Source of the DNA: Deuterostichococcus epilithicus | Taxonomy: Eukaryota; Chlorophyta; Trebouxiophyceae; Prasiolales; Stichococcaceae | Direction of reading: 5' to 3' | Length of the DNA: 64,000 nt | Assembly (NCBI GenBank): GCA_033439295.1 | Contig: JAVTLE010000016.1 | Coordinates: 2,878,027 to 2,942,026 of the forward strand | Shown: one piece after another, positions 1 to 64,000 of the stretch | Layout: every line of letters begins with the position of its first letter | How positions within the stretch are numbered: position 1 is the stretch's first letter | Made by a program: the position numbers and the translations under genes | Notes under the pieces: generated by a model | What the model was told of the DNA's origin: nothing | The model's database searches: none | The model's input: only the letters and a program-made list of their open reading frames with translations

Positions 1-3000
1 CATGGCGGCATCAGCGAGGACAAGCATGCGCTCAGGTTCGGGGCCCGCACTGACTGCTGCCGCGGCGCCATGCTGTCGACACAGCGCGCCAGTCCGGGAC
101 ATGGCCGAGGAGCGTTTCGCAGGACGTTTGTGCAAACTCCTCTGCATTCTCGCTGGCCAACAGGGACGTTGTGGTCATGGAGGTGGGCGACTGCCACTGG
201 CTGCGGCCGACGCCCGGCGGCGGCAGCGGCGGCCCCGCGGCGCGCGCCTTCCACGCCGCCGCCGCGGTGGGCGGCACGCTGTACATCCACGGCGGCCACG
301 TGTACGTCAAGGAGAAGAAGGGGCTGCACAAGTTCGACGACCTGTGGGCGCTGGACACGGTGCGTACCACTTATAGCAAATCGTGCGGTTGACACACTGG
401 AAGGGCAAAGGACACGCCGGGAGGGCGGACCTCTGCGGAGGTGTTCAGGCGGAGCAACATGCCGATGTTGCATTCAGGTCGCTGCAGCTCTGCTCGGTCT
501 GCTGCGCTTGAGCTGAGCATGCGCCGGCACATGACGCGTGAACTTCTGCACCAAGGAACAGCCTGGCGAAAACTTCTTCCTGCAGTTGCCACTGCTCCAG
601 TCGCTCGTGTCTGTGCCGGTGGACACCATGCAGCTATGCGCCAAACCCTTCGTCATTCCCATCGTGTTGTCCTCCGGCGTCTCACAGGGACAGATGAAAC
701 CCCTCTAGCTGCCATGTATCTGCCTGCTGGAAGTCCGGGCTTCATCGAAGGGCATCACGACCTTCCGGCTGCAGGGTGTCCAGTGAGTTGGACATGTTGA
801 CGTAAGCACGCGACTTCGGTGCTGAATATTTCTGCGAAATGCTGCACAGGACACGTGGGAATGGCACATGGTCGAGCTGGGCGGCGGCGGCATGCGGCCG
901 CCGGCCCGTGACTTTGCAAAGCTGGCGACGCTGCCGGGCGGCCGCCTGCTGCTGTTCGGGGGGCTGGACGCGAGCGAGAAGCGGCTGGACGACGCCTGGC
1001 TGTTCAACGCCGCCACGTGCGCACCACCTCCCCTTGTGTCCAGCGGACACTAAGTCCAAGAAGTGGACTCATTATCCCCTGTTGTGTATGGCTGTCTCAG
1101 GTTGTCTTCCCATGCATGGCAGCTCGAGGGCAAGTGCCGCCGGCGCAGCGCAGCGCAGAGGCAGTGCGTCGACCGGATGTGCCTGGGCGCCGCCTGGACA
1201 TCCGGTCTGTGTCATCAGGGGCACAGCTATGCGAGGCTGCTGCCCCCGCTGCAGGTTCGCTGCCCGCCGCATCTCGGCCGATCGTTCACTGTGTTCGAAG
1301 GTTCAGACAGAGTATCAGCCTGAACCCTACATTCAGGCGCACCTGGAGCGAGGTGCGGGCTTCGGGGACCCGCCCCAAGGCGCGCTACGGCCACGGCCTA
1401 GCGCTGCTCGGCCCTGCTGCCGGCGCCCCAGCTTCCACACTCACGGCCGCCGCTGCTGATCCGCGCGCGCTGGTGTTCGGCGGTGAGACCGCCGCTGGCG
1501 CCGTCAACGACCTGTCCGTGCTGCGGGGGCTGGCGGCGCCGGTGGCAGGGCGGCGGCGCCGCGCCAAAGGCCACGCAGCCGGCGTGGACGCCGCTGGAGG
1601 CTTCCGGCCCGGCGCCGGTCGCGCGCAAGGGCCACGCCATCGCAGGTGGCACAAGCTGAATGGTGTTGCTGCACGGACAGACTGCATGGTATGGAGGATG
1701 GTTTCTAGAGAGGTCTATTTTGTAAAAAACTCGTGCAGTTTGATATCTGGGTCGCGTACCTTCTTGTACAAGCAATATCTGTGCCTGACGTGGTGGGCAA
1801 TGCGGTAGTGTGCTACTGCAGCGACGCGCCGCGGTGTCGTGGTGATGGGCGGCCACACCGCCACCGTCGGCTGGCTGCGCTCGCGTACCGACACCTTCCA
1901 TGCCGACGTGCACCTCCTGGAGCCTGTGCCACCCGCGGCGCCGGCCCCCGGCAGCGCCGGCGGCCTGCGCTGGCTGGCGCTCAAGCCGGCGACGGCAGCC
2001 GCGGGTGCTGGGCCGGACGGCGGCGCAGCGGCGGCGGCGGCGGCAGCGGCGGCCAGTGCAGTGCCGGCGGCGAGGGAGTACCACACGCTGACGGCGCTGG
2101 CCGATGGCCGCCTGCTCATGTTCGGCGGTGCGCGCCTTGGTCGTTGACAAGTGTGACTGTCGGTGCTGGCCTCAGCGTTGGGTTTGGTGTGTGTGGACTG
2201 GAAGCCCTGCAGGCCGGCGTGCGTTGGAGCCAGGGGAGCTGCCTCCTAGGCTCGCCTGCCTCATGCAACCCTGACTACCATGCCCCTCACTGGTCGTAAC
2301 CCCGCGGGCGTGCCGCAGGTGGCAACGGGAAGGAGATGTATGGCGACGCCTGGTGGCTGGTGCTTCCCGGCATGGAGCCGGCCCAGAAGCCGCCGCAGCC
2401 CGCCCTACAGAGCCTGGACCCCAGTCCGCAGCTGCCGCCACCGTATGCGCCACGGCAGCACACGCCGCCCGTTGCCGCGCCCGGGATCCCAGGCACGTTG
2501 GATGCGCCGCCTGCTGCCTCCAGGCCGCAGCCGGGCGGAGCAGGCAGGCAGCCGCCAGAGCTTTTCGCACCGCAGGTGCCGAATCCAGTGCAGCAGCCGC
2601 CTCCAGCGGCGGCGTTGGCATGGTGGGAGACAATCGCATCAACTGCGCGGTCCTGGACGCCTGGAGGTAACGTCGTTGTACATGATCTAAGGCTGTAAAT
2701 ACTGTCTATGTGTTCAGAAGATGGTGGTTGTCATGATCTGTAACAGGTCGCGTACCTTATGTGCACCTCCAGACGGTGAACGTATGTTCAGCATGTTCTG
2801 TCCCGTTCCAATGTTGCCTACAATCGATGCACTTTTGCAACAACGATGCTGTTTGGCTTTGAATTTTACTTGCACCTGATCCCAGTAAGCTGGCCTCTCA
2901 CCGTGCAGCCGCTATGCCAGCGGCGTCGCCAACAGCCGCCCCCGTGGCGGCAGCCGGCGACGCCTCCGCTGCTGCCGCCGCGGCAGCCGCACGCGTGGGG

Positions 3001-4262
3001 GCGTGGAGCGCCGATCCCAGCCTCAAGGACCACGACTCGGGTGGGACCCAGTTCCAGCTGAGCTCGCCCCAAAGTAGGCAGCCTATGGAGCTACTGTACT
3101 TGAGGCTGCCTGTAGTCTGTTCTTCACAACTGGTCCTCCGGTGTCTTCCTCACCGGTGTTCCAATCTACTTCATATCGTACCTGGTGTCTTGCATCCTCA
3201 GGGCTCGCCGCGCTTGTGGATATGGACTCCGGCACAGCCGCGGCAGTGGCAGCGGCGGCGTCAGCTGCGGAGCTGGAGACATTGCGAGAGAATCTGGGGC
3301 TGCCCGCAGTGCCGCTGCCGGGCGTGGCCGCGGCATCGCCACTGCCTGCAGAGCAGGTGCGACACCCGCCTGTCATCTCACAGAGACCTGATCCGCACCA
3401 TGGCTGATGCAAGGCTGCACGCATGCCGTAGCCTCCCCTCAACCGGCCAGCTGGTTGCACAGGTCTGCCGGGGTTGAGCCGGGGCTCTGAGTTTGGGCGG
3501 ATCTTGTTGTGGTGCACGATACTGGTGCTCCGGCTGTCGATACCCTGCGACCTGGCTCCACGACCTGGCGCCAACTCAAAGCTCACTGTTCCTTCTCCAA
3601 CTACACAGGACACTGCGCTGCTGGAGCTGGGCGGCCGGGCGCTGGCGGCAGCGCGCGGCGGCGGCGGCGAGCGCTATGCGCCAAAACCGCCGCCGGCCGA
3701 GCGCGTGGCGGCCGCCCGCGCCGCCTTTGTCGCAACAGGTGCCACCCTTGTCAGGTCCATATGGCGCGGGTTCACTCTTGCAGTCTCGCTGGCTACACAG
3801 GCTTGCCGGTCGCAGGTGGCTCCAAGGGCCGCTGCTGCCTGCCGCGGCCTTGGGATGCAAGGCAGCGAAGTCGCAGCCTTTGGTATCGCAGCCTCGTGCA
3901 TCATGGAGGGGCGACCCACAGCCCTGCACAATTGAAGGATGTGATTAGGTTCATGGACGTGAATGCGATCCGAAGTAGCTGTGTGATCACGAAGCACTCT
4001 CTTGCATGCAGGTGCCGAGGAGCTGCGGCTGGCAGATCTGCCCACGCTGCTGGGCGACTACCGCCGCCTGCTGCTGGGCCAGGCCGGCTACTCAGACAGC
4101 GCATCGTGGGTCCTGGACGCGTATGGCACGCCGGTGGCAAACACACGAGCCGGGGCCGGGCGCTTCCTGCACCTGGCGCCGGCCGATGTGCGCCTGAGCG
4201 ACCTGCCTGCGCTGCTGGAAACGTACAGGGCGCTGCTGCCGGCTACAGTGGCGGTGGCATAG
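1..4262 (+). CDS. Kelch-repeat (beta-propeller) protein, 5' end outside window
   Basis: Exons read as <1-35, 164-359, 850-1016, 1337-1645, 1822-2127, 2319-2666, 2909-3073, 3202-3355, 3609-3738 and 4012-4262, nearly all bounded by gt...gcag. Successive exons give Kelch blades with the usual double glycine followed by a D-x-W strand: HGGISEDKHALR, LYIHGGHVYV...DDLWALD, LLLFGGLDASEK...DDAWLF, LVFGGETAAGAVNDLSVL, VVVMGGHTATVG, LLMFGG...YGDAWWLV. At least five blades are visible. Kelch propellers usually bind protein partners, but no partner can be named here. After the propeller come about 250 residues rich in Ala and Pro, then a C-terminal exon with two similar segments, LRLADLPTLLGDYRRLL and VRLSDLPALLETYRALL. 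The first blade is cut by the window edge, so the start is missing. In the exon at 1337-1645 the frame changes between about 1520 and 1560. The stop is TAG at 4260. Confidence 0.8.
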
Positions 4263-5150
4263 TCACCGGGTGCTGCTTCTCTGGTGGGCAGGCATGCGCA
4301 AGCACATCTGTCAAAGATGTTTGCCCCTGCGGCTGGGACAAACGCACCGTTTGGTTCTGGTTTGCGGTGGCTGATGAAGCCATTTTTCAAGATGCCATCT
4401 ATATTTGCTTTCAGTTGGACCGGCATTCAGTCCTTCTTTACTAAAAGAGTAGGTACAGCGGTGACAACCTGGAAGTTCGGTGCATACCTGCCCTCCTTCC
4501 TCATCCCTGCCCTGAACACTTGGACGACTAGTGCGTGGCAGCGGTCTTTAGGCAAGCCAGCATCTAGCCTGTGCGCGCAGACAAAAGCCAACACAGTACG
4601 GACCATGTGACGCGTTCGATGCAACACAACAGCTGGCTAGGATCTCGGTCTGTGCGTCCCCAGCTGCGTTTGCAGCTCTCACTGGCGGCGGCAGGCAGGA
4701 GATGCCCGTCATTGGTATCAGAATCCCGGCTTCGTGCAGTTGTCGACCAAGGTTCACATTGCAACTCGCGGATCATCGTTGGACAAGACGCAAAACCACA
4801 AGCTAGTGCGCAGCCTGTCACAGACCCGGCCTTGTTGCCAGACTTGCTGGTGCCCTGCGCAAATCAATGTCCTCCCGTCCTACACGAATGCAGCATCTGC
4901 CCAGACTGAGAGAGGGTAACCTTCACAGCACTGAGCCACCATCAGCTGGGTTCGCCGCCTGGCCGCGCCATACCGCCGCCAGTGTCTGGCAGCGACGAGG
5001 CTGCACCCTGTTGAAGTTTGGTACCTGTGCGCACGAGGAAGACCATGAGACCTTCCGACGTTCAAATTCCAATGCCTTGGGCTGGGAAGCGTGCTCATGC
5101 CGGAACACTGGCAATTAAGATTGATTTGGAATTGTGCCTTTATTGCCCCG
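4263..5150. other. Convergent intergenic region (Kelch and BASS 3' ends)
   Basis: About 890 bases lie between two genes that end facing each other, so this stretch should hold both 3' untranslated regions. I see no coding segment with family resemblance, no tRNA-like fold and no repeat. Confidence 0.6.
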
Positions 5151-8008
5151 TCAACTCACACCTGCTCGCAGGTCGGACCAGCGCCACGCGCCCGCAATGG
5201 CAGAGCCCATGAGGCTGTGCGTGCAGGCAGAGATGGCACAGGGGACCGCGGTCAGCGGGTCCGGGAAGTGCGCCAGCGCCAGGTACGCGCCCAGCGCGCT
5301 GTTCTGCATGCCCACCTGCACAGGAGCAGGAGAGCAGATGGACCGGCTGTGCAAGGCTGCCTTAGGTAGGGGCTACAGGGCCTTGCGCATTGTTCCCTGC
5401 AGGCCGATAATCTTGAATCAACGAGCACCCAAATGCAGGCGTGTCCACCAGCATCTTCCGTGATCAGACAATAGCAGCCAGGCGCAGCCAATCTCGTAGT
5501 CAGCCGCGCACCTCGATGGAGTTTGTGCGAGCCGCCTTCTCTGGAGCGCCCGCCGCTCGTGATAGGAAGTACCCAAAACCGAACCCGCCTGCACGAGGGT
5601 TTTGAGGTTTGCTGAAACTTCTGGCACAATGACCAGCTCGTGAGCAGGCACAGGAGTGGCGGCCTTGGTGTGGCGGGGCTGCCTGCAGGCTGTGCATGGC
5701 GGCGGCGGATGGTGGAAAGTGAACAGAGTCTGCCAGCAGAGAAGAGCCGGGAACGCCAGGAGTGCTGTGAGCGCACCAGCGTGCAGCGTAGCTACGGCAG
5801 CCAGCAGGCGCCAGCCGGCCTGCTTGACGGACGCCGCCTGCCCCGCCATGATGCTGCCCACCAGCAGCGCCACTGTTGCAACGCACACCTGCATGCCATT
5901 CGGGTTCGGCCTTCGGGTCCCCATTGACTTCATCACACAGACGACTGTGGCTACCGATGCAATATTTCCAGTCCACTACGGCGGCAATGGCACATTCAGC
6001 TGGGGCCATGCCGCATGAAGGTGCGCCCCAGGAGGCCTTTTCGAAGACGATTCAACCGATGGTCTCGAGGGTGCGGAGCTGTCTGGAAGCGCACAAGGGG
6101 GGCAAAGGGCGCCGAGCGCCGCACGGCGCGGGGGAACGTCTGGTTCAGCGCCGCACCGAGCGCTACCGGCGCCAGCACCACCTGCATGTACCCCGTCAAA
6201 GGCACAACGTTCCGTCAGTCTGATACCGAGCACTGCAGAGAGTCTCGCTAGCCATGAAGCTCGTCAGCAGCACGGCAGCAGCAGCACGCTCCCGATGTCC
6301 ATGGTTGTCATCGTGAGGCAAGCGACTGCTGCCCAACCGGTGTGATGTACATCGAGCAGCTGCGCAATGACATGGGCACGAGGTTCCAGGGGGTGCCTGG
6401 CGGGCAGCACCTGCAGCGTGGAGATGAGAAGGCCCTTGACGGAGACGGGAATAAGCGCGCCGACCAGCGCCTTGGTCAGCAGCGGCGTCGCGATGACCGC
6501 CAGCAGGCTGTGGGGATTGCAGCAGAGGGGAACATTGTCAAACGACGAGCAGCCGGAGATGCGGTGACCACACAAAGCGCCAGGAGGGGGGAGTCATAGC
6601 CAGCATGCCGCCTGAGAGACAGCGCCGCCCCAGTGCGTACATCGGGCGAAGTTGGAACAGCGACACAACCGCACGTTGACACGGTCGTCATCATGACGGA
6701 CAGCGCCACATCGGCGCGGGCCAGGTAGGTGACAAGGTTGGACGCGGTGCCGCCAGGGCAGCTGGCCACGATGCAGATCCTGCGAGCGCGGCGGAAATTA
6801 GCCCAAATCAGCCACAACGTCTATGCTTTTGTGCAGAGTGACGCCTGCGATCCGGACGTCTCCATGGCGAGAGAGTCACGGCGCCGCCTGCACGATGTGC
6901 TCCGTCAGGCCAGCTGGCGGCTTCGCGCCCCGAGACATGGATCAAAACAAGAGCAGGAACTGACGCACCCAATGGCGAGGGGGGCTGCCAGACCGGCGCC
7001 GCGTGAGACAGCCAGTCCCAGCAACGGCATGACGGTGTACTGCAGCGCAGCACCAAGCAGCACCAGCTTCGGCCGCGTGAGCACCTCCGCAAAGTCCTGC
7101 GGCAGTGGACAGGGGGATGCATGGGCATTGGTGGGAGGGTGAGGGGTGAAGCGCAATGGCCAGTAGGAGTGCCTGCAACCCTTCGCCAGGAGGCTCTGGA
7201 TGTGCGTTGCTGCGTCCATTGGCTGCGCTGCCATGCCGCACCAGCGGCTTGCGTCGGCAGCGCAGCAGCCCTTTCTGCTCCTCTTCTCATTGGTGGCTGA
7301 CGCCACAAGAAACCGTGCATACCCTCTGAACCAGCTCCGCTTTGAACTGAGGAACCGGGTGCAGAACGCACCTGAAACGTGAGGCTGGTGCCCATGGCCA
7401 GCATGGTGAGCGCCAGCGCCGCTGTCGTGTACTCGGCCCTGAACCAAGCCAGTGCTGGCGGGTGGGCCAGGCCGATACCGCTGGCCAGCGCCACCCAAAG
7501 CGGAAAAAGGTTGCTGAGCTGCGCCGCCAGCTGCCCTGCGGACGCCTCAAAGCCCTGGGGCTGGAAGTCTGCTGCGGGCGGTGGGTCCTCCGGAACTGCA
7601 CCGCATGCTGCGGCGCCTGCGCAGTGCAAAGAACCAGGTTTGGCAGAGCACCACTGGCATGCGCTGTCCGAAACGCATCATGGCCCGACACAGGATGACC
7701 TGAGCAACAATTTCCCTCGTCGCCTGCTTGCATTATGCCAGTGTCAGGCAGGTTGGGGCAGAGGGCGGGCGCTGGCTCTGCCCGCCAGTGGTAACAGGCC
7801 CACCTGCTGCAGCTACAAGACGTCGCAGCGGGCGACTCTGCTGAGGCTTCGTCGAAGCAAGGAACCTCGCAGGCAACCGCGTACTGACCGGACCCGGCGC
7901 CCTGCCCGCTGCAGCGCCCGGCGCAAGGAGTGCTGCGGGTGCATGCCGCTGCCGCAACTGTCGTCGATCAGTGTCGGCGAAGTGCAGTCTCTGGGGAAGC
8001 GTCAACAT
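5151..8008 (-). CDS. Plastid BASS-family sodium/2-oxo-acid (bile acid type) symporter
   Basis: Nine exons (8008-7804, 7616-7372, 7096-6969, 6779-6675, 6507-6411, 6181-6095, 5888-5777, 5588-5512, 5315-5151) join in phase to 406 residues. The first about 85 residues are rich in Arg, Ala and Ser and acidic-poor, as in a chloroplast transit peptide. Hydrophobic helices follow, with BASS landmarks in order: [76 protein letters not shown] and [15 protein letters not shown]. The PGGTASN segment and the E-x-GMQN segment carry the sodium and substrate site residues known in this family. Plant BASS proteins sit in the inner plastid envelope and move pyruvate or other 2-oxo acids with sodium; the substrate here cannot be read from sequence. 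The start is ATG at 8008, the only one ahead of the transit peptide. Confidence 0.88.
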
Positions 8009-8712
8009 GATGGGAGACGTTCAGGCCTCGAAGCAGCATTCACAAGTCTTTCCAGCTGGCAGGTTTGAACGCATCAAGTAGCGGGAACTGCTTGTCTACT
8101 TGCTTAGTCTACGCAGTCCTGTCGGATGCTACAGTGGGCTGGCCAGGTCGCGGCGAGGATGCTGAATCCGAACCGCACAGCAGAAGACAAAACTGCGCAG
8201 ACGAGAGCCGCGACGGGCGTCATGATCTCAGAGATGCCGGCACAAGATCTCTCACCCGGCGTTTGAGAACGCCGAAAAACTGACAAGAACTGACGCAACG
8301 CAAGCAACGTCTCACAAACGAGCTTCAGTGAGTGGATGTTGTTATGAGCGGGTGTACCAACGCTCGCACCTACGTCCTAACGGTGCTAATTCGTCAACTC
8401 CTGCATCGAGCCCAGCCCACGCTCAACCGACCATGCGCTTCAGGAATGTAGCGCGATCTTAAATGACAAGATATATCACTGGGCCAGGAAGCGCTGCAGC
8501 AATGTGGTTTGTTGGACGTCAGGTAGTTGCTGACGGCGTCGCCATACAGCAAAATTTGCACTCTTAGTGCTGAGCGTGACGACAGAAACTAATCGTTTCT
8601 GTTCTGCAGCAGGACTCTCTCTTGCTACGGCCCTGTACAGCATGTCCCAAATTCCGTTCGACATTCGCAGCTCAGCGGCTCTCCCAGCCTTGCAGCGGCA
8701 CCGCAATGTGAC
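8009..8712. other. Intergenic: BASS upstream region and ARD 3' flank
   Basis: About 700 bases separate the ARD stop from the BASS start on the same strand. This should hold the BASS promoter. I see no coding segment, convincing TATA box or repeat. Confidence 0.5.
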
Positions 8713-10886
8713 TCAGGTCGCCACTGCCTCGCTGAGGTTCCCCGTGGCTTTTGTGAAGTCGTGGACGTACTTTGACCGCGAAGGGTGTTCATCCTGCGCA
8801 AGTCGCAGATGCACGCCTGCTCGCACAGCTTTCAGGCATAATGGCGGGCCGTCAACACTGGTTTTAGATGGATGCCAGGCAGGCGTAGTGTGCGGTATAG
8901 CCAGCCCGGGTGACGTCATGCAAGCGGCCTCGTGATTGGCAAGCACAGCACCTGTGGCCGATTGAGCGGCGTCCACACCGGCTCCCCCACAAACAATCGC
9001 ATCGCCTGCGGCATGCCAGTGCCACTTCAAGTTCTTTGAGGGAAGTTGAGCCACGTGTGGATGCTGCGCTGGATAGGAGCCACTTTGGCTACAGGTACAA
9101 AGTGCTGAAAGCCCCGAGTGGAAGAACACCTTGGCGTAATTGTTCTCGTCCAGGGTGAAGCGGTGGTATATGCCTGCACAGTGGAGCGGCATATTCTCAC
9201 AGATAGCAACCCATCCACAGGTGTCAATGCAGTGAAGTGTCTGCACCTCGATGCCCATGGCCAGTGCCCAGTAAAGACGATGCGCTGAACGGCCAATGGC
9301 GCAGAGGGAGTCAGAGCGTGGATGCGTACCTTCAGGCAGCACGATCATGTCGCCCTTGCGGCAGGCGATGCGCACCCACGTCTCGTCAAAATCGCGCACG
9401 TCAAAGTAGCCTGCGCAGACACGCCCGGAGTCAAGCTGTGCGCCGGCGCCAGGCCCACATCTATTAAGAAGCGGCACGCATTGCAGATGCCTGTGTTGGT
9501 TCGCCTGTGTCTGAAGCATGCAACATGAAAGTTTCAGAGGTCTTAGATGGCACGACCATGTGCATAGCCTGCCCAGCGCACCGCTGCCGTCCAGGATGAA
9601 GCGGATCTCTTCGTCAGTGTGCATGTGCTCCTGCATGGTTGCGCAGTCAGCTTCCAAATGACCTTGCACCCAACTGCCACAGCCAGAAGCAGCAAGGCAT
9701 GTAGTAGGCTGCTCAAATGTTGCCATGAAGAGACCCAAAAGGACACCACCCATGCACAAGCATACCTCGAAGAAGGACTTGATCTTCTGCTCGTACCCCG
9801 GCAGCGTCTCCGGCGACACCGCGATGATGTCCTGCAGTGCACCAGTGTCGCGAAGCTCAGCTGACGCTGCCAAGAGGGGTCCAACAGCTGTCCTGTGGTT
9901 GCAAATTCGTCAGTAGAGCCTTGGCGCAGGCCCAAAGAGAAGCCATGTGGTTGCTGCTGTGGAAACAACTGCAGCATTTAAGAAGCTGGTGCAGGCCCGA
10001 CAAACCCCCCGGGAGGCTCCACGAAGCAGATGCAACAGCCAGAACCTTGGGCGACGGCTTGCGGCATGATGCGGATTTGGTGAATGCTGCACTGGCTCCC
10101 CACTGGCAGCATCTGCACGAGGTACGAAACAGCAGCAGCCACGAACAGCCCGGATCGCAGCGTGCTGGGGGTCCGCTCTGAGGTATGAGGCAGATCCGTG
10201 TACAGTCTGCGGCATGATACCGCACCTGGTACGAGTAGCCGCGCACCGCCCGGATGGCCGCCAGCTTGGGGTCCGCCTCCAGGTCGGCGGTATTGAGGTG
10301 CCACGAGAGCACGCCGAGCCGCCGAAGCTGATCGACGGACACCGGCTCGTTCGGCTTCCGCCTGCACGGCGGGTGCAGTGGTGATGATGGGATGCATTTG
10401 TGATGAGTGCAGGCCGGCTGGTCAAGCAGGAATTGCGGTGCCGCGGTTGCGCGCCTAGGCTCGCAGCGATTTTAAGCTTAAAAGCTGTGAATCGTAGAAA
10501 CTTTCCTCTCTTACAAGTACCAGTATAGCATCTCGAGCTGCCAGTGCGGCTCTGCGGTGCGACGCAGGCTTAGGCCAAGAAGCGCTGCCCAGGACGAAGC
10601 TGAGTGACATGGTGTAGCAACGGTATATACATCATGTAGCTTGCAGAGGTCCAACAAGTACAGCAGCGGCAGATCAAGCACCTGTGCTCTTGCCGCTGGT
10701 CTGCATCGGTGTCGTCCATCCGCCACGCCTCGAGCTTGCTCTCCGCCGCCGGGTCCGGCTGCACAGAAGCATCCGAGATGTGGTCTGAGACGCTCCGTGA
10801 CGGCCATGCAAGCTGCACTGAGTCACAGAGATGCTGCACTTGACGCTCACTTCTGCAAGTCTGGCTTGCTCATCCGTTACCGCCAT
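8713..10886 (-). CDS. ARD: Acireductone dioxygenase (methionine salvage)
   Basis: Nine exons (10886-10851, 10758-10682, 10361-10226, 9831-9766, 9630-9582, 9410-9330, 9173-9130, 9005-8952, 8793-8713) join in phase to 207 residues, close to the about 190-200 usual for plant ARD. Family landmarks in order: EAWRMDDTDADQR near the N-terminus, VLSWHLNTADLE, PGYEQKIKSFFEEHMHTDEE, LDGSGYFDVRDFDETWVRI, LPEGTYHRF-type segment read here as LPEG then IYHRFTLDENNYAK, AMRLFVGEPVWTPLNRPQ, and DEHPSRSKYV at the end. The two histidines and glutamate of EHMHTDEE plus the later histidine of YHRF form the metal site of this cupin. The enzyme cleaves acireductone to 2-keto-4-methylthiobutyrate and formate (iron form) or off-pathway products (nickel form). 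The first exon encodes only MAVTDEQARLAE. It was chosen because it ends at a good donor (GTGAGC) in the right phase; the start is therefore less sure than the rest. Confidence 0.93.
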
Positions 10887-11556
10887 GGTCGGCTGCTGCG
10901 CCAGGTGCTGGGCGTGCTGGAAACTATTCAGGAGAACAGTTGAGCCTTTCGCGTGTTGGGAGAAGAAGTGGTAGCATCTGCGCCAGCATGTGCACGTGTG
11001 GGGTTACCGTGTCAGACAGGAGATGCAGGAAGAGCTCGCGGGGGAATGTCTTTCACCGTTTGGCAACTGCCCACCGGTCTTGTAGATGTACTACGTGTGA
11101 TCGCCTGACGGTGGCTGCAGGGTCCTTCAGTTCCTCGAGCTATCACCAGCACGTGCTGAAATACCACAGCATGCCCATGTTGTAGCAAGCGCCACACCAG
11201 TGGGCTCACTGGCCGTGGCGTGCAGTCAGCAGATGAATTGTATAGTCGAGGGATGAGCCACGACAACTTCGGGGGACAACAGCACATGCACAGCAACCCA
11301 CTTGCAGGCTGCAAGATCTGGAAACCCAGTGCTCAGACGTAGCAGAGCAACACATCACAAAAATGCGCATTGCAACCGGAAGGCTCATTGCACAAAAAGG
11401 CTCAAAACAAAGTGTTTGCAGTGGCGAAGCAACAGCGATGCTGGCAACCCCAATCGCCAGCAGTCCTCGTTGCTGGACCGTCTAATCTACACTCTATGCC
11501 TGGCGCTGTGCTGGAGGGAGTGGCTGTGGCTGGCGGGTGCATGATGTCGGCACTCC
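10887..11556. other. Intergenic: ARD upstream region and GDH 3' flank
   Basis: About 670 bases between two genes on the same strand. I see no coding segment with family resemblance, no repeat and no RNA gene. Confidence 0.5.
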
Positions 11557-15731
<4,175 letters not shown>

Positions 15732-16688
15732 GTTTGCCGAAGCTCGGCAAACGCCCGATCGAGGATGATTGAGCCATTTTGGCGCATCCCTGGGCCAGCG
15801 AGGCAGCAAGCTCGACGGGGCAGACAGGTCCGCTCTTAGCACGGGGCCCCGGTGACCCCTCCAGGCCGGCGTCACCCAGCTGCACAATGAGATCGGTGTG
15901 CAAAAGCACCCTGCAGCTGCTGCGTGAGCACCGCTGGAGTCACGGCACGCGAGCTGCCAAAATTGTGCTGATGTTAGGGTTGGGATCAGCCGGCTGCCGC
16001 AACAGGGACCAGGCTGTCCACCTTGTCAGTCGTCATCTTGGCGCCGGGTGTCGTTGGTGTTTGCTGTTTGTTGATGAGAAGTGGTAGACAGACCGGCGTG
16101 TGGTACGTGCAAGCGACTTGTGTCAGGACATATCTGTTTGCACTTCTCTGGAGATCTTGTTTCGCGCTGGCTGCTACTTTGAGAGTCCACGCGAACAGCA
16201 CAAAGGCAAGGGGATTGAATGGAGCGAATAATCCCCTTGACTGAGGGCGAGTACCGACACCTGTGACAGCGGCGGAAAGACACAAAACCCACCAAGTTCC
16301 TAGCAACCTTCAAAGGTTTACCAAAGCGCTGGTGGGCAGGGTAAACTCAAGACACAAACCCAGCAATGATCGCAGCACGGAGGCGTCACAGCACGCGATT
16401 GAGTGCCAGGAGGACTCTTGCGCCAGCTCTACACTTGTGCAGCGGGTTTGCAGGCTGCCTGTGTTTACCTGCCTGCTACTTTTACAGCGGCTCCGCCTAT
16501 GCGTTTGAGCCGATACTGTGCATCCCCTGCTCCTAGACAGATCAGGCAGGCGCCGTGCCCACTGCAGCGGCCGATTTGTCTCAGCAGCCGCCGCTGCGAG
16601 CAGCAATCACTGGTCAGGGCAGCGGTCGGCAGCAGGTATAAAAGGCGCAGGCTGTGCCAGAGTGCGAGACTGAAGGCCTTCCACCCCG
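15732..16688. other. Intergenic: GDH upstream region and PHD-gene 3' flank
   Basis: About 960 bases with no recognisable coding segment. It should contain the GDH promoter. No repeat or RNA gene was seen. Confidence 0.5.
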
Positions 16689-19600
16689 TCACCGCGCGCC
16701 GCCGCCACGGGTGGCGCCCCAGCGCGGCGTCATTGCATCGGGACCCCACTCCTCGTTGTCGCCCTCAAGGTCCTCGCCGTCAAACGCCTCGAAGTCGCCA
16801 AACATGTCTGCGTTCAGCTTCTGCAGCACACACATGCCAGTGTTGGAGCCCCTGCTCACCATCAAGCAGTCCGCATAATGCTTTGCGGATGTGAATCCAG
16901 CCAGACATCAGTCGAAAACGAAGGCAGCAATTGAGGTGGCTCATCCACTCTCAACGGCCGGGCAGGTTGGCACAGACTCGAAAGTGCCATTCGCCGTCGC
17001 GTTTGTCAATTCGACTGGCATGGGATCATGAAGGCAAATTGCCACACATGAACCACATGACCTAGTTGCAAAGGCTTATCAGCGGAGACTTGCCCGGTAA
17101 TCCACAGCAGTGCGGTGGCGCTTGCTAGGCTGGATCAGACACGCCGGGTCGGTCCCGCTGCCACTGCCGCTGCCTAATGTGCCGCCATCGCTGGCTGGCC
17201 TGCAGCGCGCCAGAGGAGAAAGCACTTCGTGTGGAAAACCTTCAGGGCGGATCAATCGGTCACAAGGAGTTGCGAGGCAATTGCGGGTGGGGCCGGGAGA
17301 GGACGCGATCCTCCAGGCAGCACAGCTCTCAGGTTGAAGGTTCAGTCCCGATGAGTTGCAAGCCCTGCACCACACGTGCCACCACATTCCCATGAGGAGG
17401 CTGAGATGTCGCACCGGGTGGCGACATCCTCAATGACGCCGCCCTCCCCCAGGGGCGCCTCGCTGGCGAGACTGCCGCCGTCGCTACCGCTCCCATCGCT
17501 GCCGCTGCCGTCGCCGCCGCTGCCGGAGCTGGCACTCCGCCCGCTGCTTGGGCTGCGATGTCTGCCACCAAGCTCGCCGACGATAGCAGTGCCACCTTCG
17601 CGAGATCCGCTGCCGGTTTCAGCGGCCATGCCGCCGCCATCTGAGTCGGCATCGGAGCCTGTCGACCCCGCCTCGTCGTCTGCTGAGCCTGCGGCACCGC
17701 CGCTGCGATTGCTGCCCCTGCGCAATCAGGGACAGGCAAGCTACCACAGGCTTCAGAAACGGAAACAGAGGCATCGGCGGGCAAGGACTCGACCATAAGC
17801 TTGCAGGTCCGAACCGCTAATGGCTGAATGACAGTGTCCACGGATGCTGCGCATGTTGCCTGGCTTCCTTGCAAGGATTGTGGGCGCACTCAAAGTCGGA
17901 GTCCTCCTCATCCTCCGACGGCAGGTCCTCGCCCATCAGCGTGCCGGCGGCGGCGGCGGCCGTGGAGTCGCACGCAGCGCACGCCGCTGTCGCAGCGCCG
18001 CCGCTGCTCGGTTGCTCCTCCTCCGCGAACAGCTGGTGCCAGGGCGTGTGCAGCTCGTAGGCGGAGCCAAACTCCAGGTTGAGCAGGTCCAGCGCCTCAT
18101 CCTGCGTGTGTGCAGAGACACAGGCATGAGGTGCCCACTTGTCATACTCCAATGGCAATCGAAGCAGTGGTGATGGACGTCAAAGGGTCAAAGGACAACT
18201 ACAGATCGCGTCGACTTGTCAAGACGACGGGACTTCCAGGAGTCTGAGAGGGCGGGAAACGACTTGGCGACACCGTCCTGCAGGCAGCCTTCCAGCAATG
18301 CCAGGATCGACACCCACAACCGGGGCTGGGATGTGAAAGGATCGTCGTCCAGCAGGCAGGCGCACTGCGCTGTCAGCTTGAGCAGTGCACCTTGGCGTCG
18401 CAGGCGGGGCACAGCCAGGGCTCGCCCTCCACCAGCGCCGCGGCGTCCAGCGGCGGGTCCAGACACTTTTCGTGGTACGCGCGGCTGCACGGTCCGTCGC
18501 ACAGGATGATGTCGTTGTCCTGTCAGGGAGGCAGCGGCAGCAGCAGCTCGTGTCCGGCGGTACAAGACTGATGCCAGATTTTCCCTTCTTTCAAAGGTTC
18601 AAAGAACCGTGACGACCATAGAGCAAGTCAAACGAGCTGCATGATGACATAAAGACCAGCCAAACATGGATCAACGCGGCTGCTGCCTGGTGAAGTGCCT
18701 GTCGTCCAGTGGCCTTCCTTCAGGGCCGTCTTGATGCGCCACGAGGGGCTCCCTGCGTGTGCTTTGGGGTTTCGGGTTTAGCAATTCACCTCGAAGGACT
18801 CGCCGCCGTTGCAGCGCGCGCAGAAGATGTGGGCCTGGTCCAGCCCGCCGTCAGAGTCGTAGGCGGCCTCTGGGATGGAGCGCTGCCCGCCCGCTTCCTC
18901 GCACGCCTTAACCGCCTCCCGGATCAGCAGCTTGCACTTCTCCACCTGGGGAGCAAGACAGGCCGGCTGGTGCTTCTGGCCTCGCTCGGGCTTTCGTCAA
19001 CGCTGCAGACTCGAAGCCTTACATGAGCACCGGCACAACCTGAAGAGGCTGCATTCGACCCTGCGCACTCACGAGCGTGGTCATGAGGACATCAAGACCT
19101 GAAGCCGACGGCCGATCGCCGTCTTCTGACACAACTTTCGCACCTGCCGCTGGGCGCGCTCCAGCTCGGCGGTCTGCTTGACTGCATCGCGCGAGGCGCC
19201 GCGCCAGCCGTCGGCCTGGTACGCATCGATGGCCCCCATCTCCCGCCTGCAGACGAGCAGGACCACGCAGTGGTGCCCGCCATGACACTGCATGCGAGCT
19301 CCGGTCCCTGCCATGAATGGTGAGGGAGAAGCGCATTTGCTGCGACACCATTGCCCAAGAGAGCGCACTCTGCAAACTTCAGCTCCCGGCACCATCAAGC
19401 TCAAGCTCCCACTGCGCTGAGAGGAGAATCCACCTGATGCGCAAGATGTTGGTGCGCACTCGCGCGAGGCAGCGTGGGTAGTCTCCGGCCAGTGCCGCCT
19501 GCGAATCGCGCCAGCCAGACTTCACCCATGCTCGACCACTGCCCTGGCTGCCGGCTGACGACGCTGGGGTGCCTGCACGCAGGCAGCATTTGCAATGACT

Positions 19601-20690
19601 CGCTTCAACAAGAATGGCAGGCAGCTGCTGAAGCTGAGGACAAGCACCTCTGGGTGTCATGCAGGGAGCGCTGGCAGCTGCAGAACTGCCCTGCACAGGT
19701 GTACTTGCAATGCATCCGTCGACATCTGCAAGGCAGTGCCACACCACCTCGCCTGCTCTGGTCTCTGCGCCGCATGCGGGTGATTGCGCATGGTTGGACA
19801 CTGTCGCAAGATTGAAGCCACTACACCCGCTGCATGCCCCTGTGGGTGCTCGAGCACGAGGGGACCTGAGGCAAAGGTGCAAGAATGACAAGCTGGCCAC
19901 GCACCGCCTGTCGCCTCCTCCAGCATATGCGGCAGCCCCGCCAAGAAGGCGGGCGCGCTGCCGCCCTTCCTGCCCACCGTGACCGCCGCCGCTACCTCCG
20001 CGGCCTGCAACCCGCACAGACGACCGGTGCATCTCACCAAGGTGTCAGGACTTGAAACACGACACGTTCGAAATAGCATCACACTTTTAAAGGTGCCGCA
20101 CCACGACTTCTGTCAAGGGCGGCGGAGAATCTGCTCGGTGCATGCCGCCGGATGAGTGCAGCTCTGCAGCAGTGCCGAACTTGCCAGCAGGTGAAGATAG
20201 TGGATTTGCAGCAAGAAAGCCAGGCAGTGCAGGCCGCACCCTGGTGGCGGCTGCGGGGTCAGCGCCTGCAGCAAGCGCTGCGTCTGCATCGCGGCGGGCG
20301 CGCTTCGCGCGGCGCCCGCTGCTGCCAGGGCTGCCGGCCTGCAGTGCGCGCTTGCCGCCGGGCGACGCCAAGCCCTTGCCGCTGAGGCTCATGTACTTGC
20401 GCGGCCTGCCAGGGGCGTGGGGCGCCCGGCCGGCAGCCCCAGGCCGCGCGTCGGCGGCCTTAATCGGCCGCTTCTGCCGCTCGCCGCTGGCTTTGCCGAC
20501 TGCGGCGCCGCCGGTGCCGCCTTCCCGACGGCTGCCCGGCCCGGCCCCAAGCACACCACCCGGTTTGGCAGCTAGCTGGGCTGACGGGCCAGCTGCGGGC
20601 GCCTCCGAGGGTGAAGGCGCAGGGAAGTCATCCAGAGCGCCATTCTGCTGCCGGCCTGCGCGCAGCAGGGAGGTCAGGTTGAGGGGACCA
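16689..20690 (-). CDS. AT-hook/PHD-finger chromatin protein related to HAT3.1/PRHA, without homeodomain
   Basis: The 3' exons are firm: 19498-19434, 19246-19144, 18945-18790, 18519-18391, 18101-17890, 17717-17415, 17199-17094 and 16820-16689. They follow the plant HAT3.1/PRHA layout: [55 protein letters not shown], then a PHD finger ([48 protein letters not shown]), [29 protein letters not shown], an acidic Ser/Gly stretch, and RTAVDYR followed by [16 protein letters not shown] fingers of this type read histone H3 tails in the nucleus. The protein then stops (TGA at 16691-16689), where plant relatives continue into a homeobox. The last intron has a GC donor (CGG|gcaagt). Upstream, an exon at about 20690-20100 carries an AT-hook (GRPRKY) and basic stretches. 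It has no in-frame ATG of its own, so the 5' end is unresolved, and this exon could instead belong to the next gene. Confidence 0.75.
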
Positions 20691-20761
20691 GCCAGGTTGC
20701 AGCATCCCCCAACGACTTGTGAAGCCACTGCAATGAGGTGCCACCATGTCACGCAGCAGCC

Positions 20762-23700
20762 GCTAACGGCTCATCCTGCAGAGGTACATGCTGCAGCCGC
20801 ATTGTGTTCGGAAGCTGCCCAGCTGCAGCGCTACCTCACCGGATGGCTGCGGCTCAGCCGGCAGAGCCTGCGGCAGCGGCACCAGGAAGCAGCGGCGCTT
20901 GCCTTCTGTGAGCGCGGTCGCCGCCGCAGCCGTGAGCGACCTATGCCGGCCACCTGCAGCGTCGTCAAGCGCCCATCTGTCAGAAAATGCTTCACTCCAT
21001 CGCCTGATCTACCACCAGCCCCGACAGGTCAGTCGCCTGTCTTCTACTTGATTCAGCAACAAGCAACCTGGCCACTGTCAGGGCTCCCACGAAGCTAACA
21101 TCGTCTGCTTCAGCTGCTGCCAACATGCATCCTGGCGCAGCCTTGCCAGCGTTGCTTGAGGAGGGTGTGTCATAGCAGTAGGATCAGCCGTGTATCAACA
21201 AGCAGGCACCTGCGGGGTCGTAGATGTAGCCATCCAGGCTGCCAGGGGCATAGTTGCCGGCACTGACGGCACGTGTTTTGGCGCGCACCCGCCACCCTGC
21301 CGCAAGCTTGCCGCCTGCGTGACCATTCCATAGTAGTTCACTTGATCGTCCAGCCTTGACCAAGGACACAGATGCCAAACCTGCACAGCGCCTGTCAAAG
21401 TCTGGGAGTGTCAACAAGTATGGCCAGTGGCCGCCCGGCAGGGGCGGTCTCTCTGCAGAGATTATGCAGGAATGAGCACAGTCGCACCGCGGGCATTAAC
21501 GATGGCCTGCAGGCGACGCAGCATGAGAGCGGCCAGGCCGGCATCGCCGGGCGCAGCCCCCATCTCATCTACTACCGCGTTGCTCCAGTCACCAATCGTG
21601 TAGGCGCCCAGTTCCTGCACGAGGGTTATGAGGCGTGTGACACCTGGCATGTTGGTTCCGTCACGATGAGGGGGCGGCGGCTGCCGCACTTTGCAATGGG
21701 CAGATGCTGCCTGTGCGCAGCTGCGGCGCCAATGGCAGGGCCAGGTGGAGGCGTCAAGTGGTTGCACCTTGGCGCGGCTCAACAGACGCGTAAGGTTCCG
21801 CGCCATGCCCGTTTCGAGCCGTTTCAAGTGCAGACTTAAAATGACTCATATGTGTGCACCTCGGGCGTCAGACGCAGCTGCGCCTGCTCATCAGACGACA
21901 GCGCCCGCGCGTCAATGCCCCTGCCGGCAGCAGCGCCACCGCCTGCAGGGCGCTTGGCCGGCAGCCGCCCCCGCCCTGGCGGCTGCAGGAGCACGGCAGG
22001 CGACTGCACGACGGGCGACGGCGACACGGCGAGCGGTGGCGCCAGCGCCGATCGCGGCAGCGTCAGCGGCGGCAACGCCAATGAGACCCCGTCACCCAGC
22101 GGCGACTTCTGCAGGCAGGAAGGCAGGGCACCCAGCTGCATGAGTGCAGAGTGATGCAGCCTCACTGCTTGGAGACAGGTTTAGTGTCGATCACTGTCTT
22201 GTGACGCTGCACGTCTGGCAGAAAGCATGCAACACAGCTCAGCGCGCCGGCCTCTGTACACAAGCTGCAGGAGCAAGCTGCAGCCTTGCCCACCCATCTG
22301 CTAGCCACCAGCTGGTTGGTTACATTCGTGTGGCTCAGTTCCAGGCAAACCTCAGAACCTGTTGCATACTGCAGCTGAGCACGAGCTGCCAATCCCCCGG
22401 GGCCCCTGCCACTGTGCAGAAAGCTTAGGACAGGGCGTAACTAAAGGGCATGCACTGCCACTCATCACAAGCACTTTATCTGGCACGGTACATGCCGCAC
22501 CCTGACAGGCGACCACCTCAGAAATAGGGGCAGTCTGTTCACGATGTCTGTGTGTCTTCAAAACCAGGAGGCCAGCACCTGCTGCTGCCGGGGGCGCGGC
22601 GGCGACGGCTGGTGCCGCGGCAGAGCCAGCAGCTCCCCCGCGACACTGATCGCACGGGAGTCACGTTCCGCCGCCAGTGCCGCCGCCGCCGAAGCCCCCG
22701 CCAGCGGCGCAACACGATGGACTGCCTGTGCATCTTCCCGCTTCAACCTGACAGCTGCTGGCTCGGGGTCATCGTCCGGCGCCACCGGCGCCGCCGCCGC
22801 GGCAGCGGCCGTCGCAGCTGAGCCTCCCTTCGGTTGCCTCTTGCGCTTTGGCCGCTTGGGTGGCGTTGGCTCTGGCGCGGGCTTCACCTCTGCTGCTGCC
22901 GATGGCAGCGCCGAGGCTTCAGCGCCGGCGGCGGCGTCTGCCATGGCTGTGTCCCCTGCCTGCGGCGCCGCCCCGCCTGCTGCATCTGCGGGCTCCGGCT
23001 CCGCCCCCGCTGCCGTCGTGGCAACTGCCTCCACGGCGGCCGCCGCGGCGTGGCTTGCAGCGGCAGCGGCCAGGGCGGCGCCAGAGCCGGGGTTGCGGAA
23101 ATGCCCCGTTGAGGTGAGGTAGCGCACGACCTCTGCCCGCGAGCGGCAAACCTGCAGGGCGACACATTCCGCAATCCCACACTCAACAGGGGCGCCTCAG
23201 ATACGCCTGCATCTCGCTCCAGTCACCCGCAAGACAGCAGTCCTTGATCACATACACCAAGCACGCCAGTATGGCTGGCACGCCAGGCAGTCCTTCACGA
23301 GGCTGGCACACTGGCGCGTACCCAGGTGACATGCACAGCATTCAAAGCGCTGCACCTCGCCATCCGGGGAGACGTAGTAGGTGTCGTAAGCGCCGGCGCG
23401 GATGCCGGCGGTGCGCAGCCGGCGGCGCGCGGTCCAGCCCTCGCCCAGCGACCCGCCCGCCCCCTCCACATACTCTGCAAGCTTCTCCACCTCGTTACCC
23501 TGCGGCACACGATGCAAGCAGACTTGTCATGTTGTTGCACGACAGGGTCGACAGCCGCAGAGATCCCGAGGTCCGAGTTTGTGTGCGCAAGCCAAGCAGA
23601 GGCGACAGGGCCGAGGCGGTTTTCATGGCGGACAGAGACGGGGTTGCTGCACACGGCTAGGTTGCATGAGCCACCTCTGGTCGATGCTGGCTTGGCCGCT

Positions 23701-26700
23701 TGTGCAGCAAGCAGACCAGGCGCCGGGAGAAGGCTGCTGCATGATAGGATTTGCATTGCTGCTGAGCCTGAGCCGTAGGCGCGCTTGCCGGTTCGTCAGG
23801 AATTCTCTGCCCAGCGGTCAGTACTGGAGCGGATCAGCTGCCTGCAGGAAGGCGCACCGAGGCGGGCTTGAAGGAACCGCTCATGAACAGCTTGCCGGAC
23901 ACGCGCCGGGGCATGGGGCCGCCATTGCCCGACGCCGGCCGCGCCGGCTTGCCAGGTTTGCCTGTAGACACAGGACGCATGTCAGCAATTGGCGGAACGG
24001 CTGCGTGTGGTGTACTGCAGTGCAGGGGATCACAAGCTTCACTCGAAGCTCGAAACCGGACATGAAACAGAGTTGGACTCCAGTTGTCGAAAGCGGCAGG
24101 GACAGACATGAACGAAGGTTGTGAACTGTCGAATAGCAGCGGGGAAACGCACTGGAGCTGGCAGGCCGGCTGGCGGGGCGCGGCGGCAGCGCTGGGACCG
24201 GCACGCCCAGCGCACGGGCCAGCAGCTCCGGAATGGGGATCGGCACCCGAGACTCTAGCGCCTTCTCCTGTTCCGCCCGCTGTGTCGCAATGATGCGCTC
24301 CAGACGCGCCGCCTCGTTGGCTCGCCGCCGCCCCTGCGGCATGCACACAGGGGTGATGTGGTCAGACCTGGTGACGGAACAGGGGCCGGTCTGTAGCCTT
24401 GTGGTGGCCACCTCCCATCTGGACAGCTGGAGCGGAGCCCAACAAGGGCCTGCAAGAGCTGGCGCATCGCTACGCGCACAGCGGCAGAACAGCTGGGCCG
24501 GGCGGGGTTGCAGCTGGCCCATGGCGGAATGCGCACAAGCCGATGCCGTAGCTGTTCACAGTTGCCAAGCTGCGAGATCATACATTCAAACAATGGGTGT
24601 GTGGACCTTGAGAGTGGTGGGCTGCGCCAACTCGGCGGCGCCACGGCCGGACCGCTCCGGCTTGTTGTTCAGCGGCTCAGGTAGCGGCGATATCAGGCTC
24701 CCGTCTGGATGCCGCCCAAGAGCCTCGTCCTGAGGCCAGCAGTGCAATTCCGCATCAGGCTCGACATTTGCTACCATCTGCTGCTGGCGGTAATATTGAC
24801 ATCAATGCAGTCATGAACACTGTCAGCAGTCCGCTTGGCTGCTGCCACAGGGCAAAGCATGAGTCAAAGTCGTTCGCAAGCTCGTCCTCGAGGAAACCCT
24901 CAGCGTGTCCGTTGCTGTGTCACCGGGCATGCTGTGGTGCAGTGCCACTATGGAGGCTCCCTAGGCTTACACTCTAGGGCACTCCATGCAAGCCCCGCGG
25001 CAGCGCTGCAGACTCCTGCCATCCCAGCGCTGCAGGGAGGTCCTCCATGCTGGAGCACGGCCTAGACCCTGCACACGCACCTCGCCGGGCGCCTGCGCGT
25101 CTGCTGACGCCGGCCGCCCGCTCTGCGGGCCGCAGGGACCACTGCGCGGCCGCTTGGCGCCTGCCGGCGCAGCCGACATGAACAGCGCCTCCCCGCCGCC
25201 GCCGCCGCCGCGGCTGGGTCCAGCGCTCCCTGCAGCGTCGCTGTCTGAGGCGCCCGAGGCTGAAGCCGGCCGGCTGCCGGGCTCCGGCGGCTGCGAGTGG
25301 GAACGCACCCGCACTTCGCCCCACTTGGGCAGCAGCGCCGCAGCTGCATACAGGAGGCAAGATTTCAGCGTCAGGGTCTTGAGTCTGCCAAGCCATGTCG
25401 GATGTTGGCGGCCATCTGTGTTGCACAGGTGTGACACGGAAGAATGTGTGCTGAAAGAAGTGGCTGCAGACGCACCCTTGGGCTGTGGGGAAGCGGCCTC
25501 GGCGCTGCCATCAGCAGGGCCGCCAAGCGCTCTGCCGCCGATGCGCAGAAGCACCTGCGCAAGCTTCAGCATGCTCTGCACATCCTACAGCGAGCAGCTG
25601 TAGCGCTCACACAACCAGTGGCAGGTTGTGCTAATGCATACATCAGTGTCCACAGTGTTGCATTGCCGACTAGCAACGACCTGTGAACTCTGATATGATT
25701 AGGGGACCACCCAGCGAGGCGCTAACGCCGCTCTCAGGCAAAACCCCTTGATGCATGCCCAGATAGTATGCTCTGAGATTTGCGTCACGAGACCACGCGC
25801 ATCATGTAGGTTTTCGAGTCCATACCTTGATGGGATCGTGCTGCGGCGGCGACGGCGGCGTCTCCTCCCGTGGTGGCCGTTTAGAGTGCTTGCCGGCAGT
25901 GGTCCGCTTGGAGGCCTTCTCCGCCTTCTCCACTGCCAGCTGAGGCGCCTCCAGCTTGCCGATGGCCAGGCCCAGCTGCTTGGCCACCTGCGCATGAGTG
26001 CAGTAGGCAGCCTTCTCAGCAGGTCGGCCAGGGTGTGACTGGGAAGGGGGGCTTTGCACCATGGAGGGCTGCAGCATGCGCCATGCGCGCCAAAGTTGCG
26101 GGTGTGCCATGCGAATGCCCGCTGCTGCATGGTCGGCTCGAGTGAGGTTGGCTCGACGGATGTCGGGCGTAAAAGTTGCCTGCCAGGGGTGCACTCAGGC
26201 GGCGGCACGGCAGGTGCACGGTGACCAGGTGGAGAGCCCGCACCTCATTCTTGGAGCGGTACCGCCGTCCCTGGGCATCAAAGTAGTACTGCAAGGCAGA
26301 GACGCAGCGACGATCAGGACAAAGAGAATGCGCGAATGGGGTCTGGCAGGCTGCCACAGTGCACCGCAGTTCACGCAATGCGCTGCGGGTCTCGGCAGCC
26401 TACAGCATCAAGGTGCAGCATCTCTGGAAGTCTACAACTGCCGCACTGTGTCCAGGCGGATGGCGGCGCTCTCGCTGCCGATGCGCTCCCGCGCCTTCAC
26501 CTCCGCTGTGTAGCCCTCCGGCAGCACCACGCCCTGCAGGCAATGGCCAGCATCAGGTTTCAGGCCCAGCAGCTGACCCCCAGTGGTCTCCGGGAACTGG
26601 CTGCGCCCCCGGCAGCAATACTGCAGCAGGCATTGGGGGCAACTTTCGCCTTCCGGAGGCTGCTCCCTGACGCGAATGCCGAAGCTGTGGATGCCCCCAG

Positions 26701-27618
26701 CCTAAATCTATCCAACTGCAGCAGAGCACAGACCGGACAGGAGGTCCTAAAAGTGGGTCGAGGCTGCTGTCACTGGCACCGGCCGCAGCTCCAACGCTGC
26801 GAGCCTCAGGTCGGTTCTCTGGAGTCGCAAAGCCGATGCGAGGGCTGCTTACGGCCGCAGCGGCCCAATCACCAGCAGCCTACGCAGCTGCAACGCCTTG
26901 TGGCACCTTGTGTCAGAGCTACAACAGGACTGCAGGTCGCTGGCGTCTCTGCCAGGCTGCTGAAACATCGGCACTCAATGGTTTGGATGCGCGTGGGGCA
27001 GCCGGAGGCCGCATCGTGGGGTGCCGCTACACCGCGGCGCCCGCCGCTAGCCACGCGGCTGCCGACGCCGCGGCGGCGCTGAAGGCTGGACCTCTGCCAT
27101 GCAGCTGCGTCCGGGCATCCTCACGCTTCCAAAAGGGCTGTGCGAGCGTCGCAGCGGCCGCAGAGGGCCCAGCCAGCCTTTGCTGACATATTGTCACCGC
27201 CCCCAGTGCAGGATCCTGGCCAAGAACGACTCTCCGGATGCATCTGCACGGAGGCGAGGTGCCTGTAAAGACGCGCCTTCGAGAGAAGCCACGTCCGCAG
27301 GCTCTCCAGCGCATCGGCGGAGTACTCGAAGCCCTGCGCAGCGCAGCAGGCGCAAGTCAGGTGCAGGGCAGCTGGGGAGCGCGTGTGTGCATGGCCGGCG
27401 AAACGGTTGCCGCCCAGCGCACGAGCTGCCACTGCCAGAATTTCACGATACATCAAAAGCGAGCGCACTGAGAAGCTCTGCCGCGGCTTTGGCGCCTTCC
27501 TGGGGCCCGGCCCCGCTGCCTGTGCCTGCTTCTGCTCGACGGGCGTCAGGCCCAGCAGTTTGGCGATATCAGCCGTGGACAACCCGACCGCGGACGGCTG
27601 CTGCGTCGCGGAAGCCAT
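20762..27618 (-). CDS. Large protein with three methyl-CpG-binding (MBD)-like domains
   Basis: The start is ATG at 27618 (MASATQQPSAVGLST). Exons run leftwards to a TAG at 20764-20762. Three copies of an MBD fold can be read. MBD1 (about 26530-25950): LPEGYTAEVKARERIG, DTYYFDAQGRRYRSKNE, VAKQLGL. MBD2 (about 23500-23100): GWTARRRLRTAGIRAG, DTYYVSPDGE, VCRSRAEVVRYL. MBD3 (about 21310-20870): AAGWRVRAKTRAVSAG, DGYIYDPAG, GRHRSLTAAAATAL. Each shows the order GW/GY-basic strand, acidic-x-YY, then D/P-x-G and R-S/F-x-S before a helix. MBD2 and MBD3 are split by introns at the same structural place. The linkers are Ala-, Pro- and Ser-rich with basic patches such as PKRPKRKRQPKGG and a helical segment RRRANEAARLERII. 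MBD proteins bind methylated DNA or act in chromatin complexes. The N-terminal region is not recognised. Exons between the domains, and the 3' end, are approximate. Two genes instead of one remain possible. Confidence 0.65.
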
Positions 27619-28045
27619 AGCTGTGTCCGGTGGTAGCCTGCCTGCCGCCGTGCAGGCGTGCAGATGGCTCGCGGGCGCGCAAGCTCGGCAGAATTGGTCG
27701 CGGAGCACCGCCGATTCACCGCCAGCGTTGGCTCGACCAACTATTCCACTACGATCCAAAGGGGCGCCCAACAGAGTTTTGCCAATCACTGAAAGGAGGT
27801 TAGTGCAATTCAGACGAACCCTTTGGTTCGGTTCTCAAGCATACGTACACACCCCTCGAGAACAAAACCAACAGTAAACTGCAGCCACCTGCTACCTACG
27901 CTGAACACCAACCGTTTTCAAACCTCCCGTCCCTCCAACGTGATATCGTCCGTGCCAGACGCCTGTGTGAGCCAACGAAGCAAACATCGACCTCTGCTGT
28001 TGTCCAGAAGCTACCGTAGTCGCAACGGCAGCCGCTGCCTGTGAT
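27619..28045. other. Intergenic: upstream of MBD gene
   Basis: About 430 bases between the MBD-gene start and the stop of the PI31-like gene on the same strand. It should hold the MBD-gene promoter. No other feature is visible. Confidence 0.5.
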
Positions 28046-29591
28046 TCAGCCTCTGCCGCTGCGCGACACCACAATCCAAGCCACCGCCGCCGCCGCCACT
28101 GCCACAGACGCGAGGACGACAGGCCGCCGCAGGCCGCTGAAGACCGCGCCGTCCGGCCCAATCAAGCCTGCCGAGGCTGCGGCGGCGTCGCGCCCATCGG
28201 GGCTGCTGACGCCGCTTGCTGGGCTGGCGCTGCTGGCATCAGCCGCTGTCTGGGCCACGACTGAGCCAATGCTGGGGGCTGGCTGCTGGAAGGCGGGAGT
28301 GGCGCCCTTTGCGAGCGGGGAGCTGATGTACGAGGTCATGTACTCCCGCAGCTGCCCTTCGTTCTGGAGCACGCCTGCACACGGACGCACAGGACAGCTT
28401 GCGCACATTCCGTCGCTGAAACATGTGGATTGCAGCGGTTTCACTTCCAGGGTCGGCGCGCAGAGGCCTATGAAACACGTTTCAGCACAACAGGCCACTC
28501 GGGCATCTCACCTGCCCAGCTGTCGGCCTCCAGTTTTGAGGCGTCCGCCATGTAGTTTGCCGGCACCAGCCCCAGGTTGTGAATGTTGTGGAGGTTATTC
28601 TCCTGCACAAAGCTAGGCAAGCGACCATGAAAGACTGACACAGAGCAGTTGTCTGTGCGCCGCTGCAATTTGGCATGGGCTGACAACCCAGCGCCGAAGC
28701 TTCAGTGGCAGGTGGCCACGCAAACATAGCTGCCATCGCAGCCAGAAGAGATGGGCCGTGGGCACAGCAAGCGCAGCATACCTCAAGACCCTGCACAAAC
28801 ATGCGGCCGGAAACCTCCTGGAGCGACAGGTGCAGAACGAAGCGGTTGGCGCAGCCATCTCTGCGGAACAGCAGGACAGGGGCCAGTCGGCTTGCTAGGC
28901 CGCAGCAGGGCTGGACCAAGGCCCCAGCAGCTCGTGGGTCCACACGGCGCGTTTCAGCCGTCTTTTTGCACAAAAAAGGTGATCAGCGAGCTGGAGGAAG
29001 CAGCAGGTCGCCGGGCACCGCCGCGAGGAGTAGACTCGATGCTGCTCAAGCGGCGTGATAGCCATGACGCTGTCAGAAACACACCTGGCGTAGTTGAAGA
29101 CCCACTCATTCTGGAACTTGCCGTTCCAGTCGCTTTGCGGCACGTAGCTGGGCGGCCCCGCAGATGCGTCCGTCCTCCGGAAGCCAGCATCCACCATGAG
29201 GCCTGCGGACAGCGCCCATGGTGCCGGAGGGGTACAATCGGCATGTGACTGCAAGTTGGCTGACGTGCGCTGCGGCCGGTTCCCATCGCCCAGGTTCAAT
29301 CTTGTACGCTGATGGGTGGCGCATGCATGTCAATGCCAAGTCGTCAGCAGCATCCGCCGCATTGCGCGGCACGATTCGACAGCAGGATACGTGGTGCGAG
29401 GAGACGCATGCCGTGAAACCGATACGGGACAGCGTCTCGGCAACAGACGGATGCCGAAGCGAGAACTCACAGTGGGCGGCGAGGGAGACCACGGCTGCCG
29501 CGCTGCCCGGCTTCACATACTGCGGCGCGGGCAGCGCCTTGCCCAGCAGCGACTCGACCGACTCGCCGTCGGCTGGAGCTGTTGCTGCCAT
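28046..29591 (-). CDS. PI31-like proteasome regulator with C-terminal membrane segment
   Basis: Five exons (29591-29471, 29202-29085, 28860-28782, 28602-28512, 28374-28046) join in phase to 245 residues. The N-terminal half follows the PI31 (PSMF1) N-domain pattern known from plants: VVSLAAHCLMVDAGFRR (compare the plant helix AVHASFLASGYVL), then SDWNGKFQNEWVFNYAR, then two strands NRFVLHLSLQEVSG and RMFVQGLE. In plants such proteins bind the 20S proteasome. The C-terminal half is different. After an Ala/Ser/Pro-rich linker comes a basic RRP and about 18 hydrophobic residues (VVLASVAVAAAAVAWIVV), ending with five residues SRSGRG-like, i.e. a tail-anchor arrangement. The usual PI31 proline-rich tail is absent. 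The family call rests on pattern resemblance, not on an alignment search. A tail-anchored protein of another family is the alternative. Confidence 0.55.
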
Positions 29592-30443
29592 TCTGTGTCC
29601 ACTTTGAACGGCAGACACGTTGGTGACTGCGCCGACCTGCTGGCGCGAAGGCGCTACTTTGCCGTCGAGCTTTCGGAATTCTCTCGATCTGACGCTGCAA
29701 TGCCGGCACGTTTGAGGTCGCGTGCTCGGGCGCACAGCAACGCGCGTGTGGCCAACGGCGTGCGGTCGATGTCGGATCATGCCGGACGCTTGCAGCAGGA
29801 ACTGTGAGCCACCGCCTAATTGTGGGATGGAAATGGTCTGCATTTCTGCAATGGGCGGTTGTTAGATGGCGCGTCCAGTCAGCTTTCACAGTCCTGTGCT
29901 GTGCTTGAATACCACGACTCTCTTGTCACCTGGATGGCCCAGTAGAGCAGCATGCATGGATCGACGACACCACGGGGGCGCGAGCTCACCATCAACAAGC
30001 ATCAAATAACCAGCAGAACAAAGCCACGCTAGAGCGACGCGGCGCATGATTCATGCGCCGCAGCCTTGAAGAAGAATGAAGCAATGACGGGCGGAGTCGC
30101 AGCTTGTAGTTTTTTGTTCACACAAGCTGCACGAGCTGCAAACACGGCATTGAGAGCGGGCATAGAAGCCTCTGACTCTGCCTCACGCCTCTGCCACACC
30201 TTCCCGGGATGATCGCCGACCTGCTGTCGGGGAGAAACCCTCCCGCATGTCGCCCCAGTCCTGGCCCTGGTGTTGTGAGGCCGCTGCAATGAGCAGCCCG
30301 GAGCGTAGCGTCATGAGACGCTGCATGATCGCAATCGCTTCCCAAGGACAACGTGAGGCCGAATGTCATGCAATTGTGAAGCAAAGTCTTGTCAGCCATG
30401 CATGCGGCACATGTCCGTGCAAGCAGCCCGTGCATAGGCGTCA
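29592..30443. other. Intergenic: PI31-like upstream region and MSP-A 3' flank
   Basis: About 850 bases with no segment resembling a known family and no repeat. A short open frame around 30029-30289 shows no domain and was not called. Confidence 0.45.
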
Positions 30444-33400
30444 TCAGCAGCAAAGGCGCCAGGGCACAGTCGCACCTGCGGAGGAAAACGCATCGCGCAG
30501 GCTGCCGCTGCCGGGCCCGGGGTTGCGCAGCGTCGACCGCAGCATGGCTGCTAGGTTCCGCGCGGGCGACTCCGGCACTGACTCGCTGCCGCTGCCGCCG
30601 CTAGGCACCACCTTGCCGGGCAGCAGCTGCCGACCGAGCAGCAACAGGGCTCAGGGTCTGGTGCACCACAGAAGCAAGCTGCTCTGTCCGTGCCACCTCC
30701 AAGACAGGCTTCCGCAGCAGGGCAGTTCAGTTCGACCGGCAGTGTTCGTCACCATCGGCTGCCGACACGTCCTCAGCCACGCCGGTGCCACACCCGCACG
30801 TTGGTGTGTACGGCTGTACAGTCGTACACATTGCAGTCACAACAGCATCGTCGGTCCCAGCAGCAGGGCGCACCTCCATCAACAGGTCCGAGCGGGATGA
30901 GGAGGGGCTCCTCTCCAGGCCGCCGCAGCCGTTGGCGCTGTCCCTGCTCGACACCCGCTTGACGAGTGCGGGGCTGGCGGCGCCGTTGCCCGGCGGCGTG
31001 CCGGGCGGCGTCCCCGGCGGCGTGTTTGGTGCATTTGCGCCTGCCACAGGGCCGGACCACGGAGGGAGCTAAAGCAAGCATACCGATGAGTCGACGGGAT
31101 CCGCAGCCTTTGACATATCAGTTCCGACCTTCAGCAGTGCACCGCTTCAATATGCTGCCTGCCTGCATCTGCCGTATGCTGGATGCATCAGCTGCCCAGC
31201 AACTGTGGCAGACGCCGCGCAATGCAGCACACATTGCCGCTGCACGCACCTGACGCACCAGGGTCACGGGCCGCCGAGCCATCCGCACTCGCCATCGACA
31301 CATAGGAGTCAGGCGCCGCCTGGAAGGCGTCCTCGACTCGCCGCATGGGCGGCGGCTTGTAGTCGCTGCCCGCCGTCGCCGGAGTGTGGCGGCCAGCCCC
31401 GGCGCCGGGCTTGGCGTCTGGCGACATGGCGCCGCCAGCGCTGCGGCCTTCGGCCACGTTGTCAGTGCCGCTGGCGCCGTCCTGCTGCTGCCGCGCGAAG
31501 GTGGGCGTCGAGGGCGGCGAGGGAAACAGGTCCTGCGGCTTGGCGGTGTCGATGTCGGGCGTGCGCCGCACCGCCAGTGGCGACTCCTTGCGGCTGCCGG
31601 GCCGCGCCGTCGGCGTGGGGAACAGCTCACTGGCCGCCGGCACGCCGCTGACAATGGTGGCCAGCTGGCTGCGCGTCACCATGGGCGGCGGCAACCGGTC
31701 CGGGCCGCCGGCAAAGCTGGATGAAGCCGCCGACATGCCTGCGATGAGCGTGCGGGTGCATCTTGCAGGGCGGTCGGATCTGCCCAGCGACAAGCTGCCC
31801 GTCCTGTGGTGCAGCCGCCGAGGCACGTTGCAGCCGCTCGCAGGCTGGACAGAAAAGTGCGGTTGGGCCGTAGTGGGCCACGCGCCAGACAGGCGTGGCT
31901 GCCAGGTGAAGCCTCGACTGCCGGGTGCAGCCGCGGCAGCAGCCACAGCCCAGGACGCCCATGAGTATCGCTGGGTGCGCCAGCATAGGGGCTGCGACGA
32001 TTGAAATTCAGACAGAAGAAAGCGACATTCAGACGGCCAAACTGCGGGACGAGGGGGCGCACCGGCGGCAGAAGGCGAGGACAGGCCGTCATCGCTGTTG
32101 GCACCAGAGTGCTCGCTCTCCTCCAGCCACGTGTGCACATTGCGATTCAGCTCCTCCATTTGCTCCGGCTCCAGTTCTGCAGTAGCGGGTTTGGCGATGC
32201 GGTGGAGGAACTTTTGGCACTCAGCGCAGAGCTTCTCCAGCTGCATGCATGCTCCAGCTCCAGCTGTTGGCTGCTCGCGTCTCAGCCGCCTCCCGCAGGA
32301 ATGATGCAAGTCATCATTGCTTGCGTGATTGCTGATAACACGTGACATCCCTTCAGCCACATGTACGCTGACCCGGATGGCCACATGCTTTGCTCCTCCA
32401 GGTACTAGCTAGTTAGATGTGCTGGATCCAAACAGGTGCCGCTTCGCATGCCAAGTCCAAGGTTGCCAAACCCAAAATCTCGCCTGGAGAGAGTGGCGAG
32501 GTCACAGCAGATTGCGACAGAGGTCCCACTGGCAGAGAACTGCCCTCCAGCCAATGGACTCACCGGGCTCGAAGAGCGTCTCGACGAGGTCCAGAGCCAC
32601 GCCCATCTGCTGCGTGCTGATGACGCCGTTCAGCAGCAGCAGCTCGCTGAACTTAGTGAGGCAGGAACGGTGGCCGTCCAGCCCCTGCTCCTCCGCTATG
32701 GCCATCAGCGAGGAGCGGATCTCCTTCTCCAGCGGGCTGGCCACCGGCCGCAACGCCTTGCTGTCACCAGCGCCGCTGCTGCCGATGAGGCTCTGCGCAT
32801 TGTGCACCTGCGTCTGCAGGGCAGGAGCCCGACGCACGTGTTACGGCAAAACGCCTCGTGGGTGAAGGGTCTAGCTCCAGGGCAGCAGGGTCGGCTCGCA
32901 GACAGTTGGAAATGTTTCCAGCCAGACGGCAACATGATCGGCCGCGCTGTCGGCAGCAGTGCAGCGTCGCCGGTTCGCAGCGCCGCACTGCTGGCGTGCA
33001 TCAAGTGCACGTCAGCATGTAGGTCTGGATGCAGTCAGCACGCCCTGGTCTGTACTACTGCAGGCAGTACATGCAATTGCAGTCTGTAGTACAGACGACG
33101 ATGTTGAGCACAACCAGGCTGCAGAGCTCGGGTTCTTGACTGCTAGACCATCTGAGACATTGACCAGGGTGGGTGCAGTCTGCTTCAGGCACTGCGGGCA
33201 CCGCGGCGCCCGCCAATCCTGGCGCCGCAAGTGCGAAGCCCGCCCCGGGAGGGCGCGTCCGACCGCCGGCCGTAGCACTGGCAGGGCCAGCGCCCGCGCG
33301 TTGTATGCTCAGATCATGCAGTTGAGACGGAGGAGGTGACAGGGCACTCACGATGCTGACGCGCAGTTTGTGATCCTGCACTTTGAACTTCTGCGCCTTG

Positions 33401-34435
33401 AAGGCGCTGGTGTCCGGCTGCTGGCCCGGCAGGATGGGCAGGCTCTGCACCAGGAAGCGGTCCCGGCAGTGCTGCAGGTCCGGCGTGAAGTCGCCCTGAG
33501 CCACCAGCACCAGCTTGACGTGCGCTGTCTCGCCTGGCGCCACTGCGGCAGCAATACAAAGCCAGGCCTCAGAGCTGTGACGATTGAGCTCAGGCATGCG
33601 CCCAGCAGTGTACACGGTCAAGAATGGATGCGGCAGCATCATATCCAGCGCCAAGCCGCGATGAGGCGCGCTCTCGCCGGCTCATGGGTGATATGGGTTG
33701 CTGGGATCGCTGCCACAGCTGAGCCCGCCGACGAAATCAGCGCTGCATCGGTGTATGAAGTCCGCATTTGAGCGTCGTTATAGCGTCCAGGCTCTGCATG
33801 CTGCTCCCTGCCGCGGTCCGCCGTCGCAACGAGGCCTTGCGATCCGCCTCGCCACAGCCGGACGCGACCACCTAGAAGGCCGGCCGCCTTGTGCAACGCG
33901 CGATCATGCCGAAGCCGTGATTGCCACTCACGACTGCGACTGCGGCGGCTTAGGGGGCCTGCTGCGTCACGGCGCCGGACGCTGCTGACGCCTGGCGTAC
34001 GAGACAACGCACAGCCAAATCTGGTCAGCACGGGGGAGGGGTCTCCGCAGAGACAGGGCGGGCTCACCGACGCCGATGTTCGGCCGCACGCGGTACCGCT
34101 CCGTGGCCGTTGTCTTCACTTTGAAGGCTATGTATGACGGCGACGAGTTGCGCAGGCTCGCCGTGAGCAGCGTGTCCACTCCCAGGCGCATGGGAAATTC
34201 CAGCAGCTCCGGGAACACCTGTGCGGGAGCACCCGGCATCAGCTATTGTAAATATCCAGGGTGCAGCCAAGTGTACCGCGACCTTGAACGTGGTAGTGGT
34301 CGCAGGTGTCCTTGCCTGCAGATGGCGCCCCGCCATCGTGGCTTGCAGCTGGTCGAACGCCTCCGCGTTGGCGAGGCGCAGGCTGTCAGCCGGACCCTCG
34401 ATCCCGGCAGCGCCCTCGTCGTGGGCCTGCGGCAT
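30444..34435 (-). CDS. MSP-domain (VAP-like) protein A
   Basis: Eight exons (34435-34316, 34218-34068, 33542-33352, 32813-32564, 32251-32063, 31738-31250, 31040-30874, 30626-30444) join in phase to 579 residues. Residues about 40-150 form an MSP domain: LEFPMRLGVDTLLTASLRN, YIAFKVKTTATERYRVRPN, GVVAPGETAHVKLVLVAQ, CRDRFLVQSLPI. In VAP proteins this fold binds FFAT motifs at the ER. A second conserved module follows: EIRSSLMAIAEEQG then SCLTKFSELLLLNGVIS and QMGVALDLVETLF. The rest is a Ser/Pro/Gly-rich, probably disordered tail with repeated PPGTPPGT. No transmembrane segment is seen, unlike VAPs. The first intron has a GC donor (CAG|gcaagg). It is the divergent paralogue of the gene starting at 35306. 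Confidence 0.75.
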
Positions 34436-35305
34436 CGACGGTGCTTCGCCGCAGATCGGGGCAACGCGCTTTTGACACAGGCAAAGTGCTTCAAGGGGGT
34501 TCAAGGTGAATCTCGTATGGCGACAAAACAAGCACTGGTATGTACTCTTGCCGCCGCGATCGCGCCCGCACGCTGCAAAGGCAGCTTTGTTGGCTGATCG
34601 TTTGCCCCAACCGGCACGGTGGGCTCACACGTCACCTGCCGGCCAGGTTCTGTGGCTTGCGGCCTGAGAGCCAGCCGTGAAGCCAGTCCACGATGTGGCA
34701 GGACGGTTGGCAAGTGGCGGCGGTCTAGGAAGCACGTGTATCTTGTTCCTGGTGCAATAGCGTGCGGCAGGGCTGGTTGATCTGTTCGGCCCTGCACCTC
34801 CAGCTTCTTGGGCCGGATTTGCAGATGGCGTTAGGCTGTCCCTCGAGTAGACGCGCCCGTGCGCCGTTCCCCGGCCGGCAGGCTACCGTGGTGCTGATGC
34901 TGCAGCCCTGAGATCCAGGGCCCGGCCGCTGACCGACAACTGTAGTCAGGCCAGCCCACTCGTGTGGGGTGCCTCACAGCACATACACGCAGGTGCACGA
35001 GCACGCTGCTGGCTTGGTGCGACGGGCCTCGCGCATGCCAGTAGGGCAGCTGCATCAGGGTGGTGCTGCTGGTCTCTTGACTTGAGCAGCTGAAGACGGG
35101 CCCTGGGCGCGGCTCGCGCGCACGCAAAAGGTACTTGCTGTTGTTGCTTTGGCCTCAGCGCGTGACATGCCAGTCCGCACTGTCGCATGGGTTGGCAAGT
35201 GAAACTCCTCTGTCTGGTCCTGCAAAGGCGCGAAACCCGCTGCATCTGCCTTGACACACAGATCGATTTGGCGCTTTCCACGCCGCAGGCGCGCCGCTTG
35301 CAGCC
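34436..35305. promoter_or_regulatory. Shared upstream region of the divergent MSP-domain pair
   Basis: About 870 bases lie between the two start codons (34435 on -, 35306 on +), so both promoters should be here. I see no clear TATA box and no inverted repeat spanning the centre. An upstream non-coding exon for either gene is possible. Confidence 0.4.
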
Positions 35306-38300
35306 ATGTCGGGCCTGCAGATCAACCCCACGCAGCTGCACTTCAAAGCGGTGGTGGGCGCGGACGCGCCCGTCACTCTCACGCTATTTAACCCGCACCC
35401 CGTGGAGCGCATCGCCTTCAAGGTGCACTGCAGCTGTTTTGTTTGCAGAGCGATTTTCATGTGAAGTGGCATGCGGACCGGCATCCTCACTTCATGTTGC
35501 TGTTGATGCATGCCGATGTGCAGTGTCGGCAGTTACCGAAACTGAGTTGAGCAGTCCGCCACAGCGCATGCCCTGCCGCCGCCCGCAGATCAAGACGACG
35601 GCGAGCAGCACCTACCGGGTGTGGCCCAACAGCGGGTCGCTTGAGGCGGGGGAGACGGCGCGCGTGCAGGTCCTGCTGCTGGGCACCAAGGTGGACCTGA
35701 CCGACCCGGTGTGCGTCGATGAGTGCCGCCGCGACCGCTTCCAGGTCAGTTTGCACGTCGGGTGGCGCGCTGATGGTTGCGATGGGCTGCGCGGAATGTG
35801 AATGCCCAGGGATGCACACGGGGTGCCGACAGCTGCTCAACAGCGGAGGTGTAGTGCAACAGCACTGGCGCGCTGCATGTGGAGATGGCGACGGAGGTCC
35901 TGGTCGTGTTCCCGACCCGCCAGCTGCACGTGGCGGCGCTGTACTGCAGCGCTGCACAAGGCGGAGACCGCGGGCACCCACGGTGACTCACCGCAGATAC
36001 GCGCTTGCTGCGCAGGTGCAGTTCATGCCGCTGGCGGAGGGGCAGGCCTTTGACAACAGCCTGTTCAAGCTGTACGCGGGGCTGGTGCGCGACATCAAGA
36101 TGAGCGTCAGCATGGTGAGTTCGAACCCTCGATGTTCAAGGCCTTGCTGTAGCCCCGGACCGCACGCACGCTGGTAGCCCGGTTGCAGCAGCAGGGGACG
36201 GGAGCAGGCAGCATCTGAGCACGTCATTGGTCGCATGTGCGTCTGGTGCTGCCGCCAACCTGCACAGCTGCGCGTGCAATCCGTGAGTCCTGGCCACCAG
36301 GCCACCACCGCTGATATCTGATCTGTTCTACCCCTATCCCGCTGCATGCCCTATGGCAGCCACGCGAGCAGGTTTCGTGCAGGAGCCTGATGCTGTCAGA
36401 AACTGCAATGGAAAACGCAGGTTTGGGGACAGACCGATCACATCTCGATTTTCACACTCGAACAGGACATCGTGGATGCCGCGGAGGCGGCAAACGGGGG
36501 CCACGGCGGCGAGGAGGCGTCCCCCTGGGAGGGCATGGTGCGCATCGCGCTCATGCGCATGATGGCGGACGAGGAGCGGGAGGCGGCCGCCAGCGCGGCG
36601 TGCCTGACCAAGTTCTCGGAGCTGCTGGTGCTCAACGGCATCATCAGCAGCGAGCAGATGTGGGCCGCCTTCAACCTCGTCGGCGACATGTACCAGACCT
36701 CCGGTGCGGGCCCAGCCTTGCCGTGCTTCGCCATGCTGCAGCGGGCTGAGGGGAACTCCCACACGGACCTCGCCTTGCGGTGCTGCTGAGCCGCGGCCAG
36801 AAGGGCCGTCCTTGCACCGCTGGCCATCGCAAGCAGCCGTTCGCTGCGGGGGTGCTGCCCGCTGATGCAGGCGCCTGCAATCTGATGAACGCTTGGTGCC
36901 GATGTCGTTGCGTTTTGCAGGCGAGGGGCAAAAGACCGTGTCCAAGGTGGAGCAGTGGCTGGAGCACCCCGACGTTCTGAACGTGGTCGACCCCGACGCA
37001 GGTGGGCCTTGGCCTGCTTACCTAATCCGCATGTGCCAAGCCCGGCGGGACGCGGTGCGAGTGTGACGGCACCCGTCTCAGACCTGGCCGTCAAACCGGC
37101 CTGTCCGCCTGTACATGCTAGCGGTGCGTCCACCGCAGCGCACTCCACCAGGCGGCCACTTCAGCGGAATGCGTGTACCACCCAGTCCAACATGGCAGAG
37201 AGCTCTGCAAAAGCAGGCTTTCGAGTTGGCAACCTTCCTGCTCGACAAGCTTGTTGTTTTTCATACGTATTCACTCATCATGCAGCCTCGGAGCGGCGCA
37301 AGGGCAGCGACTCCAGCGGCGACAGCTTCTCAGAGCGCTCCGGCGAGCCAGGCGCGCTGCACACACCGCACGAGCGTGAGGAGGCCATGCCGCACAGCCG
37401 CCGCGACGGCGAGGGCGAGGAGTCGTATCCGGCTTCGCCCTTTTCTCAGCACACCGGCGAAGGAGGAAAAGCCGGCGCCGCCGGCGCAATTACGGGCCTC
37501 CCGGAGGAGTACGCCTTCGCGCCGCTGGACGCGGATGGGCCGACAGGCGCGGATGCTGTCGGCTTCCGCGATGCGCAAGAGACAGCGCCGCCGCTCACGG
37601 CGCCGGGCTCGGCGCAGGGCTTCGGCTCGGCGCACTCGGCGGATCCGCGGCGCCCCGACAGCGTGTCAGACGTCGAGGACGTGTCCATTGGCGAGTCCGC
37701 TGACCAGCTGGCCGAGGTAGCGCGCCTGGCCAGCGAGCGGAGCGGCAGCGGCGGCGACGGTGAAGGCAGTGGGGCCTACTCCGACAGCGAGGATTCTCTG
37801 GATGCGGAGATGGCAGCAGCGCGTGCCCTGGCGGCTGGCGGCGGCGGGCCCAACGGCGATGCGGACAGCTTGGTGGAGCAGCAAAGGCAGCCGCCAGAGC
37901 CAATTGCGGGCGGCACCAGGCACGACGTCAATGCCAGCTTTGCAGCGGCGCGGGAGGCGGCGCCGGTGGCGCAACAGCGAGCCGACGCCCGCGATGTGAG
38001 CCTTACTCTGCAGCACTGCTTCCTCTTCCTCTCGCCCCTGCCACGAGATTTTTGCATCGCAGCCTCTCTAGCAAGGTTCACAGCACTATACTCGTTCTGC
38101 TGCACAGCAGGGAATACCAAGTCTTTGGACTTTGCAAACCCTGTGCACAGACGTCAGGTTGCAACTCTGGGTTGCAAGGGGAAGCACGGTCAGCCACAAC
38201 TCGTACGCTGCTGCGGTCGCACCTTGTGACATACCAGTCCCCGCCCACCTGTTGGACAGCTGCAACGCCGATCTTCACATGCTACTGCAGCTGCCCATGT

Positions 38301-40610
38301 CAGGCCAGCGCATCGCCCCTCTGCAGCGGCCCAACCCTGAGCACACCGATTTCTCATGCAATATCGAAGCTGCCGTTTCTGAAAGTCAATGAGGCAGCAA
38401 ACAGAGGTCAAACTGTGCCGCCCTACTCCCGCAGGTCACGCCGGTGCGGGTCACGCTGCAAGAGCGCAAGGCTGCACTGGCGAAGGCGGTGCCAGACCCG
38501 GTGCTGCAGGCAGCAATGGCGGAGGAGCTGGACGAGGCGTTCGCGCCAGACATGCTGGCCGAAGCGCGTGCCCAAATGGCCGCCGCCGGCTCCGCCATGG
38601 CGCAGTCGTCGGTCGTGCCGCCCACCGGTCCGCACATGCTGTCTTTTGCGGACCGCGCCGCCATGTACGGCGCGATCAGCAACGGCTCGGGGCGCGGCGG
38701 CAGCGGGCTGCCCGCCAGCGGCGGCATCAGCGGCAGCCTGTCGGACCTGTCCGGCGGCGCCCAGCCGCGGCAGCCGGGGGCCACGCCGCAGATTCCTGGC
38801 GGCAGCGGCGGCGGCGGCCCCGATGGCCTGTACCGCCGCAGCGACAGCAGCCGGGCGCGCGCGATGCGGCGCGGCGCCTCCGCCATCGCCGCTGCCGGCT
38901 TCGCACGCCCCTCCGGCGACACTGCTGGGTTCAGCCGTCCCAGTGGCGGCGATTCGGGCGGCTTTGCCCGCGAGTCCGGCCGCGAGTATGGCAGCATCCT
39001 TGCCCGCGACTCCGGCCGCGAGGCGGGATTCGTGCGCGACTCTGCACGGCAGTCTAGCTTCACCCGCGAGTCTGCGTATGCGCGGGAGGCTACTTGGGAA
39101 GCGGGCTATGCCCGTGAGTCTGGGCACGCGTCCGCATTTGCCCACGGCTCGGCGCAGGAGGCCGCCTACGCCCGGGAATCTGGCGGCTATGCGCGGCAGA
39201 GCGGCACCGATTCCAGCTTCGCTCTGCGCAGTAATGGCGACATGCGGCACAGCGCGCGGCCCAGCTTCGACTCGCGGCCCTCACCGAGGCCGCCGACCGC
39301 CGGCCAGTCGCCGCGCATTGCAGAGGGGGCGATGCCCCCGGACAGTGGCCGCGGCAGCTCCCCGCGCGTGTCAAGGCACTCCAGCGCCGAGCTGCGACGG
39401 CGGCCCAGCGCGGACGAGCTGACGCCGGCGTCACGGATGGGAGGCGGTGCCAATGGCGACCTGCGCCTCACGCCGCCGCTGGCAACGGGCCGCCAACCGC
39501 TGCCCACCGGCGGCGCACACGGCAACAGTTCCACAGGGGTCGCCGGCTCCGGCCCAGCGTCGGAGGCTGGCCGCAATGGTGAGGAGGAAGAGGAGCTGGG
39601 CCCGGCGGTGCGGGTGCTGCTGCCGGGCAAGCAGTCGCTCACGCGCGGCGAGCTGGCGGCCGCCACCACCGCCGTCCTGCGGGTGTGTGCCGTGTCGGGG
39701 GCGTGGCTCAGCCTTTGCACTGCTTGTCAGACAGCATGGTGGATCTCTCGTGCGCTGCGAGCCACCTGTGCGAGGCTGCACCCGTGTGGCCTTTCATGGG
39801 CCCGAATCCACTTGCACCCGCACGTTGTCTCGTCAAACATTTCACACAGCTTTTGTGAGAGCCTGCTCCCCCACATTGTCTGCAGGTCAGCACGGACGGC
39901 GGCCGCCCGCAGCGGAGCGCCTCCGCCACGCGGCAATCCCTGGCTCCTGCGGGGACACGCAGATCGGCCTCCTTTAGCGCAGGCGCTGGCCAGGTTCCCC
40001 CCCCAGGGCTGACCGACAGCCACTCTAGGGAGGTGTATCTGCGCCCATGGCTGCAGGATCTCTGCATGGTGGCGCAGTTCATCTGCGCACGGTCAGGAGC
40101 CAGCAGATCGAGCCCTGCATCCCAAGGGCTGTAGCATCCCTCTGTGTCCACAAGCCCGCCCTGATGCCATGTCGACTTACAAATGTGCACAGGTGGCGCC
40201 GGACAGCGAGGCGCCGTCCACCCCGGGCGATGCGCCCGCCTCGCCGGCACGCACGCCCGCGCAGCAGCAGCAGCAGCGCGCCGAGCCGTTCTCGGCCACC
40301 ACTGGCGGCGCCGCGCCCGCGGTGGCGGCCGCCGCGCCGCCGTCGCGCAAGAAGGGCGGCCTGTTCAGAAAGCTGGGCGACGCACTCTCCTCGCGGGCGG
40401 AGGCGGCCGCCCGCAATGCGGCTGGCGGTTCGGGTGCAGGATCTTGGCTATCTCTGATCACCCATTCTTTCATACCTGCCCAAGGCATCGTGAGGTTTTT
40501 GTTCCATGTTGCTGATTGCACCTCGCAAGCGTGTTGCCACCTATTTGCTCTGCTGCCTTTTGCATCCTCATCGACTGCTGTTCTGCTTGGCAGGCTACTA
40601 CTATGTTTGA
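35306..40610 (+). CDS. MSP-domain (VAP-like) protein B with long repetitive disordered tail
   Basis: Exons 35306-35422, 35589-35744, 36016-36114, 36466-36703, 36921-37001, 37286-37995, 38435-39682, 39886-40032, 40193-40433 and 40594-40610 keep phase and give about 1017 residues. The MSP domain is MSGLQINPTQLHFKAVVGA, LFNPHPVERIAFKIKTTAS, TYRVWPNSGSLEAGETARV, CRRDRFQVQFMPL. Next comes the module shared with protein A: MVRIALMRMMADEE, ACLTKFSELLVLNGIIS, QMWAAFNLVGDMY. Then TVSKVEQWLEHPDVLNVVDP and an acidic Ser-rich stretch. The exon at 38435-39682 contains a degenerate repeat around 38930-39200 built on FARESGRE / YARESG. The C-terminus holds RKKGGLFRKLGDALSSRAEA. The end is uncertain: a short last exon to 40610 or read-through to 40864. 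The start was chosen for the direct match to the MSP N-terminus. Confidence 0.72.
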
Positions 40611-41918
40611 CCCTTGAGCGCCGCGTCGAGATGGCGGATGGGATTGGTGTTGGAGAAGGACATGGGTCTGAGGCAGTGGGCACCAGCCAGCAGGCAGCAT
40701 TGGGCAGCTTGTGCGGTCCGGAGCACGTCAAGTCTTTTTGTGGTTTGTTGAGAAAGACTTCGGTGGCAGCTGCAGCATTGGAACGTTGGTTTTCGGCCGA
40801 GAGCATTGGTAACATGCGCTTGGCTGCTTGCGCGGGTGGCTTGCATCAAGCTACTAGACCCTGACTGAGCTGTGCCAGGCAAGCCTCTGAGCGCCTGGGT
40901 TTCCTTCGATAGATAATCTGGATCGATTTTCAATGATGCAATGCCGCCTCTGGGTGCAGCGAATCTCAGACAGCGCTGGCTTTATAGTGACCTCTTCGCA
41001 TCGACACCTGCTTCATCCAATTGAGTGCCACCCAGTTCGGCTGCCTCCGCATGGCTGGCCTGCTGTTACATCATATCTTGTGTGCTACAGTCGAGATATG
41101 TACATTTGAAAACATTTGACGACAATGTCAGTTGCCGGCGCGGCCTGCATCTATTGTTGTCCACTCACCTCTACACACCTGATGCGTCAGCCCAGGCATC
41201 ATCTAGCGGCAAAACCACCAACTGCAGCGAGGTAATCCATCGGAAGCGCAGGGCTGCGGGTGAGTTGCCGTAGCGGGGGCAGCCTCGGCAAGCAGCACGG
41301 AATAATTACGAGCGACTAGTGACGGGGGTCTAATGCAGGTCATCGCCTAGCCCTGCGGCTCCATCATGCATGGCGCGGCGCCGCGGCGCATGGGGTGCGA
41401 CGAGCACCACCGGAAACTGGATGTAAACCAGGTCATTTGCCCGGCTTGAGGTGCAGACTGGAGTATTGGACGAGAATTTCGCGTCGCGACCGTCGCAGTT
41501 CGCCACCTATGTTCTCCAGAAACATACAAAGCTGGACTTTGCCACTGCTTCGGCCATCACTGGTTTTTGAGGGTGGCCAAAACATGCACCAGCATGCGCA
41601 ACCCATGCTCAGGCTCATGGCAGTCAGTGAATCGAGAATTGCGGTTCGAAGCTCTATGGCATGTTGCATGTGTTTGGCCTGAAATGTTGCCACGGTGCGC
41701 ATTGCCTTCGATTGCACTTCGATTGCACGGGATGGCGGCTCAGCATTTGCAAAGTCAGTCTCAAGCAACTCTTCTGGATCGCTTCGGGTTCTGTTGTTCT
41801 ACGGGCATGCGACTTGCTCCCTTCTGCCCCGAGTGTGATCCCCACTTCGGCAACTTTAGGACAGACTCGCACAAAGCAGGTCAGAATCCCGGACAGAAGT
41901 GAGATCAGCGTTTCATAC
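40611..41918. other. Intergenic region upstream of DUF6816 gene
   Basis: About 1.3 kb between two + strand genes. It contains the 3' flank of MSP-B and the promoter of the next gene. An open frame on the minus strand at 41433-41768 shows no recognisable domain and is not called. Confidence 0.45.
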
Positions 41919-44571
41919 ATGCACACTCACCTCCACGTCCCAGCTCAGGTCGGACCTGCCCGCCTGCCGGCAGCGCACCGGAGGCGCAGCTGTGCAACTT
42001 TCAGCGGCCATCCACCAGCCCACCGCAGCCGGACACTGCATTTGCAGAGCGCAGATGAACCCTGCGCAGAATGCAGGTGGGTTTCTCGCGATGAATTGTC
42101 TTGTTGCAACACAAAATCTCTTTGCATCCCTGACAGCACTTTGCACATGCAGGACGGCTCAGCGCGGCAGGCCGCAGGGTGCAGAAGCCACGCAATCAGC
42201 AGATCCTCCCTCGCTTGCATCGTTGGACGCAGCCAGCAGCACAGCCAGCACCGACAGCATCAGTCGCAGGCTGGCGCTGCTGTCGGCCGCGTGGCTGCCG
42301 CTGCTGGCGTCTGGCCTGTGCAGCAGCGAGGAGGTGGGCTCCATGTTTTCGCTGCATACATTGCTGGAACCATATGTTCAATGACATACTGAGGAAGGTC
42401 ACGTGCTGCATCAGTCTGAAAGCCAGGCGCGGTGGAATATCAAGCCATACGGCTTACCGTTGTCCAAACTCCTGGTCATGGCTCGCCGCTGCTGCCGGCG
42501 AGCAGGTGAAACGGCAGGGGCCGACTCCGCAAGGCGCCAAACTGATCCAGCGCTGCTGAATGACCTCAGGCGGCTGCCAGCCTGCTGCCGCCTGCGGTGG
42601 ACCGCGCCTGGGAGGCCATCGGCGGCGGCCCTGCAGACCTGATCTTCCCGCAGCTGTTCCTTGGGCGTTGGACCGCAACCTCGACGCTGGTAAAGCTGGA
42701 GACGCCGCTTGGCGTCGAGGCACTGCCGCCAGCGCTGGTGCGGGGTTTGGCCGTGACGCCGCTTGGCTGTCGGGTGCATGAACTTTTCGGAAGCTCCGAT
42801 GCCCGCAGGGCCTGCTCTGAGGTTTGCCGTGCTGTGTCCCATGCCGTTCAAGATCTGCATGAAGACTTCGGAGGGAATGCTGCGGCCTGGATGGCATGCG
42901 GGTGCTGCCTTGGTGTTGGCTGCGCGGTGCTGCCCCTTCAGGGTTCCGGGGTGAGCAACAGCGCGCACTTGACTCCTGACTCAGGGCCAGTGCGCGGGGT
43001 TTGCAGGCGCGGGCAGTGGGGCGGGCACGGACAGAGGATCTGGGTCACGACCTCCAGTATGGTGCGTCGACTCTCCGGAAGTTCGGGGCAGCATATAGCT
43101 GTTGTGCATGTCCGAGGTCCAGCCAAGCTGCAGCCCTAGGGCGGCTGCGGCAGCAGACATGAGGCGCGGCGCACGCCCTGCCGTGAAACCTGCCACCGCG
43201 CCGTCCTGCGGTCTGCTGCAAAGCTTTGATGCTCTGCCGCATGCCATGCGCCGTGCGCCGGCAGCCGAGTGTTGCCGTGCCCAGCAATGCCAATGCTCCT
43301 CAAGCGTACTCTCTTGCACATGGCCACGCTTTTCGTGGCCCCCCACTCCACATTCAGCAGGGATCCACCGCTCGTTTCCGGGCGCCTGCGCACGCAGCAC
43401 TGAGGCGCTCTTGGGCATTGGCATCCCACAACTACTTCCCATGCCGCCGTGAGCGCGCCCGCCTGAGGCGCGCCCCGCCTTCGCACTCCCTTGCAGGCGT
43501 GCGATGGATCCGGAACCAGCAGGGACAGCCCGTCATCGACCGAGCATACAACCTGGTGCAGCTGCTCAACGTGTACATGGGGCCGCAGCCCATTGGCGAC
43601 GAGGACGTGACCTGGGACCCTCAGAACGCCAACTCGCTCAGCGTGCGGCTGCGAGGTGCGCGCAGAGCGGCGGCCAGATGTGGTTTCACGCACTGCTGGC
43701 ACTGCCAGGCGTCCTGGGATGGCGTGCATGAGAGTGCTCGGGCTGTTGACCAGCACCTCGATGGTGCACAGGCGGTCTGCGGGCAGACACCCGGGTGACG
43801 CGGAGGTCACAGGACCAGGTGGCCGGAGGTAAACCACCAAGATCCCGCAAGTCCCGCTCGACAACACGTCACCTGCTGGACCTGCGTCTCTGCTGCATGC
43901 AGCATACTGTCCTGCTTCCATGCCGAGGCAAAGCGGTGCTGACACTCGCTCGCAGACCAATAGACGATGCACGTTCTGATGAGGTGCGCAGACCGCATCG
44001 ACACCAGCGAGTTCTTCCAGCAGACGATATACACATCGGGCAACAGCGAGCCACGCGTCAAGGTGGGCAGCCCATCACTCAGTGTGCATTATGCGCTGCA
44101 AGATCAGGGGGCATCTGCAGCGTTTGCGCAGTGAGGAATTGCAGCCTTTCCTACGTGTCCCTGTGAACTGACTCTTGTTCGTGCTGTCTCCAGGCATCCC
44201 AGTGCTTCACAAAGTACAAGTTCAGGGACGACGCCCTGGCCGGCGACGCCGGCCCGGGCATCGTCGCAACCCAGGCGCGCGCAACTGCGATGCTGCAACA
44301 GCTCCTGCAGCTTTTGCTGCCAAAACTTACAGGAGGCCAGCCTGCATGTGCCTAGAAGGTAGACCGCGGACGTTGCGAGCAGTGCCGGCGCCTCATGATG
44401 CTAGAACGCCGATCCGTCCTCTTTGCTGCACAACAGGTGGTGTCGGACTACCTGACGTCATTCGATGGGCAGGAGGCATACCTGCGGGCGCGGAACCGGC
44501 CGGTGGTTGTGTACACCTATCGCATGAACTTTCGGCGACAGCAGGGCCAGCAGCAGCCGACAGTGGCATAG
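41919..44571 (+). CDS. DUF6816-family protein with plastid and twin-arginine lumen targeting
   Basis: Eight exons (41919-42076, 42153-42333, 42570-42744, 43497-43655, 43787-43828, 43992-44062, 44194-44274, 44437-44571) join in phase to 333 residues. The first about 100 residues look like a chloroplast transit peptide. They are followed by SISRRLALLSAAWLPLLASG, a twin-arginine plus hydrophobic core of the kind that sends proteins to the thylakoid lumen by the Tat route. The mature part matches what I know of the plant/cyanobacterial DUF6816 family: FLGRWTATSTLVKLETPLG, VIDRAYNLVQLLN, VTWDPQNANSLSVRL, VTRRSQ, IDTSEFFQQTIY, RVKASQCFTKYKFRD, and a final VVVYTYRMNFRR. The role of this family is not known to me beyond its plastid/cyanobacterial occurrence. 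The seventh intron appears to start with GC (CAG|gcgcgc). Confidence 0.75.
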
Positions 44572-45219
44572 GGCTGGCTAGCTCTCGTGGCGGGTGGCGC
44601 ACCCTTGTTGTGAATGGGTGGGAATCCGAATGGTTACACAGCACAGGCAGCTGTGACGAGTCATACACAACGCTGGCACAGCGGCAGCCGGTTATTGACG
44701 ATGCCTCCTGAAACAGAATGGCTGGCCTCGAACATTGCCTGTCCCCACTACTCCTGCACGGCTGCACCTGCGTAGCTTGCCTCAAATTTGCATGCTTGAA
44801 TGTAACAGTATCCAAGTCGAGTCAACACGTCGAGTGCCTCACAGCGCAAGAGTTGCAGTGACGCTCTTCCTCACCGCCGCCTGCGAATCGCCATGAAAAC
44901 AGCCGATGCAAGCTCCCTGATCGTTCTGCATCGAGTACCTACTGTGGCGGTAATGAGGGTGTGGGCTTCATGTGTTCGGGAGACAAGCCAGGCGACATGT
45001 CTGAGAACAATGACGGATGAACATGCTGGCTACAACAAGCTCCCTAGAGTCGCGAAAGCAAAGTAACCTTGTCTGAACTTCTCCTAAACTGATGTTAGAT
45101 CAAGACAAAGTCTGAGACAAGGCAACTTTGGGTCAAAACAGTCAATCACGACCCACTGGGTCTGAACCATAGTTCTGTGCAACTGTGGCGCACAATGTGT
45201 GCGCTCACTCTCTGACGAT
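44572..45219. other. Convergent intergenic region
   Basis: About 650 bases between two genes ending face to face. The stretch is less GC-rich than its neighbours, and I see no gene or repeat in it. Confidence 0.5.
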
Positions 45220-47193
45220 TTAGTCCTTCTTGGAAGCACGGCCAGTCAGGTTTGAGAAAACACCTGCAGGACAGAGGAAAAACAACGTAACGAGTCAGCA
45301 GGACCGCCCCGCATCACAGCAGCATGGCATCGCGTCAAATGGCGGCATCCGGCGGCGCAGTAACAGGTCCCTGTCCGCAACCCCCTCCCGTGAGCGAGAC
45401 CATCCATGCTTTCTCTGGCCACCGCCAGGTGCGATGTTCAGACACCTTCACCTGTAACCTTCTCACGCAGCCAGTTCACCGACGTGAGCAGCGCAAAGCT
45501 GAAGCTGCCAGGCTGCGGCACCCACACGCCAATGGCGGCCAGAATGCCAAAGAGGGCGCCCATCTTCTTGGTGTTGCCCACCCGCCGGTCCATGATGTAG
45601 CCTGCATCGGTGTGAGCTTGACCTCGAACATGGCCGTGGGCTTGCCCTCACATCACCCGTGCTTCCCAATGCAGTCACGTGGCGGCACCAGTGGAGTAGA
45701 CCACTTTTCAGCGTACCTCCAGTGTAAGATGTGCACTTGCCCTGCTCGTTGAAGATGAAGGACAAACACTCTGGCGCTCCCTGCAAGGTGCCAATGAGTG
45801 ATGTGAACATTGACGGCTGTGTTCGTTGGCACAGACCGCCGTCGCCTTAGCTCAGCGGCACTCGAAAATTCGTGTTGCACAAGATCTGGTGTTGCTCCGT
45901 GATTGTCGGCTGCCATCTCGAGTAAAGCCCGCACAAGATTTGGTGTTGCTCCGTGATTGTCGGCTGCCATCTCGAGTAAAGCCCAACGTCAGAACGATGA
46001 CTCATGTCTGCCGAATGCTGGTGACGCTAGCAGGGGGCGGACCTGCACGACGCGCCCTGTGGCTTTGTATTCCTTCTTATTGAATTTGAGCGTGCCGCTG
46101 TGTGTGCCGGTCACCCGTGTCGTGAACCTGTTGTGCGTGTGTGAACATTTCTTCAGCTGTGAACACAGCAACGATGCATTTCATACACAGCAGTAGTATC
46201 CCATGTGACTTGCAGTGCACAAGCAGCGCAGGTCATGACGCACCACACACGGTTCGGCTCATACGGGTCCACACGCCAGTGGTAAGGGTGAGGGTCCAGG
46301 TCTGCATGTCTAACCGAGCGTCTCAGACTGAGCCATACCACGTGTGCATGCGAAAGCGGCAAGGCAGGCTGCAGTGCAGCATGCACTGCCAAACCTGGGA
46401 ATGCGCTCTTCAGGTCGAAGCCGCGCACCGCCTTGATGTAGCTCTGCGAACAGGGTAACGAAAGAGTGGCAGAGGTGCAGGGTTGGGGCTGTCTAGCTGG
46501 GCACAGCAGCTTGACGCCACATTGATGTGCCGCAGGGCTGAACATAGGCAAGGGGCTGCGACTCGGTTAAGGGCCGTAATCAGACCTGCCGGTCGAGCGA
46601 CACAACGGGAAACTCGAAGCGGAAGTCATCAGCCAGCAGGCTCTCGTCCTGGAGGCCGGAGTCCTTGGCAAAAAGGTCCTTCGCCAGCTGGATCAGCTTG
46701 TCCTCCGCAATGGGAAAGTCCTGGACATTTTCCCCATTAAAGCGTGATCAGAGTTCGAGACCGGAGTCATGTCCGACACTGCAGCAAATCGTGGCGCATG
46801 GGCAGCATGTCCGCGCACCTTCACGGTGCCAGGCAGCGTTGCCGGAGCCACCTCCTGCAGTCAGAACAGGGCAGTGTTGCTGAGATTGGGTTCAATCGTG
46901 CACAGCTCCGCTGGAAACCTGCTTCGCATCACCACGTCGACGCAGTTCAAGCTTGCATTCGCTGAGACCAGCCCTGCACGCACCCCGCCGCCGATGCTGG
47001 ATGCTGCTGCTGCAATCGTCCTTATCTGATGCGTGTGAGCATGCTTGTGGGGCGCAGGTGGTCCACCCGGCCGTCTCAGGCAGCTGCCACCCGCTAGCCG
47101 TGCACACGCCGCTGGCTGCTGTCGAAATGCTCGTGCCGGAGGAGGCATGAGAAACGACGATACCTGCATTGTCGCGGCGCGCGTGTTCGCCAT
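45220..47193 (-). CDS. Plastid-targeted NTF2/SnoaL-like protein
   Basis: Exons 47193-46984, 46854-46819, 46720-46586, 46443-46395, 46301-46244, 46127-46043, about 45781-45717, 45601-45452 and 45263-45220 keep phase and give about 276 residues. Exon 1 encodes a 70-residue Arg/Ala/Ser-rich transit peptide (MANTRAATMQVSSFLMPPPA...). The mature part has the layout of a plant plastid SnoaL-like family: AEDKLIQLAKDLFAKDSGL, DDFRFEFPVVSLDR, SYIKAVRGFDLKSAFPDLDP, YHWRVDPYEPNRVWFTTR, GTHSGTLKFNKKEYKATGR, GAPECLSFIFNEQGKCTSYT, GGYIMDRRVGNTKKMGALFG, then a short tail. The fold is a curved sheet pocket, but no substrate is known. The last exon (ending SKKD) is chosen by phase; reading straight on to TGA at 45440-45438 is the alternative end. 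Confidence 0.75.
45877..45984. repeat. Perfect-length tandem duplication, 2 x 54 bp
   Basis: Copies 45877-45930 and 45931-45984 begin GCACAAGATCTGGTGTTGCT and GCACAAGATTTGGTGTTGCT and differ at one base. They lie inside an intron of the NTF2-like gene. Confidence 0.95.
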
Positions 47194-47723
47194 AGCTGCT
47201 TGTTTGTATGTTATCGAGCTACGAAGCAGACTTTGCGGCTGCAAATCGGCAAACTGGGGCGCTGCACCTCTGAGTTGTACTGCCACTGGCACGTCACTTT
47301 CGGCAGGAGGTCGGGATCCCACACGAGGCAAATCTCCCCGGGAGTCGTATCCCTTGTAATTTCGCAGATCCATTGCAGACCAGCACGAAACTGCTGCAGA
47401 GTATGACATGCACGTCTCATTGGACACGGGATCGCTTGCAAGCGCCACTGCCCATGTGGTGTCTGCAAGATTTGTAAAGTCACGCGGTGATCAAGTCACG
47501 CATGTTGGGTGAAGACTGTGAACAGTCGGTCTATCGCCATGCCAGTCAGGAACAGAAGTCGAGGCCGCACTGATGCGGTGGCTGGGTCAGAGGCGCAATC
47601 GTCGCCACGACGAAGGTTGCCAGATGCTGCCTCGACGAGAGGCATGTCACCACAAACATGCAGCTGATGGTCCTTCTGATCCTGATTATGAAATGAAAGA
47701 TACGTGATACGGTTGAAATGCAG
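47194..47723. promoter_or_regulatory. Divergent upstream region of NTF2-like and glucosidase I genes
   Basis: About 530 bases separate the two start codons of genes that diverge, so both promoters should lie here. No clear TATA box or other motif was identified. Confidence 0.4.
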
Positions 47724-50700
47724 ATGACGCGATCACACTTCGAAGATAGATGCTGTGCGCGGGCGCTGCCGTTCTGAAGCTGTTTCATGTGCATGTGGCC
47801 TCTGCAGGGAAGTGGCTCGGATCGGCTGTGGCTGCCGTATGCCTTTTCGTGTATCTTGTGGTGCCAAAGCATACGGGTGAGGACCCAAGATCTGTGGTTT
47901 CTGCCTTTGTCGTCAGCGCTGCCTGAGAAAGGATGCATGGCAGCCGCAGGGGGCAAGTGCTCCATTCGAGGCTCATGCTGAGCATTTTTCACACGGTTGC
48001 AGGACCTGTCGAAGACGTGGCGGTCACGCACATCGACCTGCCGCGGGTGAGCACGCTGCCGCAGTTTGGCGGCGACTACCAGCGCAGGATGCTGTGGGGC
48101 ACCTACCGGCCAGGGCTGTACTTTGGTGCGCAGGTTTGAGCTGAGCTGCAGCAGCTCATTGTTTGCTGCGGCCGCATTTCGAGCCAACGCGAAGCGCCTG
48201 CGCTGCTCCACTGCCCAACCCAGGTTGCTGCCATTTGCCAGTCAAGGCGCGTCAATCGCTGTCCGGCTTGGCTGCAGGCATGCGCATGCGGCAGCCAGAG
48301 TCGCTGCTGGCAGGCCTGATGTGGTTCGACCCGCGGCGGCCGGACGCGCTCGCACACGTGCGCCACGAGGCTCAGGAACGTGATGGTGCGGTGCTTCATC
48401 ACGAATGAGGGGTTGAGAGGACCAGGCATGACGGTTTGCTGCTCGACTTTCTATGCAGCTGCCTGCGCTTTTCAGTGCCTCAGGCTGATTTTTGAAGTCG
48501 TTTCGTCTACCATGACTGAGTCATGCTGCGCACTGAGCGCCGGAGCACCCACTTTGCAGGCCTGCGGCGGTATGGCTGGCTGCGACATGATGGGCGCGCT
48601 TTCGGTGAGCAGGAGCTGCTTGATGGCCACATCAACATCACCACCTCGGTGGTGGGCATGCCTTGCGGGACATCTGGCTGTGTTGAATCTACCTGGCTTG
48701 CCTCCACTGTCGGTGTGTCGTTACAGACTGGTGCATTGCATAAAAATTGCGACAAATGAGCACAGACAGAGCAGCAGACACGACCGAATGCAGGTCAAGC
48801 GCTTTCAGGAGAGCTGCGGCACGGGCGGCGACTGGGGACTTCGCGTCCATGCTGAGCGGGCCGCGGACGCGCCGCATCAGCAGCCAGAAAATGGACTGGC
48901 GGCCCTAGAGCGGCCGCCCGACCGCCTGTCGGTGCTCTTCTACCTGGCCGACGAGCAGGTGCACCTCCAGATGCAACACGTTTGGAGTGCAGCACTTGCA
49001 TTGAGTGGTCTGGTCCTCAGGACACATTACTCCTCTGGGGTCAGTCTGCATGTTTGGCTTGTCGATCGGCATGCACCCCGTTCGCGGTCAGCGAGCGGAT
49101 ACAAACCTGCAACCAACGCAGACCGTTTCGCCAGAGCTGCGCCTGGTGCCAAAGCGCGAGGGCAGCGTCACTGGCGTGCCTGGTCGCCGCCTGGCGGAGG
49201 GGCGGTCAGCTGGCGCTGGCGCCTGGTCACTGCACGCGAGCGGCTGCTCCGTCAATGGTGGGCAAACCCTCACCTGCAGCCTGTGGGTGCTCTTTTGCAA
49301 CCTCAGGGGAGGAACAGACTCTGCCCATGCGTATGCACTGATGAGCTCTGTCACCGTACATCAATCAGCACAATGCCGGTCATCCGCTCAGCGGACAGCC
49401 TCGTCAATCAGCGCTTGTGCCTCACCTCAGCGCGGCGCATCCGGCTCCTTGAGGTACCAAGAAGGTTGGTGGCAAGCACGCTCGACTTTGAGCATCCCAA
49501 CCCCGACACGTTTGGCTGCACACAGGCAAGCCGGCGGAGCAGCGGCTGCGGGCTTTGAGCTTGCACACAGCCAGCTTTCAGAATCTGACAGACCAGGCAC
49601 GAATGTACCTGGCCAATCCGCGGCTGGCGCTGCAGCGGCCGCTGGGAGTGGAGGCGCCCAGGCTACCTAACATGGGGCTGTGGCAGCTGACGGCGGACCT
49701 GCCGTTCACGCTGGAGCTGGCATTCCTCGGCGGCGAATCAAATTCTGGTGCGTCCTGACGACTATGGCTCGAGCGGGTATCACGAGTGTTTTGTGAGTCT
49801 TGTTCCTCTCAAAGCTGTTTCGATGTGATTTGCAGTGACATGCTCTTTGCAACGTGAAGCAGGTTCCAGCTGGTCATGCAATCGACAATATGCATCGTCT
49901 CAAGGGTGCGGCTGTGCTGTTGGGGCAGGGCTCCAGCCGCAGGAGGCCGCTGCCGGCATCAGGGGCGTGTTACGGCGGGCGGCGGCAGCGGTTCTGACGC
50001 CGCAGCTGCTGCCGCGCATTCTCGGGGGCGATCAACCGGCAGCTCTGCTGCCCAGCAGCGCCAGGACAGGGTCTGGCCCGCCATCAGACCGTGTTGCTGC
50101 GCTCACAGGTGGGGCTGGTGGCCCGTCATTAGTTTGGTCTCTCTCTGCGCCTTGCTGACCCGTCATCACCGCTACGCGCTGAAAGGCGGCCACCGCCGGA
50201 GACCGGATACCGTCGCAGTAGTCAGCATGATGGCACCGCAGGTCTGCAGTCTGGCAGAGGCCATATGCAGTCCTCAGGGGACCTCTTCTGGGGCTGCATC
50301 CCATAATGCGAGGCGGGTGCAGCCTCCTGCCCAGACACCGTCGTACAGAGCGCAGAGCTGATGCTGTGGATTTGCATGCAGATGGAAGGCTGAATGCCGA
50401 GCTGGCACAGCGGCGGGCGGCATTTGACGCGCGCTTTGCGCAGCGGTTCGGCGACCTGGACGGCAAGGATACGCCGGCAGGTGAGAGGCAGGAACTCTCT
50501 TGCGCAAGATTTACTGACAATCCCAGCGCCCTTAACAGATTTGACATGCCACATGAGTTCATTGAATACAGGGTGATGCCGTCGTGCTCTTTGCCCAGAG
50601 TAACATCCTTAGGAACGTACTCATTGCAGTCAATCTACTCTGCCCGTTATGGCGTGGCAAAGGTTGTTTATGTCGACAAAGCTGGTGTCACGCACGCCTT

Positions 50701-53700
50701 GCCCGCAGCAGTCTGCAGCTCGGCCGTGTCACGCTTATGTTGGCAACTCGCGCCAGGGTTGGCAAGCAATATGAGATTTGATCCAACAAATGCACCGCAT
50801 GCTGCTTGAAAGTTTTGGGGAGCTTTCGGATATCCAAGCAGGGCTGCAGGGCATTTGGCTGCCTGCCTGGCGTTGCTGACTGCTCTGCGTGTGCCGTTTC
50901 CCACAGGCACCAACGAGCTGGCAAAGCGCTCGCTCAGCAACATGCTGGGCGGGCTTGGCTACTTTGCCGGGCACCCTGTCATCGGGCTGGCTGACGCCAC
51001 GCAGCCGGGCGGCTGGCGGCACGTGCGCGGTGCAGCCTCGCAGCTGTTCACAGGCGTGCCCAGCCGATCCTTCTTCCCGCGCGGCTTCCTCTGGGACGAG
51101 GGCTTCCACCAGGTGCCTGTTCGTGTGGGCGTCCTGATGGTTGCCCTGCAGGGCAGCCGGCACTGTGCATCGTGCTGACGCGCATGTGATCAGTCAGTCA
51201 CAATGCACCTCTGCGCGCTGAGGACATCTGGCGCAGCGCGTGCCGCTCAGCTACAGATGGATCTCGCATGCGTTCACACAGCGCGACCAGCTGCGGGAAA
51301 GTGGCAGGGCGGCATGGTTGCACGCGGCAGCCCTTGCTTTCGAAGCACAGCGCGCCATGCATCGAGGCTTCCAACCCCATGGTGTCAAATTTCCACCTGT
51401 GTTGTGCGCAGCTGCTGGTGCGGCGATGGGATCCAGCGCTGTCACGCGACGTGCTGGCACACTGGCTGGACCTGATGTCCGCTTCAGGGTGGATCCCGCG
51501 AGAGCAGATCTTGGGCGCTGAGGCCGCCGCACGCGTCCCGGCAGAATACATCACCCAAAAGGTGCGGCTGCTCTTGACAAATGCACACCTGTAATTGTAG
51601 AGCAGTTTCAAATTGCACGCCTTTCAATTGTACGGCAGTGGCGACGGCCTGAACGACGAGCAAGAGGCTGTCAATCCTGACCCTGGACCAGGCTGCCAAG
51701 CAAGAGTGCATTGTCTCCAGGCCTGCGACGGTCGGATGATGTACCGGAGCATCACACCGTGAGCTTTGGAAGTCGCGATGGACTGTTCTTAGCTTGCAGA
51801 GCACAGCCTTGCAGAGTCCAATTGTTGTTCTACGTAAATATCCTGTTCCCGCCTGCAGTCGACGCATGGAAACCCGCCGACGCTGTTCCTGGCGCTGGCG
51901 TCCATGGCCCGCAGCGCAGCGGCCGCGCTGGAAGCCGGAAGCTCCAGCGCCGAGGACACAGCCCAGCTGGACTTCCTGCGCACAGGTTAGTTGCAAACCC
52001 AGAACGACCTCGACCCACAGGACCTGAGCATTTGCAGCGTGCCCGGTGCATCCTGGCTCGAGCAGGGCTGTCCCACAGGTGCACACTTGCATGGGCCGCT
52101 GTCGCTGCCGCTCGACAGGCGTCTTGCTGCTGTGCTTGGTCACATGCCTTGCAGCTGCTGTTCTTGACTCGTCGCTGGCAGGGGCATACTGTGCCAAAGT
52201 GGGCTGATGTGGTCGGGATCGAGAGTCCGAGACTGATGATGTGCCCTCGTCAGCGAGCCTCCGAACGTGGCAATGCCTGCCTGCAGCGCTGCCGCGGCTG
52301 GAGGCCTGGTTTGCGTGGTTCAATGCCACACAGGCGGGCCCGGTGGCCGGCTCGTTCCGCTGGCACGGCCGCGATGCGCGGACCGAGGAGCAGCTCAACC
52401 CGTTGACGCTCAATTCCGGTGCGTTTGCTCTCATCTCCATCGCCCTGCCTTGCTAACCAGCAGCTCCCGCTGCAGCAGCGCGCTGCACCCGAGCTAGTGC
52501 TGCAATATTTGGGCTCGGGTCGGTGCAGCGATCGGGTGCTGCTGCACGGTTGTCTCCCAGCAGAGGAGCAACAGCAGCTGACCGTGCGTGGCTTTGAAAG
52601 GGACATCAGAAATGCATCCGTGAGGATATTCAGGAGCAGCTGGCGCTGACATGACCTCGACCTCCAGGCCTGGATGACGCGCCGCGAGCGAGCCACCCTA
52701 GCGAGGATGAACGACACGTCGACCTGCGCTGCTGGCTGGCGCTCGCGGCGCGGTCGCTGGCCACCATAGCAGAGGCCACGGGGTCGCCAACTCACAGGGT
52801 GTGTCCGGAAACAGGACGCGTGTCGACAGGATCCACTCTGGGTCGAAGGCGTGCGGAATGCACACAGCTTCTGCGGAAGCTGTGCTCGTACACATATCAT
52901 TCCAGTTCCATCCAAACGATGGCTTCGGCGGCGTCCGGCCTGCTCCAGGCGGTGCTCGACTGCATTCAGAGGCCACATCTTCCTGGCAGATACTTGCAGC
53001 AGCCCTCCAGGTCGTCTGCGCAGCTGAATGCGGCCTGCAGGCCTGAACCCATTGCACAGCTGCAAGCAGCACGGTTTCCAGATGCTGTGTCCCGCTGTTC
53101 GCAGGTGAAACCGTACCAGGAGCTCACGGCACAACTGGAGAACTTTGAGGCGCTCAAGGCGCTGCACTATGACACCGCCAGGCGCCAGTTCTTGGACTTT
53201 GGCAGCCACAGCGAGGACGTGGCCCTCCAGGCGCGAATCTGCGTCTCTGTGTCAACCCACTTTCTGCGTCCAACATGGTCTGGCAGCAGCGCTCTACAGC
53301 CGCGCAGTGGGATGCCCTCGCAACGTCGACCGGCGTGCCGTTGTGCAGAACATGGTACTCATGTCACGTGGAAAGCAACCGCGTGCGCTGCAGAAGGGAA
53401 CTTGCAGCACTTGATTTGCGTCAGTGAACTCGAGAGGTGCTCGCCGGAGCTCTGCAAGTCAACGAACTCGAGCATCAACCCGCTTCCCGATGATGCAGAT
53501 GTCCTTGATGCGTGCGCGCGCTGCTGATTTGCAGTGGGGCCTGGAGCTGGATCAAGAGGGGCGGCCCATTCGGCGCGTGCTGCGCCGGGTCACGGCAACG
53601 CAGCCCACGCCGCAGCTGGTGCCGCAGTACGGGTGTGCTATCGAAGGGGCCGAACTGACCGCCTCGATCATTCTAGCCAATCAGCTTCCGAAGAAGCTAC

Positions 53701-54702
53701 AGGCGTTGGTCCTCCTGGTGCAGCCTGGGCTTGTTTGCATCTTGGTGTTGCCAGGTTGACAAGCCACCGCGATGCTGGCAAGTTGCAGGTACCTGGCGCT
53801 GTTCCCGCTGATGCTGCGGCTGCTGCCGCCGGACAGCCCGGAGCTGGGCGCACAGCTGGAGCAGCTCACCGACCCGCAGCTGCTCTGGACGCCCTACGGC
53901 CTGCGGTGCGCCAGCTGCATGTCATCATCCGTTTGTGGTAGGGTGGCACACCTTGCGCCTGGCCAAGTGAGCGGCATGCGCTGGCCGAGTGAGCGGCATG
54001 CGCAGGGACAGATCTGCAAGACAAGCAATCGCCAAAGCTCTGCCTGTCTCGCGAACGCTCATGCTGGCCGCCAGGCTGAGCGCTTTGGGTGATGTGCCCC
54101 GTGGCCCTGCAGGTCGCTGGCCAGGAGCGCGAGCCTGTACAACAAGTACAACACCGAGCACAGCGGTCCCTACTGGCGGGCCCCCATCTGGTTCAACGCC
54201 AACTTCCTCACGCTGCAGGCGCATATTCCTGTTGGCTGCTCCCTTTCTTTTGCACATTGAGAGCTGCATCGGCACTGATCAGGCGCCGCCTCCGCGTTTC
54301 GCATGCTTTCCTTCAGGACGGTGCGTTGCTTTGCGTCGTGCATCACGGCTATTCCAAGTTCTTCCTGTGCAGTCACACGACTGCAGTGAACTCCAGCCGG
54401 TCGTCCGCATACACCCCATCTCGTTCCCGTCGGCGGGGCAGCCCGTGCATCTTCAGAGGACATATTTCGTGCTGCAGGCGCTCCATCATTACAAGGGCGT
54501 GCCGGGGCCGCACCAGCAGAAGGCGGGCAAGGTGTACTCGCAGCTGCGGTCCAACTTGCTGGCCAACCTCGTGCGGCAGTCCAATGCGACAGGCTTCCTC
54601 TGGGAAAACTATGACGACGTGGACGGCCACGGCAGGGGCAGCCACCCGTTCACAGGATGGACGGCGCTGTTCGTGCTGGTCGCCGGTGAGACATACGAGT
54701 GA
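47724..54702 (+). CDS. GCS1: Mannosyl-oligosaccharide glucosidase, ER glucosidase I (GH63)
   Basis: This gene encodes the type II ER membrane enzyme that removes the outermost glucose from newly attached N-glycans. Exons 47724-47754 and 47808-47876 give a short cytosolic tail ([10 protein letters not shown]) and one membrane span ([16 protein letters not shown]). Then follow, exon by exon, GH63 landmarks: [84 protein letters not shown] (about 50940), [138 protein letters not shown], and a last exon 54479-54702 with [12 protein letters not shown] and [12 protein letters not shown]. The FLWDEGFHQ and EHSGPYWR segments carry acidic residues considered catalytic in this family. Roughly twenty exons; a few weak exons around 49100-50500 are approximate. 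The gene looks complete. Confidence 0.9.
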
Positions 54703-55499
54703 TAGTTTGGGCCATGGGGTGCATGCAGATGAATGGTTGCCGGCGTGGTGGCTGAGACCGGAATCATCGCGAATGTTGTATGATACAACTTGTATCAGAC
54801 GTCGTGCCTACAACCCCACTCTTGGCGATCTTCCCGTGCAAGTGCTGCCTGAAGACGATTCGGTCGTAGCGCCACTGTCCTGTTCAATGAACTGGCGCAT
54901 ACAAGCTGAAGAGTTTCACCCAAGAGTCTGCATCATCGCGCTGCCTCGTAACCATGCAGGCTGCTCCTGGTTGTAGAGCTGCAGCTGCATCATTAAACGG
55001 GGCTGCTGCTGGTCGAGCCCAGTCATATGCCACGCATTGAGACTTATGACCCAGGGCTCAAGCTCACCCTACCGCGCGAGGCGTGTTCAGGGTCATCAAT
55101 ATTACCGATCACATTTGACAGAAGGACTAATACAGCAGTCACCCAAGCCTTCTCACAGCTTCTTAGCATGCATGCCAGTACACCCGTACGGTACAAATAC
55201 AGTGTAGGCACTTGCGCTCACCGCTCAGTCAGGCCATATCCATTCGTTCAGGCAGTTTTCGTCAACATATCTTCAGCAATTTCTGACAAGATGCCGGTCA
55301 TCATGGCGCTTGCCCGCGCGCACATAATGTGCAGCTTCTCCCCGCCCGACCTGACATCGACGCCAGTGCAGGCGTCCAGGTGAGACCATGCTGCTTGCGT
55401 CCAGCATTACACCCGGTCTACATCTTCTAGCCGTGGAGGTCTGCGGCACAGCAGCTGCCTACAAACCCAAGCGCTGGTGCACGACTCATGCATGCATAT
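54703..55499. other. Intergenic: left flank of the retrotransposon
   Basis: About 800 bases after the glucosidase I stop. Before the retrotransposon inserted, this was contiguous with the HAD gene start and so is probably that gene's original promoter. No coding segment or repeat was seen. Confidence 0.45.
55495..55499. repeat. Target-site duplication, left copy
   Basis: CATAT directly before the 5' LTR; the same five bases follow the 3' LTR at 60281-60285. Confidence 0.9.
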
Positions 55500-55774
55500 T
55501 GTTGAGATTAGTGTATTCGGAACGGTATTGTTAGTACCGTTAGGGTATGCAAGGTTATGAGTAGCTCGTGTTCATGACGCTGCAGCTCGCAGCATACGAG
55601 TGCAGCTCGCAGGAGGCGTTGGATCATGGGCGCGTGATGCTTGTCGTAAAGCGCATGTGTTGTGGGTATAAGAGCTGCCCAATGCGCTCACAACTGTAAG
55701 CCTTCCACTCTCAACTGAGACACCGAACCCCTGCCACTGCAATCCCCGATTAGCCTTCGGCAGGTTTCGCAACA
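55500..55774 (+). repeat. 5' long terminal repeat
   Basis: It begins TGTTGAGATTAGTG and ends GGTTTCGCAACA. It holds a 7-bp inverted repeat (AACGGTA/TACCGTT with 7-base loop) near its start, a near-duplicated GTGCAGCTCGCAGG / CTGCAGCTCGCAGC pair, and a TATA-like box. Confidence 0.97.
55667..55674 (+). promoter_or_regulatory. TATA-like box of 5' LTR
   Basis: TATAAGAG within GGGTATAAGAGCTG lies about two thirds into the LTR, where the U3/R boundary is expected. The same box in the 3' LTR is at 60173-60180 and points towards the HAD gene. Confidence 0.6.
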
Positions 55775-55795
55775 GGTTATGGGCCCTCACACGCT
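55775..55795 (+). other. Primer-binding site matching the anticodon half of initiator tRNA-Met
   Basis: GGTTATGGGCCC follows the LTR directly. It is complementary to the GGGCCCAUAACC anticodon stem-loop of eukaryotic initiator tRNA-Met, and the next bases (TCACACGCT) also nearly match the tRNA 5' of it. A 3'-CCA-end primer match (TGG at the site start) is absent. Confidence 0.75.
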
Positions 55796-55901
55796 AACGC
55801 GCAATTAACGTGTGAAAGCAAACGTTCTGAGAACAACGTTTGGTTGAGTTTCTTGGTGAAGGCCAAGCACGCAAAAGCTTGCAAGAAACTCAGACGTCGT
55901 C

Positions 55902-58900
55902 ATGACGGACTCGGTACAGTACGGTACACGCTTTGAGCAGCTGGGTACCGAAAACTACCTCCAATGGAGCCTGCGCGCAAAGGGGCAACTGCGGCTCAAG
56001 GGCCTCTGGTCAGCCGTGGCCAAGCCAGACGAAGCCGGCGACGAGGCCTCGGAGAAGGTACTCGCGTACCTCTACATGTGGGTACAAGACCAACACTTGC
56101 CCACCATCATGGACTGCAAGACAGCCGCCGAGGCGTGGAAGACGCTCGAGGATACCTATCAGGCGAGCAATAGGGCGCGTCGCGTCATGCTCAAGAAGGA
56201 GATGGCCGCCCTGCAAATGTTGCACGACGAGGACGTGGCGTCCTACGTGGCACGGGCGCGCACCCTCCGCACCCAGCTACTGGGTGCAGGCGACGCACTC
56301 AATGATGAGAACCTGCTCATCAACATCCTCACTGGTCTGCCGTCCGACTACGGCCACATCGTCGTCAATCTGACAACCACCGCGAGTGATGTCAGCCTGC
56401 ATGACGCAATCCCGATGCTGCTGAACGTCGAGCAGCAGCACCGGCTCAAAGGCGGTCCCCTTCTCCAGGACAGCCAGGCGTTCGGCGCGTTTCGCACCAA
56501 ACACGGCCGACCAACAGCCGCCAACAAGACGCCCCAGAAGCCGCCCACACGTGAGACACGTGAGTGCTACAACTGCCACAAGAAGGGCCACCTCAGCCGC
56601 GACTGCCGCAGCCGCCGGCGTGACGGGCGCATCAAACCCGGATCAGGCACTGATACAGTGGCCTTCGCAGCCGTCGCGACGCCCACAGCCAACCATGTGG
56701 CACTGTCGGCTTCACCGACCGTCAGCCGCGATGAGTGGCTACTTGACTCTGGCGCGTCCGACCACGTCACCAACGCCTATGGGTGCCTGCACAACCCCCG
56801 GCCGCCGACGCAGCCGATGAGCGTCACCTTCGGCAAGGGCAGCGCTCCCGTCACCGCCATCGGCGACGTGTACCTACCGCCCAGCTGGCGGCGCTTCAAG
56901 GGAATCACCCTCAAGAACGTTCTCTACGTCGAGGGCGTATCGGCCAATCTCCTGTCAGTCAAGCGTGCAACCGCCGCCGGCGTCAACGTGCGCTTCACCC
57001 CACAAGGTGCTGACCTCGAGCTTGGCAGCAACCAAATCGCTTGCGCGGACTGCACGGGCAGCGGTGTGTACAGCCTGGGCCACATCGAGGACTCAGCCGA
57101 TCTTCATCACCAGCCGTTCAAGGCGGCGCACAAGGCGCCCAGAGTGAAGAGCAAGAGCAAAGCTCCCACCGCCCAAGCCGCCATCGTGGAAACGCCGGAG
57201 GTGTGGCACCGCCGATACGGCCACCTCGGCTACACCAACCTCCAGCGCCTGTCAGCCAAGGCCATGGTGACCGGCATGAAGACCACCGCCGCGGAGTTCG
57301 CGGGCGCGGCAGCCCTGACATGCGAGCCGTGCATCAAGGCGAAGCAGCAGCGCGTCCCACATCCGCCATCGCCAAGCGTGAGTCGCGAGCCGCTGCAACT
57401 TCTGCACATGGATCTGCAAGGTCCAATGCAAGAGCCCTCTCTGGGCGGGGCGGTCTACGTGGCCACCTATCTGGACGATTACTCAAGGCTGTCCGTCGTC
57501 AAGTCCATCAAGACGAAGGGCGAAATAGCGGCCATCACCATCGCCGTCATCAACGAGCTGGAGACGCAAGTCGGTCGGCGCTTGCGTGCGATACGCACCG
57601 ACAACGGGACCGAGTACGTCAATAAGGACCTCGCCTCCTACCTCCAAGGCAAGGGCATCATTCACCAAACCACGATGACCTACACACCGGAGCAGAACGG
57701 CGCGGCCGAACGGCTGAACCGTACCCTCATGGACCGGGTACGCGCGATGCTTATGGACACTGGCATGCCCGCCAGTACATGGGCCGAAGGCGTCGCAACC
57801 GCCAACTACATCCGCAACCGCTCCCCCACGGCCAACGGGCAGCAGACTCCGTGGGAGCTGTTCTACGGCGAGAAGCCCGACGTGAGCCGCATGCGGGTGT
57901 TCGGCGCCACCGCATACGTCCTGATACCTTCGCCACTGAGGCGTAAACTGGACAGCCACACCAACCGTGGACGCTTCGTTGGTTATCAGCCCAACACCAT
58001 TGGCTACCGGATCCTCCTTGATACAGGCAAGATCGTCATCTCCGAAAATGTCATCTTCGACGAGGGAGGTGGGAAACAAGGGGCAGCGCAGCCTCCCACT
58101 GAGTCGGCAATCGCGTGGGAGCCCACCGACATGGATTCCACCGACGGCGGCACGGAACCCCCTGCCGACATGGACGTCCCTGCCGTCAACAATGCCGACG
58201 CAAGCGACACCACCAATGATGGTGAGAATCCCACTGACGACGCCAACAACGCGCCCACACGCCGCACAAGGCGCACGTGGCAGCCCACTCGGCGTGCACT
58301 GGACGCCCAAGGCTACACCGCCACCGCGGAACTCGGCGAGCCTCTCACCTATGAAGAAGCCGTCGCCTCCCCACAAGCCAACGCTTGGCTCACAGCGATG
58401 CAAGAGGAGCTGGCCGCCCTCTCCGCACACAACACATGGGAGCTGACGAAGCTACCAGCCGGCGCAAGGCCCATTCCAGTCAAGTGGGTCTACAAGATCA
58501 AGCTTAACGCCGACAGCTCCATTGAGCGCTACAAGGCGCGCCTCGTAGCCAAGGGCTTCCGCCAGCGCGAGGGCATCGACTTCGACGAAGTGTTTGCCCC
58601 GGTGAGCAAATACACAACCCTCCGCTGCCTGCTGGCACTGGTCGCCAAAGAGGACCTGGAGCTACATCAGCTCGACATCAAGACGGCTTTCCTCAACGGC
58701 AAGATTGAAGAAGAAGTGTACATTGACCAACCCCCGGGGTACGGCAATGGCGACGCTGATACGGTCTGCCGGCTCAACAAGGCGTTGTACGGACTGCGTC
58801 AAGCCCCGCGAGCCTGGCACCTCTGCCTCCAAGAGTCGCTGGTAGCGGCTGGATTCGTGGCATCTGCCTCGGACCCGAGTCTCTACACCTCCACCGACAA

Positions 58901-59891
58901 AAGGGGCGACAAGACGTACATACTCGTGTATGTGGACGACATGCTGGTGGCGGCACCCACCACGGACTGCATCATGCGGGCCAAATCTGCCATCACCAAC
59001 TGCTTCGAGGCACACGACCTCGGCGAGGCAAAGATCTTCCTCAACATGAGGATTGAGCGCGACCGAAGCGCCCACACCATCAAGCTAAGCCAGGAAAGGC
59101 TGGCTAACACCCTGGTGCAGCACTACGGGCTGGTCAACGGCAAGACGCGCGGCGTCCCCTTGACTCCCGGCACGCTGCTGACCGCCGACGACGGCGAGCC
59201 CCTCTCCATCGACACGGCGGGGCACTACACGCACTTGGTGGGCACTCTCCTGTACCTCAGTACGTGCACACGGCCAGACCTGGCGCACGCTGCTGGCGTG
59301 CTGTCCAAGTACATGGCGAAGCCTACCGCAGCGCACTGGAGCGCAGCCAAGGGCATACTCCGCTACGTCGCAAACACCAAGACCAAGGGCATCGTCTTCA
59401 ATGACTACAAGGCAAGCGAACGCCCACCTGCCATAATCGGCTACACTGACGCTGACTACGCTGGAGATCTGGACAGCCGACGCTCAACGTCTGGCTTCGT
59501 GTTCATGCTCTATGGCGGGGCAATCAGCTGGCTCAGCAAGCGGCAAAGCACCGTTGCTACATCCACGGCCGAGGCCGAGTACATGGCGGCCGGCATGAGC
59601 GTCAAGGAGGCGATCAACCTGAGGCAGCTGCTAGCCGACCTCGGCTTGGGCAACCAGACGATCACCATCTTCGCTGACAACCAGAGTGCAATCAAGATGC
59701 TCAAGAACCCCATGGCCTCGTCACGCACCAAGCACATCGACGTCGTCTATCACTTCGCACGCGAGCGGGTGGCGCGCCAAGACGTCAAGTTTCAGTATGT
59801 GAAGACCGAGAAGATGCTCGCCGACATGCTGACGAAGCCCGTCCCAAAAGGCAAGCTCGAGCTGTGCTGCGATGGGATCGGAATGGGCTGA
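55902..59891 (+). CDS. Copia gag-pol polyprotein, 1329 aa, intact
   Basis: One frame with no stop encodes all retrotransposition proteins. In order: a Gag region beginning with an N-terminal ENYLQWSLRAK segment; a CCHC zinc knuckle CYNCHKKGHLSRDC (about residue 221); aspartic protease WLLDSGASDHVT (about 278); GAG-pre-integrase WHRRYGHLGY (about 435); integrase with the D-D-E residues in LLHMDLQGP, IRTDNGTEYV and TPEQNGAAERLN (about 500-600); reverse transcriptase from KWVYKIKLN (about 865) with the catalytic YVDDMLVA (about 1008); and RNase H with GYTDADYAGD and STAEAEYMA (about 1180-1225). The length is normal for the family. No frameshift separates gag from pol, as in many plant copia elements, so Gag excess must come from processing or RNA splicing. 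Confidence 0.98.
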   Translation: MTDSVQYGTRFEQLGTENYLQWSLRAKGQLRLKGLWSAVAKPDEAGDEASEKVLAYLYMWVQDQHLPTIMDCKTAAEAWKTLEDTYQASNRARRVMLKKEMAALQMLHDEDVASYVARARTLRTQLLGAGDALNDENLLINILTGLPSDYGHIVVNLTTTASDVSLHDAIPMLLNVEQQHRLKGGPLLQDSQAFGAFRTKHGRPTAANKTPQKPPTRETRECYNCHKKGHLSRDCRSRRRDGRIKPGSGTDTVAFAAVATPTANHVALSASPTVSRDEWLLDSGASDHVTNAYGCLHNPRPPTQPMSVTFGKGSAPVTAIGDVYLPPSWRRFKGITLKNVLYVEGVSANLLSVKRATAAGVNVRFTPQGADLELGSNQIACADCTGSGVYSLGHIEDSADLHHQPFKAAHKAPRVKSKSKAPTAQAAIVETPEVWHRRYGHLGYTNLQRLSAKAMVTGMKTTAAEFAGAAALTCEPCIKAKQQRVPHPPSPSVSREPLQLLHMDLQGPMQEPSLGGAVYVATYLDDYSRLSVVKSIKTKGEIAAITIAVINELETQVGRRLRAIRTDNGTEYVNKDLASYLQGKGIIHQTTMTYTPEQNGAAERLNRTLMDRVRAMLMDTGMPASTWAEGVATANYIRNRSPTANGQQTPWELFYGEKPDVSRMRVFGATAYVLIPSPLRRKLDSHTNRGRFVGYQPNTIGYRILLDTGKIVISENVIFDEGGGKQGAAQPPTESAIAWEPTDMDSTDGGTEPPADMDVPAVNNADASDTTNDGENPTDDANNAPTRRTRRTWQPTRRALDAQGYTATAELGEPLTYEEAVASPQANAWLTAMQEELAALSAHNTWELTKLPAGARPIPVKWVYKIKLNADSSIERYKARLVAKGFRQREGIDFDEVFAPVSKYTTLRCLLALVAKEDLELHQLDIKTAFLNGKIEEEVYIDQPPGYGNGDADTVCRLNKALYGLRQAPRAWHLCLQESLVAAGFVASASDPSLYTSTDKRGDKTYILVYVDDMLVAAPTTDCIMRAKSAITNCFEAHDLGEAKIFLNMRIERDRSAHTIKLSQERLANTLVQHYGLVNGKTRGVPLTPGTLLTADDGEPLSIDTAGHYTHLVGTLLYLSTCTRPDLAHAAGVLSKYMAKPTAAHWSAAKGILRYVANTKTKGIVFNDYKASERPPAIIGYTDADYAGDLDSRRSTSGFVFMLYGGAISWLSKRQSTVATSTAEAEYMAAGMSVKEAINLRQLLADLGLGNQTITIFADNQSAIKMLKNPMASSRTKHIDVVYHFARERVARQDVKFQYVKTEKMLADMLTKPVPKGKLELCCDGIGMG

Positions 59892-60005
59892 TGAAGCACA
59901 GCAGCGCTGGCGAAGAAGACTACGCAAGCTTACTGACACTTAGGCAAGCCCGTCCACGATGTATGCTTGAAGGAAAAAATGGTACTGAACAATCCCGCGT
60001 GGGAG

Positions 60006-60280
60006 TGTTGAGATTAGTGCATTCGGAACGGTATTGTTAGTACCGTTAGGGTATGCAAGGTTATGAGTAGCTCGTGTTCATGACGCTGCAGCTCGCAGCA
60101 TACGAGTGCAGCTCGCAGGAGGCGTTGGATCATGGGCGCGTGATGCTTGTCGTAAAGCGCATGTGTTGTGGGTATAAGAGCTGCCCAATGCGCTCACAAT
60201 TGTAAGCCTTCCACTCTCAACTGAGACACCGAACCCCTGCCACTGCAATCCCCGATTAGCCTTCGGCAGGTTTCGCAACA
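60006..60280 (+). repeat. 3' long terminal repeat
   Basis: Same length as the 5' LTR, with two substitutions (AGTGCATTC for AGTGTATTC, ACAATTG for ACAACTG). Its TATA-like box at 60173-60180 reads outward into the HAD gene. Confidence 0.97.
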
Positions 60281-60285
60281 CATAT
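60281..60285. repeat. Target-site duplication, right copy
   Basis: CATAT directly after the 3' LTR, six bases before the HAD start codon. Confidence 0.9.
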
Positions 60286-60291
60286 GCATGC

Positions 60292-61328
60292 ATGATGATT
60301 ATGCGAGACGCACAGCTGCAAGCCGCTGCGATACGTACCGCAGCCGTGGGTCGTCGTTCCGGGACCAGCTGCCGGTTACAGCACGCCGTTCATGCAGCCA
60401 GGTGCTTCCGAGCAGCGCCCCATCAGGTGCTGCGCAGCCGGCAGCCGCGAGGTGCGGCGCCGGCCCGGAAGCGCGCGGTGTGCGTGCAAGCCGCAAGCCT
60501 CAAGGCGCTCATCTTCGACTGCGACGGTGAGCGAAGCTGACCGGGAAGCAGAAATCTCACGGCGCCCGCACCATAGAGTCTGGGTGCCGCCGCACCAGTA
60601 CACCAAGCCATAATGTGGTCGAGAGCGGCACGAGGGTGGTGCGTGGGCAACCTGGTACGTCTGCTACCTTTTTTGGAAAAATCCTTTGCATCCTTTTTCG
60701 TCTGTACGTTAGGGTCGCAGTGGGCAGGGCCGTGCAGTGGCGATACATTGGCAGATGAGAGGCCCGTCGATGGCCACGAAAACCATGCTGGCCCAGTCAA
60801 GGTACACGCGCAGCTGCACAAATGAAACATGAGGTGTACCCTGTTATAATCTCAGTGTGTAGGGGCTTCTGGTCCCCGAGCAGCAAAGGCAGGCATGCTC
60901 CCGATCAGCCATGCCTTCCTCGGCGTATTTGGCTAAAAAATAAGTGTAGTATCCTTATTTCAGATCGCTGGTGTCAGTTCATTGTGCCGCCCCTTGACTG
61001 TCGCCGCGCCTCACACCTATCTCAGCTGCGCCCAAACTCTACACCCAATGCAGGTGTCATCCTGGAGAGCGAGGACCTGCACCGGCAAGCGTTCAATGCC
61101 GCATTCCAGCACTTTGACGTATGCTGCGACGGCAGCAACCGCGTCGTGTGGTCGTCCGAGTTGTTTGACGATTTGCAGGTGTGGCCGTGCTGAGCTTTTA
61201 CCATGTCACACACAGGCAGGCAGTGTTTTACACGTCTGTTTCCTCGCCAAGTGATCGATGCGAGTGGCCAGGTTGTGCCATGCAGAACCGGGTTGGCGGC
61301 GGCAAGCTCAAGATGCGCGATTATTTCG
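60292..61328 (+). pseudogene. Plastid HAD (CbbY-like) hydrolase gene, 3' part missing
   Basis: Three exons (60292-60526, 61054-61176, 61286-61328) join in phase. A transit-peptide-like Arg/Ala-rich N-terminus of about 65 residues leads into LKALIFDCDGVILESEDLHR, the HAD motif I with its nucleophile aspartate. NAAFQHFDV, SSELFDDLQ and NRVGGGKLKMRDYFG follow. This is the start of the plant plastid CbbY-like family, whose members hydrolyse sugar phosphates such as xylulose-1,5-bisphosphate. The exon then ends at a normal donor (TTTCG|gtgggc), but no later exon (motifs II-IV) is found in the remaining 2.7 kb. Instead a telomeric repeat begins 220 bases on. Either the gene is truncated or the assembly joins unrelated DNA here. 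An imperfect repeat ACAAAGCCCCGCT occurs twice in 61369-61456. The copia 3' LTR ends 11 bases before the ATG. Confidence 0.75.
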
Positions 61329-61550
61329 GTGGGCAGCCTTTGCACTTGCTTACTGGCAGGGCCTTTACAAAGCCCCGCTCAGCTGCTGCTGTTAAAGTTC
61401 TTTACCCCTGCATGATGTGTGGGCCTGCCACAAAGCCCCGCTTAGATGCTGCTGGACACCCTGTGTGCCTGTACGCTGTCAGGGCCAGCCACGAGCCGCC
61501 TGCTGGCAAGTGTAATATGCAGCAATGACTGGCATGGCTGCCTGCCATTT

Positions 61551-61575
61551 TTTTAGGGTTTAGGGTTTTAGGGTT
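61551..61575 (+). repeat. Interstitial telomeric repeat, G-rich strand
   Basis: TTTTAGGG, TTTAGGG, TTTTAGGG and TT in a row, i.e. three units mixing the Chlamydomonas-type (TTTTAGGG) and plant-type (TTTAGGG) telomere words. Confidence 0.85.
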
Positions 61576-62809
61576 CATGCATGAAGAGCACTTGCCCAAT
61601 GTGCGCCTCATAGCTCGGCTTGTAGAGCGTGGATGGCGGGGGGTGGGGTGGCAAAACGAAGGTGCACACTCAGGGTACACGTCTGGAGTGGCGCTCGTGG
61701 TGTCGCGCCCCACCCCTTGCCATGGTGGCACTTGCAAGAGGGTGTGGTGGTTGTGCTAGTGGCCCCCTCATCGAAGTAGTGAGGTGGGAGGCGTTGTGGC
61801 CCCACCTAGGGCGCCGCCACCCTCGTGACACCTCAGTAGGTCGTGGGCATGCCGTGTGTAAGAGGGCCGGCCTTGCCACCGCCGTGGGCGCATGCAAGGG
61901 CACCAAAGGGGGGGCACTCCCCCGCCGGATTTTCCAGGAAATCGAGTGTTTCTGGGTACATAAAAGGGCTTAAGTATTGAGGTGCCGGGGGTGTGATGGC
62001 ACACGGCGTGCAACACACGGCGCGCGCACGGGAGGGGTGGGGGGCCATGCATGCACCCAAAGGTGTGGCAAGCACATGATTGGGCCCCCCACCTCGTGCG
62101 GCGCACTCAAGCCAACTCCCCAACATGCATGCACACGTCTCCACCCCATCGTGGGCCGCGCCACGCGCCGTGGGGCGGTCTGACCACCATCAAACACAGT
62201 TTCTATGCGTTGGAAAGGCCACGCGACAGGTCTCGTCGCCCACGCGCCAACTTGCGCGACTTACCCCCCACGATCGTAACACATCCCGGGAGCCAAGTAC
62301 CTCAAACCGGCACGCATGGCGCGGGAGCTTTGTCAAACGTCTCCTGTGTGCATGAGAGGCCCACCTTGAGGTCGTCCGGCACGCCGCCGCCCGCACGGCG
62401 TAGGTGCACGTCAGATCTTCCCCTTGTGTGCCACGTGAACCGAAAGCCCACCTCAATGCCACACAATGCGGCCGTGGCTCTTGAAAAGTGAGTTTTAATG
62501 GAGCAGAGCGTGGGAGGGGACACGCAACGCACGGCTGGTGTGGTGCGTGCATTTGGGGGGGTCGGAGGCATGGTCGGGAGTCGGGCCGGCGGCTCAATGG
62601 GCGGACACATGTTGGGCTTCCCCATGGCACGGGAATGGCCATAACTTTTGCGTCTGACCTCGGATCTGGACGCGGCGACCGGCAGCGGCACCGCAGAGGC
62701 CTCAGCTAGGCGCATGGTCAAGTTTTTCTGCAAATACACCCCGTTTGCGCACCTCAACCTCATCCCAAAGTCCAAGGGGCCCAAGGGGTGCCAACCTCAA
62801 TCGACCACC
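61576..62809. other. Subtelomere-like DNA between opposed telomeric tracts
   Basis: About 1.2 kb, rich in runs of G or C and in GTGGG / CCCAC words and unlike the coding part of the window. No open frame here resembles a known family, and no exon pattern was found. Confidence 0.5.
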
Positions 62810-62826
62810 CCCTAAACCCTAAACCC
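62810..62826 (-). repeat. Interstitial telomeric repeat, C-rich strand
   Basis: CCCTAAACCCTAAACCC: two and a half units in the opposite orientation to the tract at 61551. Confidence 0.85.
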
Positions 62827-63231
62827 TTGTCCCAGCCACGCACGGGAGGTTCGCCACCACGTGGGGGCCACGTGACATGACCGTCAGCCACGCGGGAGGC
62901 CGTTACATGGTGTTCCTGGTCGCTGCAGTGCATGATTTCATTTTTATATTGGTAATATATAGGCACACATGGCTACTTCGAGTCAGAAAATCATAGCTCC
63001 CGATTCCATGGGCGGAATCCAGATCTGATTAGCTCCAGATGCTCGTCCTGACATGGCGGAGGCAGCCACGGCCTGAGCTTTGAACCACAAGTGCTCTGCA
63101 TTTTGAGCTGTCGGCCGCCGAAGGCAAGGGGGTCCGTGACACACAAATTCTTGATGGAGGGTGGCTCACCACCCCAAATCCCAACATGTGGTGGCTTGCC
63201 AATGGGCTGAGGCACACCTGGTGTCCCACCA
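62827..63231. other. Unassigned subtelomeric sequence
   Basis: About 400 bases with an AT-rich patch near 62936-62962. Nothing recognisable. Confidence 0.4.
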
Positions 63232-63798
63232 TCAGTCACTATCAAGGTCGATCTCGATGTCATGCTCCACATCCTCACCACCCCCCTCCACCTCCTCTCC
63301 ACCCACACCAACTCCCGCCACATTGCCTCTCATGGCACCCCTCAATGCTTTCATGCCATCCACGGCCCTTTGGGCATCCCGTTGGGGCTTGGTCCGATCA
63401 TAATGCTTCGTGGCCGTGGAGGGGGCATGCCCCATGGCCGTGGCAAGCTGATCCTTGGTGGGTGCTCCCTCAATTGGGCGAATTGCCCCATGCACCACAC
63501 CAATGGTGATGTGCCTTCACCACACAAACGAAAAGAAGGTGAGCCTCTACCTATGAAGAGCTTGGTGGGCATGCGTGGGGTGTCATCAACACACATTGCA
63601 TTGCATTGCATTGCATTGCATTGCATTGCATTGCATGGGGATTTGCACCCCTACATTGAGAGCCCACCTTGCAAGGTTGGGAGCCATCCTCTTGCCACAT
63701 ATCTTCTCACATAGATCCCCAAACATCACCCTCCATTGCTTGCTCGTGAAGCCCACGCTTGTGATTGGGTCAAAGAAAAGGGGTAGTGCCTCCTTGTC
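63232..63798 (-). pseudogene. Decayed tyrosine recombinase (Crypton/integrase-like) C-terminal part
   Basis: The downstream part (63498-63232) encodes TKDQLATAMGHAPSTATKHY, followed by DRTKPQRDAQRAV. The GH and the tyrosine nine residues after the histidine fit the third-box pattern of tyrosine recombinases (GH-x8-Y), where the tyrosine attacks DNA. Upstream in another frame, 63798-63635 encodes FDPITSVGFTSKQWRVMFG and APNLARWA, which resembles the second box (P-H-x-x-R) with Asn in place of His. Between the two lies a pentanucleotide microsatellite, after which the upstream frame meets a stop. So the gene is broken or spliced. It may be a remnant of a Crypton, DIRS or phage-type element. The N-terminal part would lie beyond the window. 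Confidence 0.5.
63595..63634. repeat. Pentanucleotide microsatellite (ATTGC)8
   Basis: Eight perfect ATTGC units, 40 bp, inside the recombinase remnant. Confidence 0.97.
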
Positions 63799-63959
63799 TC
63801 CCTATGCAATGAAGCACCCACACACTTGAGGCCTTGCTTGGGGGCTTTGCATGTGCATGGCTTGCACCCAAACACATGGGGGTGGTGGGTGGAAGGCATT
63901 GCCCTCACCTCATCATCTGAGACCATTGTGCCACTCCTCAGCTTGGAGAGAGCTCGGAT

Positions 63960-64000
63960 TGTAGAGGGGGGNAGGGGAGGGGAAGGGAGGANGNGGGGCT
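63960..64000. other. Low-quality G-rich end
   Basis: A run of short G blocks separated by single A (GGGGAGGGGAAGGGAGG), with several N bases. It looks like the ragged end of an assembled contig and could form a G-quadruplex. Confidence 0.7.

Follow-up and report, generated by a model that had tools for sequence, protein, structure and literature searches.

An adjacent, divergent pair of VAP-type MSP-domain paralogues, most likely soluble adaptors, in Deuterostichococcus epilithicus

Two neighboring genes, A and B, in a 64,000-nucleotide stretch of Deuterostichococcus epilithicus DNA (the window) each encode an N-terminal MSP domain, a common second module, and a long low-complexity tail. On balance, we favor the reading that A and B are old, adjacent, divergent paralogues derived from a VAP-type gene and most likely function as MSP adaptors in soluble form. 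By this account, both proteins would have retained the N-terminal MSP domain of VAP, with the charged helical stretch and membrane anchor replaced by a helical module of ~60–80 residues followed by a long tail that is probably disordered. The MSP domain would bind acidic lipids or the FFAT-type peptides of its partners. The helical module might hold a second partner or mediate self-pairing or cross-pairing of A and B, and the tail could supply reach and sites of regulation.

Gene models and the intergenic centre

Models of both genes were built from sequence, with predicted gene ends (Table 1), and recovered the divergent pair at the positions given in an earlier note on this DNA. All introns of B and 6 of the 7 introns of A are GT-AG; the first intron of A is GC-AG, a class that accounts for 24 of 574 introns in crude gene predictions over 264 kb. 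Exon 6 of A is clearly coding by coding score, exon 7 scored 9.9 compared to 10.6 for an open frame on the opposite strand, and exon 8 with its stop scored 3.6 compared to 4.0 for an opposite-strand open frame. This last exon also contains a donor-like site that could lead to a further unrecognized exon. An alternative to exon 5 of A (32263-32105) had weaker splice scores, 0.7 and 3.6. Exons 6, 7, and 9 of B had the top coding score in the modeled frame, and its final exon, at merely 17 bp, is the weak point of the model. A stretch near 34830 on the minus strand, LQIRPKKLEVQ, resembles the first MSP strand and was left out of A, as an in-frame stop lies directly upstream and reading the sequence by eye revealed no fitting ATG or acceptor.

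The 870-bp centre described in the earlier note is correct between the outer ATG codons, and the gap becomes 969 bp if the inner ATG of A is the start. In abstracts, bidirectional-promoter pairs are defined by transcription starts less than 1 kb apart; both A/B distances were measured between ATGs. Positions 34000-35650 contain 12 short inverted pairs, the longest of 20 nt at 75%. Predictions over 264 kb gave 22 divergent neighbor pairs including A/B, with a median gap of 643 bp, and the A/B gap ranked 16th by size. Because divergent neighbors with similar gaps are common in these 264 kb, the layout by itself does not make a shared promoter likely. A literature search on MSP/VAP proteins in algae and on head-to-head pairs in Chlorella returned no such pair by title among the matches listed.

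Table 1. Positions of the modeled genes and their parts in the window
Feature	Position	Strand	Details and basis
Gene A	30444..34435	-	8 exons, 554 aa (521 aa if inner ATG 34336 is the start); splice-scored model
Gene A exons	34435-34316, 34218-34068, 33542-33352, 32813-32564, 32176-32063, 31738-31250, 31040-30874, 30626-30444	-	
MSP domain of A	33352..34336	-	exons 1-3; Pfam 71.4 bits, E 7.1e-20
Helical module of A	32564..32813	-	exon 4; B match; predicted helical, low confidence
Ser/Pro/Ala/Gly-rich tail of A	30444..31738	-	exons 6-8; composition
870-bp centre	34436..35305	.	between outer ATGs of A and B; gene models
Gene B	35306..40610	+	10 exons, 1002 aa; 9/9 introns GT-AG
Gene B exons 1-5	35306-35422, 35589-35744, 36016-36114, 36466-36703, 36921-37001	+	
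Gene B exons 6-10	37286-37995, 38435-39682, 39886-39993, 40193-40427, 40594-40610	+	
MSP domain of B	35306..36114	+	exons 1-3; Pfam 47.8 bits, E 1.5e-12
Helical module of B	36466..36703	+	exon 4; A match; predicted helical, low confidence
Ala/Gly/Ser-rich tail of B	37286..40610	+	exons 6-10; composition; 10-residue repeat in exon 7

Paralogy of A and B

As the earlier note had proposed, both proteins begin with an MSP domain, each scoring above the curated cut-off of 25.9 for Pfam Motile_Sperm (PF00635), with A scored as an earlier 533-aa version. In phmmer searches against solved sequences at E ≤1, all 17 matches of A were VAP, SCS2, MOSPD2, or other MSP-type proteins; B had 19 matches, 4 of which were not MSP (three proteasome-activating nucleotidase entries and one rice protein). 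The paired strings quoted as corresponding parts, CLTKFSELLLLNGVIS / CLTKFSELLVLNGIIS and QMGVALDLVETLF / QMWAAFNLVGDMY, are present in the two genes. Alignment of the translated models, which had been suggested as a check, gave 52 identities in 119 aligned residues for the MSP domains, about equal to the 50 of 119 between A and VAP. The second module matches at 46–47% identity (E 4.7e-9 and 3.0e-9). The module alignment scored 135 compared to a mean of 26.9 and a maximum of 62 for 500 shuffles, confirming the proposed homology, and a module search of the 46.8-Mb assembly found matches at two places only, the adjacent genes A and B.

Gene structure is shared in part. A phase-0 intron lies at the same place at the MSP end in three genes, following KLRVSI in A, KMSVSM in B, and KLRVLL (position read by eye) in this genome's canonical VAP gene, and a phase-1 intron directly past the module exon is common to A and B; these are the two shared intron positions, and the introns inside the MSP domain differ. 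When A and B were compared as DNA, only the module exon matched clearly (82 nt, 77%, E 4e-12), and the next-best match had an E value of 0.02. Local duplication is well supported, as the module matched only at these two adjacent places. It is also old, since MSP identity is down to 52 of 119 residues, the intra-MSP introns differ, and the module exon alone clearly matches as DNA. The earlier note had suggested an inverted duplication; paralogy and local duplication are supported, and the sequence does not show inversion as such.

The tails, which had been counted among the matching parts, resemble each other in composition only. As many as 148 of 500 shuffles scored as high as the tail alignment, and 193 of 500 did as well for the last 60 residues; homology of the tails was therefore rejected, as the alignment is no better than that of shuffled sequence. 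The tail of B is 2.8 times as long as that of A (772 aa compared to 276 aa), rather than nearly twice as long as had been stated, and its exon 7 repeat gives a lag-10 self-match that none of 1000 shuffles reached. Composition suggests that both tails are probably disordered.

Ligand contacts, the helical module, and the missing anchor

Lys94 and Met96 of VAPA (K94/M96) and K87/M89 of VAPB are described as critical for FFAT binding (PMC7396842), and these positions appear to correspond to columns that we mapped by inference as Arg and Leu in A, Arg and Gln in B, and Lys and Leu in SCS2. Both A and B retain a K-T-T stretch and a basic residue preceding Phe. The next position is Leu in SCS2, VAP, and A and Gln in B, and B has diverged further, with Trp replacing Arg in an RPN stretch. 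Under this mapping, the ligand-contact residues examined are retained in A. With these residues kept in A and Gln at a hydrophobic contact position in B, the two proteins probably divide the ligands between them, and the diverged MSP domain of B may bind no FFAT peptide whatsoever.

Divergence of this kind, together with tails that share no alignable sequence, could also mean that one or both genes are decaying, such that the B domain no longer binds ligand and the tails are drifting low-complexity sequence of little function. Decay seems unlikely, however, as open frames and canonical splice sites are kept across 8 exons in A and 10 in B, codon bias is strong in most exons, and the stretch CLTKFSELL-LNG-IS is nearly constant although its flanks have diverged. 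Retention of the contact residues in A, in an assembly with one canonical anchored VAP, would also suit soluble competitors that draw FFAT ligands off the ER without bridging partners. We give this idea little credence: a conserved module and long tails would be superfluous for a pure competitor, and B is without one of the contact residues.

The module itself, predicted helical with low confidence, follows the MSP domain, where VAP carries the coiled coil that precedes its anchor. Pfam returned no family at E ≤10 for either module frame. When solved structures were searched by sequence, the B module gave only unrelated matches and the A module a single one, an unrelated prenyltransferase (E 0.65). 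The B-module matches were a sugar-binding protein, a rice protein, and a designed TPR protein (E 0.0007), the last built up from four weak, repeated matches of which no single stretch passed alone. A likeness to MA3 or another helical repeat was rejected on these grounds. Foldseek with a low-confidence model of the A module (mean pLDDT 64) gave 88 matches at E ≤10, 50 of them listed, and none at E ≤0.001. Searches of viral contigs and of bacterial and archaeal genomes confirmed no relatives (47 and 49 pattern matches), which says little because these collections are not algal. As the module gave no Pfam match and, from a low-confidence model, no fold match at E ≤0.001, any role for it is a guess. 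There is a slim chance that it is an unrecognized adaptor fold joined to the MSP domain in this alga-like lineage and that A and B form a co-expressed hetero-oligomer, a soluble bridge and independent counterpart of VAPYRIN; A would then read FFAT ligands and B, its pocket changed, another peptide, bridging two sets of partners.

Neither gene model contains a transmembrane segment, which agrees with the earlier statement that a VAP anchor is missing. The best 19-residue Kyte–Doolittle means were 1.24 for A and 1.34 for B; the canonical VAP of the same genome reached 2.46, and its transmembrane segment was detected. Even with the weak exons 7 and 8 and donor-like site of A and the 17-bp exon of B, an anchor in a missed exon of either gene is unlikely. 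A strong tail anchor (hydropathy 2.52) does occur at 28046, ~2 kb beyond A on the same strand, and a first gene-finder run fused A with the exons downstream, which would make A an elongated ER-anchored VAP and leave only B anchorless. We consider this very improbable. Predicted on its own, the downstream piece is a complete five-exon gene, C, which starts at a separate ATG (29591) and encodes a PI31 N-terminal domain that exceeds the Pfam cut-off. The acceptor used in the fused model scores 0.5, and the best in-frame alternative before ATG 29591 scores 2.4, lower than almost every acceptor in the models. Because the downstream exons form this separate PI31-like gene, the anchor was rejected as part of A.

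Comparison with known MSP proteins

The MSP domain of A is akin to that of MOSPD2 (E 1.6e-6 to 6tqs, phmmer). MOSPD2 carries a CRAL-TRIO domain ahead of its MSP domain and a membrane anchor, both absent from the A and B models, in which a Pfam search found no CRAL-TRIO family. With VAP, VAP27, and SCS2, A and B share a VAP-type N-terminal MSP domain and the intron at its end, and A shares the contact residues; they differ in having a helical module and long low-complexity tail in place of a modeled C-terminal anchor, and B differs in its Gln. The pair is a genuine, if modest, departure from a known design, a probably VAP-derived MSP domain with an unrecognized helical module.

VAPYRIN is a well-known soluble MSP adaptor of land plants, required for intracellular symbiosis. 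It is described as combining an MSP domain with a second interaction domain and no predicted transmembrane domain (PMC6558636), and the A and B models likewise have an N-terminal MSP domain, a second module, and no transmembrane segment. The second domain of VAPYRIN, however, consists of 11 ankyrin repeats, and Pfam at E ≤10 found no ankyrin family in either model. Should both genes be expressed as modeled, an alga-like genome would hold another route to the VAPYRIN design, one that uses a second domain of another kind. A set of one canonical VAP and two soluble relatives would also be small and tractable for tracing how duplicated MSP domains come to differ in ligand choice.

Divergent genes A and B and their neighbour

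Models built manually and by a small gene finder, for which the window plus 200 kb of the same assembly (46.8 Mb, 21 contigs) served as training data, confirm the earlier note's view that two divergent genes, A and B, occupy 30444..40610. Window genes are intron-rich and G+C content is 56–69% per 2-kb block; a green-algal source is plausible. The window covers 2878027-2942026 of contig C14, and its right end (64000) is the end of that contig. A DUF6816 gene, a GH63 glucosidase and a PHD-finger gene are among the neighbours. Separately, long open frames resemble, by eye, a Copia-type retrotransposon polyprotein.

Positions of features in the window
Feature	Position	Strand	Description
Gene A	34435-30444	-	8 exons, 554 aa; 521 aa from inner ATG 34336
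Gene B	35306-40610	+	10 exons, 1002 aa, introns GT-AG 9/9
Centre	34436-35305		870 bp between outer ATGs
Module, A	32564-32813	-	exon 4
Module, B	36466-36703	+	exon 4
Gene C	29591-28046	-	complete, 5 exons, 245 aa (predicted on own stretch)
B exon 7	38435-39682	+	contains 115-residue repeat stretch
Copia-like frames	55941-59863	+	judged by eye

The first intron of A has a GC donor, as do 24 of 574 introns in the gene-finder predictions. By coding score, the modelled frame was the best of six in B exons 6, 7 and 9 and A exon 6, whereas A exons 7 and 8 scored 9.9 and 3.6 (stop included) compared to 10.6 and 4.0 for opposite-strand open frames. Two alternative borders are possible for A exon 5, a good donor-like site within the last exon of A could lead into a further exon, and the last exon of B is only 17 bp. 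The gene finder initially fused A to gene C, which lies downstream on the same strand; we kept them separate because C is predicted, on its own stretch, as a complete five-exon PI31-like gene and the joining acceptor is poor (score 0.5, with 2.4 for the best in-frame acceptor before the C ATG). In the gene C protein, Pfam recognises the N-terminal domain of the proteasome regulator PI31 (E 4.1e-5; 23.7 bits, cut-off 21); the protein ends in a membrane helix, and a sequence search gave no solved relative. A tail-anchored PI31-like protein looks unusual, and none of the titles listed in one literature search dealt with one.

MSP domains and the helical module

Both proteins have the proposed N-terminal MSP domain (Pfam E 7.1e-20 for an earlier 533-aa version of A and 1.5e-12 for B), with A–B similarity above all 500 shuffles. 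Exon-by-exon searches with four candidates each, which set a lower bound, found at least three MSP loci in the assembly: A, B and a canonical VAP gene (contig C12, around 3533004) encoding an MSP domain, a charged helical stretch and a C-terminal membrane helix. The models of A and B lack that anchor, as had been claimed; their best 19-residue hydropathy means, 1.24 and 1.34, fall within the second module, compared to 2.46 for VAP and 2.52 for gene C.

That this module is shared also held: A and B are 46–47% identical over it (E 4.7e-9 and 3.0e-9), scoring above every one of 500 shuffles, and each assembly search with it (two candidates scored) matched only these two loci. AlphaFold2, run on single exons with a two-row alignment, predicted helices at 27–43, 45–61 and 67–81 in A (mean pLDDT 64.1) and 2–10, 20–34, 39–56 and 62–77 in B (66.8). 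The conserved stretch sits on the last two helices, where pLDDT is mostly 68–88 in ten-residue blocks and lower elsewhere. Foldseek gave no match to the A-module model at E ≤0.001, and Pfam listed no family for either module frame. Because the module replaces the charged helical stretch of VAP, self-association or binding of a second partner is a natural guess for its role.

Probable duplication and the two tails

MSP identity is 52/119 aligned residues for A–B, 50/119 for A–VAP and 42/118 for B–VAP; what ties A to B is thus the module rather than chiefly the MSP domain. A phase-0 intron closing the MSP domain is common to all three genes and a phase-1 intron after the module exon to A and B; intron positions within the MSP domain differ. 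As DNA, A and B match clearly over 82 nt of the module exon (77%, E 4e-12; second-best match, E 0.02). Of the inverted duplication proposed earlier, the data are consistent with a local duplication of old date; that it was inverted would be a guess, if a natural one, from how the genes lie. The centre holds 12 inverted-repeat pairs, all short (longest 20 nt at 75%). Divergent layout is common here: the 54 genes predicted across 264 kb form 22 divergent neighbour pairs, counting A/B, and these figures are rough because the gene finder fuses some genes. Gaps span 48–1731 bp (median 643), with A/B 16th of 22 by size.

The tails, previously listed among the parts that both proteins have, with that of B nearly twice as long, align no better than chance (score reached by 148/500 shuffles; 193/500 for the last 60 residues) and measure 276 aa in A and 772 aa in B in the models used for this test. 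Both would be disordered. The B exon 7 stretch carries a GFARESGREA-like repeat of ~10 residues, with nine hits when a loose pattern is used; its lag-10 self-match is 0.305, and 0 of 1000 shuffles scored as high.

Ligand contacts and known MSP proteins

Aligned with SCS2 and VAP, A and B retain the K-T-T stretch and have Arg as the basic residue preceding Phe; the following column holds Leu in A and Gln in B. K94/M96 of VAPA and K87/M89 of VAPB, described as critical for FFAT binding (PMC7396842), would correspond to these basic-residue and Leu/Gln columns; by this mapping A would be a good candidate for FFAT recognition, and B a doubtful candidate. Ligand binding and any cellular role are inferred.

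VAP27 proteins are described as anchored via one C-terminal transmembrane domain (PMC11255254), a domain absent from the models of A and B, which are thus not members in the anchored sense. VAPYRIN is described as combining an MSP domain with 11 ankyrin repeats and as lacking a predicted transmembrane domain (PMC6558636); although Pfam lists no ankyrin family for A or B, they have the same plan, an MSP domain plus a second part in models without a transmembrane segment.
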